NCBI RefSeq assembly: GCF_040436345.1
Contig: NC_133220.1
Location: 38,534,664 to 38,598,663 of the forward strand
Length of the DNA: 64,000 nt
Source: Pagrus major
Lineage: Eukaryota; Chordata; Actinopteri; Spariformes; Sparidae
Direction of reading: 5' to 3'
Of the stretch, positions 1 through 64,000 are shown one piece after another. Each line of letters begins with the position of its first letter. Positions within the stretch are counted from its first letter, which is position 1. The notes beneath the pieces were generated by a model. The model was given only the letters and a program-made list of their open reading frames with translations. It searched no databases and was not told the origin of the DNA. A program made the translations under genes and the position numbers.

Positions 1-567
1 CCACTAAAGGCAGAAATGATTGGTGATGACACATCAACCAGTGTTTCCCATTAATTAAGGAGACTTTGGCACCGCCATCTCTCATCTCCTTCAGTCAGCC
101 CCTTCCACCGCTTGGACTAGGTCTCTCTCTTGCGCACACACATATGCAGATCGTGCTGGAACATTAATAAATGCTAAGCGCGCCAAATAGCTAATTGTAC
201 AGTGTTCCAATTCCCCCGCGAATATGCCCCCCCACCATCCCCACTGCGCAGAGGGTCCGAGACCTTCCCGCTATGTCTCTTGGAAAATGGTACATGAGTC
301 ATGCTAACATAAACCAACAAATTAAGCCAAAGCTAAACTAAGCTAACTGCCTACATTCTGTACCTTAAAAACGGTTTCTGGCAATAAAACACTATCAATA
401 AATTTTGAAGGGATGACTGTTAGTGTAGTTACTAACTGTTCATAGCCCACATGTAATAGCTCAGCAAGTAAACCAGTTTGTTTGTTAAAATTAGCATGTT
501 AGCACTTGTTAGCCAACTTCACAATTAGCTTAACTTGCAAAGACAGGCAAAAGCAAATTAACATTAC
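1..567. other. Intergenic, no gene seen
   Basis: No reading frame or RNA gene is supportable here. At about position 40 the sequence CAGTGTTTCCCA resembles the terminus of non-autonomous hAT elements common in fish, but I could not find a partner end. Confidence 0.4.
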
Positions 568-628
568 CTTTCAATTCTGCGACTGTTGTAGGATCCATAC
601 CCGAAAAAGCCCTTCCACCTTCATCCAT
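568..628 (-). CDS. Candidate first coding exon, unknown gene
   Basis: An ATG in good Kozak-like context (GCCATGG) opens 20 codons ending ...PTTVAELK, followed directly by a GTAATG splice donor. It lies just outside the Kolobok-like element, so it could be a host or TE first exon next to which that element inserted. No downstream exon was recognised and no function is assigned. A chance ORF beside a chance donor is a real alternative. Confidence 0.25.
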
Positions 629-1100
629 GGCGTTGCGATTTTAGAGGACTTAAAAACAGCTTAAAGGTGACATATTATGCTCATTTCTGCTTGTTGACAT
701 GGTTCCTTGATGTCTAAATGGAATGACAGTAACATGCTTTGGTCGAAAAAAACGAAGGATTGAGCACAGCAGGGTTGTTTACACACCAGTTTCACAGCCC
801 TGCTCTAAGCGGCCGGTTTGAGTGCCTTTCCCTTTAATACTAATGAGCTACTGCGTGCGCCGCCCACCTCTTCCTGCCGGGCGGAAGACGTGAGGACGGC
901 ATCGCGTGACCATGGCAACGAGCTATACACATTTGCGAAGCAACTTTTCTGTGTCCATGCCTGCATATAACTGATAGTAGCACAGCAGACATGTAGCAGG
1001 TAACCCCTGTCTCTGGCTCCAAGACAAAGTAGTGATTGCTTTACTGCAGGTAACGTGCAGGTCACTGTCCTTTAGCACAACATGCTAATAAATTAACGTA

Positions 1101-1234
1101 GCTCACCGTCCGCGAACAACTGAGACGATTTCATACAATCTCCTCTGCTTGTTCACGGCGGAACAGCAGCTCACCGTCCGCTAACAACCGAGACATTTCA
1201 CCCCGTCTCCTCTGCTTGTTCACGGCCAAGCAGT
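1101..1234. repeat. Two-copy 68-bp tandem repeat
   Basis: A unit beginning GCTCACCGTCCGC and ending near CTGCTTGTTCACGGC occurs at 1101 and again at 1169 with a few substitutions. It lies inside the Kolobok-like element and is probably subterminal. Confidence 0.6.
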
Positions 1235-1485
1235 GGTTCACCGGCCGGTTAGAAGCGATAAAATCTCAATATCCTAATTCATTTTCTCAATTCACTGTCA
1301 TGTTTTAAAAGAGTGCTGATATGACAAATTAACGTTTGGTAACATTAACATTATCGTGAATACTACGGCCAGTAAGCCCAACGTTGATAACTTAGTTCAG
1401 CCTCATATTTACATCGACGGTTAGCGTTAGCTCATGTGCTAAACGGCCAAAGTAACACAAACTACACTGTTTTTTAAATACTTAC

Positions 1486-1763
1486 AGTTCCATCATTGAC
1501 AGTGGGTATGGATCCATCTTTTAAGGGACAATCTTGTTGCCAGTCCAGCGTCCAGTCCTGACCCTGGTTGCTGAAGCAGTCCGTGTGAAGTGACTGGCAC
1601 AGACCATAACGCTTTTGCTCACTGAAGCTGAGACGTTTCCCTGATAAATAAAATGTAGCCACTTCGCTCTGACATCCTCTTTGGTAGGGAGGCCATGTAG
1701 CGAAACAGGAGGATCCGTGCACCCAACGACAGAGCAGCAGTGCTTGGCTTTCGGGTTGTACAT
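1486..1763 (-). pseudogene. THAP zinc-finger exon of Kolobok-like transposase, frameshifted
   Basis: Reading from 1763, the frame begins MYNPKAKHCCSVVGC and carries a C2CH THAP pattern: Cys pair CSVVGC near residues 10-14, a W at about 35 (KWLHF) and the closing CASHF near residue 56. THAP domains bind DNA and in TEs recognise the element ends. After CASHFT the natural continuation (TDCFSNQG...KDGSIPTV) lies in another frame, so a frameshift occurs near 1590. The exon ends at a GTAAGT donor (GT at 1485-1484). Upstream exons are not clear. A host THAP gene is unlikely given the enclosing TTAA-flanked TIRs. Confidence 0.65.
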
Positions 1764-2063
1764 GGTAGCGGTCAGGCTGTCGCGTACAAGTGAAGCGAGA
1801 GCGAGAAAATGGCGGATCCTCGTTCAGGTAGCTGGCGTAGTGTGGGAGGAGATAGCCAGCGCGAGGGCTGGAGTATGCAAAGTCACAATCCGGTCGAAAT
1901 CCAAACGGCTCGTTTGGAGACTCAATTCCTGACTCCGGCAGGTACAAAATATTGACTTAGTTGTCGAAAAATCATGCTTAAGGGGTGGGGAGGCACTCCC
2001 GATACGCAAATATACATACTAAAGCAAGGAAAAAGTGAGTTTTTCATAATATGTCCCCTTTAA

Positions 2064-2388
2064 ATTTCAGACAGCACGATGGAGGAAAGCTAAAGCGCTA
2101 GGCGGCAGCTGCAACTGAACCGACTGTTGACTGACCCCTGTTGGCGCGTTCCCATTTGGAAGGTACCATGTCATAAAATGGGGGTGACATACATGTTGTA
2201 AATATTGTACAAACGGAAAACATAACAGACAGAGTCATAATTTGAAATTCCTGCAGTATATTCAAAAATGTATCACTGCAACCGGTTACTCCCATAGAGG
2301 CCATTATAAATACTAATTTAAAAAAGATTAATTCATAGAACTCCCCTATTTTGCTAGATAATGTAGTGAAGTACATCAGCGATATATC
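2064..2388. other. Intergenic, nothing recognised
   Basis: Unique-looking AT-rich sequence between the Kolobok-like element and the TIR element. No supportable gene or repeat. Confidence 0.5.
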
Positions 2389-2910
2389 GGCTGTGTCTCA
2401 ATTCAGGGGCTGCATCCTTAGAAGGGCGCATTTGAAGGCCAATTGTTACGCTGAGTCTTAGGTAGGAGAACCCAGAAGCGGAGGCGGAGGCAGGGAGTGG
2501 GGTATAAGGTGCTTTATTGAGGAAGCAAGGAAGATGCAGGTGATGGAGGGTCCGGGGCCGAGTCCCTGTCGCGGAGCTGAGCGCACGAGGGCGAGGGTTG
2601 AATGCTCCGGGGAACACAGAGCAGTGGGAGCGGGCTGGAGAGGTGCAGAGAGCTGGGCGGCTGAGGCAGGGACACAGGTGGTCGGGAGGCCGGTAGCAGC
2701 TGAAGGCGAGAAAAATAGTTTTAGTTTTCAATTCCACTGGCGAATAACAAAATATACTAGCCCAGTGGTTCCCAAAGTGGGGGGCGCGCCCCCTAGGGGG
2801 GGCGCAGAGCAATTGCAGGGGGGGCGCGGGAAAAACGGGGCGCGGGGCGCGGGAAAAACGAATGAATGAAAATATAAATACAGTAGACTAAATAACACTG
2901 CTAGCATAAC

Positions 2911-4758
2911 ATGGACAAATTTTTGACGCAGCTCCCACGTAAACGCAAAGCAGAGGATGAAGCATCACCAGATGTGCTTCCAAAGCAATTTCCTTCCAAG
3001 GCAAAGACAAGAAAATATGACGACACATATCTTGCCTTTGGCTTCACCTGTACAACAGTGGGTAATGAGGAGAGACCGCAGTGTGTTGTCTGTCTTAAAG
3101 TGCTAGCTTGTGACAGCTTGAAGCCGAACAAGCTAAGACGCCACTTGGAGACAAATCATCCAGAGCACAAAGACAAGCCAGTTGACTTTTTCCGACAAAA
3201 ACAAGTAAACTGCCGTGCTCAACAGTCTCTCTTTACTAAAGCTGCATCCGTGCCGGCAAATGCTCAACTCGCCTCATATAAAGTTGCCTACCGAGTGGCG
3301 CAGTGTAAAAAGCCGCACACAATAGCGGAGGAATTAATACTTCCCTGTGCTATGGACATGGTTTCAATTATGTTTGATGACTCTACAGCCAGCAAACTAA
3401 GGGCTATTCCTCTGTCCAACAACACCATCGGCAGGCGCATTTATGACATGTCAAAGGACATCGAGGAGCAGCTTAATGATAAGGTGCGAGACGGCCGCTT
3501 TTCCCTGCAGATGGATGAAGCCACTGACAGTAACAAAGACTGTTTATTGATAACTTATGTCAGATTCATAGATGGAGATGACATGAGGGAGGAATTGCTT
3601 TTCTGCAAACAAATTCCTGGCAGAGCCACAGCAGAAGAACTCTTTAAAATCATTGACACTTACTTGAAAGAGGCCAATCTGAAATGGGAGGACTGTGTGG
3701 GGATCTGCACCGACGGGGCGCAGGCTATGGCTGGGAAACAGGGAGGGCTGCAAGCGCTCATCAAGCGCGTCTCCCCCAATGCGCAGTGGACGCACTGCAT
3801 GATACACCGCGAAGCACTTGCGTCTAAACAGCTGAGTCCCGAGCTGAATGATGTAATGACCCACGTCATTGCCACAGTGAACTACATAAAAACAAGACCT
3901 GTCAAAGCCCGGATTTTTTCGGCACTGTGTGAGGAAATGGGCTCCGACCACACAGCTGTTCTGTTCCATAGCGAGTCCCGATGGCTGTCACGTGGGAAAG
4001 TGCTGTCCAGGGTCTTTGAACTGCGAGATGAAATCCGCATCTTTTTGGAGGAAGAGGGCAGCGATCTTGCCCACAACTTTCACTGTAACAAGTTCCTCAT
4101 GAAACTTGCATACCTCAGTGACATTTTTCTGAAACTCAACGAAGTGAATTTACAGTTGCAGGGCAGAAATACACACCTCCCACATCTGGCAGATAAAATC
4201 ACATCATTCACCAGAAAACTTGAGATGTGGCTGCAGCGAGTGAAAGTTGGACGTGTGGACTCATTTGAGAACCTGAAATCATTCATTGAAGACAACAAGC
4301 TGCAGAACACAGTGATCCCATGCATGGAAGCACACATCTCTGCCCTTCAGAAACATTTCCAGAGATATTTCCTGATGCAGGATCCAAAAAAATATGATTG
4401 GATCCGTGATCCCTTCAGTGCATCACCACCTGCCGACTTAAGCACATCAGAGGAGGAACAGTTCATTGATGTCACCTCTGACTCAACAATGAGGCTGCAG
4501 TTTCAGTCAAAAACACTGGCTGCATTTTGGATTGGAGTGGAGAAAGAGTACCCACTTCTTGGCAAGAGAGCCCTGGCCATACTCCTTCCTTTTGCCACAT
4601 CCTACCTATGCGAGATAGGGTTTTCTGCTGTGGCCTCCATCAAAACCAAGTACAGATCAAAGCTGGACATTGAGAATGAACTCAGAGTGGCAATCTCAAA
4701 ATTGCAACCCAGATTTGACAAGATCTGCAGCATGAAGCAGGCCCACATCAGTCACTGA
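2911..4758 (+). CDS. hAT transposase, ZBED5-like, intact 615 aa
   Basis: Single-exon DDE/RNase H-like transposase that would bind the hAT-1 ends and catalyse cut-and-paste excision in the nucleus. A BED zinc finger is visible near residues 40-85 (C58, C61, H78, H83). The RNase H fold shows MDEATDS (D202) and CTDGAQAM (D268). A C-terminal hAT dimerisation region around residues 558-605 contains SYLCEIGFSAV (E568). Length is typical for intact hAT transposases. Automated annotation of such ORFs often uses host names such as ZBED5-like or SCAND3-like; exact TIRs and target duplication show this is a transposon ORF, not the domesticated gene. The start at 2911 (MDKFLTQ) is the first ATG and sits just before the BED region. 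Confidence 0.92.
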   Translation: MDKFLTQLPRKRKAEDEASPDVLPKQFPSKAKTRKYDDTYLAFGFTCTTVGNEERPQCVVCLKVLACDSLKPNKLRRHLETNHPEHKDKPVDFFRQKQVNCRAQQSLFTKAASVPANAQLASYKVAYRVAQCKKPHTIAEELILPCAMDMVSIMFDDSTASKLRAIPLSNNTIGRRIYDMSKDIEEQLNDKVRDGRFSLQMDEATDSNKDCLLITYVRFIDGDDMREELLFCKQIPGRATAEELFKIIDTYLKEANLKWEDCVGICTDGAQAMAGKQGGLQALIKRVSPNAQWTHCMIHREALASKQLSPELNDVMTHVIATVNYIKTRPVKARIFSALCEEMGSDHTAVLFHSESRWLSRGKVLSRVFELRDEIRIFLEEEGSDLAHNFHCNKFLMKLAYLSDIFLKLNEVNLQLQGRNTHLPHLADKITSFTRKLEMWLQRVKVGRVDSFENLKSFIEDNKLQNTVIPCMEAHISALQKHFQRYFLMQDPKKYDWIRDPFSASPPADLSTSEEEQFIDVTSDSTMRLQFQSKTLAAFWIGVEKEYPLLGKRALAILLPFATSYLCEIGFSAVASIKTKYRSKLDIENELRVAISKLQPRFDKICSMKQAHISH

Positions 4759-4967
4759 AAAGATGTGAGGATTAAAGGTGCCATTTTTGCACAACAAACC
4801 TTTGGGTTTTTGTTCTTGTTTTCCTCTCAGGGAGTTGGTCATGTTTTAAAACCCATTTTTGCAGAGAGGCAATTTTTTCAAAAATGCATTAAATGTTAAA
4901 TATATAAAAAAGAAACCTGTTACACTGAACATAATTACACAGTTAAGGTGCTTGAAAACTGTTACAC

Positions 4968-5180
4968 TTATTACAATCTGCAGTTTATGGCAGTTCACTT
5001 TTATTTTTTCAACAAAAAAAAAAGGTTGAGGTTTGACACCTATTACAAACTGCAGTTTATGGCAGTTCACTTTTATTTTTTCAACAAAAAAAAAAAGGTT
5101 GAGGTTTGACACCTATTACAAACTGCAGTTTATGGCAGTTCACTTTTATTTTTTCAACAAAAAAAAAAGGTTGAGGTTTG
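4968..5180 (+). repeat. Threefold ~70-bp tandem repeat in hAT-1 3' region
   Basis: Three head-to-tail copies of a unit containing CTGCAGTTTATGGCAGTTC, then CACTTTTATTTTTTCAAC, an A-run and GGTTGAGGTTTG. The A-run length varies between copies. A possible poly(A) signal AATAAA lies just downstream, near 5200. Confidence 0.85.
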
Positions 5181-5554
5181 TATTAATTACAATGTGTGAA
5201 ATAAACTGCAATGGACTCTGAGAACAAAATGTGTGTATGTCCTTTTTTTGGGGGGGGGGGGCGCAAAAATTTCTTATGTGCCAAAGGGGGGCCCAGCAGA
5301 AAAAGTTTGGGAACCACTGTACTAGCCGATCTAGCCGGAGCCATATACCACGTTGGGAGACGAAATCATCTGGCAGCGGGTAACGCCGAGAGCAGGGCTT
5401 ATGAGCGGGCGCTGATTCTCCAACCTGCTGCAGGTGTGTGGGTCTCAGCTGCTCCGGTGGCCAGCTCCGCCCAGCTTCTCCAAGCACCTCTTCAACACAA
5501 AAAAAAAACTACACCAACCCCAGTCTCTGCCACAGACAGTGACAGAATGTAACA

Positions 5555-5567
5555 GTACCCCCCCCTC
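5555..5567 (-). promoter_or_regulatory. Polypurine tract of Gypsy-1
   Basis: On the minus strand GAGGGGGGGGTAC lies directly 5' of the 3' LTR start (TGTTACATTC). This is the expected position and composition for the plus-strand DNA primer. Confidence 0.75.
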
Positions 5568-7525
5568 AACGGGCGCCTCCAGGCACCCTGCCCGGCTTGT
5601 GTGGAAACTCACGGTAGAAATCTGTCAGGAGAGTACAGTCCAGGATCAGGGACCGCGAGACCCAGGAACGTTCCTCCGGGCCGTAACCCGTCCAGTCCAC
5701 CAGAAACTGGAAACCCCGGCCCCGACGACGAACATCCAGGATCTTGTTAACTGTGTAGGCAGGGCCATTATCGATGAACTGGGTGGGAGGCGGGGGTTCG
5801 GCCGGAGGGCTGAGGTCACAGGAGGACACAGGCTTGAGCTGTGAGACGTGGAAAGTGGGGTGTACAGGTAGGGATGCAGGCAGCTTGAGACGAATGGCAG
5901 TGGGGTTGATTATGCGATCCACTTCAAAGGGGCCAACGAAGCGAGGGGCGAGCTTGCGGGACTCCACCTGAAGAGGAAGATCCCGGGAAGAGAGCCACAC
6001 CTTTTGGCCCGGTTGGTACTGGGGAGCGGGAACCCGGTGGCGATCCGCCAGCCGCTGACTCCGCCTAGAGGACCGAGTGATGGCTTCACGGGCCAGCCTC
6101 CAGACCTCCCTGCACCGGGCGACATGTGTGTGGACCGAGGGGACCGTGATCTTGCCCTCCTGGGCGGAGAGGAGGGGCGGCTGAAAACCATAGGCGGCCA
6201 TGAATGGGGTCATTCCAGTGGCTGAGCTGACCAGAGAATTGTGAGAATACTCGACCCACGGGAGGAAGGAGGACCAGGACGTGGGGTTTCGGGCGGTGAC
6301 GCAGCGGACGGCGGTCTCCAGGTCTTGATTTGCTCTCTCCGCCTGGCCATTAGACTGCGGATGGTAACCTGATGTTAGGCTGGAGGTGGTGCCAAACGCC
6401 TTACAGAAAGCCTGCCAGACTTGGGAGGTGAACTGGGGACCACGATCAGAAACTATGTCCGCTGGAAGCCCATGGAGTCGGAAAACATGGAGGACGAGTA
6501 GATCAGCGGTCTCTGAGGCGGAGGGGAGCTTAACCAGGGGGATATAGTGGACCATCTTGGAGAATCGGTCAACGATAGTAAGGATGGCGGTGTGTCCATC
6601 CGAGGGAGGAAGCCCAGTAACGAAATCCACCGCTATGTGGGACCAGGGACGACTGGGGACAGGCAGAGGCCTGAGGAGACCGGCGGGAGGGCGATGAGAC
6701 GGCTTGCTTCGGGCACACACTACACAGGCTGCCACAAACTCCCCCACATCCTTAGCTTGGCCGGGCCACCAGAAGTGCTGACGGAGAAACTGTAGCGTCC
6801 GCTGGACTCCGGGGTGACAGGTGAGTCTGGACGAGTGGCCCCACTGCAAAACCTGGGACCGGACCTCCCCCGGCACGAATAGGCGATTCGGTGGACCTGT
6901 GCCGGGGTCGGGGTGACTGTGTTGAGCCTCTCGGACTAACGACTCGATCTCCCAGGTAGCGGCTCCAACTATCAGGGGAACAGGCACGATGGGCTCGGGA
7001 TCAGCACGGGGTGTATCTGAGGAAAAGAGGCGAGAGAGGGCATCTGGTTTCCCATTTCTGGAGCCGGGACGGTAGGACAAGGTGCAGTTGAATCGGCTTA
7101 GAAACAGAGACCAGCGGGCTTGGCGGGGGTTTAGTCTTCGGGCAGAGCGCAGGTAGGCGAGGTTTTTGTGGTCTGTCCAGATGAGGAATGGCTCCCGAGT
7201 CCCCTCCAGCCAATGTCGCCATTCCTGGAGAGCCAGCACCACGGCCAGCAACTCACGATTTCCCACGTCGTAGTTCCTCTCTGCTGGAGAGAGGCGACGG
7301 GAGAAAAAGGCGCAGGGGTGGAGCTTGTCTGTCGAGGAATTGCGCTGCGAGAGTACAGCCCCCACTCCGGAGTCAGAAGCATCCACCTCCACCACAAACT
7401 GTCGGTCCGAGTCAGGATGTTGGAGAATGGGGGCGTGCGTGAACCGCTCCTTCAGTCCCTTGAAGGCGGTGTCGGCAGCAGGAGACCACGTGAATGGTGT
7501 GGCTGTGGAGGTGAGTTGGGTGAGA
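5566..7525 (-). pseudogene. Gypsy-1 pol, C-terminal half: RNase H, integrase, chromodomain
   Basis: An open frame begins within the inverted duplication and continues from 7525 to the polypurine tract. RNase [12 protein letters not shown] with D59, [11 protein letters not shown], and WTDHKNL with D129 (numbering from the ATG at 7557). Integrase zinc binding is H241-x6-H248-x29-C278-x2-C281. The catalytic triad is D311 (VDFVTG), D371 (VSDRGPQF) and E407 (NGQAERAN). A GPF/Y-like stretch (PRFVGPFEV) is followed by a C-terminal chromodomain (YTVNKILD...FLVDWTGYG). It is cut off from the RT by the inverted duplication, so it is a fragment even though the frame itself is open. Confidence 0.88.
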
Positions 7526-8280
7526 GGAGCACCTTCTGCCACTCGCACTGTCTCCACTCTGCCGCTACTACGGTCAAGTCATCTGCCGCACTCAGTCCCA
7601 AGCCACCTGATTTGTCTCTCGTGCCACCTGTGTATCATGATCTAGCCACGGTGTTCTGCAAGGAACGAGCCTTGTCTCTACCACCTCACCGCCCATATGA
7701 CTGCGCTATAGATCTGCTCCCTGGCGCCCCTCTCCCTTCCAGTCGCCTGTACACCCTGTCACGCCCCGAGAGGGAAGCGATGGAGGAGTACATTAATAAC
7801 TCTAAGGCTTCCGGTTTCATCAGATCCTCCTTGTCCCCCCTCGGAGCGGGGTTTTTCTTTGTGGGTAAGAAGGATGGCTCCCTTCGCCCCTGTATTGACT
7901 ATCGTGGACTAAATGACATCACCGTCAAGAATAAATACCCTCTACCCCTGATCGGTCCCTCCTTCGAGCCTCTGTGTCATGCTCAAGTTTTTTACTAAAT
8001 TAGACCTCAGAAATGCCTACCACCTGGTCCGTATCCGAGAGGGGGATGAGTGGAAAACGGCGTTCAACACCCCACTTGGACATTTCGAATATCAGGTGAT
8101 GCCATTCGGTTTGTCAAACGCCCCTGCTGTGTTCCAAGCCCTCATTAACGACATTTTACGTGATATGCTCAATCATTTTGTGTTCGTCTATTTGGATGAT
8201 ATTTTGATTTTTTCCAGATCACTGGATGAGCATATCAAGCAGGTGAGGCTGGTACTGCAGAGACTCCTGGACAACAAACT
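7526..8280 (+). repeat. Arm 1 of 755-bp inverted duplication (RT fragment on plus strand)
   Basis: This segment is the reverse complement of 8477-9231. Both arms are 755 bp, and their translations are identical where both are open, including the same frameshift between the two RT pieces. It carries protease-RT linker and RT sequence ([11 protein letters not shown], then [12 protein letters not shown] and VYLDDILIF) in the wrong orientation for the element. It replaces a few codons expected between ...FIPDYS and APLTQLTS. Confidence 0.9.
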
Positions 8281-9706
8281 GTAGTCAGGGATGAATCTGC
8301 GGTAGAAATTGGCAAATCCCAAAAAACGCTGTAACTGTTTTCGGGTGGTGGGAGTTGGCCACTCCTCCACAGCTCGGATCTTGACAGGGTCTGGCTGTAG
8401 TCTTCCTCGAGCGATAATGAAGCCCAAAAAGCTCACCTCAGACGAGTGGAACTCGCATTTCTCCGGTTTGACGTATAGTTTGTTGTCCAGGAGTCTCTGC
8501 AGTACCAGCCTCACCTGCTTGATATGCTCATCCAGTGATCTGGAAAAAATCAAAATATCATCCAAATAGACGAACACAAAATGATTGAGCATATCACGTA
8601 AAATGTCGTTAATGAGGGCTTGGAACACAGCAGGGGCGTTTGACAAACCGAATGGCATCACCTGATATTCGAAATGTCCAAGTGGGGTGTTGAACGCCGT
8701 TTTCCACTCATCCCCCTCTCGGATACGGACCAGGTGGTAGGCATTTCTGAGGTCTAATTTAGTAAAAAACTTGAGCATGACACAGAGGCTCGAAGGAGGG
8801 ACCGATCAGGGGTAGAGGGTATTTATTCTTGACGGTGATGTCATTTAGTCCACGATAGTCAATACAGGGGCGAAGGGAGCCATCCTTCTTACCCACAAAG
8901 AAAAACCCCGCTCCGAGGGGGGACAAGGAGGATCTGATGAAACCGGAAGCCTTAGAGTTATTAATGTACTCCTCCATCGCTTCCCTCTCGGGGCGTGACA
9001 GGGTGTACAGGCGACTGGAAGGGAGAGGGGCGCCAGGGAGCAGATCTATAGCGCAGTCATATGGGCGGTGAGGTGGTAGAGACAAGGCTCGTTCCTTGCA
9101 GAACACCGTGGCTAGATCATGATACACAGGTGGCACGAGAGACAAATCAGGTGGCTTGGGACTGAGTGCGGCAGATGACTTGACCGTAGTAGCGGCAGAG
9201 TGGAGACAGTGCGAGTGGCAGAAGGTGCTCCAGCTGGAAAAGGAGGCTGAGCGCCAATCAACATGGGGGTTGTGAAGTCGAAGCCAGGGGAGACCTAGCA
9301 CGACCGGAGATGAGGGTGAGGGCAGGACATACAGTTGAATGCACTCTCGATGATTTCCTGAGATTATTAGAGTGACAGGCTGGGTGCGATGAGTGATAGT
9401 GGCCAAGCGCCGCCCATCAAGGGCGTTTACCGTCTTGGGAGTGTCAAGGGCTTCAATGGGGATCAGGGATTGTTCCACTAGGGAGGAGTCTATGAAGCTG
9501 CCGTCTGCACCGGAGTCCACAAAAACATGAATGGGCAATGACTCACGTGACCACTGGAGAGAGGCAGGAAGGGTGATTCGGGCAAGAGGGCTAGGACTTA
9601 GCGCGGTTTGGCTCACCAGCGTGCCCCCATTCACTGGCGAGCCGGTCCTTTTGGCAAAGCCGGGCAAGAGGCGAGGAAGTGTCCGGACTGACCACAGTAA
9701 ATGCAC
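8281..9706 (-). pseudogene. Gypsy-1 pol, N-terminal half: protease and reverse transcriptase
   Basis: Sense-oriented pol. It starts in the -1 frame relative to gag with a 76-bp overlap, consistent with programmed -1 frameshifting. The aspartic protease motif is [13 protein letters not shown] motifs are [35 protein letters not shown] and the catalytic YLDD (VYLDDILIF). A frameshift separates PSFEPLCHA from FTKLDLRN near 8770. The last sense codons (RRFIPDYS) end at 8281, where the inverted arm begins. Confidence 0.88.
8477..9231 (-). repeat. Arm 2 (source arm) of the 755-bp inverted duplication
   Basis: The sense-oriented arm, inside Gypsy-1 pol. The 196-bp spacer 8281-8476 between the arms continues normal RT sequence (FLGFIIARG...[14 protein letters not shown]), so this arm is the ancestral one and 7526-8280 is the inverted copy. 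Confidence 0.9.
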
Positions 9707-10656
9707 AGTTTATTGTTCAATCTGCGTTGCCGTTCCTCCATGGTTAGCCGGGTCCTCCCCACCTGCATGGGTTCCTCCGACACAACCGAGGGCGCTCTTG
9801 GGATCCAGGTGGAATGGGGGGAGCTCTGGGGCATTGACATTGTGTGGGGGGACTGACTGGGGGCGGAGCTGGTTGGTCTGCGGCTGGTAGAAGCTCTCTC
9901 TCGCTGCCTCTCCCTCAGACGGTTATCTAAGCGAATTACTAGGGTGATGAGCTGCTCTAGGGACGCTGGTTCCTCTCTAGCCGCTAGCTCATCCTGTAAC
10001 TGCTTAGATAACCCTCTCTTAAACAGACTAAGGAGTGCCGGCGCGTTCCAGCCAGTCTCCGCCGCCAATATGCGGAAGTCAACTGAATAATCAGCGGCTG
10101 ACTGTGAACCCTGACGTAAGGATAACAACTTGCTGGCTGCCTCAGACCCCTGAACTGGGTGGTCGAAAACCCTCCTCATCTCCGTTACAAACATGACATA
10201 AGAATCAAGTGCTGCTGACCCCGCCTCCCACAATGCTGTGCCCCACTGCGCTGCCTTTCCTCTTAGCAAGTTCATAGTGTATGCTATCTTGGCCCTATCT
10301 GAGGAGTAGCTAGAAGGCTGCAAATCAAAAACATGGGAACACTGTAACAGAAAACTACCACAAGATCCTAAGTCCCCAGAGTAATGATCAGGTGGGGGAA
10401 CAAACGGCTCCTTGGCCGGGGGAGAGGGAGGTGGTGCAGAGCTGGCAGCGGGGTTACTCACAAACGCTGGTGCAGTGGGAGGAGGGGCAGGTGGTTGAGG
10501 AGCGAGCTGGTGTATCTGCTGCCCGATCTGAGCAACGTCGGTGACTAGGGTCTGCAGTGCTTCCATGACCTCACGTAACATCTGATCGTGCCTTCTCACG
10601 AGGGCACCCTGTGCATTTAGGGCCTGGGCGAAGGATGCCGGATCCGCTGGGTCCAT
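9631..10656 (-). CDS. Gypsy-1 gag, 341 aa
   Basis: Capsid/nucleocapsid precursor that would form particles and bind element RNA. The N-terminus [17 protein letters not shown] is shared with Gypsy-3. A proline-rich linker is followed by the capsid-like core ([46 protein letters not shown]) and a single CCHC knuckle, [14 protein letters not shown], at residues 318-331. The start lies 17 nt downstream of the 5' LTR. The frame is intact. The 3' end overlaps pol in the -1 frame. Confidence 0.9.
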
Positions 10657-10672
10657 ACTGGCCAGATGATTC
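10657..10672 (-). promoter_or_regulatory. Candidate primer-binding site of Gypsy-1
   Basis: On the minus strand TGGCCAGT begins 8 nt after the LTR end and abuts the gag ATG. TGG is the expected start of a tRNA-complementary site. Gypsy-2 has TGGCCAGA and Gypsy-3 TGGCAACA at the same 8-nt offset. The tRNA was not identified. Confidence 0.5.
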
Positions 10673-11217
10673 TGTTACGCTGAGTCTTAGGTAGGAGAAC
10701 CCAGAAGCGGAGGCGGAGGCAGGGAGTGGGGTATAAGGTGCTTTATTGAGGAAGCAAGGAAGATGCAGGTGATGGAGGGTCCGGGGCCGAGTCCCTGTCG
10801 CGGAGCTGAGCGCACAAGGGCGAGGGTTGAATCCTCCGGGGAACACAGAGCAGTGGGAGCGGGCTGGAGAGGTGCAGAGAGCTGGGCGGCTGAGGCAGGG
10901 ACACAGGTGGTTGGGAGGCCGGCAGCAGCTGAAGGCGAGAAAAATAGTTTTAGTTTTCAATTCCACTGGCGAATAACAAAATATACTAGCCGATCTAGCC
11001 GGAGCCATATACCACCTCGGGAGACGAAATCATCTGGCAGCGGGTAACGCCGAGAGCAGGGCTTATGAGCGGGCGCTGATTCTCCAACCTGCTGCAGGTG
11101 TGTGGGTCTCAGCTGCTCCGGTGGCCGGCTCCGCCCAGCTTCTCCAAGCACCTCTGCAACACAAAAAAAAACAACACCAACCCCAGTCTCTGCCACAGAC
11201 AGTGACAGAATGTAACA
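10673..11217 (-). repeat. 5' LTR of Gypsy-1
   Basis: 545-bp direct repeat of the 3' LTR with scattered substitutions. It retains the empty hAT-1 site. TG...CA-type ends and the 5-bp CCAAT duplication define its outer boundary. Confidence 0.9.
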
Positions 11218-11730
11218 CCAATTACGTCACAACGCAGCGCAAAGGCTGTCCCAATTCGAAGGCTCCTTCAAATGCACCCCACAAATGCGGCCTTCTTTTC
11301 CCTCTTTTTGGAGGACGCACTGCTACTATCCTTCACGGCCTCCCATATCCCAAGATCCTTTGCACGCCCGAAACAGAAGAAAGAAAGAAGGAAAATGGCG
11401 ACATCAAGTGGTGTAGATCGTCACTTTCGCGGGCCTGGGCGGCAGAAATCATGACGTAAGGGTAAGGGGCGGGAACATCTGGTGACGCAACCAGGAAATG
11501 CTCCGAAGGCTAGACCGTCCCATTTAACAACGGTGGACGCAGCTTTCAAAGGTACCTCCGAAGGACTCGCCTTCGGAGGCTGCAAAGGCCACGTCCTTCG
11601 AAGGATACAGCCCCTGAATTGAGACACAGCCATCGTTTCACGTAGCCTACTTTTCCACCATCTTTTTCAGAGACTGCAGACGAAACTCTACTTGTGCATA
11701 CGTTTTGAATATAATTTTGTTAATTTCAAA

Positions 11731-11995
11731 ATGATTTGGTGGTGTGTTATCTGCCTCGTTTTCATCACGTTTTCATCACTTTTTCTTACTGAGCCACATC
11801 AATTGAATGCATAGCCGCAGTCCTGACTTCAGGTTGCTGTGTGGTATTGACGGGTGCACTGAAGAATATCGCGTGTATAACTCATTCTATCAGAGAAGAC
11901 ACTCCAAACATCTTCTTGAAAGCACCAGACCAGGAGATGGCAACTACGCAAATGAACGGCCACAAGAGGAACGTCAAGAACCGCTGCAGGCACAG
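11731..11995 (+). pseudogene. EnSpm-like transposase copy 1, exon 1 (C2H2-like finger)
   Basis: Begins ATGATTTGG (MIWWCVICLVF), matching MIWRCFICYIF at the start of the minus-strand copy (37998). After a 1-nt shift it continues with LLCGIDGCTEEYRVYNSFY and HSKHLL, a C-x4-C...H-x3-H zinc-finger-like pattern conserved in the other copy (VCGIDCCPIEYRVYNSFYY). It ends at a GTGAGT donor. The early frameshift and TAG make it non-functional as it stands. Confidence 0.7.
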
Positions 11996-12024
11996 GTGAG
12001 TAACTTTGCTACCATTACAACCAT

Positions 12025-12430
12025 CTTTTTCCATCCATGACGTCCTATTAGCTTTAGGACCCTCTGACTGACTGATGATTTGGTGCTTGTTACAGTGGGG
12101 GAAACTAATGTTCCGATTTACGATCGGAAGTTTGTCCGTTATATTTTATTTTGAAATTTAACGGATGCCCTGTCCACTTGACTTCCTGTGTTGGGCGATC
12201 TAATCGACGTGGATTGACGTGTGAAGGCCGCGTGATCAATGGCTTGATCTGGCCACAATACACCGCACAGGAAGTCAAACCCACAGAGCATCCTGTAAAT
12301 TTCAAAATAAAACACAACAGACAAACTTCCGATCGTATATCATTTTGTCAACATTAGTTTAACTGTCTGGCACAAACTAGCAATCAGTCAGAGGGTCCTA
12401 CAGGTAACAGGACGTCATGAACGAAGAAAA
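12025..12430. mobile_element. Foldback / long-TIR non-autonomous element
   Basis: Nearly the whole segment is an imperfect inverted repeat with arms of about 170-190 bp. CATGACGTCC and GGACCCTCTGACTGA at the left recur inverted at the right, and the inner arms share CGATCGGAAGTTTGTC and TTTTATTTTGAAATTTA. It sits in intron 1 of the transposase pseudogene. Exact ends and target duplication are unclear. Confidence 0.65.
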
Positions 12431-12601
12431 ATTGATTATAAATTATGCTTGGCTTGTATGAAAATGTGCTGCTTGGTTTGTGTGAAAATATTTAAATATA
12501 AAAATGAATGAAATACACATGGGAAATTAAGTAAAATGTCAAGTCATTTGTTTCTTTTATATGTGACACAGCACAACATTCAACCTGAATAACTTTAACA
12601 G

Positions 12602-12697
12602 GATTCCAGCATCACCAGCTCAGAACTGCTCAGTACAACTGACATAGATAAAGGGCAAATGGAGATTAGCCAAGACAGAGCTGCCATAGTACAACCT
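12602..12697 (+). pseudogene. EnSpm-like transposase copy 1, exon 2 (candidate)
   Basis: A 32-codon open segment (DSSITSSELLSTTDID...AAIVQP) between an AG acceptor and a GTAAGT donor, in phase with exons 1 and 3. No counterpart was identified in the second copy, so it rests on splice signals and phase alone. Confidence 0.45.
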
Positions 12698-12846
12698 GTA
12701 AGTTATTCTTCTGGTGACAGTCTACTGAAATTGACCATCAAAGAATCACGATGAATATTGAGGCCAGTAAATTCCCAGCCATTGCATATCAGGTTGAGGT
12801 CTCATACATTGTTGTCTGTATTGGTATCAGCATATATTAGCTAAAT

Positions 12847-13413
12847 TGTCACGGGTATGGTGGGGACCCAAAAGCAGCACAGGCAGACAGGATATCAGTC
12901 GGTAATGACTTTTATTTATCACCGGAGTCTTAAACAGTATATACAGTGATGAGGAGAAAAGTCTTTGCTCACAGTGATCTGCGAGATCAGTGAAGGAGTG
13001 AGTCTGGTGTTGCTGACTGAAGGCAAAGCCGGCAACAGGTGGATTACCTAGCAGGCAGACAGGTCCAGTGGTGGGCTGTGTAGCCGCAGAGCCGAGCAGG
13101 TGTGTAACCAAGAGGGGATAGGCGAAACTCGTGGTCGAAGACAGAAGGCTGAGGTAATATCCAGGAGATCGGTCAGGCAGGATAGTCAGAGGCAAGCAGG
13201 GTCGGAACCGGGAGATCAGGCAGAAAATCGCTGGAGAGTCTGGTGCAAGCATCTAGAACAATCTGGCACTGAAGCAGAGACAGGAGCAGGCTTAAATGCA
13301 GCCCGGCTGTCACAGGTGTGGAGAGTTGGTCTGATGAGGAGGTGTGGCTGACTGGCAGAGTGGAGCAGAGACAGGTGAGTGGAATAATACCAGGAGATGA
13401 GCAGACTGTGACA
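12847..13413 (-). repeat. 3' LTR of Gypsy-2
   Basis: 567 bp, starting TGTCACGGG and ending CTGTGACA. Same length as its partner, with no difference noticed on reading. Confidence 0.92.
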
Positions 13414-13426
13414 GAACCCCCCCATC
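13414..13426 (-). promoter_or_regulatory. Polypurine tract of Gypsy-2
   Basis: Minus-strand GATGGGGGGGTTC abuts the 3' LTR start TGTCACAG. Confidence 0.75.
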
Positions 13427-13496
13427 AAGGGACGGCTCTCGACGTCCCAAGAAGAATGGACCAAGCCGGGTGGGAGGCGGGGGGCCTGGAGGAGGG

Positions 13497-16400
13497 CTAA
13501 TACTCGTCAGAGAGTCCAGCGTCCATCTCCACCTCCCTGGTCCCGGGGAGGGTGTCGTCGTCCTCCTCCTCAGAGTAGGGGGGGCCCGCCCTGTCCTTGG
13601 CGTCCTCGCTGTCGTTCGGGGACTCCGACGGAGGATGTGGTCTGGGAGGTGGCTTGGTTTTGGACGTCTGGGTGAGGTTGCGTCGATGAAAGTCCCTGAT
13701 GAGATTGTGGTCCAAGATGTCCCTCCCAGGGACCCAGGACCTTTCTTCAGGGCCGTAACCCTCCCAGTCCACCAAGTACTGGAATCCCCTCCCACGCCGG
13801 CGAGACTGCAGGAGGCGACGAACAGTGTAGGAGGGACCTCCATCGATGAGGCGAGGAGGCGGTGGGGGCGGCGTGGCCGGAACCAGGGCGCTCTCTCGGA
13901 CCGGTTTAAGCTTGGAGACGTGAAACGTGGGATGCACCCGCATGGTTCTAGGGAGTTTGAGCCTCACTGCCACCGGGTTGACGATCTCCTGGATCTCGAA
14001 TGGGCCGATAAAGCGAGGAGCCAGCTTCTTGGATTCCACCCGGAGGGGAAGATCACGGGTGGAGAGCCAAACTTTCTGACCCGGTTGGTAGTCTGGGGCC
14101 TTGGAGCGGTGGCGATTGGAGGCCGCTGTGTAGCGGTCAGCGGCCCGGAGTAGAGCCGCCCTGGCTCGGGTCCAGGTCCTGCGACAACGGCGAATGAAGT
14201 CCTGGACAGAGGGGCAGGATGCTTCTCTTTCAAGAGCAGGAAAAAGCGGTGGCTGGAACCCATAGGTGCACTCGAAGGGGGAGAGACCGGTGGCGGAGCT
14301 GGTCAAGGTGTTGTGGGCGTATTCTACCCATAGAAGCTGTTCGGACCAGGAAGTAGGGTTTTGGGACGTCATGCAGCGTAGTGCCGTTTCCATCTCCTGA
14401 TTCTTGCGTTCGGTCTGGCCGTTGGACTGGGGGTGGTACCCCGAGGACAGGCTGACGGTGGCTCCCAGGAGCGAGCAGAACTCCCTCCAGAATACTGAGG
14501 CGAACTGGGGACCTCGATCAGAGACCACGTCCACTGGGATGCCGTGGAGGCGGATGACGTGGAGGAGGAGTAGTTTAGCCGTCTCTTTGGCAGATGGAAG
14601 TTTGGGCAGGGGCACGAAATGTGCCATCTTGCTGAACCGATCTACCACCGTTAGGATAGCAGTGTTGCCGCTGGATGGTGGTAGACCGGTGACGAAGTCC
14701 AAGGAAACGTGCGACCAGGGACGGTGAGGTACAGGCAGAGGATGTAGAAGACCGGCAGGGGCATGGTGAGCCGGCTTGTGTTGGTTGCAGGTGGGACAGG
14801 CATTGACGAACTCCCGAATGTCCTCATCCAGTGATGTCCACCAGAACCGGCGCTGCACAACATCCTTGGTCCGATGGATCCCTGGATGACAGGTAAGTTG
14901 AGTGCAGTGGGCCCATTGAAGAACCTCGGATCGGAGATCAGGCGGGACGAACAGACGGTTGGGAGGGCAAGCGCTGGGTCCGGGCTGGTCTTGGGTGGCG
15001 GCCCTGACCTTCTCCTCGATCTCCCAGGTGAGTGTGGCCACCAGACGGGAGGAAGGCAGGATAGTGTCTGGGTCGGCCCTGTCCCCCTCCTTTTCCAAGA
15101 ACTGACGGGACAGGGCATCGGGCTTGACGTTGCGGGACCCTGGTCGATAGGAGAGGGAAAAGTTGAAGCGGGTCATGAAGAGTGCCCATCGGGCCTGGCG
15201 GGAGTTCAGTCTCTTAGCGGATCGGAGGTATTCAAGATTCTTATGGTCCGTCCATACCAGAAATGGCAGTTTAGTCCCTTCGAGCCAGTGTCGCCACTCT
15301 TCCAAAGCCAACTTGACGGCGAGGAGCTCTCGGTTCCCAATGTCATAATTCCTCTCTGCTGGGGTCAAACGTCGGGAGTAGAAGGCGCAGGGGTGCAACT
15401 TCTGGTCGGAGGCCGCTCTCTGGGACAAGACAGCCCCCACTCCCAGGTCGGAAGCGTCCACCTCGACCACGAACTGCCGTTCAGGGTCCGGCATTTGGAG
15501 GATGGGGGCAGAGGTGAATCGTGTCTTCAGGGCCTGAAAAGAGTCATTGGCGGCCGTGGACCAGAGAAAGGGCACCTTGGAAGAGGTAAGAGCTGTGAGG
15601 GGGGCCGCCACCGAACTGTAGCCCCTGATGAACCTCCGGTAGAAGTTGGCGAAGCCCAGGAAGCGTTGAAGCTGCTTGCGGGAGTCAGGGACGGGCCAAG
15701 TGGTGACGGCAGAAACCTTGGCTGAGTCCATCTCCACGGTCCCTCTCCCTACGACGTACCCCAGGAAAGAGACAGACGAGGCGTGAAACTCACACTTCTC
15801 GGCCTTGACGAACAGTGAGTTTTCTAGGAGACGTTGGAGGACCTTCTGGACGTGATGCACATGTTCCTCTCTGGAGCGGGAGAAGATCAGTATATCATCA
15901 AGATACACGAAGACGAACCTGTTGAGCATGTCCCTGAGCACGTCATTAACCAAGGCCTGGAAGACAGCAGGGGCGTTGGTGAGGCCGAATGGCATCACTA
16001 GGTACTCGTAGTGACCGGTGGGGGTATTGAACGCCGTCTTCCACTCGTCCCCCTCGCGGATCCGGACCAGGTGATAAGCGTTGCGCAGGTCAAGCTTGGT
16101 GAATATGGTGGCCCCCTCTAGGAGCTCGAAAGCAGAGGAGATGAGAGGCAGGGGGTACCGGTTCTTGATAGTAATATCATTTAATCCACGATAATCAATG
16201 CAGGGGCGGAGTGTCTTGTCTTTTTTCTCCACGAAGAAGAAACCGGCTCCAGCCGGAGACGAGGAGGGGCGGATGATGCCCGCCGCTAGACCATCTGTGA
16301 TATATGTCTCCATCGCCCCCCTCTCAGGAACGGACAGGGAATACAGACGTCCTCTGGGCGGTGTGGCACCGGGCTGGAGGTTAATGGCGCAGTCATAGGG

Positions 16401-17018
16401 CCGATGTGGGGGAAGGGAGGTTGCCTTTGCCTTACTGAAGACCTCCCTGAAGTCCAGATACTCTGCCGGGACCCCCAGCACATCGGTAGAAGAACTGGTC
16501 CCGGCCGAAGGTTGTGGTGTGGTGGCTTGCTTGAGGCAGACCTGGTGACAAGATGAACTCCACCCCAGGATCGCCCCTGTGGTCCAGTCAAGGTGTGGAT
16601 TGTGACGTCGGAGCCATGGGAACCCCAGGAGGAGAGGATGACGAGGAGAGTGCAGGATGTGAAACTGGAGTGTTTCATGGTGGTTCCCGGAAATTAACAT
16701 CTGTATAGGCGCTGTCATGTGGGTCACAGTTCCCAGAAGTCGGCCATCCAGAGCGTTGGTGGAGACTGGAGCTGGCAGGGGAATCTGACCGACACCCAGC
16801 TGCTGAGCTAGGTTAGAGTCCATAATGTTGGCATCAGAGCCAGAGTCAATGAGTGTGGCGAGGGTCTGGGATCCCTCAGGCAGTAGCAGGCGGACCTGGC
16901 ACAGGGATCGTGAGCTGGGGGAGGAGCTAGATGAATGACTCACCAGGAACTCCTTCCTTCCTGGTGAGCCCGCCCTTTTAGCGGACACCTGGAAATAAAG
17001 TGTCCCGCTTGGCCACAA
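13497..17018 (-). CDS. Gypsy-2 pol polyprotein, intact 1173 aa
   Basis: Uninterrupted pol carrying all enzymatic domains in Ty3/Gypsy order. Protease DSG at 58-60 ([12 protein letters not shown]). RT with [10 protein letters not shown] near 308-317 and YLDD at 372-375. RNase H with D521 (VEVDASD), E564 and D591. Integrase zinc site H704-x6-H711-x29-C741-x2-C744 and triad D774, D834, E870. A GPF/Y module lies at about 1000-1035 (PRFIGPFEI), and the chromodomain at about 1064-1111 (YTVRRLL...YLVDWEGYG). The tail is acidic and serine/proline-rich. Read in the -1 frame relative to gag with a 79-bp overlap. All catalytic residues looked for are present, so the protein is plausibly functional. Confidence 0.95.
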
Positions 17019-17959
17019 TACAGGCAGAGGTTCCCCTCGCGGCGTCTCCTTCTCTCTTCAGGAGTTAGGCTGGCCCGACCAACCTGCATGGGTTCAGGCT
17101 CCCCTGAAGACCAGCTGCCAGAAGGCATCGATACCCCGGAAGCCGCTGGTGAGGGGGCGGGCTGGCGTCGTCCCGTGAGCCTCTGATGTTTCTCCCGCTG
17201 TCTCGCTTGAATGCGCCGATCGATGCGGGACGCCAGCTCGATGATGCCGTCGAGAGTGGTGGGGAGTTCGTACGAAATCAGTTCGTCCTTAATGTAATCA
17301 GCGAGCCCCATCAGGAATGCGTCGCACTGGGCAGCCTGGTTCCACTCACTGGAGCTAGCCTGGGTGCGGAAGTGGATGGAGTAGTCGGCCACTGAACGAG
17401 ACCCTTGGTTCAGACCCAGAAGCCCTCCAGAAGCATCCGGACCTCGGGAAGCTTCTCCGAAAACTTTGCGGAGCTCGGCGGCGAAGGCTTGAAAAGAGGA
17501 GCATGCTGGAGTGCGACGCTCCCACTCGGCTGTTCCCCACAGCCGAGCGCGCCCTGTCAGATGATTCACGGTGAACGCCACCCTGGCGTCCTCAGAAGCG
17601 AAGGTGTGGGGCTGGAGAGCGAACAGGATGGAGCAGTTCGTGAGGAACGGGCGGCAGCCCTCCGCGTCCCCGGCGTAGCGTTCAGGAACCCCCACACGAG
17701 GCTCCGAGGCGAAAGCAGAGGCAGAGGCAGAGGCAGCCGGAGCTGGTGGAGGCTGGACTGGTTCCGGAGGCAGAGGGACAGCTTGAGCAAAAGCTGCGGC
17801 GAGCTGTTGGACCTGCGAGGCTAGCGAGGTAAACGCCTGCTCCTGTTTAGCCACTGCCAGTCGGACATCTGCGGAGTTTGACAGTAGCAGCGCCTCGTGG
17901 TGCTGGAGCATCGCCTCTACCTTCTCCAGGCGATCCATAGCCGTGTGTGCTGGGTCCAT
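16940..17959 (-). CDS. Gypsy-2 gag, 339 aa
   Basis: Structural precursor. Starts [19 protein letters not shown], 17 nt after the 5' LTR, at the same position as gag in Gypsy-1 and Gypsy-3. A longer open frame runs upstream through the LTR, but this ATG follows the primer site and matches relatives. Capsid-like core includes [15 protein letters not shown] and [17 protein letters not shown]. Single CCHC knuckle [14 protein letters not shown] near the C-terminus. Intact. Confidence 0.93.
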
Positions 17960-17976
17960 GTCTGGCCAGATTGTAC
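17960..17976 (-). promoter_or_regulatory. Candidate primer-binding site of Gypsy-2
   Basis: Minus-strand TGGCCAGA starts 8 nt after the LTR end, at the same offset as in Gypsy-1 and Gypsy-3. Confidence 0.5.
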
Positions 17977-18543
17977 TGTCACGGGTATGGTGGGGACCCA
18001 AAAGCAGCACAGGCAGACAGGATATCAGTCGGTAATGACTTTTATTTATCACCGGAGTCTTAAACAGTATATACAGTGATGAGGAGAAAAGTCTTTGCTC
18101 ACAGTGATCTGCGAGATCAGTGAAGGAGTGAGTCTGGTGTTGCTGACTGAAGGCAAAGCCGGCAACAGGTGGATTACCTAGCAGGCAGACAGGTCCAGTG
18201 GTGGGCTGTGTAGCCGCAGAGCCGAGCAGGTGTGTAACCAAGAGGGGATAGGCGAAACTCGTGGTCGAAGACAGAAGGCTGAGGTAATATCCAGGAGATC
18301 GGTCAGGCAGGATAGTCAGAGGCAAGCAGGGTCGGAACCGGGAGATCAGGCAGAAAATCGCTGGAGAGTCTGGTGCAAGCATCTAGAACAATCTGGCACT
18401 GAAGCAGAGACAGGAGCAGGCTTAAATGCAGCCCGGCTGTCACAGGTGTGGAGAGTTGGTCTGATGAGGAGGTGTGGCTGACTGGCAGAGTGGAGCAGAG
18501 ACAGGTGAGTGGAATAATACCAGGAGATGAGCAGACTGTGACA
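17977..18543 (-). repeat. 5' LTR of Gypsy-2
   Basis: 567 bp. Contains the promoter and transcript start by position, although no TATA box was assigned. Looks identical to the partner LTR. Confidence 0.92.
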
Positions 18544-18733
18544 TAAATACCAACTACACTAAAGCAATGTGTGATTTGACACCTCATTTATGAATGAAAA
18601 GACAAAATGTTATATGACAGCTAAAACATGCTAGATGTAGTGTGCAAAGATAATTTAACATTTAAAGGGCTATTTAAAAGGACTATTTATTCTGCGATTA
18701 ACATTGTGCTTGACATGTAACTATGAATGTCAG

Positions 18734-18808
18734 ATCACATTACATCAGGATACTACACAGGCCACTGCCTTTGTGATAAATGCACGGGCCAAGCACCGTC
18801 TCTCACAG
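18734..18808 (+). pseudogene. EnSpm-like transposase copy 1, exon 3
   Basis: 25 in-phase codons ending ATAFVINARAKHRLSQ, between an AG acceptor and a GTAAGA donor. The minus-strand copy has ATAFLLQARETHRLTQ at 36176-36099, also followed by a donor. Two copies with the same exon edges support a real ancestral exon. Confidence 0.75.
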
Positions 18809-21093
18809 GTAAGATGCTTTTTCAAAACAGACCACAGTTTTTATTTGCTCATTTATAGTTACACAGAGCTTGTTGAAAAGGTCCTGTTATGGTTGATGGT
18901 AAATCTGCCTGCCGTGTTCTCCAATTCACTACAGTCATCCGCCTATGATAATGTCTATGTCATAAGCAAAACTGTGTGTTACAAGTATCATGAAGTTGTG
19001 TTACTCTTCTCATTTTCAGAGAGGCATGAATGACATTGTTGCTGGAGTGCAGCAGTACCAATCATCACTGGTGAGCAACCTCAGGAGCCAGATAGAGCAG
19101 GTGCTAAAGAAGCATTCGGAAAACACATCAGGACACCTTCAAAAAGGAATAATGGATGTGTTTGACAGTTTTGTTGACCCATTCACGAGTGTTGAGACAA
19201 CATTTCGACAGAACAGTGTTATGAAGAAGCAGTTAAGCATTTTGGATGCAGAGGAAATTCCAATTTCTCAAACTATATGCAAGAGGAAACATGGAGCATC
19301 AAAAGACTTTTTCATTAAAGACAAAGTCTTTCATTACATACCATTGGTGAAAAATCTAGAGCAATTCTTATCACACCCGGAGATATTCTCTATGATTGAA
19401 AAGGGACCACAAAGGTGCAAGGAGGGTTTTTTTCAGGACATTGTTGATGGCTCCCTTTTAAAATCACATCCCTTATTTTCAGAGAAACCAAATGCACTGC
19501 AAATTGTTCTGTACACAGATGAAATAGAGATCTGTAATCCACTAGGATCCTTTGCATCAAAAAATAAGCTGTTCATGGTGTATTACACCCTAGCAAACAT
19601 AAATCCAAAATACAGGTCTAAAGTTGCTGCTATTAGGCTACTTGCCATGGCTAGATCCGTAGACCTCCGTCAATGTGGTGTAAATGTAATATTGAACAGA
19701 ATCAAAGAAGACATGGATGCATTGTACAATGGTGTTAAAATGCAAACAATTAATAGAAAACTATTTATGGTGCCATGGTCTCCGTCTGTGGTGACACTCT
19801 GGCACAGCATGAACTGGCAGGGTTCAAGGAGGGTGTTGGCTTTGCCTACAGTAAATGCCGACACTGTGAGTGTTCTTTTGAGGACATGCAGTCACACTTC
19901 AACGAGGATGCATTTACTAAAAGAACCTTGAAGAGGCATATCAGACAGACTGATGAAATAGAAAAGGCAGATACAGACTTCCTTCGCAACAGCTTGAGAA
20001 CAACATATGGGATCAATCGAAGGAGCAAATTAGTTTAATTCCCTGCCTTTGACATTATACAACAAACTCCTCAAGACATTATGCATGTAATTCTGGAGGG
20101 TACAGCTCCTTTGGAAATCAAGAATGTGTTGCACCATCTTGTTCAGTCAGGACTGATAGATCTGGACTCTGTGAATTCTGCTATTCTGGGTTTCCCGTAT
20201 TCTCCTCTGGATGTGAGAGATTAGCCATCCCCAATTTCACTGAGTACATTAATGTCAAGTGATGGTAAATTAAAACAGTCATCTGGGCAAATTCTTGTCC
20301 TGCTAAGGATATTACCATTTGTTTTGGGAAGTTTGGAGGACAATGCATATGTGCATCTGATAAATGAGCTAATAGAGATTGTGCAGATAGTGTTTGTACC
20401 TATTCTTACCATTACAACTGTTTCTAGATTGAAGTCACTAATTGAAAATCATATGAAGCATTGGAAGGAGCTTTTCCCAGAACTCAATATTACACCTAAA
20501 CAGCATTATCTGTTACATTTGCCATCACAGATTAAATCATTGGGTCCAATGGTTAGACATATGTGTATGCGGTTTGAATCTAAACATTGCCTCTTTAAAC
20601 AATGGGCTTCGAAGCTCAATTTTAAAAACATTTGCAAGTCTTTGATAAATCAGAACCAGATATATGAAAGCTGCCAAAATGTTGATCCTTCATTACACCC
20701 AATCTTTTCAAATGAAAGGGAGATGGGACCTGTATCTGAGATTAAAGATCTACAGTATTTACAAGGAAAACTGAGAGACTTCCTAGGTTATGATGAAGTA
20801 AACCGCGCTGTATCAGTCAAATGGCTTATGATAAATGGCAGTAAATACTAGGGGTGGGGAAAAAATTGATTTTTTTTTTATTAACGTTCCCCCGTCTCTC
20901 TGCGCACCCCCACGGGCTTCCGTACACAGCGTTGCAGCAAGCTTGGGGAAAAAAAAGACGCGGCAGAACTCTGCTGTGAAGAGGGGCAGGAGCTATGGAG
21001 AAGCAACAAATTCAGCCAGTCCCATCTTCAATGTAGGCAGGAGTTTGGGCTCATTTTGGGTTTTATTATCTCCCTGGGACACAGCAGCTCGAC

Positions 21094-21819
21094 ATGAGTC
21101 ATTCAGTATGCAAGGTTTGCAAAACGAAAGTGAAGTACTTTGGAAACACTACAAATGCCCGGGCACACATCGCACGTCACCACCCACAGTTAAAAGGAGC
21201 GACAGCGGAACAACAGCCACCTCCAGCAGCCACCCAACGTACTCTACACCAATTTGTCAACAAACTCCCAGCCAACTCTGAACGGGCCAAAAAAATAACT
21301 AAATCCATCGTCTGTTTTATCTCGAAGGACCTGCATCCCTACAGCGTAGTCGAGAACGCAGGCTTTAGATTCATGATCAAGACCATTGAGCCAAAGTATG
21401 TCATACCATCACGTCAGCTTTTTACAGAGAAAGCAGTACCTGAGCTTTACAATGAAACAAAGGCAAAAGTCGCGGAAGCCCTGGCCAAAGCAACCAGAAT
21501 AGCTCTGAGAGCATCCAGAGCGCCCCAGGCTTTCGTTACATTCACCGCTCATTACATCACGGATGCCTGGCAGCTTGAGTCTCGTGTTTTACAGACGAGG
21601 GTGATGCATGAGCAAGACCCCCTTCATTGGTGGAGGAACCATGAGACAGCTTTCCCTCTACTAGCCAAATTAGCTAAACACTACCTATGCATCCCTGGTA
21701 CTAGTGTTGCAGCGGAAAGAGTATTCTCCACCGCTGGAGATATTGTGACAGCGAAGCAATCTCACTCCAGAACACGTAGATCAGCTTCTTTTTCTGCAAA
21801 AGAGCCTATATGTTCCTGA
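21094..21819 (+). pseudogene. hAT-2 transposase remnant (BED finger plus C-terminal dimerisation region)
   Basis: BED-type finger at the N-terminus (C6, C9, H25, H29/30: VCKVCKTKVKYF...AHIARHH), then HPYSVVENAGFRFMIKTIEP, typical of Ac-like hAT proteins. It jumps from the start of the catalytic domain (FVTFTAHYITDAW) to the C-terminal PLLAKLAKHYLCIPGTSVAA and ERVFSTAGDIV, so much of the RNase H core is missing. A frameshift near 21770 loses the usual tail (PEHVDQLLFLQKSL is readable in the next frame). Not catalytically competent. Confidence 0.85.
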
Positions 21820-22024
21820 TGGACAGTAATCCCACATGGACAATTATGGACTGTGTAATCCTACACACCAAGCCCAAGATGTGTCCACCCTTGTTATGTG
21901 ATTTGTTGAGAAATCACACAAAATAGCAGTTAAAGTTTGCAGTGTTATTTGTACAATGTTATTTTTGAAATATCAAAGAAAACACCAGTTTCATTGTTGT
22001 GTATTTTGAAATGGGCACCTTTTA

Positions 22025-22410
22025 TGAGAGAGAAAAAGGCAGCCAGCCTAAGCTTTTATTTAGGCAATTTTATTTATTAACAGAAGCTTTATTTTTTGTA
22101 TGCCTTAACTTATTCTTGTAGTCACTGAGAATTGAGACTTACTAAAAAAAGTTTCTATTTTGAAAAATCACACAAAACACCAATTTGTGTTATTTGTGTA
22201 CAGTTTATTTTTGTAACTTCTGGGAGAAAAAGGCAGCTAGTCTAAGTTTTTATTTAGGCAATTTTATTTATAATAAGAAGTTTTTTTGTTTTTTTTTGTA
22301 TACCTTGAACTTATTCTTGTAGTCACTGAGAGTTGAGACTTACTTCTGGGAGAAAGGGGCAGCTGGCCTAAGCTTTTATTTAGGCAATTTTATTTATGCA
22401 AGTTATTTCT
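22025..22410 (+). repeat. Diverged threefold repeat in hAT-2 3' region
   Basis: Three copies of a block with GAGAAAAAGGCAGC, then TTTTATTTAGGCAATTTTAT and GTCACTGAGA(A/G)TTGAGACTTA, spaced roughly 120-190 bp. The last copy is truncated. Confidence 0.7.
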
Positions 22411-22589
22411 TGTACAGTAAGTAAGTTTTTATTTGTTTAGCATGAATAAATGTTACCTTTTGTCTTAAGTTTGCCTTTGTGTGATTACATCATTGGAATC
22501 AGTTTATTTAAAAATCACATTATCTTTTACAAACTGTATTGTTTTGATGCCATAATTTACCTTAACACACTATGCACTGTATCAATTTT

Positions 22590-22725
22590 TGAATTGAGAA
22601 TCGTTTGAATCGCGGATCGGTTGAATCGAGAATCAGTTGAATCGAGAATCGATTTTGAATCGAATCGTGACCCTAAGAATCGGAATTGAATCGAATCGTG
22701 AGACACCCAAAGATTCACATCCCTA
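22590..22725. promoter_or_regulatory. Subterminal GAATCG array of hAT-2
   Basis: The last 135 bp contain many close copies of TTGAATCG / GAATCG (for example GGTTGAATCGAGAATC). Clustered subterminal hexamers in hAT elements commonly serve as transposase binding sites; here that role is inferred. A similar array ends the element at 42421-44152. Confidence 0.55.
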
Positions 22726-23032
22726 GTAAATGCATAACTCAAAAGTCAATGATCCTTGCCAAAGTGAAGTGAATGGTAATATGCCAGAATTTGGACTGGT
22801 GAAAAACATATATCTTGTTGATTCTAGTCTTTATTGTTTGGAATACCAACCATTTCAAACTATACACTTTGATAGAAATGTCATGGCATATCAAGTTGAG
22901 GTCCCACACCTTGCGCAGGCTACTGAGTTAGTCGATGCTGAAAAGCTGGTGGATTTTACCTCGTATTACACAACTAGCAGCAAGACCCAAACCTTTGTAC
23001 AGGTAAAATACCATCTTGGGGATGTGATATAA

Positions 23033-24179
23033 TAGAATTGTACAACAGTTAAAAATAACTCATGGTGTGTTCCTCAGATATGCTTTAGTAGCCTTGTAAT
23101 TTGACCTTGGGAGATCAAATTAAGGAAGGTCTGTAGCAGATGGAAACATACAATACAGTGAATTATCTGAATGTATAATGATAAACTATTTCTGTTTGAA
23201 ATTGTTTAAAATGTTACATGTTAAATGTTTAAATATAAAGTGTCAATTTACAGTACTGTGCCAACTGTTATAGTATATGACTACATATTTTCTATTGTTT
23301 CATTGATAATAAAACAATTGATTCTATTTGGCTGCCATCTTTAACTATGTGAAGAGATAAAATTATGTCAAAGTCATGATTTCTTATTTCATGCTTGAAA
23401 TAAGAAACTACTACTCGGAAAAAGCAGTTTTATACTTGTAAGTGTTGATGAAACAGCTTTGTAACTGTAGGAACACATGTCCATCGCCTCTGCATTACAT
23501 TGAGGCCCTGTTGTTCTTGTTAACTCTTTTCATCTGGATGAAGACGATGCACAGGAAGAAGGCGCCTTCCAGTCTGCCACCTTATCTCCTGGCAGAGAGG
23601 ACAGTGTTTTCCTGGACCATAAAGACTGCAGATGAGGACAGTTTTAATTAATTTACAACTAAACTCCCATTTTTGAACTTTCTCTCCCCTCCAAACAGAT
23701 AAATTCTTCCCTCACAGGTCAGTCTGAGTGAGCATGGAGTTACCTATTCTCTCCACATCAGGAGGGACCGGAGCTATCTGGTCATCAGAGACTGTGTTAA
23801 TACTAATGTCTTTACATTTGGAAATTAAGTAACACATCTGAGGCCTCTCTCTCTCACCCTCTCTGTCTCTCTGACTTCTGATTCACAAACACACTCTCCA
23901 GAGTGGACACCAGACACCTTCTGGTGTTTGTTCTATGCTCTCACTCTGTCTTCTGTTATTTACAACACATCTGGTCTCACTATCTGTGGGACATTCCAAT
24001 CAAATGGCCTCTGTATTCTTCCAGATTTCAGACCAATTCTAATTAACCATTAAGTCAGTATCTCACCCTCTTAATTATAACAAATTAAGGAACAGTAAAA
24101 GAAGTTCATAAAACTGATCTTTTTCCCGTTTCTCTACGATTAAGATTGACTGAGATCAAGTTTTAATGTTTAATCTGTC
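23033..24179 (+). other. 3' flank of transposase pseudogene; one candidate exon
   Basis: Mostly AT-rich. A poly(A) signal AATAAA occurs near 23308. At 23718-23828, after a CTCACAG acceptor, 37 codons (VSLSEHGVTYSLHIRRDR...) run to TAA and could be a terminal exon of something unrecognised. A preceding 69-codon frame at 23442-23651 is also unassigned. Confidence 0.3.
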
Positions 24180-25894
24180 CTGTGTTCGGTGGAACCACAG
24201 CACCTCCTGATGGTGAGTCCTGGTACAGTTGGACGAGAAATATTCTGTTTAATATGTTTATGGTTATAACCAGTAAATATCTCTGATATGTCTTTGTTTA
24301 ACAAGTATTAAGCTAGAACTAGGAGAAATATGTATAAGTGATTTTAATCACGTCATTATCCTTTTCGTGATAGACAAAGTACATCTATTGAGCCATGGTT
24401 AGATTCTGTGAAAGGTGAAGCACGGTTTTGTAACGTTTAAATCTTGGAGACAAAAGCTGGGAAGCCCTACCCCCCAGACACGCCTCGATTAGGAGATAAT
24501 AAGACAGGGAGACATCGCTTCTCTCGAGTAGTTGTAGTTTTTAGTTGTTGTTTAAGTTTTTAAGTTTAAGTTTTCTTTTGTTTTAAGTTTTTCTTTTGTA
24601 ACTTATTTTTGAAGCTCTTTACTTTGAAACACGCTCCAAGACAGCGATCTCAGTAGAAGTGCTCACGCGTTGATTTTTCTCACTTTTATATTTTTCGCAG
24701 TATTGATTAGCTTCTTTTATTAAGTTTGTACCAGAACGAAGTTCAAGTTTAATTTGTTTTATACAGTTAAGTATCGTAACCTGCCTTCGAAGAAGTGAAC
24801 TTAATTTAGATTATCTTGCATTAACTAACAACGGAAGATCCGCCTGATCAACATATCATCCTCAGTTATTTTATTCAAGAAGTTAGATTTAGTTTACAAA
24901 GTCAGAGCCTGAGAACCACTCGAAGAAACGAAGAAGAACATCTTTATCACAATCATCATCACGACACTACAGCAACTTGCTGTGTCCGAGACCGTGCAAG
25001 CGGTTTCCAACGAAAGACAGACTCTTTGACAAGCCCCCAGCGCTCGCTAGCGGTACCATCCCGCTGGGCATTGAGCCAAGATCTCACCGGATCGGTACGG
25101 GACCAGCTGCCCTCTTCCTAAGACATCGGACCGAGGTGCCCAACCGACTGATACCGGATGAGCTGACCCTCAGCCATTGGACCGGGACTGCCAGCTGGAG
25201 CCGCAAATCACCTGAGGGAACCCGCCGCCGCGGACTCCGCAACTCTGCTAAGAAAGTAGGCTCTCCATCACTCACAACAGCTGGATCCACACATGATACA
25301 TGAGATGGTGTCTATGGCTCTGATTCTGATCTTTTAGCTTAAAAGAAATTCGGTTAGGGTCTCGTTAGTATTAAAAATTACTCCCGTAATCTTTAAATGC
25401 TTCAACTCGTGATCTCACCATCAGCCCATATTCCACTAACAACCCATTACTTAGTTATTCCATCTCCTGTTACCTGTTGTTATTCATTTAAATTGCCATT
25501 TCATTTATTTAATCTGAATTATTTAGTTAATAAACATATTTAACCGTATGTCGTTGTCTGTGCAGGTTTGTTTTTAATGTGGAGAACCGATGGATATGTG
25601 TAGAATTCACTACTTCATTTATGAGATTGAATAAATTGATCTGAAATTGATTAGAATTGATACAAGTTAAACTTGTCCAGTCGAATTTGATTAATTACCT
25701 CCGGATTATTCAAATAGACAAAACAACGGAGGTGGTGCCCCATTAACGAGTGTTTTATTAATCGCCAGTGATTAATAAATTACATTTATTATTAGTGTAT
25801 CTCCTAACTGTTGATATTTTAGTTTCAAGCATGTACTTACTCAGAATAGGTCATACAATCTCAGTAACAAGCTGTAATATCTTATTGAGATAAT
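24180..25894 (+). other. LTR-like region, unassigned
   Basis: AT-rich flanks surround a GC-rich block (about 24975-25300). A possible poly(A) signal (AATAAA near 25530) follows, and then TGGTGCCCC (about 25733), which could be a tRNA primer site. No second LTR, gag or pol was seen. This could be a solo LTR plus leader of a retrovirus-like or BEL element, but the borders are not defined. Confidence 0.25.
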
Positions 25895-26268
25895 TAATAA
25901 TACCTAAAAATAATAACTTTATTTATACAGCACCTTTAAAAACAGGGTTTACAAAGTGCTTTGACAAACAAAGCAGAAGCAGGATACTCAGGAACAATTA
26001 AAAAAGTCATGCTAGACAGAAACAGACGATGTTAAAAGGATGATAAGCAAACGAATAGGATAGAAATAGTTAATAGCTAATTGAAATTAATAAGAGCAAT
26101 AAAAAGATTCTATATAAGAACAATGGAAACAGATAAGAAATGTTAGATCAGTAAGTAATTACATAAATAGAGTAAAATACAGAAAAAACTGGGAAGATAA
26201 AAATAAATGAATAAATAAACAGATGATGAATTAAAACTTAAAAATTAAAAAGTAAAAAGGAGATGACA

Positions 26269-27376
26269 TCACAAAAAGGCAAGTCTATAAAAGTGAGTTT
26301 TAAGAAGTGATTTAAAAGAAGTTACTGATTCTGCAAGCCTTATCTCCTCAGGTAGGTCGTTCCAAAGTCGAGGGGCTGTGACAGAAAAAGCTTGGTCCCC
26401 TTTAGATTTAAGCCTCGACTTTGGAACCACCAGGAGGCCCCCACCCAAGGATGTAAGGCTGCGAATTGGCTCATATGGGGTCAACATTTCTGTTATATAG
26501 CTTGGAGCCAGACCAAGGCGAGCTTTAAAAGTGATCAGTAAAATCTTAAAATCAATTCTAAAGCGAACAGGGAGCCAATGAAGCGAAGCTAAGACTGGGG
26601 TGATGTGATGTCGTCTGTTAAAACCAGTGAGAAGCCTAGCTGCTGAACCAGTTGGAGGCGAGAGAGGGACTTTTGATGTATGCCGGAAAGGAGGGAGTTA
26701 CAGTAGTCTAGTCTGGAGACTAGGGTTTAATGTTAGTGGAGAGTGGACCAAGGCTATTTGCAATGAGGCTGGTGTCTGTGTTTGGGGGACTGAATAAGAT
26801 GATTTCTGATTTTGACTTGTTAAGTTGAAGAAAGTTTTGGACCATCCAACAGTTAATATCATTGAGGCAATCTAAGACAGCAGCTAGGCTTCTCGGGTCA
26901 TGCGGTCTCATCGGAAGGTATATCTGTGTGTCGTCTGCATAGCAATGGAAAGAGATGTTGTGTTGTTGGATGATGTGACCTAGTGGAAGCATGTAAATAG
27001 AAAATAAAATTGGACCCGAAACTGAACCTTGCGGTACACCACAGGTAATTTGAGCTGTAGATGATGTATGATTACCTATGGTGACCGCGAAGGTTCTCTC
27101 TAAAAGGTAAGAATGAAACCAACTAAGCGCAGTGTCCTTGATGCCAACCCAGGTTTTGAGGCGGTCAATTAAAATGGCGTGATCTACAGTGTCAAACGCG
27201 GCACTGAGGTCTAAAAGAATTAAAATTGCACTTTCCCCTCTGTCGACTGTTAAAAGCAGGTCATTGGTTACCTTAAGGAGGGCAGTTTCTGTACTATGTA
27301 ATGCTCTAAAACCCGATTGAAACTTCTCAAAGATGTTATTATGACACATAAATGCTAAAAGCTGAGTTGAAACCAC
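26269..27376 (-). pseudogene. LINE reverse transcriptase and C-terminal region
   Basis: RT blocks: [55 protein letters not shown] and the catalytic box [12 protein letters not shown] (YADD). After frame breaks, 26487-26269 carries the conserved tail GDQAFSVTAPRLWNDLP then FKSLLKTHFYRLAF. These would copy LINE RNA at a nicked target. Stops and frameshifts between 26720 and 26487 show decay. Confidence 0.85.
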
Positions 27377-27615
27377 CTTTTCTAAAACTTTGGATAAAAA
27401 ACTGGAGTCTAGAAATTGGCCTTAAATTACTAAGAACAGACGGATCAAGGTTGGGTTAATTTAAAAGAGGTTGGACCACAGCATGTTTAAAACTGGAAGG
27501 AAAAATGCCATTTTCCAAAGAGCTGTTAATAATCAATAAAATACTAGGCCCAACTGTGTCAATGATTGTCATTCAATGACAATGAATGTCTTTTAGAAAT
27601 TTTGTTGGAATAATA

Positions 27616-28800
27616 TCAAGGAGGAGTTATTTTCTGCTTGATGTCATTGACCTTGTTGATAAAAAAGTCTAAAAACATCTCACATGTGTCATCTGAGGCG
27701 TCACTAAAATGGCTGGTGGAGGGAGTAATGATGGAGTCTATGACCTGGAATAAAATTTTGGGGTTCGAGTGATTGGATGAAATGAGATTTGAGAAGAAGG
27801 AAGTTCTTGCATCTTTAACTGCTTTTTGGTAAGTCTTCATAGATTCTTTCCAGATTTCATAAAAAATGTGCAGTCCTGTTTTCTTCCATTTTCGCTCTTT
27901 TCTCCTACAATCTCTCTTTAATTCCTGAGTGAGATCGTTTAGCCAGGGCTGTGGATTACTCTTACTTTCTTATCTTTGTAAGGGGAAACAGAGTCCAGGA
28001 CAGTCTGGGAGGTGTGATTAAAAAGAGAGACAAGCTCTTCAGTGTTAAAATTTGGATTAAAAGCAGTTAAAAAAACAGAATTAAAAAGCTCAGAAAATTT
28101 GCTAGCAGACATGGAATTAAAAACCCGACGTTGGGCTGCTGTAGTGCGTTCAATAGCTACCTGAGATAAAACCACACTGAATAAAATTCCTTTGTGATCA
28201 GACACACAGATATCCTTTGTCTCAAAGTTTCCTGGGCTGAGACCGCAGTATAAAACCAAGTCAAGAGTGTGACCCTTTGAGTGTGTTGGTCGTTGTACTC
28301 CCTGAGTGAGGTTAAAAGATTCGAAAGTGTCCATAAAATCTGTGACAAAAGATTGGGTAGAGCAGCAGACATGTATGTTAAAATCACCTAAAATAAGAAT
28401 CTTGTCATATTTTGACATAAAATGGGATAAAATTTCAGCAAACTCTTGGATAAAAACACTGTTTGGCTTTGGAGGTCTGTAGATTATTAAAATTAATACT
28501 GGGACTTCGGAGTGTAAAATAAAAGCAAGATGTTCAAACGATGTAAAACTATTATATAAAATACGGGTACATTTAAAATCATTTCTGTAAATGACAGCAA
28601 CCCCCCCCTTCCCCTGCCTGACATTCGTGGTTGATTGAGGTGTGTAAAATTAGGGGGGGTTGCCTCGATGAGAGGGCTGCTGTCTCCCTGGGATAACCAT
28701 GTCTCTGTGATAATAAAAAAGTCTAGGGTATTCAAAGTAATAAAATCATGACATAAAAATGATTTGTTGTTTAGGGACCTGATATTTAAAAGACCAAAAT
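27616..28800 (-). pseudogene. LINE apurinic-like endonuclease and linker
   Basis: Fragments in different frames: LNIRSLNNKSF and FFIITETWLSQGD (N-terminal endonuclease), then ILILGDFNIHV and ICVSDHKGILFSV (catalytic GDFN and SDH boxes), then linker sequence (YQKAVKDARTSFFSNLI). The endonuclease nicks target DNA for target-primed reverse transcription. Confidence 0.8.
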
Positions 28801-29077
28801 GTACAGGTTTACAGACAGGTGTAGTGGGTAACAGAGGTCGTGAGGGGATATGGATTAGATTGTTCTGATTTGCAGTGGAGGGTTGTGATATTGAGCGCGC
28901 TGCTGTGGGTTTACGGTAGGAAATAACGGTAGATATAATAGAAGGCGAACCAGTTCTGGGAGGTGCGAAGACAGTAGTAGGTGACAGTGACTTAACAGAT
29001 CATACCATGCTGCCGTGTCAGTCTCTCAGAGCGGAGTCCATGTTTTCTGACAACATCTGGGATCCCCTCCAGTTTGG

Positions 29078-29221
29078 GTGGGACTAAAACACTTAAAACA
29101 AGTGAAAAAGTCTAACATAAAAACTGCTTACTGAGAAGAACTATCTTATCAGACAAAAAACAAGCATATATCACCTTGATCTAAGATATTTCATCTTACT
29201 TAGATTTCAGTTTTTGCAGTG
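29078..29221. mobile_element. Orphan right terminus of an EnSpm/CACTA element
   Basis: AT-rich subterminal DNA ends TTTTTGCAGTG, the inverted form of CACTGCAAAAA seen at 32756. It may be the lost 3' end of the plus-strand transposase copy (stop at 23032), pushed away by the LTR-like and LINE insertions, or a fragment of a separate element. Confidence 0.55.
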
Positions 29222-29422
29222 TACCTGTCAATCAATCTGCCTTTACCTGACCACCCTGTGCTGACTCCGCCCATCACTCATTGACAAGAATCACAGAGAA
29301 AGTACACACTTCTCATCACCAGTGGTACCTACAGCAGCTTACACTGGTGAACAAAGAAAGAAAAGAAAAACTGAACTCGAGAAGGCTACCAAAAACAGAA
29401 GTTAGACAGCGCAAGAAGTAAA

Positions 29423-30133
29423 ATGAGAGTCAACATCGGAGTTCAGCGATGGCGACAACTGATGGAGTCGAAGCCTGAACACGGATGCCATGGTAGCTGT
29501 GTCTCTGTTGGACAGGTAATGAGCCGGGGGTTTTTTTGTTAGGGAAATGTATTATTACTCTGCATTATGTAGTCAAGGTAGCTATCGTAAGCTCCTTATG
29601 TTGCTGTTGTATGTATTCATCCAACACTAACGTTAGCAGTTTGTAGCTGACGTTAGCTAGCTAGCTAGCTAAAATAGCAGACTACTGCTGTATGAGACAT
29701 ATTTACATGTAACGTTACCGTTTACACGCATGCCAACGTTTACACGTACTGTGGATCTAATCCATATAGCAGTGTTTACACATGCACTGCTACCCTGGGC
29801 TGTTTGGACGAGCTGTATGTGAGGGGTGGACTAGTTCTTGTGTGCTACACGTGTGAAAGGCCAGGTCCACTGTTCGGTGGTCCTGGCACGATTGCATGTA
29901 TCTGTGAATATAGTTTGCATTGTGTTTGTGAGCCGATGTTGTTAGATGGTATGTATGTGACGTTCATTTATATAGCCTTTGAACTAGACGTTTTACAAAT
30001 GTGCTGATGTATCCTATTTCTGTGTCCTATAGTTATGAGAGGGACGCATCAACTTCCAGCCCTCGAAGCGTCAGTTCACAGCAGAACCATGCCCGACTGT
30101 TTCCACTATTTCTGTAGAGTCTCTCTCTGACAG
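29423..30133 (+). pseudogene. Two degenerate spliced exons of an unknown TE-type gene
   Basis: Exon A (29423-29515) reads RVNIG then QRWRQLMESK in one frame and LNTDAMVAVSLLDS in the next, ending at GTAATG. Exon B (30033-30133) follows a CTATAG acceptor, continues YERDASTSSPRSVSSQQN and ends at GTGAGT. I recall repetitive fish proteins with a similar start followed by a zinc finger, but cannot name the family. The frame break and a TAG in exon B argue for a pseudogene. Surrounding sequence from 29222 to 30261 shows no other gene. Confidence 0.4.
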
Positions 30134-30261
30134 GTGAGTGTAACTTGATGCTGATAGCAACATGGATCAGACCACTGTTACTTGTGTAATATGTGTCTTT
30201 GATGGACACATTTCATATAAACATTTGTCCTTCTTTCATATCAAGTTGGTTTGCTTTATGC

Positions 30262-32442
30262 CAGGGGTGTCCAAACTACGGCCCGCGGGCCAACTGCGGC
30301 CCGCGGTCCAGTTTTTATTGGCCCGCAGCAAATTATGAAAATATAATTGACCATGGCCCGCAGCCCGCACATGAAGCTTGAACTCAACTCTGTTGCACTT
30401 CTCAGTTTTAACACTAGATGGAGCCAGCGCTAGTGCTTCTCCACTAAACAAAATTAAGCAAAGAAGAGCTTTTCCCGCGAGCCCGTACAGTTACCAGAAA
30501 TGGCAGAACCGAAGAAACGGAAAATAGCAAGTGAGTGCAGAAGATTCCAGACACGGTGGGAAAATGAATATTTCTTCAAAGAAATCAACGGAAAGTGTGT
30601 CTGTTTGATTTGCAATGAAGCTGTTGCTGTGATGAAAGAGTATAATGTCCGTCGGCACTATGAGACCAAACATCAGAGCTACACATCGTACACCGGTGCT
30701 GAACGAACACAGAAATTCAAGCAAATGGCAGCTAGCCTGCAAGTTCAACAACAGTTTTTTTCCCGTGCCAACAAAATACAAGAAAATGCCACAGCAGCAA
30801 GCTATGAAGTTGCTAAACTCATTGCCCAGCACGGCAAACCATTCTCAGACGGTGATTTCATAAAGCAGTGCCTCATCAAAGTCACAGAAATAATGTGCCC
30901 GGAAAAAGTGCAGGATTTTAACAACGTGAGCCTGTCCAGAAATACAGTGGTGCGGCGAATCGAGGACTTGTCAGCTAACTTGAAAGATCAGCTCAGAGAC
31001 AAAGCTTGTGCTTTTGATTTTTACTCAGTTGCATGCGATGAGAGCACAGATGCTACAGACACCGCGCAGCTGTTAATTTATTTGCGGGGAGTTGATAATA
31101 ATTTTTGCTGTACGGAGGAGCTGCTTGATATGAAGAGCCTAAAAGGCACAACGACGGGCAAAGACATTTTTGAAGCTGTGTCAGATGCAGTGGAAAATAT
31201 GGGGCTAAAATGGGACAAGCTCTGTGGAGTAACAACGGATGGAGCTCCGGCTATGACGGGTGAGCGCAAAGGAATGGCATCGTTGGTGTGCGCCAAGGTA
31301 AAAGAGAGCGGAGGTGAGGCTGTTCGAGTGCACTGTATAATCCACCAAGAGGCACTGTGCGCTAAGACTGTCCAGCTGGGCGATGTGATGAACACTGTTG
31401 TAAAAACTGTCAACATAATTCGAGCTAGAGGACTGTACCACAGAGAATTCCAAGCTTTCCTATCTGAGGTGGATGCTGAATACGGGGATGTGCTCTACCA
31501 CTGTGACGTGCGGTGGCTCAGCCGCGGCTCTGTGCTGCAGCGGTTTTATTCGCTGAGATCAGAAATCGACGAGTTTTTGAAAGAGAAGGGCCGACCGCTT
31601 CATGAGCTGAGTGACCATCTATGGCTGGCAGACTTGGCATTTTTAGTTGATCTCACTCATCATCTGAATACACTGAACAAGAACCTACAAGGCAAAGAAC
31701 AGCTGGTGCCACACCTGCATGCGCACATCAAAGCGTTCTGTGTAAAGCTCCGCCTATTTGAGACACAGCTACGGAGCTTTAATGCTGCACACTTCCCCAC
31801 GCTGTCTGAAATCAAGTCTGCGTTTCCAGAGGCCAAGCTTTCTGCTAAAAAGGAAAAATATGTGTCTGTGATTGCATCTCTTGTGACAGAATTCAACCAG
31901 CGTTTCCAAGATTTTTCTGCCATTGAGAAAGAAATCAGGCTGTTCTCCACTCCCTTCATGGTGGATGCAGAAGAAGTGGAAGAGAGTCTGCAGTTAGAAC
32001 TCATTGAAATGCAGTGTGATGATCTTCTGAAGAGTCAACATCAGCTTCTCTCCCTCCCTGACTTCTATCAGAGTTTGGATAATGCCAAGTTTCCTCTGAT
32101 GCGACGCCACGCAAAAAGAATGATGAGCCTGTTCGGCTCAACATACATATGTGAACAAACATTTTCTCTGTTAAATCAGAACAAAAGCAGACTGAGAACC
32201 AGAATGACTGATAGCCATCTCTGTGAAGTCCTTCGTGTCTCAACCACCAAACTTTCTCCTGACATGTCAGCCATCCTGCAGTCCAAAGCACAGCATCACT
32301 GCTCCCACTGAGTGAATGTTCTTTACCGGTGAGTTAGAAATGTGTAGGAAAAAATTGTGTTAATATGTAACCAGTGTGTGGCCCAGCCCTTTGTTTATTT
32401 TTCTGTATTTGGCCCTCACTGAAAAAAGTTTGGACACCCCTG
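30262..32442 (+). mobile_element. hAT-3, GTF2IRD2-like (Charlie/Buster-type) hAT
   Basis: The TIRs CAGGGGTGTCCAAACTACGG and AAAGTTTGGACACCCCTG are flanked by the perfect 8-bp duplication CTTTATGC (30254-30261 and 32443-32450), which fits nnnTAnnn. It contains one intact transposase ORF. GGCCCGC-rich subterminal repeats lie inside the left end and GGCCC motifs near the right. Confidence 0.95.
30500..32311 (+). CDS. hAT transposase, GTF2IRD2-like, intact 603 aa
   Basis: Single-exon transposase. A BED-like finger covers about residues 25-60 (C35, C38, H53, H58: CLICNEAVAVM...RRHYETKH). Catalytic core: VACDESTD (D180) and VTTDGAPAMTG (D247). C-terminal dimerisation region FGSTYICEQTFSLLNQNKS with E552. 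Length is normal for an intact hAT protein. Fish copies are commonly labelled general transcription factor II-I repeat protein 2-like because mammalian GTF2IRD2 carries a captured transposase of this type. No GTF2I repeats are present here, and the exact TIRs mark it as a transposon gene. Confidence 0.92.
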   Translation: MAEPKKRKIASECRRFQTRWENEYFFKEINGKCVCLICNEAVAVMKEYNVRRHYETKHQSYTSYTGAERTQKFKQMAASLQVQQQFFSRANKIQENATAASYEVAKLIAQHGKPFSDGDFIKQCLIKVTEIMCPEKVQDFNNVSLSRNTVVRRIEDLSANLKDQLRDKACAFDFYSVACDESTDATDTAQLLIYLRGVDNNFCCTEELLDMKSLKGTTTGKDIFEAVSDAVENMGLKWDKLCGVTTDGAPAMTGERKGMASLVCAKVKESGGEAVRVHCIIHQEALCAKTVQLGDVMNTVVKTVNIIRARGLYHREFQAFLSEVDAEYGDVLYHCDVRWLSRGSVLQRFYSLRSEIDEFLKEKGRPLHELSDHLWLADLAFLVDLTHHLNTLNKNLQGKEQLVPHLHAHIKAFCVKLRLFETQLRSFNAAHFPTLSEIKSAFPEAKLSAKKEKYVSVIASLVTEFNQRFQDFSAIEKEIRLFSTPFMVDAEEVEESLQLELIEMQCDDLLKSQHQLLSLPDFYQSLDNAKFPLMRRHAKRMMSLFGSTYICEQTFSLLNQNKSRLRTRMTDSHLCEVLRVSTTKLSPDMSAILQSKAQHHCSH

Positions 32443-32450
32443 CTTTATGC

Positions 32451-32755
32451 GCATGAACGTGCTCCTTAGCAGGGATACAATACGAAAAGGAATTACATCA
32501 TTTCATTAGCTGCACCGGGAAAATGCTTCAAGTACTGGTCCTAACAGTCACATGTTAGCCTACTGCTTGAGACTATTGCATATTAGTAGGACATTTAGCA
32601 TTTCAATTCATGATCTGACTGAAAGTTGACCACAGTAGAATGTGGGAAACACAGAATGCACCTGACAATCCCTATAAATAATCGCTTGCCACCCATCACA
32701 TAAGCTTCCCATCACCCATCTAACTCCAGACTTCATTTTTTTTTACATAGCAACA
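32451..32755. other. Short spacer between hAT-3 and EnSpm-2
   Basis: AT-rich, without gene or repeat that I can name. Confidence 0.4.
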
Positions 32756-33325
32756 CACTGCAAAAACTCAAAATCTTGCCAAGTATATTTTTCTAATTTC
32801 TAGTCAAAATATCTCATCACACATAATATAAGACAAAATCACCTAAAGAGCAAGATTTAAGTGAGATAAAGGAGCTTGTTTTTAGACAGTGCATCTTGAA
32901 TATCTTGTTAAGTGAAACTGTCTTGAAAACATCTTGTTTTGAGTCATATCTCAGATGAAACAAGCTTTTTTGACATGTCATAAGGTTTTTAAGCTGCTGT
33001 GTTATTTGTAAAAGATGAATCATCTTGTTTCAAGAAATAAACTTAACTTGAATTGAGACAACAAATCTGCTTTATTGAAAACTGCAGGTCAACATGCCCA
33101 ACTCACAACAACTCACAATGCACAGTACAGTGTGGCCATTTTTCTTACATTTCCATCAAACCATGTCCATGTGATATGTAAAAAAGACAGAGGCAAAAGC
33201 TGGAATTATGTTTCCTTCTCTGTTCTGTTGCACTCTGGACATACTGCACCACATTATTCCAAAAGTAATAAGTAAAAATAAATGCTGTCATCAATTACAG
33301 TGTTTGTCAGTGCTTAAAAAAAAAT

Positions 33326-36300
33326 TCAGCCCAAATACCCACACTCAATACAGACTAAAGAATGATGTTTGATGATGTCTGTGAGATCATACTTCAGTGG
33401 AATGTACTTGCTATTATTGAAGTTTACATAGTAGTATGGTGTATAATCAACAAGCTTTTCAGCATCCATGAAAATATTGGCTTGAGCTAGGTTGGGAACT
33501 TCTACCTCGTAAGCTAAATAATGATCATTCCACCCAACCGTAGAGAGAGGTTGGCATTCAAAACAATACACTGACGCATTTAAAATATAAATGTTTTTCA
33601 CAAGTGCAAACTCTGGAGTATCATTGATGACATTAGAAATAACCAAAGATTTTCCACATGTATGCTTATTTCCATGTTGCATAATCCACTGTACCGAAAC
33701 TATATGTTCAACGTGCTGTATTCCTAAGAAGTCTTTAATCTTTCTTTCTACATAGTGAACATTTTTCACCTCAGAGGCTTGGCCCATGTCAACTTCACTT
33801 GAACAAATTGGAGGTTTCTCATGCACATTCTGACTACATTCATAAAGTTGGTTGTGCTTCATAAGAGACTTACAGATATTTTTAAAACTACTTTTCAAAG
33901 CCCACTGCTTAAAAAAGCAATGCTTTGACTCAAAGTGCATACACATATGCCTCACGGTAGGACCAAGTGCCTTAATCTGAGAAGGAAGATGCAGCAAGTA
34001 ATGCTGTTTAGGTATAATATTTGCATCTGGAAACAGTTGTTTGAAATGTTTTAAATGTTGCTCTATTAAAAGCTTCAGCCTTAAAAAGTGTTGAGAGAGC
34101 AATAATAGGTGAAAACAGAATTTTGACTATCTCTAACAACTTAAGTAGCATTTGTGTGTAATCATTTTCTCCAATTTTGTCAATGAGAAATGGCAGGATC
34201 TTTAACAAAACCAGCATCTGCCCAGCTGACTGTTTCAATTTATTGTCATTTGATGACAGTGTATTGACAGATATGGGGCAAGGCTTATCCCTTGCATCCA
34301 CAGGAGAATAAGGGAAACAAATAATTGCACTGTTGAATGCGTCTTAGTCCATATGCCCTGAAAGCACAAGATGCTTTAAAACACATTTGATTTCATATGG
34401 GGCAACACCTTCAAGAATGACATGCATGATGTCCTGTGGGGTTTGATTGATTATATCAAAGTGAGAAAATTCTGTTAATTTGCTTCTCCTGTTTATGCCA
34501 CATGTCATTTGTAGATTGTCTTTCAGAAAGTCAGTATTTGCCTTTTCAATGTCATTACATTGCCTGTTATGACTTGCCATTGTCCTTTTAACAAACAAAT
34601 CTTCATTAAATTGCTCCTGCATGTCTTCAAAGTTGCATTTGCAGTGCCTGCATTTACTGTAGGCAAATCCCACTCCTATCTTAAATCCAGCCACTTCATG
34701 CTGAGCTAGAGTGTCTCCACACACAGACATAAGTGCCCCATAAATTGTCTTCTCACCATTTGCAGTGACAACCTGGACACCATCACACAGCTCAGTTAAG
34801 TCACGGTTAACCCTCTCAAATATCTCATCAATACCACAATGGGAAAGATCTTTTGATTTTACCATGGCAAGCAGACGAATGGCAGCAAGCCTTGATCTGT
34901 ATTTAGGGTTGATGTTACCTAAGGTGTAATAAATCAATAACAATTTGTTTTTGTTTGCCCGAGATCCAAGAGGATTGCATAGCTCAATTTCATCTGTATA
35001 TAAAACCAACTGCAATGCTGTGGGAAATTTCAAAAACAGTGGATGCGACTTAAAAATGTCTCCATCAATGAAATCATGAAAAAATCCATCCTTGCATGTC
35101 TGTGACCTCTCATCAATCATTGCAATTGTTCTTGGATGTGATAGCAGCTGCTCCAAACTTTTCACCAACGGTATATAATAAAAAAACAATGGTCCTTAAT
35201 GGTAAAGAACTCTGGAGTCTCCATGTTTCACATAACATACTGTTTGTTTTGCGACAACAGTCTCTGGTTCAACTGGTTCTAACAGTTCTTTGATGGTCTT
35301 ATCCTGCAAATGGGTGGAAGCAATTTGACAGAAAAGGCTCAACAAACTGGTCAAATATCCCCATTGCATCACTCTTTAGTTGATCCAGGTCCCCAGAATC
35401 TCTCTCAATCATGTCGCTCATTTGCTGTTTTAGGTGCTCCAATAATGCGGCCTGATATTGCTGGACTCCACTCACCATTTGGTTAACAGCTCTCTGGGGA
35501 GTAGAAACCAGACAAACAAACAGACAAAATATTACATTATAAAATTCATATAAAAATGCAGTCAACATGCAAACTCACAGACACTTTTTTTTTAAAGTAA
35601 CCCTTCAATTACATATTGTTAGTGACATGCAATGATCAAAATAGGCTATTTCCAGCAAAACTATCATGAAATAATATTGCCTTCTGCAGCTTTAAGACCT
35701 TGTTTACACTTGGTCTTAAAATGTGTTTTGAGCAATAGGATCACAAGTGGACAGTGCTAAATAAAAGTGTAAGTGTTGGGTGTATTATGTTGTCTCTATT
35801 CTTAGCTCATGCTCAACAAATATAGTGGATGGGCAGATTTTGTAAGCAAAGTATGTGTCCATTTGCATATATAGCGGGGAAGTGAGATCCAATCACAAGT
35901 GGTCACTGAAAAAGCATGTGGAGACACACAATGTCAGGTGTTTCTCTGACATACCTTTAGCTGTCCACCTGTGATTGGATCAACCAAGATGCCAGGTCTG
36001 AACAGTGGCTAAGTCATTCTACAGTTTAAGCTTATTGCTTTTAAGCTTGCTACTAAAAATGAAATATAATTAATTGGAAAATCAATGGCATAAATTACCT
36101 GTGTCAGTCGATGGGTTTCTCTGGCTTGAAGAAGAAATGCAGTTGCATGTTTAGAAAGGTCAACATTCATGCGACCCTCTCCATCTTCTTGAAATCCACT
36201 CAGAAAGAGATTAACAACAAACATATCTATTAAAACAGGGAAAATATTGGCATTTGTAGGTAGCACCACCAGACAATCTGACAAATACCTGGGTAAGCTA

Positions 36301-37998
36301 GCTAGCTAGACTTCTTCCTATAAAAAAGGTACAAGATGGGTGTATTTTTACTGATTGGTGTCTTTATTTTGAGTATGTAAAATAACAACAAAAACAACAA
36401 CTAATAAAAACAAATCAAAACAGTGCTACAAAAAACAATGACTTTGACAGCATCAGAAAAAATCTGTACTTCATGAGTGTTAAGATTGACACACATACTA
36501 AATTGTGTCCCTTCACTTGCTCTCTTGCCAATAAATTAACATTACTAAAGGCCTTTGAACTGAACTTGTATTCCAATAAGCTATAAGGAGACAACTTCCT
36601 GTCACACACTGTCATGAAGACATGTCTCACCTGCCAGTTATAACTTTGTGAATGATAAGCTAATAATACACATATTACAGCCTTGATGCTCAATTCAAAC
36701 TGTAGAAGGATAACCTGTAATTTTTAATTTGTTGTTTAAATGACTAACATTAACGTTACTGATTTTTTTCAATGAAGTCTGGTAACTGAATTACATAACT
36801 AATAATTAAACTAAACAAATTAAACTAATAATCAAATAAGTTACCAATTACTGCATATAAAATTAAGCAGTTGTCAGAAAAGTAACTTTTGTGTTACTTC
36901 TAAATATTTGCTTTAATTCTCTTATTAATGTGCAGATACACTGCTATTATTTTAGTGTACCTAAATTTCTTTTTCTTGACGTTACACATTTGAACACATC
37001 ATGATGACATTTTATTTAACTTTGCCTAATAGTCATTTTACTGAGCCCACCTTGAACACATCATACGTAAACCTCCTTCTGTCAGCTAACTAGCTTTCAC
37101 CCTGCTGATTTCAACACGTATTTCAACACTGGATTACCATTTTTAACTAACGGGACTTGCTACTAAGTTTGAATGCATTTACCAGCGGATGGATGAGTAA
37201 AAAACTGTCTGACTGGACTGCTGCAGCAGCAGGAGACAGAGACACAAAGCTGCAGTCCAGTATATCTACGTATATGCACTCCACTACACTTTTCAGCCAA
37301 GGTGAGTTTATCACGACTGAGTCTCATATGTATGCAATCAAATACAGGTTAATTGATGCTCGCTGTAATGTAATGTCTGGTGACATTAGATCATAAGTGG
37401 ACAATCTGTGGGGCGGTAGGCTGCGTTTGTCAACATAAATGTAACCATTAACTAGCCGATTTAAATCTCAGTAGGCTAGTTGTATTTGCGTTACTGGTTC
37501 GATTACTCGTTATTGACAAAAGTAGTGGAATTACAGTAACGCATTACTTTCAACACTGCTATTACTTTATCTTAAAATTACAACCTGAGCCTGTCATTGA
37601 CAAAAACAAACATATTTAGTAGATGTGCTTGGATCAGGCACAGTTGACCTAAATAAATGTTATGTTAAATTTTAGCTTGTGTATCGACTTACCGCTGGAA
37701 TGACGATGCTTGAGCCCTCCGCTTCAGCCACTGGGCTTGCATTAGTTTGGTCGTTTGCGGCTGTCCTTTCACCTGCTCCAGGTAAACCGTGGCAAGTCGG
37801 TCCTTCCTCCTCCGCCGCTTCAACTTGGAGAAGATGATGCGCGTGTGTCCGCTTCACGTGATAGTAGAAGGAGTTATACACCCTGTACTCAATTGGACAA
37901 CAATCAATCCCGCACACGTGCATGGTATTGATGTGACTCAAAAGTTGTTTCAGAGTCAGTGCCACAAATATATAGCATATGAAGCAACGCCAAATCAT
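33326..37998 (-). pseudogene. EnSpm/CACTA-like transposase copy 2 (minus strand)
   Basis: Exon 1, 37998-37693: MIWRCFICYIFVALTLKQLL, then a C2H2-like segment VCGIDCCPIEYRVYNSFYY...HAHHLL, and a GTAAGT donor. Exon 36176-36099: ends ATAFLLQARETHRLTQ. Main exon, 35493-33326: RAVNQMVSGVQQYQ, FFYYIPLVKSLEQLL, LYTDEIELCNPLGS, SVCGDTLAQHEVAGFK, FAYSKCRHCKCNFEDMQ, DIINQTPQDIMHVILEG, QHYLLHLPSQIKALGP, CMHFESKHCFFKQW. Lesions include compensating frameshifts near 35190-35225, a nonsense codon just after SGHMD (about 34342) and a frameshift near 34090. All differ from the lesions of copy 1. A counterpart of copy-1 exon 2 was not found. Transposase identity rests on motif resemblance and the CACTG ends. 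Confidence 0.72.
36740..37558. mobile_element. Possible non-autonomous hAT in transposase intron
   Basis: The right end, in reverse complement, reads CAGTGTTGAAAGTAATGCG, like a common fish hAT MITE terminus. AAGTAAC-type subterminal motifs occur near 36880. The left border is uncertain. Confidence 0.35.
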
Positions 37999-38366
37999 GT
38001 TGGAAGCAAAGATGTCACAGGCAAGAGGAGGGTAAACTGGTCACAGGTCGGTAGAGCAAGACTGCTGTAAAAACTCGTTACTGTGATTACACCCGCCAGC
38101 TAGCTGCTGCAAATGAGAATGTGGGCGTAAACTAACGTTATTTGGGACCGACTTGGATTTGAACTAGGATTGACGTGTTTCATTGCAAGTAAATTAAAGC
38201 GCTGTATCCAGTGCTCATTCTTTGTAGTTCACATCGCACACCCTTTGAATGTTAAAGACGTTTCAATGTGTTTTCAGTGTTTATTGTGTATCGTTGCAGC
38301 CGAACAGAGACAGCGAGGTGAGCTAACGTTAGCGGAGCTAACTAGCTAGCTAAGTCAGCTAACAGC
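37999..38366. promoter_or_regulatory. Divergent intergenic region between the two EnSpm-2 genes
   Basis: The transposase ATG (minus, 37998) and the SAMD3-like ATG (plus, 38367) lie head to head, so this stretch of about 370 bp must contain both 5' UTRs and a shared or back-to-back promoter. No clear TATA box was seen. GTTAGCGGAGCTAACTAGCT lies just upstream of the plus gene. Confidence 0.45.
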
Positions 38367-38995
38367 ATGGAAGAATTGGATGATGTCGCAGTGTCGATTT
38401 TAAGGGGTAATGTATGCAAATATTATTCTTTATCATATATGAACGTATGAATGCAGAGGCCTAATTGAAGCTAAAAAAAAGAAGCTAATTGCTTCCTGGC
38501 GCTGCTCCACATGTGACCCGCTACAGCAGCACTGTGGGCCTCAAACTCTTTCTCCCATTTGACACATCACGATCCTTCTGTCACCTGTTGTGTGAAGTGT
38601 TATGTGTGGTTGGTGAACTGTAGGAACTGAATTGCGCTTTGGGGATAATGTTGTATATTACGTTGTGTTCAGACCAAAAGCAAAGTGAGTTTTTGCCTCC
38701 CGTTACTCACGCCATTTTGTTCCCGCTAAATTCATAAACTGTGAAGACTAGTCAACTAATGGCGACAAATGACAATTGTTGGTCACTAGGAAAATTCTTA
38801 GTTGGTGGCAGCTGTAGTTATACTAGTAACGTCTGTATGACATACAACAGCAGCCAATGAGGCATCTACATTTCTATACTAAGCTGGTTAGCACTAGCTA
38901 CCTAATTTGAAGTGTCAACTTCTAATAGTTTCATGCAGTTTCATTTCTAGGGCACAGTTTCATCTTGTTATGTTTGTCTTCCAATGATTTCATAG

Positions 38996-39123
38996 CTGCA
39001 AACATCACAGAGACAATGATGAGCACCCTGTCTCGTGAAGACTTGCAGGATCTTTTCCCAGGCCCAGAGAACTTTTTACGGAGAAAAGCGGTCTGGCGTG
39101 CCTGTCATGGTGCGTCGGAGGAG
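38996..39123 (+). CDS. SAMD3-like gene, exon 2
   Basis: Flanked by a TTTCATAG acceptor and a GTCAGT donor. It joins exon 1 in phase 1 to give ILRAANITETMMSTLSREDL followed by QDLFPGPENFLRRKAVWRAC. This is the most family-diagnostic block of the gene. Confidence 0.6.
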
Positions 39124-39415
39124 GTCAGTTTCTCAGTTAAGTAGCCTAAACTAACCACCTATTTAAGTTGGCAACAGCACATTGAGCTAACAGCACAGTG
39201 TTTTTGGAACAGGCATGGTAGTCTACATGTGTGTTCAATTTAGTTTAGATTAATTGATAGGTGTTCAGTTAGTTGATGTAAGCGATTTCACCCCTAAAAT
39301 GGAACATTGCTTATTTATACGTGTGCAGAGCTGTCAATGCTACATTGCATTTTGTGTTGTCACAAAAAACAAAAATGTTGCTTTTTGCAGTAGTTCATTA
39401 TCTTTTATTTTACAG

Positions 39416-39823
39416 GAGTCTGGCCAAGAACACTCAAAATTATCGGGCAGTTCCTCCTTTAATGCGTCACCCATGCGACAGACATCCACTCCTGTGAACG
39501 CAAGTCCTGCAAAGTACACAACCCCTGAAAAGGTTGTGAAGTTATCCTTTCCAGAATATGTATTGCACACCGACACAGAACTTGAGCAAGTCCGACAACA
39601 GTACTTTGAGTTGTCGAAGAGAGGCGAACAGTGCAACTGCCAGATGTCAAAGGAGCTCAGATGCCGTCTCATTCGAAACACCATGACCAGTATGATTGCA
39701 ATCCTGAGGGCAAAGGGGGATGGAGAGTCACACAGATACCCATCAAAGCCAGAAATTACAGCAATGGCAAAGAGAATAGTACTGTACTACCCCATGCTGC
39801 AGGACCAAGGCCTCCATACATGG
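39416..39823 (+). CDS. SAMD3-like gene, exon 3
   Basis: 136 open codons in phase 0 between TTTTACAG and GTAAGT. Serine/threonine-rich linker (SSFNASPMRQTSTPVNASP), then VVKLSFPEYVLHTDTELEQV and LRCRLIRNTMTSMIAIL, ending YPMLQDQGLHTW. No internal stop. The pattern (basic helical block followed by PSKPEITAMAKRIVLYYPML) is conserved in the fish family as I recall it. Confidence 0.6.
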
Positions 39824-39928
39824 GTAAGTGAAATGCATCCAGTTGACTGTGTTTCATGTTGGACATTTTTAGTAGCGATTTGAAAAATGTATTAAATGTC
39901 TTGTACAGGTCACTGTGTACACACAGCT

Positions 39929-40982
39929 CAGGGTTTCCGCTACATGTAATTGATCGTGGCGCACCGCCACGGCAAAATAAAAGCCGCCACACCTTCAGAA
40001 TGATGATTTTTTTTTTTTTTTTTAATGTTAAAACAATGTAAAGCAGGTTTTCCACTAGAGGTTGCACAGACTAGTCCCCTGCTCCACAATGACGTTTTGA
40101 GCTTGACGTCGACTAGTCGCTGATCATGTAACAGTAGGCTACGAGAGTAGCGGCTTGAAACAACAGCTGAGTGCGCTGAATGAAAAAAATACGAGCGCAG
40201 TCAAGCTGGATAGAACGAGCGCGTACCAGACAGGAAGTCGGGCACAGAAAAGGCGAGAGAATCCGGTCAATTTTCAAAATAAAATAAATGATGATTAAGT
40301 TTGCTTGTCCGTCTATAAGTATTTGTCAGTTGCGTCTGCACACAAGACACATCCATAGGCTACATACAGCGCTAGAGACAGACCTGTGTTTGGAAAACCG
40401 AGCAGATACAGACGGGTTGATGTTTGACCGGCGCGGAGAGAGAGAGCAGGAGAAACTGCCGCTTCCGCGGGCAGTGTGTCCGGGCTGCCGGCAATTAAAA
40501 AAAACAAAAAAAAAAACTCCGCTCATATCGACAGCTTTACGTCGCGCACAACAACAACAGCAGCAACCAACCAGGAAAAACTAAAACTGTGAGTGAAACT
40601 GTGACTGAGCAGGACTGTGATGGTGACGAGGCCTGTGTGTCGTTTTCCTCCCTAATTGTTTAATGAACAGTAGCTACAGTATTTTCTTTTGCACCTGTAG
40701 GCTATATGTTACAAAAAAACAAACTGATTTACAGCTTGTTGTTTATAAAGCTGCTGTACTGTGGACTCATTTCTGTGCATGAGCTGTCAGTCAGTGAAAC
40801 AGATTGTTGCAGAGCATTTCCCTCCTCCTGGGATTTTAGTTATGATGGGAAAAATATGAATGATGTCATCAGCGACTAGTCGACGATCCGGTCGCGCGCA
40901 CCCCCCCCCCCCCCCCCCCCCCCCCCCGTCGATCAGCCCACCCTCGCCGCCACTCTTTAAAAAAATCCTGGCGGAAACACTG
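39929..40982. mobile_element. Non-autonomous hAT-like element (CAGGGTTTCC ends) in exon 4
   Basis: The ends CAGGGTTTCCGC and GGCGGAAACACTG are flanked by CAGCT on both sides (39924-39928 and 40983-40987). The 5-bp repeat is shorter than the 8 bp expected for hAT. It contains an inner inverted pair around GACTAGTCGCTGAT (40105 and 40865), suggesting a second nested element, and a 27-bp C homopolymer. Confidence 0.65.
40901..40927. repeat. Poly-C/poly-G tract, 27 bp
   Basis: 27 uninterrupted C residues. Length may be unreliable because of sequencing error. Confidence 0.9.
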
Positions 40983-41054
40983 CAGCTATACAAAAGATTG
41001 CAAAATGTGAGATCCCCCCAAAAAAGAACTCCAGATGGGAGACATTCAAAGAGG

Positions 41055-41559
41055 TGAGCTGTAACTAATGATTATTTTCATCAAAGATTCATCTGTTAAT
41101 CATTTTCAAGATGAATTGATTAGTTGTCTGGTCAATATAAAGTCCAAGGTGATGTCCTCAAAAGTCTTGTTTGGTCCACAACCTAAAGATATTAATTTCA
41201 CTGTCATAGAGGAATAAAGAAGCTAGAAAATATTCACATTTGAAAAGCTTAAATCATATTTGGACATTCAAAAAAAACAAAGAAAAAAAAGAAAAATGAC
41301 TCAAAATGATCAATCATGTCAATGTCCTGGGTGATCTGTCTCTAGTGTTTCCTCACTTCCCGTTTTTAATGAGTGCTCTTATTTTAGTGTTTGACTACAA
41401 AGTAATTGCTTTGGATGTGTGTGGGGGATATTGCTTTTTATTACGAAGCACTTTGTGTTACATTTTGTTTGTATGAAAAGTGCTATACAAATAAAGTCAG
41501 ATAGGTATTGATTGATTTAGTAGTTGACAACTAATTGATTAACTGACTTTGCAGCTCTA
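41055..41559. mobile_element. 505-bp non-autonomous hAT MITE in exon 4
   Basis: Ends TGAGCTGTAACTAATGATTA and, in reverse complement, TAGAGCTGCAAAGTCAG. The perfect 8-bp duplication CAAAGAGG flanks it (41047-41054 and 41560-41567), and removing it restores the reading frame of the host exon. No coding capacity. An internal stretch near 41470 (AAAAGTGCTATACAAATAAA) resembles SINE/L2 tails. Confidence 0.85.
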
Positions 41560-42084
41560 CAAAGAGGCGCTGTCTTGAGTGACCAACAGACACGGATGAA
41601 ATGGATTCAAGTGACTCAACAATCATTCTGGATCAGTCCACAGAAGGAAGTGGCAGCACAGGCTCAGACAGTAAAGGAAGTGAGTTAGAAGGTGAGTTTC
41701 AACTTTGCATTTACATATTTGCCCTTGTGAGGTATTTATATTTTAGATAAACTAATAAACCCACTTTATTGGTCAAGATGACAGAAGTAAAAGGCTTTAA
41801 AATGGACATCAGAGGATAGGTATTTACACTACATTTGTACTGTTTTATTATCAATTTATTAACATTATTGTAGAAATTAAGTTTTAACAGAAATCTGGTA
41901 TTAATAAAAAGCTGGTATTGTATCATTTTGAACAGCTGGGTACAGCAGTACCTTTTAGTATCAGTCTACTGTGCAACATTACTTTCTATAACCTCTCCAG
42001 CATATCAAATAATGTTATGTATTTAAAACCCATGTGTCTCATTAGTGGCATTTTTGCTCTTTTTAATTGAATGTCATTTTTGGT

Positions 42085-42205
42085 TCCAAAATACCGAAAT
42101 GATCCTTAAAGTACATTATCCTATCAGAAATATGTTTGTGTTATGTGGAAAAAGAAGATCCCAAAGCCTACCTGAAGAAGCACCCTCTGCCCTGTCCAGC
42201 CCTGA
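42085..42205 (+). repeat. Diverged duplicate of the terminal SAMD3-like exon in an intron
   Basis: The stretch reading EDPKAYLKKHPLPCPAL, with its upstream flank (GTTTGTGTTATGTG), matches the start of the last exon at 45580-45680 (EDPNSYLKKRPLSCAVL with the same flank). It is a partial, diverged copy lying about 3.4 kb upstream, in the intron before exon 5. Confidence 0.65.
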
Positions 42206-42420
42206 TTGTGAGTTTGTCCAACTGCCTCATGACTGTGTGTAGTGGGGGTGTGCGCATCTTTGTAGGGGTGTACTTGTGTGCCTACATGCAATTGTATGTG
42301 ATTGCATGACCACATGAGTTTCGAGCAAATAGTTCTCATGCATTTATTATACAAAAAATGATTTGATTTTTTAAAATGGCATTTAAATGGTTAAAATTCC
42401 AAAAATGAATAGGTATTTGG

Positions 42421-44152
42421 TAAGGGTGTCACGATTTCGATTGATTGAAATTAATTCACAATCTTGAACTTCGAATTAAAAAATGGAATCGCTGCCACGG
42501 CCCCATGTCACGTCCGGTGGCTTGCCAAGGGGAAAAAAACACACACGTTATGAAGTGCTGCGAGTCAACCTCCTCTAACTTAGCTACTAGCTAAGCCAGT
42601 AGCTATTAGCTACAGCCAGTCAAACGATAGCATGGTGTTACACCATTCCTGTTCGGCTCCCGGACCGTGGTTGGGAAGCACAGGGGAGATGATTTCCTCC
42701 AGGGCCGAAGTTTCTGTTTACCTTCGGGGTGAACCCCCTTTCACATGTTAAACTGGTCGGGAAATAATACCAGGGAGCTTTGCTGTATCTTGAGGAGCCG
42801 TCACCTTTATTCACAGCCAAACTGCAGCCTATCTTGTACACTTGCTGTCGCTACTACTGCTACTCCTTTCGCTTCTCCTTCCTCTCCCATTCATTCACTG
42901 TCTGCACGCTCCCTCACTCTCGCTCGCCCACTCACACCTTATGCACCTTGTATATGTCCAACTGTTGGGAAATAGTTTGTTAGGACACTTAATTGTTCAG
43001 AGAAGACTGTGGACATGGCTGTTTTATTTTTTTGTTTGTTTTGTTGTGAACTTGAATGTCATCTTCTGTGAAGAAGACTGCAGTTACAAAAGAGAAACTA
43101 GATGGCAGGTTATTTTGTTTAAGTTTCCAATTGACTGAAGATATAAGTTATTGTTACATTATGTTACGGTCCCCAGCCGTTAGTGTTTGCCGTTTAGGCC
43201 TCATGCAATTTGTATTATAGCTTTGGTGTTTATTTTCTCATCGGCTGTTTTCAAGCCCGAGTGAGCGCTCCTGTTTTCGCTGCCTGATTGACAGGTCCTG
43301 CCTCTTGCCACCAGCCATTGGTCCTCCGCAGCTGCAGCCGGTGAGCCGAGCAGTCCAGCTTCATATAGCGGTGCTCTTCAGACAGCATACAAGGGCTGTC
43401 ACTGTGCAGTGTGACTCCTCCTGCCTGCATAATCTGTTGTTCTGAACTTTGTTTAAATCGTGTGTAGTCAACTTCTGGTCGTAGTATTGTTAGCCTGTGT
43501 GTGTTAGCTACTGAGCTGTGCTATCCTTTTGCTGTGCTTCGGCACTCGTCCTTAGTTAAATCACCTTGTAAATAGCACTTTTTGCACATATAAATATTTC
43601 TCTTGTTAGGAAGCAGTAAGGGTGTAACTGCCATTTATTTTGATCCCCCTTTTTCTCCTGTTTTTGTTAGTTTAGGGAGTTAGGTTTAGCTGTTGTAATT
43701 TTGTTTGTTCTTTTGTTTCCTCCCAGGGCTAGATAGACTGGTCGAGAAGATAGTTTCTTTTGTTTATTATTTTGGCCTTAGTTCACCCTGAAGAGAAGCT
43801 TCACTTTGTTTTCTGTCACATTTTGTTTTGGCTTTATCCATACTGTTGTACTGATAATCCTTGATCATCTGAGCTGTTAACAATAAATTGCAGTTTTCCT
43901 GTTGCAAAACGTCGTTCTCTGCCTCATTTATGTTGCGCCTCTGTTCCCCTAGCCTGGGGCATAACAAATATGTTGTTAATAAATGTTTTAAATTTGACAA
44001 TGTAGTGTGGTGCATAAAAGTCTAGTCTAAAAATGGCATAGCAACCTGTGCTTTAAAAAAAATACATGTAAAAATCGAGAATCGAATCGAACCGTGACCT
44101 TAGAATCAAAAATTGAATCGAATCGAGGATTTGGAGAATCGTGAATCCCCTA
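42421..44152. mobile_element. Non-autonomous relative of hAT-2 in SAMD3-like intron
   Basis: Ends TAAGGGTGTCACGATT and, in reverse complement, TAGGGGATTCACGATTC. The perfect 8-bp duplication GTATTTGG flanks it (42413-42420 and 44153-44160). The right subterminal region has the same GAATCG-type array as hAT-2. No transposase ORF. A solo-LTR-like segment lies inside. Confidence 0.8.
43162..43966. repeat. Possible solo LTR
   Basis: The inverted ends TGTTACGGTCCCCAG and CTGGGGCATAACA, an internal AATAAA and about 805 bp length fit a solo LTR. Flanking CATTA and AATAT do not match, so the target duplication is not supported. Confidence 0.4.
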
Positions 44153-44329
44153 GTATTTGGTAGTTAGGATCAGGGCTGATATTTGTTAAAAGATTTAATT
44201 CCATGAAAGTTTAATCTAATATTAATGTATGATTTTTATGGCAGTTTTGACATATTTTTTGTCATGCAACAACATGAGATGAACTTTTTTTAAACTGAGG
44301 CATATTAATTATATTTTTGTGTCTTACAG

Positions 44330-44836
44330 CTAACAAGTCTGCAGATGTTGACAGTCCAGACGCCTACAGTCCAGCAACCTTGGCCAAGCACTACAAGACC
44401 CTACAAACTTTGTATAAAAGAAAAAATCCAAACCACCAGGATGTCTCTCATCTCTTGGATTTGGAATTTGTAGCCAGAAGAGCATTCATTGATTCAAATA
44501 CCGTTCGCGAGGAGGACAGACACGAGAAGGTTCTAGAAGCATATCCTTGTTTCAAGGACGTTGGACATGTAAGTCATTATTGACTGTGCATGATTAAAAC
44601 CATGGTATCACACACAATGTTTAAAATACCAATTTCCTCTTAAATGATATATTCAAATGTCTGTATTGGTATATTTGATATTTCATAGGTAATGGAGGAG
44701 CTTCAACGCGTTTTGGATAAGGATAATACCAACTTCATTGATGAACTGAAGGGAAGATGGCATGACTTTTGCCAGAAGGTCCAGTTTTTTGGTGTATGGA
44801 AAAAGGTGCTGAAACCCCCAATGGGAATGGACAAAG
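44330..44836 (+). CDS. SAMD3-like gene, exons 5 and 6
   Basis: Exon 5 (44330-44568) joins exon 4 in phase 1 and reads ANKSADVDSPDAYSPATLAK, HYKTLQTLYKRKNP, HLLDLEFVARRAFIDSN, ending at GTAAGT. Exon 6 (44689-44836) reads VMEELQRVLDKDNTNFIDEL, GRWHDFCQKVQFFGVW, KPPMGMDK and ends at GTAGGG. Both are open and in phase. Confidence 0.6.
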
Positions 44837-45630
44837 GTAGGGAATGCTGTTTTGGTGTTATTAGTGAATAGGGTTCAGGGTGGACCTTCAGGCATGTTAA
44901 TTGTCAAGTACATGAGCTAGTGTTTTGTCGTCCTTCTTTTTCATCTATGATGGCTATCCCATTATTTGCTGAATGTTTTTTTTTTTTAAGCATTGTGTCT
45001 GTTGTATACCTTTTGATCAGATTTGACCTTGTGCACTTTGTCCAAGAGTTGATGAATTAATTAATGAATCTTTTCCTGTACAGCTAAACAGGCTCTTGAG
45101 ATCCTACGTGTGCTGCCATCACTGTTCCCCTCCACGTCGAGGTGAGCTGTGTAAAATGTTGCAGGATCATTTTGACTGCAGTATCGGAAAAAATTATAAC
45201 TGAAGGTGCTGCCTCTGACGACTCCTAATGTATTTCCTATTCACATACTGTATGTTCTAAGCCTTCAAAGACACCTAAAACATTTGTTTTTAGAAAGAGG
45301 ATTTTCAATGGGTAGATGTCTTGGCTATGTCACAGTATGTACAAAAATGGGTGCATTACATGGTAGCAGGTTTTATCACCCTAATGATAACCAAGCAAGA
45401 CTAGCCTAGCCTTGGTTTTTAGTTCTTTTGGAAGGCTAGATGTGTGTAAACAGTAAACGCATTGGGGATAGTTAAAAACAGCACTTTCAGATGGAGCTTT
45501 CTCAGTACTGTAACTTTTGTCAGAATTTTGCTTTGTAAAGTTATGTGTTTGTAAACAACCCTCTACCCTAGGTTCCAAATGACCAAAATGCATTATCCTG
45601 ACAGAAGGATGTTTGTGTTATGTGTTGCAG

Positions 45631-45918
45631 GAAACAGAAGACCCCAATTCCTACTTGAAGAAACGCCCTCTCTCCTGCGCAGTCCTCCTAGCGGTAGGAG
45701 ATGTGGCAATAACCACCTTTCTAAAAGACAAGCTTACTGAGAGTGCTTTATACATTATGGCCTACTATTATACCCTACACCTGACTTATCCAAAGTGTGT
45801 AGCCACTCTGCTTTCAGTCATACAGACGGAGGTCCTCTTAGACAAAATCCATGAGAGAGATCTCACATCGTCTTACAAGAAGAGCATGGCTGAGTGGAAA
45901 GCTTTTATTGGCCAATAA
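45631..45918 (+). CDS. SAMD3-like gene, terminal exon
   Basis: After a TGTTGCAG acceptor, 95 codons run to TAA: EDPNSYLKKRPLSCAVLLAV, FLKDKLTESALYIMAYYYTL, LTYPKCVATLLSVIQTEVLL, KSMAEWKAFIGQ. No lesion inside. It does not join exon 7 (45084-45141) in phase, so an intervening exon may be missing. Confidence 0.6.
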   Translation, partial: ETEDPNSYLKKRPLSCAVLLAVGDVAITTFLKDKLTESALYIMAYYYTLHLTYPKCVATLLSVIQTEVLLDKIHERDLTSSYKKSMAEWKAFIGQ

Positions 45919-47354
45919 AACCAGTGGTCAGATATGGTGTAGGATAGCACTTCCTCTCCCTCAAAGGGCACTACAGTCCATGTTCATTGCTATTGATTCT
46001 TGGTCAGAATTTGGCTAAGTTAGCCCAGTGCTAATTTGGGGTGCACGACAATATTAGCCAACATGCCGATATCCTGTGATGTGATGTTATATTTTGTGTG
46101 TGTTTGCACAATTCAGTGCAGATTCTGCTTAGTTTTAAGTTTATTTTAACTTTTCAGTTAATATTGAGTTTGACAACTAATTGTCTGTTCAGCAGATGCA
46201 GTCACTAATTTAGGCACATCTACTGTGAAAGAGTAAATTGACTAAGCAGTTAGGTTGGGATAAAAGTGAACATAGCGGTATTGGTTATTGTCCAGTTGAG
46301 TTGTAAAATATTAACATATTGGATATCGGCAAAAAGTCCAGTATGGTGCATCCTTAATGATGATGTTACAATGGTTAATGGTGTATTGAGGGACAAGTTG
46401 TTCATGTAAGTCCAGAACCTTTAATTTGAATGTTACAATATTAAGCATTTGTATTAGGAATGAATATCACAGGTGGAGCAGTTATGGTGTGTCTAGTGTG
46501 TCTATATGTTTTGAGTGTGCCTGTGCAAAGCACAGATTTTGTACGTGTATTGAGGGGCACATTGGTCAGATGTTTGGACCTGACCTTAACTCACTCACAT
46601 ATTTGGCATGTTCTGCTATGTTTTCATATTGCAGTTCCATAAATACTGTAAGCCAAAATGTTGAGAAAAATGAAGCTGTTTCCCTTTCATGCAGTCTTCT
46701 GGGACTTTTTGCTGTTTAAATAAAAAAAAAAGTTGGTTAAATGCAAGACTAGTTTTCATTTTTTCTGTCTTATAAGAAGTAGTTAATGTCTTGAATCTAG
46801 TAGGTGAATGTCTTGAATCTAGAACAGTATTACTTTTGTAGAGCTTACAATAACGTAAATACACTTGAGATGATGACAGGATGGTAAATTACGGCTTATT
46901 ATGGCAAAAGAGCACTGCCTAATACGAGTCAGGAATGCTAACTTCAAGACATTTTGTCTCAAAATGCCAGTTTCTAATCTTATTTCAAGTAGGTGGTGGA
47001 CTTAAATCTAGAACAGTGTAACAATTATAGAACTAAAAATTAGTTAAATACACTTGAAACAAACAGGATGACAAAAAAAATGCTACTTTTGAGGGGAAAA
47101 TACTATTTTTGAGCATCACAAGCTTATTATGACACACAAAACATCACAATACTAGTAAAATATAGCTAAAAATGAGTTTTCCCAGCTAATTTCAAGATCA
47201 CTCTTATCTTGTAAGGCTTAAATATAATGTCTTATTTCAAGAAATCTTACCATCTCTTCACTTGTTCCATTGGCAGATTTTTTTGCTTATTACAAGCAAA
47301 CGTATCTTGTATTAATTTTTTTTGCTTATTTTTGGAGTGGCCTTTTTTCCAGTG
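45919..47354. other. EnSpm-2 3' noncoding and right subterminal region
   Basis: No gene. From about 46720 it becomes a mosaic of short related motifs (CTTGAATCTAG twice, TTATTTCAAG, CTTGAAACA, TCTTGTAAG) and ends at TTTTTTCCAGTG. Arrays of this kind near CACTA termini usually bind transposase. Confidence 0.5.
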
Positions 47355-50201
47355 CAGTCCTGTGTTGTCTTTGACAGAATCAATAAACATAAACACATTT
47401 AGATGTAACTTTATGTCCTGTAAACACATTTAGTTCTCCATCCTTATCCAGTTTTCTGTAATTATTATAATTTTCAGAGATGATGGAACTCCTTTCTCTT
47501 AGGCCAGGTACTCCAAGGTGTACAACAAAAAGTCCAGCAAGTAGAGCTTGTACACACTACTTTCAAAATGCATAGAAAAAATAATGAGAATGTGAAACTA
47601 TGTAAATTACTCTGAAAGTGACATTTTGCTAACCTCCCAAAAAGTAGAATTGGTAAATATGAAATGACTGTAAATGGCACAATTCTGATGTGACAGAGGC
47701 TATTTCTGGTTGTTTTCAGGAATATTTGTCACTGCATATAATGCAACTCAAGTTGTGGTGTTATAATAAATTCCTAAGGTCCTTGAAAAGCTGTATTTAC
47801 TGTCAGATAAGTAATTGTGCTATTCTTTCTACAGGACAATCACTGCCAAAACTGTAGAGGATTGAGACAGCACTGACATCAACAGCCTAACCTGTTAGCC
47901 AACACTGATCTGTGTTTTCAAGAAACCTCTGGATGTCCTTCCTGTATATAGTTATTTATGCTAATTGTACTGTATACTGTCTAAATGATAAAAGGTATAC
48001 TATTTTCGTAGTGTTATTTATTTACATGTGTAACCCTAACCCTAAAATGGAATAAACAAGAATCTCACCTAATTCAGTTGTTATTATTAGTGCATCACGG
48101 AAAGTGAAAGAACTGTAATGGGATGGTTGTTTATGTTGGAAGTGTAAAGAAAAGGCATTTATCATTTTCAAGACTTTATTCAAACAAGTTAGAGATAATG
48201 CAAAACAAGGAGTAAATACAGAACAACAAATAAATGTGTCAGGCAGAGTTCCAGCACTTGATGTGATTGCTCCAAATGTAGTCCGTGAATTCTGGCCTGT
48301 AAAGCAACAGATGAGCAACATGATTAGATATTTTTATGGAACAGAGCTTGACTGTCCTCAGCATACTGTGAACATATACACTTTCAATGGTCAATACTTT
48401 AGACATTCCTGGACAAAACTGTACAGATGCCCCAGTTTATATAAAAAAAATTTTAAGTACCAGCCCTTTATCTTTCTTTACATTTTTCTACTTACTGTGT
48501 TTATTGTTATGCACCAAAACACGAATTCAAATGGTGAAAAACTACTTGGCAAAAAATGTGATTCTGATTAGGGCACTTGTGTGTCCAAGTCACATGCCTG
48601 GTCAATATACTGTACAAACACAAATAGTTGTAGGTGATGTTTATCAGGAAAAAAAGCACCAGTAATGTTCTATGTTAGATGCTGACCTGCTCATGTGCAA
48701 TCTACTGAGCTTGAAGATCATCTACTCGATGTATGAACATCTGCTCTTTGACCTGTCGCCCTTCCACGGCCTCCACTTCTTCGAACACTGCTGGTTGCCC
48801 TCCTGTCGTCCTCTCTGACAAGATGATGGGCTTTGCTCTGGCGTGTCTTCGTCATCAGAGTCAATGATGCTGTCATCGTGCAAGCTCTAACATGCAAATC
48901 ATCATATTATCAAGAGTCCAATACAATATTCACGTTCGTCTGTGAATCACTGAGAGAAACAAAAAATAAAATATGTAGCAGGCCCACCACTAATCTTGAT
49001 GTTTTAGCTTTGCCATATCTAATGTTACTATCAAAATACACTTTCAAAACAATGTCTGAATGCTAACAAAGATAGCTTGACAGCCATCAGTGCTAGCAAT
49101 GGCTATGTTGGTTGTTTACGTTAAATATGATGATACTTAAAGGTGAATGAGACATGAGGTAGCTACTTGTTGGTAGATGTTGTGATGAAAACAATGCACT
49201 GGTACTCCGATGGCAGTATTCGGTAGTTGTCAGCATTCATGGTTTGGGGGGAGCAGCTTTGGAGAGAGGCCTGAGTGCAGGGGTTTACTGGCTGGATACT
49301 TCCAAAATATAGCCTGGGCTTGATGATTTTTCCAACTTACCGACCCCAGCTTTAATATGAATTCCCATTATGTGTTAGCATTGAGCTAGTGGGCTGAGTG
49401 CTGTTATATAAAAATCTTTTCGGGATCCAAAGAATGCATGCTGTAATATTTCCTTGTATACAGTATGTAGTTCACATACTGTTGGTTTCATACATACCAA
49501 TAAAGGTACCATTTTAGTCAACTAAACAGCATGTTGGTAAGGTATTTCACAAGTTTTGGGGAGACGTTTCACTCTGCCTCTCTTTATCGTTACTGTAAAA
49601 AGAGAACTCAGGTGCTGAAATTTGGCACCAATTGATTTGATGTGAATTGCTACTCCATAGTACCGACATAATTTGGTCGGTACCCTTAAAAGTACAGTCT
49701 GGTACTCAACCCTAATTCAGATACACTGAGAAGGAGTGTTTGACTTGGATTGGTTATGATAGCTGCAGATGTTAGTAGTGATGCTTGATTTTAAGATTAC
49801 ATTTGTTAGGGTTAAAATAGTTAAACTAGAAGAAGCCATTTATCGAATTAAGCATTTAAAAGTATGTTGAAGGTGTGGGTAACTGAGAGCTTGTTGCTTC
49901 GCAGAGGTGTTAAGTCACAATATAAGATGGCACGGCTGGCAAAGTTTTGGCTGCAAACAAAAAGCACAAAATACACAACTGGCTTTAGCTGCCTAGCTCA
50001 GCTCAAACACCAAAGCTTCACACAAAGAGGGGTAACAATCACAGAAACCGTCTTAGCTTGTGTGGAGTTATTTATTCCTCCCACTGTTTAAGGGCTTTTG
50101 TGCATAACACTTTAAGGTTAGCAGGTTAAACTCATGGGTACACGCCTCTTTACAGAGCCCATAGTTTCATGGCACTCAGGTCTCCCTTGCCTTGGTAAAT
50201 T
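47355..50201. other. Mostly unassigned intergenic DNA
   Basis: No protein-coding gene I can name. A two-copy telomere-like motif (AACCCTAACCCTAA near 48033) and AATAAA near 48050 are present. A minus-strand candidate terminal exon (PEFTDYIWSNHIKCW) ends near 48239 after a TTTACAG acceptor at about 48298. AT-rich sequence continues to the MULE-like element. Confidence 0.35.
48722..48886 (-). CDS. Candidate terminal exon, unknown gene
   Basis: After a GCATGTTAG acceptor, 55 codons run to TAG. The peptide starts SLHDDSIIDSDDEDTPEQ and then becomes basic (QRGRQEGNQQCSKKWRPW). An acidic-then-basic tail is plausible for a nuclear protein, but no family is recognised and no upstream exon was linked. 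Confidence 0.3.
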   Translation of the reverse strand, partial: SLHDDSIIDSDDEDTPEQSPSSCQRGRQEGNQQCSKKWRPWKGDRSKSRCSYIE

Positions 50202-50212
50202 GGGGTCCATGG

Positions 50213-50365
50213 CACTGGTCCGACCACCCATTGGTCCGACCTCCCATTAGTTCGACCTCCCATTGGTCCGACCTCCCATTAGTTCGACCTCCCATTAATT
50301 CGAACTCCCATTGTTCCGACAATCGGAGTAATGAGAGTTCGAACTAATGGGAGGTCCTCATTAGT
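50213..50365. repeat. Left 16-bp repeat array
   Basis: About six consecutive units alternating between GACCTCCCATTAGTTC and GACCTCCCATTGGTCC, then a palindromic return (GACAATCGGAG...GTTCGAACTAATGGGAGG). Confidence 0.85.
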
Positions 50366-51122
50366 TCGAACTGGACTAATGCATCTGTAATCTAAACAGA
50401 CAGGTCGGATATTTGAGAGCTGCCAACTTGAAATTAAAAAATGTCCTTTCACTGTACAGTCTGTGTTTGAAATAAAGCGGAGTAAAAACTCTTTGGAAAC
50501 AAACCAGAAAAATCTCTTAACCTATTTCTGCCTTATGGCAATTTACTTTTTAGCATTTTGCAGAAATGTGCAACTGCTGATTTAAAATCAAAGGTGCCAG
50601 ATCTCTCCACACCTCGCAATCGTCCATTCGATTATTCCATTCAATCTTGCAAAGGATAACAAAAAACAAAAACAAAAAAACGGTCAATATTTATTTTTTC
50701 TGTATTTAATACGTTATAATTACCTAACTCGAGCCATACATCTCTATTATTAATGATATGTTCATGAATGGAGAGACATATCATGAAGTTGCGAGAAATG
50801 GGTGTCCAAATTCTCAGCTGTTTACATTGTGTTTATCTCTCTCCGCTCACCGAGGCTGCTGAGCAAGGAAAAGCCCGACGTTACAGCGTATATTAATTTA
50901 TGTAATTATTCATATAGGCTCCACCTGTCAATGAGACACACGTGAGAGAAGAGGTGCAGTTTATTGTGTTTCACCGGGGAGGAGCTGTCATTACGCACGG
51001 CTTTTACGCACTGCTGCGCGCTCATTATAGTGTCCATAATTAAACATTGAAAAAAACTTCACAAACACAATAAACCGCACGTACTCTTACATGTGTGTCT
51101 CATTGACAGACAGGTGGATCGG

Positions 51123-51124
<2 letters not shown>

Positions 51125-51191
<67 letters not shown>
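51125..51191. repeat. (TC)n(AC)n microsatellite
   Basis: About 15 TC units run straight into about 19 AC units. Confidence 0.95.
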
Positions 51192-51196
<5 letters not shown>

Positions 51197-51639
51197 TCAC
51201 TCACACACACGTGTATACATGTGCGCTATCTGTCTCTCTCTCGCTAGAAAAGTTGATTTATTATTTATTATTTGGTTTCCCTGTTTATTATTTGTTCTGT
51301 TTTTAGCTGAAAACAGGAAAACAAACACCAATGTTTCATTTTTTGGTTATAGAAAAACGAAATATTGACCGTTTTTTTAAAAAACATTTTTACTTTGCCA
51401 GGTTGAATGGAATAATTCGTTTTGCGCACGCTGGAAACGGGGATTTTTTTTTGGCCCACTCAGGTTAGATTTAGCTGAAATCTGTAATGAGAATCAAACA
51501 ATGTTTGGTGACCAAGATGCGGTTGGAGACAGGATTTCTAATGATCACGTGACAAAATATTGCAACAATTGAAAATGAACTTTAATAGAACAAAACATAA
51601 ATAACAAACAAATACAACTGAACAACACTCCTTCTCCCT

Positions 51640-52085
51640 CCTCCTCTCTCTCCTGCCTGTCTTCCTCTCTCCTCCATCCTCCTCCTCTCTTTCCTCCCTC
51701 CTCTCCTTCTTGCACCTCTCTCTCTCATCCACACATCCCCTCTCTCCCTCCCCTCTTGCCTCCCTGCTCCTCTGTCCTCCCTCCTCCTCTCTCTCCTGCC
51801 TGTCTTCCTCTCTCCTCCATCCTCCTCCTCTCTTTCCTCCCTCCTCTCCTTCTTGCACCTCTCTCTCTCATCCACACATCCCCTCTCTCCCTCCCCTCTT
51901 GCCTCCCTGCTCCTCTGTCCTCCCTCCTCCTCTCTCTCCTGCCTGTCTTCCTCTCTCCTCCATCCTCCTCCTCTCTTTCCTCCCTCCTCTCCTTCTCGCA
52001 CCTCTCTCTCTCATCCACACATCCCCTCTCTCCCTCCCCTCTTGCCTCCCTGCTCCTCTGTCCTCCCTTATCCTCTCTCTCCTAC
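51640..52085. repeat. 143-bp pyrimidine-rich minisatellite, about three units
   Basis: TCCTGCCTGTCTTCCTCTCT recurs at 51651, 51794 and 51937, exactly 143 bp apart. Units are almost purely C/T on the plus strand and nearly identical. Open frames across it on both strands are compositional artefacts. Confidence 0.92.
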
Positions 52086-52097
52086 CTCCCGCCCCAC

Positions 52098-52394
52098 TCA
52101 AAGAAAATTGTGGAGGCAGTGCAGAACTGCATCCCAGTACTGCCTTAGGTTTCTGACCCCTTGACTGTAGTCCCTTTTGAGACGAGCAATGGTCTCCTCC
52201 AAGCGCCGCCACTTTCTTCTTTGTGTGGGACGGGCTTGTCCTTGTCGGGCAGCTCTGGTGGTGACCTCCACAAGACGCTGCTCATCTTTCAGGTGCCTCA
52301 CAAAAATCCAAAGGCTGGGATGATGCCTCTGAATTCTGCTGTTCCACCGTTTCTTTTGAATTTTTGTGCGTATTATGGAGCTGTTTTGGTCCAT
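52098..52394 (-). pseudogene. MULE transposase C-terminal fragment
   Basis: Reads WNSRIQRHHPSLWIFVRHLK then DEQRLVEVTTRAARQG, followed by a basic linker and LEETIARLKRDYSQG. The pattern (W/N)xR(F/I)...HPxxWxFIxxLKxEQ near the end of FLYWCH-associated MULE transposases is what I recognise (from memory). Upstream catalytic sequence is not readable, so this is a remnant of the element's own gene or a related one. Confidence 0.55.
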
Positions 52395-52576
52395 GTTTTA
52401 AACCTTTTTCCCCTGGATAATGTTTTCCAAAGTTGCAACCATGCAGCGGGGTTGGAGTGTGTGATTGAAAACCGCCACGGTTTACGCATCGCTTCCTTCG
52501 GATGCCGAGACTTTGTGTTTATTAGTCTTAAAACATGAAAAATGCCAGAACAGGAGACGGACCCTCTAATAATAGG

Positions 52577-52577
52577 C

Positions 52578-52615
<38 letters not shown>

Positions 52616-52725
52616 TAATAATAATACATTTATTTGTAGAGCACTTTCAAAGTGCTTTACAGAGATTAAAAACAATCAGGAGCACAATCAGTTACATTAA
52701 AAACATTACAAACAATCGCAGTTTT
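52577..52725. repeat. (AAT)n plus LINE/SINE tail fragment
   Basis: A TAA-triplet run is followed by ACATTTATTTGTAGAGCACT and TCAAAGTGCTTTACAGAG, the 3' tail typical of L2-type LINEs and derived SINEs. Confidence 0.65.
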
Positions 52726-53044
52726 GACTAGACAGTGGCGCCCACATAATTATGCTGTCTGTACACACTCCAGCATGGGCGCTCCGGTGCACGAGCACGC
52801 ACTGACCAGGTTGAGCACGCCACCAGATGCGCATTTCTCCGGCCCCTCAGCTGTGTGTCTGTGGGTAGCTCGTGTGTGTGTAGCCTGTGTGAATGTGTGC
52901 ATTAATCCCTCTGTTCAGCATCTCTGTTAAGATGAATAACACAAATCTCCCCACAGAGCGCGAGCCTGGCACAGAGGTGCGCGCTCTGGCGCATCTGGCA
53001 CAATCGGTTAACGGCACCGAGAGGAAACTGGCTCCGCTCCGTCC

Positions 53045-53077
53045 GTGTGTGTGTGTGTGTGCGCGCGCGTTTCCGAG

Positions 53078-53114
<37 letters not shown>

Positions 53115-53186
53115 AATTTGCTTTATTGGCACGACTGTGATATACAATGTTGCCAAAGCATTGGGACAGCAGAGTTAAAACAAACT

Positions 53187-53224
<38 letters not shown>
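53045..53224. repeat. (GT)n(GC)n, (CT)n and inverted (GA)n runs
   Basis: A CT run (53080-53112) and a GA run (53190-53224) are reverse complements separated by about 77 bp (TTTCAATTTGCTTTATTGGC...). Together they could form a hairpin stem of about 33 bp. Confidence 0.85.
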
Positions 53225-53225
<1 letters not shown>

Positions 53226-53267
53226 GCATGCTCGCAATGAAAGCGCTTGTCAGAAAGTAGGGATGAC

Positions 53268-53489
53268 AGGTCGAACTAACGGGACCACCCATTGGTTCGA
53301 CCTCCTATTGGTCCGACTTGTGGTTGATTTTGTCGGAGTAACGGGAGGTCGAACCAATGGGAGGTCGGACCAGTGGGTATTTTGTCGGAGTAACGGGAGG
53401 TCGAACCAATGGGAGGTCGGACCAATGGGCATTTTGTCGGACCAATGGGAGGTCGGACCAATGGGTGGTCGGACCAATGGGCAGTTCCC
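53268..53489. repeat. Right 16-bp repeat array
   Basis: Units of GGACCAATGGGAGGTC, with variants AACCAATGGGAGGTCG and ATTTTGTCGGAGTAACGGGA interspersed, in inverted orientation to the left array. Confidence 0.85.
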
Positions 53490-53753
53490 GGTAAAGGGTT
53501 TCAATGCAGGGAGATTTGCCTTCATGATTAAAACATAATCACCCACGGTGGTGTCAGGGGAGATTTTACAATTTGGAAACAGTATGTAAGCACAGAATGT
53601 TAACTGACTTTGGCTCAGCTAATTTAATGCATACCAAATGCTCAATACCAACTTTAATAACAACTTCTAAGTGCTATATCGTAGGCAACTGGACTTGTTT
53701 CAGTTTCTTGAAGACATTTCACCTCTCATCCAAGAGGCTTCTTCAGTTGTAAC

Positions 53754-56700
53754 CAGGGGTGAAAGTAAGCCGGTACGGTCCGGTAGTGCGTACCACTAAA
53801 AGATTCAGTGGCGGTACGCAGTACCAGGAAGAGGGGGGAGAGCGGCTGCCTGCTGAAGCCCTCATTCAGAACCAGTCACGGCCGCACTTTGGGTCAGAAA
53901 ATAGATCCGCTAGCAATATGCAGTCTTGAACACTACTATGTCTGTTTATAAATTGCTTTTAACTCATTCCGAATTGTTTCTGAACTATCCGTGCTGAGTT
54001 TTGGTCCATGCTGGACGGAGCCTTGGCCGGACATCTCCCTCTCTTCCTCACGGCTCTTGCCCTGCTTCTCTCCCCCTCCCCTCAGAGAGAGCCCGGTGCC
54101 TTCTAAACGTGCACTACGTTTAATGTCTTTCCGTTCGTTGTAAAATGTCCCAATTAAAATCAGTAGGAGAGTAAACAGTTGTGTTTCATGTTATTATATT
54201 CAATTTCAACGACACAGAACAACTCGAAAAAAACTGCTTATGAGCTAACGACCAGAGTTTTGCTCAGCAGTACGTGAATGCGCATGCGCGTGTACTTCCG
54301 AAACAGAGCGGTTGCTATGGGGATGGGTGCGTTTGATTTAATGCACTGGGATGTTTTCCACAACTGGTCCACAGACGTCAAGAAACGCCGCTTGCGCCGG
54401 GACAGGACGAACAATAAATTACACCAACGAAATTCCACACATTCTTGTGGTTGGCTGAAACATTTTCAACAAGATTTAAATATCTGTCAGTTATCAAATA
54501 CAGATATAAACCGGAGAGAAACACAACAGCCTAATTTTTTTTTGGTCAAACTAAAATTTGGAACAATGCAGAGAAAAATAACTTCTTTATTCAAAAGAAA
54601 AGACAGGGACACCGAAGATGGGTTACCACCACAGAAAATGAGAAAATCACCCAGTGATGAAGATTTCAACCAAGCTGAGGGTCAGGGTGAAGAGGAGGCA
54701 CAATGTCAGGAAAAAGAAGCAGCTGTAGGATCCCCAGAAAAAAGCACAGATGATGATGCTAGGCCTCCTGCTTATCCTTCCATTTGGACAAAGGACCAAT
54801 ATGAACAATTTAAAAGTAAAAATGAATGGTTGTATGCCCAACATGGTAAACTGGGATGCACTCCATGCCACGATGTTAAGAGTCTAGGTCTCATGGCATC
54901 CCGTGGTGTCAGTATTGCCAGCCAGTGGGCTGAGGGAAAGATAGCCCCATTCGGTAATTCAAGAGATGTCCAGCTTTTATCGCTGCGCAAAAAAATTCAT
55001 GAGCACCGAAACTCCCAAGCACACAATGAAGCAGTTAAGATTCTTCAGACAGCAAAGAAAGACATTCTTCAGAACATGAACGCCACCAGTCAGGAGTCTG
55101 CATTTGAGTCCACTGCCAGGGTATTCAGGACAGCATATTATGTGGCCAAAAACAATAAGCCATTCACTGACTTTGAGAGTCTGATTGAACTGCAGCAAGC
55201 TAATTCTGCTGATTTAGGTCGTGTTTTGCACAGCAAAACTGTCTGTGTTGACATAATTGATCATGTGTCATCACAGATGAAGAAGGAACTCCTGAGGAAA
55301 ATTATAGAAAATAGGTGTAAAATTACAGTACTAGCTGATGAGTCAACCACTGTGGGGCACAAGTCAACATTAATTGTGTTTTTGAAAGCCAGTGTTGATG
55401 GAGAGATGGAGCCCATTGCTTTTCCATTGGACCTTATTGAGCTGGATAGCCTGTCTGCTGCTCATATCAAAGAACAGCTTATGAACTGCTTGCTCAAGAG
55501 TGGCTTCACCACTGAATTGCTGCAGGAAGTTTTCATTGGATTTTGCAGTGATGGGGCCAATGTGATGCTGGGAGTGAAGTCAGGTGTTGGGAAGCTGCTC
55601 CAGGATGACTTTCCAGGCATTGTACTGTGGCACTGCCTCAATCATAGACTGGAGCTGGCTGTGGACCAGGCACTGGAGGCAACAGGGGGAACAAAAGACT
55701 TCCAGGCCTTCCTTGACAGCCTATATTCATTGTATAGCCAGTCACCAAAAAACATGCGGGAGCTAAGTGAATGTGCTCACAATTTACACATCACACTCAG
55801 AAGAATTGGAAGAGTGTTCAGTGTTCGCTGGGTTGCTTCTTCATACAGGGCAGTCACTGCAGTTTGGCACTCTTATCCAGCACTGGCACAACATTTCCGT
55901 GAGGCATCAGAGGATGAGACAAGGGACAGCAGAGAGAGGGCTAAATTCAAAGGTCTGCTGTCTAAGCTGTGCTCTGTAAACTTCCTGAAAAGTCTTGCAC
56001 CGATGGCAGATGTCCTGACTGAACTGAAGAACTTGTCAGAGTTTCTTCAGAACAGGAAGACCACACTCCCAAAGGCCCATGAGATCATGACGATGTATGT
56101 CAAATGCATTGAAAGCCTTACTTCATACCCAGGGCAACATGCACTTGAAGCTAGCCAGGCAGAGGAAGAGATGAAATTCAAGGGAGAACAGTTAAGAGTT
56201 GGCAAGTCTCCCATCATTGACTCTGCACGGTTTATTCAAGCAGTGGCAGAGAGTATGAAAGACAGACTCTTCACCACCACAGCTAACAGAGCACAGGCCA
56301 GTGTCACAGCCATCAGAAAAGAGACTTACAATAGGCTTCTAAATCAAATAACAGTCCTTAACCCTGACAAGTGGGACCATGACAATCCTCGATATGGAGA
56401 AGATGAGGTGAGGGCTTTGTGCCATGTCCTACATCTGAATGAAAAAGAGGCACACCTTGGATTCATTGAGTACAAGGCCAGTGGAGGAAGAAGCATTCCT
56501 GACAAGATGAGGAAGTTGCTTGTGGCAGTGGATACATTGTCAGCAAGTAATGCAGACTGTGAGCGGGGGTTCAGTACCATGAACAACATCATCACTGAGT
56601 ACAGGAGCAAACTGACAGCAAGGAATGCTGCAAACCTCCTCTTTGTCAGCTCAGTTGGACCACCATGCATGCAGTGGGACCCAATGCCTTATGTGAAGAC

Positions 56701-57313
56701 CTGGCTGGGCAAAGGAAGAAGAGCAGCTCACACAACAAGTGGCATGGCTCGCCACCACTCATAGGAGGATAACTACTTTAGGCCTCTGTGGAACATCTTT
56801 TAGGCGATGTATTTTGATGAGGGGTAGATCCACTTTGAGTTTTTGCTCATGACTACTGTTCTTAATCATTTATGTGATACTTAGTATGTCAGAAAGAAAG
56901 TCCAAAGACAGAGACTTGTTAACTGTTCAGGTATGAAATGAGGATGTTGAAAATGTTTTAAGTTATCAAATTTTCACATAAGCCTGTTAAAAGAGACACT
57001 TTAAAATGTTCCAATTTTTATGTTTATTGAGTATCAGTTGTGTTCACGGCAGAAAGTATTCTGGATGTTTATCAATGTTTCATACATGCCAGCACCTTAA
57101 TAATTAAAAGAAATATTTTATCATATTGTCAAGTGTTTCTAATTTCTGCCTACTCCACACAGGTAGCCTACAGTAAAATATTGAAATGTTTTTATTTGTT
57201 TGGGTTTTGATTTTGCTTTTTTTAAAATGCATGAAGCGAGAGAGAGAACAATATGAGGCAATGAAGGTTTTGGTAATAGTACCGGCAAGAATTTAAATCT
57301 ACTTTCACCCCTG
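53754..57313 (+). mobile_element. hAT-4, KIAA1586-like hAT
   Basis: Ends CAGGGGTGAAAGTAAGCCGG and, in reverse complement, CAGGGGTGAAAGTAGATTT. The perfect 8-bp duplication GTTGTAAC flanks it (53746-53753 and 57314-57321) and fits the Ac-type consensus nTnnnnAn. CGGTAC motifs recur near both ends. It carries one intact ORF. Confidence 0.95.
54566..56764 (+). CDS. hAT transposase, KIAA1586-like, intact 732 aa
   Basis: The open frame extends upstream to an ATG at 54278 (828 aa). MQRKITSLFKRKDRD at 54566 is the more likely start because it matches the usual basic N-terminus of the family; the upstream 96 residues look noncoding. Numbering from 54278: TTF-type finger around 165-250 (IWTKDQYEQF, C194, C197, H241/H243, H249); RNase H core ITVLADESTT (D354) and GFCSDGANVMLG (D425); CLNHRLELAV; C-terminal dimerisation block SASNADCERGFSTMNN (E762). 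The human KIAA1586 gene is a domesticated relative, so automated annotation may call this an E3 SUMO ligase-like protein. No SUMO ligase function is implied. Confidence 0.9.
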   Translation: MQRKITSLFKRKDRDTEDGLPPQKMRKSPSDEDFNQAEGQGEEEAQCQEKEAAVGSPEKSTDDDARPPAYPSIWTKDQYEQFKSKNEWLYAQHGKLGCTPCHDVKSLGLMASRGVSIASQWAEGKIAPFGNSRDVQLLSLRKKIHEHRNSQAHNEAVKILQTAKKDILQNMNATSQESAFESTARVFRTAYYVAKNNKPFTDFESLIELQQANSADLGRVLHSKTVCVDIIDHVSSQMKKELLRKIIENRCKITVLADESTTVGHKSTLIVFLKASVDGEMEPIAFPLDLIELDSLSAAHIKEQLMNCLLKSGFTTELLQEVFIGFCSDGANVMLGVKSGVGKLLQDDFPGIVLWHCLNHRLELAVDQALEATGGTKDFQAFLDSLYSLYSQSPKNMRELSECAHNLHITLRRIGRVFSVRWVASSYRAVTAVWHSYPALAQHFREASEDETRDSRERAKFKGLLSKLCSVNFLKSLAPMADVLTELKNLSEFLQNRKTTLPKAHEIMTMYVKCIESLTSYPGQHALEASQAEEEMKFKGEQLRVGKSPIIDSARFIQAVAESMKDRLFTTTANRAQASVTAIRKETYNRLLNQITVLNPDKWDHDNPRYGEDEVRALCHVLHLNEKEAHLGFIEYKASGGRSIPDKMRKLLVAVDTLSASNADCERGFSTMNNIITEYRSKLTARNAANLLFVSSVGPPCMQWDPMPYVKTWLGKGRRAAHTTSGMARHHS

Positions 57314-57321
57314 GTTGTAAC

Positions 57322-58823
57322 TAACTGGAGGGGAGTTGCTGACTTTTAAACCCTGTGTGGGAGTGTCCTTACAGAGTCATTAGGGCCACTTGTGGGTTGC
57401 TCGGACTAGGAAAGGCTAGGTGTGAATGGTTGTTACGCTGTCTAGGGAGGGAACTCAGTACTGCATTGTAGGTGGGTGATAAGTAGTGTCGTAGGCAACC
57501 TCCACTGTTCAAAGATGGTCATTCCAATACATTACAAAAAACACACTCAACTCAAATGACATATGGCCTATTTAATTCCAACATGGTTTAAAACACACAT
57601 GGTGTGACATTTTGAGAAAAGGTTAGGGCCGAATGTTTCTTAAAAGTGACGGTTCTCAGGCTTCCGGGCCAGTAATTAGTCTGTCGCTTGGAAAGCTAAA
57701 CAAATAATTATTCCCCACTCTGTGGTGTATAAACTTAAACAATCCTGCTGATTGGTTTTTCACAGTGACGGACTCATGGACAATAAAAGCACTTGCAGTG
57801 CTATTTTCCCAGAAACTTTCTTTTAACGCATTAAAAAGAATACATAAGCAGTGAGATTAAACAGCGTGAACTCAATGACAATATGCACACAGTCATCTCA
57901 GTCAACCCATAGCCATGATCAAGATTCTGAAAATAATATAATTTATCATTACATCTGTGTTCACCTGACTGTGTTCAGCCACTAGATGTTGGAACAACAG
58001 TTATGTCACTGTCAGTGACACCATTTCATGTGACGCCCACCAAGATTTCCGTGAGATCAAAAGCCTTTGTTTACTGTGTCTCTCTTCTTGTCTATCTGTC
58101 TTAACTGTTTATAATTTGATTTCTGAGTCTTTCATAGTCCCACTGGCACTTTACCTGAGCTAACTAGGCTTTTAACACTTGTTATGTTATTTTCTCAAAC
58201 TGAGCTTCTGTTACTGGGTAGTCTGTTTCTGCCTGGTTAGCTTTCCTCAACATAGCCTAGCTTACTGTTTTTGCCTTTAACCGCAGTTAACACAGCCTTG
58301 TTAAACAAGTGTTACGATGGATTGTGCTGACTGTTCTGCAGTTGCAGGGTGTCTCTATTAGAGAGACGTGTCTGTGAGTTAGAGCAGCTTCTCTCAGTTA
58401 AAACCACAGGCACTGCAGATATTGTCTCATTGGCAGCTGCTGTGGAGTTTGTTTCCCTGCTCAGCCGTGGTGTGGGAGGGGGCACAAGAGCGAGTCACCA
58501 GTTATGTGCTCTGGTCAGCAGTCACCCCTCCCGACTGCTAAATATTCTGTCCTTGCAAGCCCAGTTGTATGGTTTAATTGAAACCATGTTTGCCATAATA
58601 TTTGTCCAACTTCAAACATTCCTTGGTCAGAAACTTTGCTGGAAATACTTTTTTTCACTGAAAAATAGCTTAATTTAGTATACTGTGCAAAAAGACACTT
58701 ATTTCGCTCAGAGCCATAAGTGAGTTTTGACCAAAAATGACTTGAAACACAATTAAAACCATGTTTGCCATAATATTTATCCAACTTCAAACATTCCTTG
58801 GTAGGAAACTTACTGGGAAATAC
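57322..58823. other. Intergenic; possible degenerate TE exon
   Basis: No confident gene. A plus-strand frame at 58349-58678 begins MSLLERRVCELEQLL, a short coiled-coil-like segment of a kind I associate with repetitive fish ORFs, and then degenerates. A direct duplication lies at the end. Confidence 0.3.
58573..58823. repeat. Direct duplication of ~75 bp, spaced 184 bp
   Basis: TTAATTGAAACCATGTTTGC...CTTCAAACATTCCTTGG recurs as AATTAAAACCATGTTTGC...CTTCAAACATTCCTTGG. The second copy abuts the start of the Gypsy-3 LTR. Confidence 0.8.
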
Positions 58824-59357
58824 TGTTATGATTTGGACTTTGTGGTGGTTTGTGGTCTGTGTTTTGTGCTTTTTGTTTCAGAGGTGCTTGGTGAGGCTGG
58901 GCGTGGCTTTGTTGCTGGTCGGAGCTGTGCCGGTCCACACGCCTGCAGCACATTGAGTATAATCAGCACCTGCACTTATGGTGCCAGATTATTGTCATCA
59001 GCTCCAGTGGTACTTTATCGCACTCAGTACCTCTTGAGTTTATGTATTTTGAAAGTCTTCTCATGTTCACTCACCAGCACTTTAACCCTGCCTTCCTCCT
59101 CTTCCAGTGTGAACGGACCATACCTGAGAACCAGCTCCTCAACCACTTGCCACCCTACACAACCTCAACTGCCTGAGCCAGCCTCCTGTGTAAACCTTGA
59201 GTCTCCACCGGCACCACCCAGGGAGCCCTCGGCCTGCGCTTGAGCTCACCGTCTCATCCTACCAGCAAAATCAGTTTTGTGATCAATAAATTCACCTTTC
59301 AAGTCACTACCTGTTTGTCACTTTTGGGTCCACCTATTCCTCACTACAACCATTACA
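58824..59357 (+). repeat. 5' LTR of Gypsy-3
   Basis: Starts TGTTATGATTTGG and ends CAACCATTACA. AATAAA near 59285 suits the R region. TGGCAACATGG, a candidate primer site, starts 8 nt after it, as in the other two Gypsy elements. The end is inferred from that spacing and the gag ATG at 59373. Confidence 0.75.
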
Positions 59358-59372
59358 GAGTAATCTGGCAAC

Positions 59373-61076
59373 ATGGATCCAACTGACCCAAACTCCATCC
59401 ATCACGCTTCTCAACGCTCAAGGGATCCTCATTGGAAGACACAAAAACATGCTCCAAGATGTCACGACCTCCTTACAAGGACTCAGCTCCAGTGTCTCTC
59501 AACTCGACCAACTCACTACTCAGACAGCATCCTCCACCTCTTCCCCTCCTGCATCAGTAGCTCCATTCACACTGCCCTTTGTGTGGGTGTGAAAGTTTCA
59601 GATGCGGTGAGGGGTGAAATTTCGCTGTGGCTCTAATGCGCCTCTGGAGGGCCTCTGATAACTAAACAGATCCTTCACTCCAAAAAATAAAGAGAAATGT
59701 CCCGCAAAGCTACGTTCCAGGACCAAACAACAGTAACGTAGTAACTGGTAGTGTCTTTGGCAACTTATATGAGGAAAAAAATACCGCAGCCATACGTGGA
59801 GAAGTGTCTGTCATCCTGTCTGTCCTACCAACTCTTTGTCACATTTCTGCCCGAAAAACAGCATCTGTCCCCAGCAAAAAACTCTCACCAAGTGTTTGTC
59901 TCCTTCCACTATTGTGTTCTTATAGTTACTGTCTTGAAAAAAATCACCGCGACGGTCAGCCCTCCCGACCGAGACCTCAGTGAACTTTCCCCCACAAAAC
60001 AGCATCCCTCCCCGCAAGTAGGAGAGTCAGACAGCATCCTGTTTACTGATGGCGACTATGTAATTATGTAATTTAGAGCGAAAAACATAACTTTGTCACT
60101 TTCCAGGATGTATGGTGGGTCAGGATCTCAATCACAAAACATTACAACAGCATCCATATGATTATAAACAGTCAGGGGGTACATGTTTCGATTTACAGGA
60201 GGACACCGGGGGAAACACGTTGAAAAAAAACACACAGACGTCATCATCATGATGTGTACTGTCACGCCTCTTTTGGATCCGCAACGCCGGCTTGCTGTGG
60301 GAATTACACACTGGTGCGGCTTTATGCTGCTTGGTTCTGTGTGAACAAACATCGGCGGAGATATCTCCGATGCAGAGATAATGCAGGACTCGGTGTGAAA
60401 AGGGCTAGTGAGTAACCCACCTGCCTCTAGTTCTGCCCAATTTCCCCTCTCCCCTGCTAAAGAGCCTTTTGTTCCTCCTCCGGAGCATTTCTCCGGTGAG
60501 TAGCATTTCTCCTGCAGTAGATTTATTCTCCAGTGCTCTCATGTTTTCGACCTACAGCCCTCTAGTTATGCCCATGATAAAGCCTGCATATTTTATATCT
60601 TGAATCTGTAAAGAGGTAGAGCAGCTCAGTGGGGAGCCTGATTTCCACATTCTCCCGGCAGAGAGTGGGTGGAATGAGCGAGTGCTCGTCAACTTATTTT
60701 GGAAGGGGCCATCAGACAGTTTGCCTGACAGTTGCCAAACGAGATCCGCTTAGCACACTTGAGGGGCTAATTACTCTGGCTAATCGCATTGATAACCACC
60801 TCAGAGAGAGCGAATAACTACTAGCCGTAGGTCAGCTAACCCTATCTTTAGCCAACCTCCCTTCTCTCCCTGTGAATCTCACTCTGCTTCATGCCCCTCT
60901 CCCAATCTGGATACGCCCCCTGCTGCCCCGGAGGAGCCCATGCAACTGGAACGAGCACGCCTGACGCCTGAGGAGCGCCAATGCCATTTCCTAAAGAATC
61001 GCTGCATTTACTGTGGTCTGCCTGGACATTTCATGGCCAACTGCCCGTCCATGCCAAAAGATTGGGCTCGCCCATG
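59373..61076 (+). pseudogene. Gypsy-3 gag remnant
   Basis: Starts MDPTDPNS; after a frameshift, the expected LLNAQGILIGRHKNMLQDVT is readable in the next frame. It is interrupted by the 0.8-kb insert at 59584-60407 and resumes SNPPASSSAQFPLSPAKEPF. Part of the capsid core is deleted before FHILPAESGWNERVLVNLFW. Stops occur near 60750. The CCHC knuckle CIYCGLPGHFMANC is intact near 61005-61046. Confidence 0.8.
59584..60407. mobile_element. 824-bp insertion in Gypsy-3 gag
   Basis: Gag sequence CTGCCCTTTGTG resumes as AGTAACCCACCT after it, with GTG repeated on both sides (3-bp duplication). The right end, in reverse complement, reads TAGCCCTTTTCACACCG, like termini of fish MITEs; the left end matches poorly. 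No transposase. Superfamily not assigned. Confidence 0.55.
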
Positions 61077-61280
61077 AAAATGAGCACGTTGGTGAGCAAG
61101 ACCACTTCCTCCTCTAGCTCCCTTAATCGAGTCAACCTCTCTGCCTCCCTCCAGTGGTCATGTGAGTCCCTGCCCATCAAGGTGTTGGTAGATTCTGGTG
61201 CCGATGACAGCTTCATTGATTCTACCCTGGTCCAGCAAGCATCTATTCCTGTTGTGCCTCTCGACGATTCCAAGACCATC
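60981..61280 (+). pseudogene. Gypsy-3 pol start (protease), cut by insertion
   Basis: Overlaps the gag end in another frame, as in Gypsy-1. Protease motif VLVDSGADDSFIDSTLV. The frame is interrupted at DDSKTI by the 2.26-kb element. Confidence 0.8.
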
Positions 61281-63542
61281 CACACGAGGTCCTGGCTGCA
61301 GACCTCCACTGTGAGGTCGCTACCGCCGCAGGCTCCACTCTCAGGCCACCTCCACTGTCAGGACAGGAAATGCACGGGATACATTTCAAAATAAAATCGC
61401 GAATGCACTTCCGGTTGAATTGTTTTCCTCACAAATGCATTAATTAGTAAACAATATGACGTAAAATCTATCAATTCCTTGTCTATAGTATATATCGTTA
61501 TATCGTATTTATATAGTAAACTTTTTTGTTTGTCATTTTTGTTCTGTTTTCCTTTTATGTTGCGCATGAGCCCCAACGTGGGCATTTTGATTTATTCTGT
61601 CCAAATCTAGGACAAAAAGCCAGACCAAACACTACACTGTGTAATTTTACAACTTAGTCATTACGAAAAACAAACGGTGGGTGATATGACTCGGGGCTCA
61701 ATAGTCTATTTGTAGCCTACTACAAAGCTGAGGATCTTGAAAAGAGAAGGTCAAATAGTTGATAAATGAAAACAATGGAGGGCAGGAATAACATTGCTCA
61801 GTGCACAAATTGTCTTTTAAGTTATTACTCATATTCATAAGCCAACATCTCATGTCATTGGCCTATACATTTTATTGTGTACTATACAGTATATACAGTA
61901 CTGCACTGCCTTTACATTATCATTTAACTTTGACTTGATTGCACTGCACTTTTTCTATATATTTTTTCAATTTTTTTTCTGTTGTATTATTCTGTATTTT
62001 TATTCTTAACCACCTTAAATTTCATGTTTGGTTCTACGTCTATGCTAATTGTGTTCTTGTGCTGCTGGAACACCCAAGTACCACTAAATACTACACTTAC
62101 TCTTGATATCTACAGTATAATCCAAGTGAATTATTAAGTGATCAATGAGAAAAACATAAAAAACACACTAAGTCACAACATGATTAAATGTTCTGTAGCC
62201 CTTTATTCTTGAACACAAACTCACTCATCTGTGTGACATTCACAATAGGCCAAATAATTTCTTCCGTCCATTATGTCTTCGCAGAATTTCCACGTCCTCA
62301 GTATTGTAAAATGTGAACTTGAAGGACTCCAGGATTGCTTCCTTTTCATGCTCATCCACCTCTTCTTTCCACACCCTCCCATATTGCAGAGCAGCCTCAG
62401 CCTGTTTCTCCTCCCCCATGCACAAAACATCAGGCAGGTCCACTTTGGCAGACAACAGTTGTCTGTTGGCCTCAACCCACTCTGCTGCATGTCTGCAATT
62501 GTGAAGAATGCGATCTTCAGACGAGTCCTATGGAAAAGACAGAAAGAAAGATGTCTGTACCATAGCTGCTGCACCAACAGTATCTGACCAATAGATACTG
62601 TGAAAAATCATACCCCTTTCCACTGGTGTGTCCACATCGGCAGGTCTGACTGAGACCTCAGCCTGCTGCTCTTCTTCCTGAAAATATATAGATAAGCAAA
62701 ATTATCAGTTGTAATATTCAAAACACAAGCTCCAAAAAGAAGAAAAAGAAAAGATCCCATCAGTGCCCTCCTCTAATATGTCCACCTAGACATATTAGAG
62801 CGCTCAACAAATGTTAATTTTCCAATCATGCATTATCTAGACACTTTATTTTTCCTGCCACATTTTGATTCCACTTGTGCACTTAAATAGGTGATATCAC
62901 TAATTAGCTAGTCGACCTCTGGCAAAACATCATGGTGTGTTGCATCGTGTTGGTGGCTGTCTCACATATCACGTTTGTGAGTTCAGAAAGACACGTTTTC
63001 AACTTTGTGACGATGCCCAGCTAATGCAAGGAGAGTTTACAAAAATGTTTTATAACGTTACATACAAACAAATGCAAACAGTTACTTTACGTTATGCACT
63101 ATACAGTTAATAATCCCTGATAATTTACGGTGTTGATGCTAACCGCCATTGGTGAAAGTTAACTTTGACGTTATCTAACTTAGCTTCAAAACAACAACCC
63201 AAGCCGACATGTAACATTCAGTAATTTGCATCATTAATGACTTCTATAACGTTATTATTTTACGGCACCTATATTGACGAAGAACACAAGAAACCATGCA
63301 TTTACTTTCTGTGGATAATAAAAATCAGCAACTCACCACTACTCGGAACACATGCTCACTCGCTGGTCTCTCTCGAATGAAAAGGCAGGTGAAATCCAGA
63401 TTTAAATGTCCTCACTTCCCCCCTGCCCCCCCCCAAAAATAAAAAATGTCCTCACTTCCCGTCCTGACAGTGGAGGTGTTCTGACAGTGGAGCCTGCACC
63501 GGAAGCAACTTCACAGTGGAGGCCTGCAGCCAGGTGCCTCTC
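61281..63542 (-). mobile_element. 2.26-kb element with ~95-bp repeat-containing TIRs
   Basis: The left end (CCTGGCTGCAGACCTCCACT) and right end in reverse complement (CCTGGCTGCAGGCCTCCACT) stay alignable for about 95 bp. Within each TIR a motif like CTCCACTGTCAGG recurs three times. The perfect 8-bp AGACCATC flanks it (61273-61280 and 63543-63550), and removing it rejoins Gypsy-3 pol at SKTI/NALDG. No recognisable transposase. It holds a putative spliced minus-strand gene. MULE-like by TIR style, but P-element or hAT affinity cannot be excluded. Confidence 0.75.
62221..62677 (-). CDS. Putative two-exon gene inside the 61281-63542 element, unknown
   Basis: Exon A (62677-62614): EEEQQAEVSVRPADVDTPVE between TTTTCAG and GTATGA. 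Exon B starts near 62527 after CCATAG and has two open frames. The acidic one (DRILHNCRHAAEWVEANRQL, EEVDEHEKEAILESFKF) ends at 62240; the other reaches 62221. Exon phases fit neither frame perfectly, so the borders are provisional. No family recognised. Confidence 0.3.
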
Positions 63543-63550
63543 AGACCATC

Positions 63551-64000
63551 AATGCCCTAGACGGTAAGCTACTGGCTAAAGTCACCCAGCGCACTGTCCC
63601 AGTTACTCTCCTTATCTCTAGCAATCACAGCGAGCAAGTCAAAGTGTTTGTCATCTCCTCGCCTACTTCCCCTGTGGTTCTTGGTCTTCCCTGGCTCCAA
63701 CCCAGACATAGACTGGTCATCTGCCTCTATTGCCAGCTGGAGCATATTCTGCCATCCACACTGTCTCTGCTCTGCCATACCCACCTCCAGAACTCCAGCT
63801 TCACCTCCTCTGGACCGTCCTGACCTGTCTCTAGTGCCCACAGAATATCACAACCTCGCCCGGGTTTTTAGCAAGGAGCTAGCCCTCTCCCTTCCCCCAC
63901 ACAGACCCTACGATTGTGCCATCGAGCAACTTCCAGCCACCCTGCTGCCTTCTAGCCGTCTCTACAAACTGTCATGCCTGGAGAGGGAGGCCATGGAAAA
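63551..64000 (+). pseudogene. Gypsy-3 pol continuation (protease-RT linker), truncated by window
   Basis: Resumes [20 protein letters not shown] then VVLGLPWLQ, equivalent to [18 protein letters not shown] in Gypsy-1. Frame changes follow, but [18 protein letters not shown] sequence and [14 protein letters not shown] are still readable near the end. RT itself lies beyond the window. Confidence 0.8.

Follow-up and report, generated by a model that had tools for sequence, protein, structure and literature searches.

A two-gene element between inverted CACTG ends

The DNA analysed was a stretch of 64,000 nucleotides from Pagrus major (the window). As shown in Table 1, it contained two spliced genes arranged head to head between inverted termini, a transposase gene on the minus strand and an accessory gene on the plus strand. 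The termini, CACTGCAAAAA and CACTGGAAAAA, were identical at 10 of 11 positions and were short inverted CAC..GTG ends of the EnSpm/CACTA (CMC) type; the start codons (38367, plus; 37998, minus) were separated by 368 bp. These results confirmed a previous sequence-only reading, in which CACTG and CAGTG ends enclosed two spliced, divergent genes. CACTGNAAAAA occurred four times in the window versus 0.52 expected, a number reached in 1 of 100 shuffles.

Subterminal repeats are a hallmark of CACTA elements. TCTTG/CAAGA repeats were found at both ends, as in the EnSpm/CACTA (CMC) group, and eight copies were matched by none of 1,224 other, overlapping 620-bp intervals, the lengths of the end blocks having been picked by eye. 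Target duplications of 2–3 bp had also been anticipated. The CA dinucleotides on both sides fitted a 2-bp duplication, as would occur by chance once in 16 cases, and a 3-bp duplication was absent (ACA/CAG) from the single copy examined. Transib/RAG elements produce 5-bp target duplications; none of this kind was seen at this copy, the flanks diverging past two bases. Repeats crowded the window, and nested insertions were frequent in the interval of the element.

The ratio of observed to expected CpG was 0.87, 0.73 and 0.95 in three 200-bp blocks around the divergent start region (37801–38400), versus 0.54 for the window. Both genes were damaged, and the window copy therefore showed no activity.

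Table 1. Features of the element in the window
Feature	Position	Strand	Remarks
EnSpm/CACTA-type element	32756..47354		14,599 bp; both genes within; later insertions inside; inverted CACTG(C/G)AAAAA ends and common subterminal repeat
Left terminal inverted repeat	32756..32766	+	11 bp; CACTGCAAAAA
Right terminal inverted repeat	47344..47354	-	11 bp; CACTGGAAAAA
Left subterminal repeat block	32756..33085		8 TCTTG/CAAGA
Right subterminal repeat block	46735..47354		8 TCTTG/CAAGA
Candidate 2-bp target duplication (CA)	32754..32755 (left copy); 47355-47356 (right copy)		weak; chance 1 in 16
Divergent start region	37999..38366		368 bp; putative bidirectional promoter
Transposase exon 1	37693..37998	-	start codon; C2H2-like N-terminus (by eye); matches P0121
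Transposase exon 2	36099..36198	-	
Transposase exon 3	33326..35493	-	DDE/RAG1-like core, DUF4218-like part, BAH-like C-terminus; domains assigned via relatives
Accessory exon 1	38367..38406	+	SAM-like fold begins
Accessory exon 2	38996..39123	+	SAM-like fold
Accessory exon 3	39416..39823	+	domain 2; conserved YPS..YYPML
Accessory exon 4	39909..41053	+	split by nested insertion 39930-40982
Accessory exon 5	41567..41691	+	one in-frame TGA; start set by frame
Accessory exon 6 (approximate)	42149..42207	+	start without AG
Accessory exon 7	44330..44568	+	domain 3
Accessory exon 8	44689..44836	+	domain 3
Accessory exon 9	45084..45141	+	
Accessory last exon	45613..45918	+	stop codon; domain 4; start approximate; a few residues of P0001 missing

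The minus gene encodes a CMC/EnSpm transposase

The minus gene comprised three exons, the third of ~2.2 kb, with a provisional reading frame over the exon 1/2 border. In-frame stops (near 35197 and 34343) and frame changes (near 35330 and 34100) interrupted exon 3. Its product was up to 82% identical over 99% to its relatives (all 97 listed).

The EnSpm/CACTA (CMC) group is defined, in the available part of PMC12730594, by a DDE transposase in which C(2)C and H(3-4)H motifs lie between the second D and the last E. Residues D321, D414, C438, H651, H655 and E675 were invariant among 22 relatives and C435 was conserved in at least 90% of them; the transposase pieces of the window carried the same DDE, C(2)C and H(3)H letters and thus the CMC motif. 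A search with Transposase_21/TNP2-type profiles, proposed with the sequence-only reading, was positive in relatives: at E up to 0.1, Transposase_21 was detected in 9/22 (best E 8.1e-6) and DUF4218 in 13/22 (best 1.6e-6). The nearest relative, P0121, matched DUF4218 alone (E 0.0058), as did the window's own pieces DUF4218 at E 0.051, both below the curated cut-off.

The core was predicted to adopt a RAG1/Transib-like fold, the RAG1-type core of Transib/RAG elements. An unexpected C-terminal domain was tentatively BAH-like by predicted fold, and sequence-level searches gave no match for it. Neither the transposase profile nor the BAH-region profile yielded anything useful in PDB sequence searches. 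Motifs, predicted fold, families and termini identify the product of the minus gene as a CMC/EnSpm transposase, which bore out the identity given to it previously. The locus has element ends, subterminal repeats and a CMC transposase.

The accessory protein and its resemblance to SAMD3

When eight accessory exons were joined, AG preceded the seven inner starts and GT followed 8/8 ends, the start of exon 4 being misplaced in that joining. Position 40986, first taken as this start, was exon sequence behind the nested insertion: VTVYTQL was read before the insertion and conservation resumed directly behind it, and P0001 has both stretches together. Exon 6 duplicated the beginning of the last exon and was read in a different frame. 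The product was up to 84% identical over the whole query to annotated fish proteins (best 120 of 187).

The N-terminus of the accessory protein was modelled as a SAM fold. The Pfam SAM profile matched 0/33 relatives at E up to 0.1, and a SAM call at the level of Pfam sequence was rejected; the SAM label had support from the modelled fold and none from Pfam. PDB sequence searches with the protein and its profile gave nothing useful, and a viral fold library gave no match below E 0.46. Other fold matches (RecJ, 14-3-3, CoaBC and others) were scattered and were set aside. A basic linker was AT-hook-like in some lineages; a less strict basic motif, K[KR].[KR], was as common in SAMD3 proteins (116/120, from the best 120 of 247) as in accessory proteins (104/120, from the best 120 of 187).

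SAMD3 has a role in immune cells. Vertebrate SAMD3 resembles the accessory protein in its N-terminus (a SAM domain by Pfam in SAMD3, SAM-like by modelled fold in the accessory protein) and in three following domains in the same order; in contrast, the similarity was near the detection limit and the SAMD3 records were host genes of mammals and reptiles (best 120 of 247). The three non-SAM domains aligned weakly, in order, with those of SAMD3: in domain-wise alignments with borders set by us, 0, 1 and 9 of 100 column shuffles reached the real score, probabilities being all <10%. Comparison of whole profiles was not significant (hhalign probability 1.6%). In one direction the best SAMD3 scored 12.4 bits versus 3.8 for the best of 2,520 decoys, and in the reverse direction a decoy was on top. 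SAMD3 as a sure homologue was rejected as an overclaim, only the domain-wise in-register test leaning positive. The accessory protein looks like a distant relative of SAMD3.

The accessory gene could be a captured host SAMD3-like gene, hitchhiking or serving a host-derived role (e.g. dampening antiviral or silencing responses) rather than acting as a partner at the DNA ends. The ordered alignment of three domains and the SAM-like N-terminus agree with such an origin, and host-type genes do occur as transposon cargo, as TET/JBP does in fungal EnSpm elements (available part of PMC12730594). Against this, homology with SAMD3 was weak over whole profiles, and co-divergence with the transposase across several lineages, described below, suggests a need for the protein in the element's own cycle; we consider a captured host gene rather unlikely.

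Co-occurrence of the accessory gene and the transposase in fish

Genus-named proteins (117/120 accessory, from the best 120 of 187, and 31/97 transposase) were assigned to lineages, species being merged by genus. The tree also included Acipenser P0189, which this test did not use; P0184 and P0216 entered the test and not the tree, whereas neither covered oyster P0191 or spider P0215. In 17 genera with both proteins, 19/24 transposase genus-lineages had a matching accessory lineage. Because lineage names had been read off trees with genus names visible, the matching was re-optimised in each shuffle; 20,000 shuffles gave a mean of 11.75 and a maximum of 17, and none reached 19. The main branches were common to the accessory and transposase trees, lineage C not being resolved as its own clade in the latter. 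Both genes of the window belonged to lineage A, and both proteins of Solea (lineage B) were on one 29,262-bp contig, as judged by equal size in both lists. Sequence comparison thus strongly indicated co-inheritance by lineage.

Among the matches listed, 5/24 transposase and 9/28 accessory genus-lineages were without a matching partner, and accessory lineage F had no transposase counterpart. Longest contigs coincided in 4/15 shared genera with sizes in both lists, each row naming only the longest contig; the coincidence in Sarotherodon (136,974,929 bp) joined B' with A and E. Two gene models held pieces of both proteins, P0120 of Gouania (accessory A and transposase D) and P0216 of Pampus (transposase E and accessory B). 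They were rejected as proof of linkage, the pieces being from different lineages, and therefore speak for neighbouring elements, not one element.

One could suppose that the plus gene belongs to an ordinary SAMD3-like host multigene family, beside or around which a transposase landed, the CACTG ends being coincidental or from a larger chimera. In favour of this, annotations list family members as plain genes, amniotes have SAMD3 as a host gene and repeats are dense in the window; the unpartnered accessory lineages and mostly differing longest contigs would also be expected. This is nevertheless improbable in view of lineage co-occurrence beyond all shuffles, the common tree branches and the Solea contig. 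Moreover, the window copy shared 92% identity with Xyrauchen across 450 columns and grouped with Pungitius, Clarias and Gadus, fish of distant orders, at a support of 100.

Still less credible is a union, at this locus only, of two independent nested or abutting elements, one a CACTA transposase copy and the other an unrelated repeat carrying the accessory gene. Nested insertions are common in the interval, and both fused models mix lineages, so such elements do come to adjoin. But both genes lie within a single set of matching termini, a repeat is common to both ends, and the two genes of the window share lineage A, the same partnership by lineage recurring in other fish.

The accessory gene therefore most likely travels with the transposase, judging from lineage co-occurrence and common tree branches; direct linkage elsewhere is thin. 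The proposal of co-travel in the sequence-only reading was supported by the lineage match, the branches and the Solea contig, and was weakened by the unpartnered lineages and by the mixed fused models. The counter-evidence named in that reading, SAMD3-like copies without a transposase neighbour, appeared in part, as the genus-lineages unpartnered among the matches listed (5/24 transposase, 9/28 accessory) and as the fused models of mixed lineage.

Outside fish, viral contigs gave no relative of the transposase or of the accessory protein (searched with its first 192 residues and with the alignment), nor an exact match to a right-end 21-mer. Prokaryote genome contigs gave one transposase hit (L001, 36% identical), in a sponge-symbiont bin. 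It had no recognisable accessory gene, and other repeats cut into the locus; the contig appears to be sponge DNA that entered the bin of the symbiont.

Discussion

The locus is probably a two-gene cut-and-paste element of the CMC/EnSpm (CACTA) type, now decayed, in which a transposase is joined by a co-diverged accessory gene that may act as a TnpA-like end-binding partner or as a promoter regulator. The transposase, with its DDE, RAG1/Transib-like core, would cut at the CACTG ends, and its BAH-like domain may read histone or nucleosome state. The product of the plus gene, presumably a long-standing accessory gene that co-diverged with the transposase, could multimerise through its SAM-like N-terminus and hold AT-rich DNA by its basic linker. 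It would coat the subterminal TCTTG/CAAGA repeats in the manner of TnpA, and the coated ends would then be paired for the transposase. Alternatively, it may regulate a promoter common to both genes.

In plant CACTA (En/Spm) elements, the subterminal repeats are bound by TnpA. Like the element in the window, they have short inverted ends of CAC..GTG type and two ORFs, of which one encodes a transposase, and we propose, by analogy, that the accessory protein plays the role of their second ORF (TnpA). The proposed likeness to TnpA is one of role. In the window, the second protein is SAM-like/SAMD3-like and divergently transcribed, and a 3-bp target duplication was absent. In specific families, ORF2 of plant CACTA elements supports excision (available part of PMC4158355).

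RAG/Transib elements (RAG1L-RAG2L, ProtoRAG) share the RAG1-like core fold and a two-gene plan with a non-catalytic partner, a plan reportedly described for the RAG transposon by Kapitonov and Koonin. In contrast to them, the element has a putative BAH-like domain on the transposase itself and lacks a 5-bp duplication. Among the protein, profile and fold searches run with the accessory protein, none matched it to RAG2. For the wider group containing RAG/Transib, CA..TG ends are given in most cases (available part of PMC12730594).

Fungal EnSpm and other DNA transposons with a TET/JBP dioxygenase also carry a second, non-transposase gene, in the former within an EnSpm-group element; in some fungi, that cargo moves from one superfamily to another, whereas the accessory gene appears to co-diverge with its own transposase (fungal data from the available part of PMC12730594). 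EnSpm repeats are known from a fish genome as the zebrafish EnSpm-N elements (EnSpm-N6_DR and others), which unlike the present element are non-autonomous (EnSpm-N6_DR, 346 bp) and for which the available part of PMC3485254 mentions no accessory protein. Among the matches listed from open-licence literature (Repbase being outside its scope), there was, as judged by title or abstract, no transposon-borne SAMD3-like gene, no SAM-fold CACTA partner and no BAH domain on a transposase.

A tentative idea, with the odds against it, is that SAMD3 itself arose by domestication of the accessory gene of a CACTA transposon with a RAG1-like transposase. This would be a second instance, after RAG1/RAG2, in which a CMC/Transib-type element gave vertebrates a gene, here from the non-catalytic partner. 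If the two-gene reading is true, many uncharacterised 'LOC' proteins of fish would be transposon accessory genes, not host families, and animal CACTA elements would have machinery of two proteins, open to assay by means of near-intact copies. The BAH-like tail would offer a testable idea for chromatin sensing by a RAG-like transposase, and the origin of SAMD3 would be placed in a testable frame.

Element ends and gene layout

Protein matches identify the window as fish DNA. Inverted CACTG/CAGTG-type ends enclosed the minus-strand CMC/EnSpm transposase gene and the plus-strand accessory (SAM-like/SAMD3-like) gene. The pair was head to head as the sequence-only reading had proposed: the minus gene starts at 37998 and the plus gene at 38367, leaving 368 bp between the two start codons against the ~370 bp claimed. 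CpG observed/expected was 0.87, 0.73 and 0.95 in three 200-bp blocks of 37801–38400 (window, 0.54), a level around the divergent starts that fits a shared promoter, which might function there.

Features of the element; exons ordered after annotated relatives (e.g. P0001)
Feature	Position	Strand
Left end CACTGCAAAAA	starts 32756	+
Right end CACTGGAAAAA, inverted copy of CACTGCAAAAA	ends 47354	-
Accessory exon 1	38367-38406	+
Exon 2	38996-39123	+
Exon 3	39416-39823	+
Exon 4, interrupted	39909-41053	+
Exon 5	41567-41691	+
Exon 6	about 42149-42207	+
Exon 7	44330-44568	+
Exon 8	44689-44836	+
Exon 9	45084-45141	+
Last exon	about 45613-45918	+

End blocks (left 330 bp, right 620 bp) were delimited by eye, and 5-mers were ranked from the left block alone. 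The top-ranked, TCTTG/CAAGA, occurred eight times in each block, whereas all of the 1,224 remaining 620-bp windows, which overlapped, had fewer copies; since this word was enriched at the right end too, both ends are part of one element. Two of the five best left-ranked 5-mers were unremarkable in the right block, and 2/5 6-mers and 3/5 7-mers ranked from the left were missing from it.

To the left, at a distance of about 3.5 kb, lay a solo EnSpm-like end (CACTGCAAAAACTGAAATCTAAG..., 29090–29221, minus strand; CACTGCAAAAACT... at 29211–29221) that points away from the element. Immediately outside the element was an open 617-aa reading frame (30458–32311, plus strand), whose protein from an internal ATG matched the Spin-doc zinc finger at E 4.4e-13 and, weakly, a hAT dimerisation domain; by these matches it is a predicted hAT-derived gene or element.

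The accessory gene

The plus gene was spliced, as expected, its ten exons following the order in relatives such as Pungitius P0001 (84% over the whole query). A nested 1,053-bp insertion (39930–40982) with hAT-like ends (CAGGGTTTCCGC/CAGTGTTTCCGC) and CAGCT (5 bp) on either side split exon 4; a long C-run lay within it near 40900–40926. Because exon 4 is split, exon 5 carries a TGA, exon 6 starts without AG and the last exon lacks some P0001 residues, the window copy is dead. Exon 6 together with its intron border (42108–42207) duplicated the last-exon start (45585–45692), in another reading frame, and the frame-shifted peptide was present in Pungitius and Xyrauchen proteins. A further intronic repeat spanned approximately 42424–44155 (rough inverted ends GGTGTCACGATT.. 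/ GGGGATTCACGATT..). Relatives P0035, P0073 and P0074 had uninterrupted 509–531-aa ORFs on 2.1–2.3-kb contigs, although about nine introns must be removed from the gene in the window, which suggests that relatives are transcribed and spliced.

Probable co-inheritance of the two genes

Quick-method trees, one of 50 accessory proteins and one of 31 transposases, divided into lineages matching by fish genus.

Lineages matched by fish genus
Lineage	Genera
A	window, Gadus, Epinephelus, Nerophis, Myxocyprinus, Xyrichtys, Sarotherodon
B	Solea, Archocentrus, Pampus
B'	Nothobranchius, Sarotherodon
C	Astyanax, Gymnodraco, Coilia
D	Sarotherodon, Coilia; Gadus under the assignment used for the lineage count
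E	Menidia, Siganus

C and E joined in both trees (SH-aLRT 90 and 86), as did B, B' and D (94 and 100); lineage C itself was not resolved in the transposase tree. Both proteins were present in 17 genera; there, an accessory partner of the matching lineage accompanied 19 of the 24 transposase genus-lineages (one lineage within one genus). In 20,000 shuffles, with matching re-optimised each time because lineage names had been paired with genera in view, the mean was 11.75 and the maximum 17; none attained 19. The claim that the accessory gene travels with the element was supported by this match and the shared main branches; against it, in lists that gave the best 120 of 187 accessory relatives, five transposase genus-lineages (Fundulus A, Gasterosteus E, Gymnodraco B, Pampus E, Sarotherodon E) and 9 of 28 accessory ones were unpartnered. 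Accessory lineage F had no transposase partner among the matches listed.

Physical linkage outside the window was thin. Each protein row gives its longest contig alone, and these coincided in 4 of 15 shared genera with lengths in both lists (tables read by eye). In Solea, the lineage-B proteins P0031 and P0135 each had a longest contig of 29,262 bp; the coinciding contigs of Astyanax (lineage C), Menidia (lineage E) and Sarotherodon (lineage D; P0088 with P0148, source names NSD2 and LETM1, which are neighbouring genes) were chromosome-sized, and here too the lineages matched. Sarotherodon B' also coincided with A and E, lineages not matching, on a 136,974,929-bp contig.

Two fused gene models carrying pieces of both proteins, Gouania P0120 (accessory A, transposase D) and Pampus P0216 (transposase E, accessory B), were rejected as evidence for one two-gene element; since their component lineages differ, they reflect annotation joins or elements lying side by side, a hint that insertion beside or within one another occurs.

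On L001 1–7999, a contig of a Cycloclasticus sponge-symbiont bin and probably sponge DNA, a broken CMC transposase (36% identical) stood beside hAT-like and retroelement-like ORFs (by eye); the accessory gene was not recognised there.

Proposed role of the accessory protein

Two-ORF CACTA elements are known from plants and cargo-bearing EnSpm elements from fungi. Neither a SAM-like/SAMD3-like partner in fish elements nor a BAH-like transposase tail was among the literature matches listed (Repbase not covered).

Transposases with a RAG-type core cut at such ends, and since this one has that core, it would cut at the CACTG ends. The accessory protein is equipped like a scaffold: its SAM-like end could allow multimerisation, and its linker is basic; among the best 120 of 187 accessory proteins, 55 had a basic run ([KR]{4,}) and six had RGRPK, the AT-hook core. 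The AT-rich repeated ends would be its natural target (putative binding). In an excerpt of PMC4158355, the second protein of plant CACTA elements, ORF2, aids excision in specific families; by that analogy, the fish accessory protein would do the same job and support excision.
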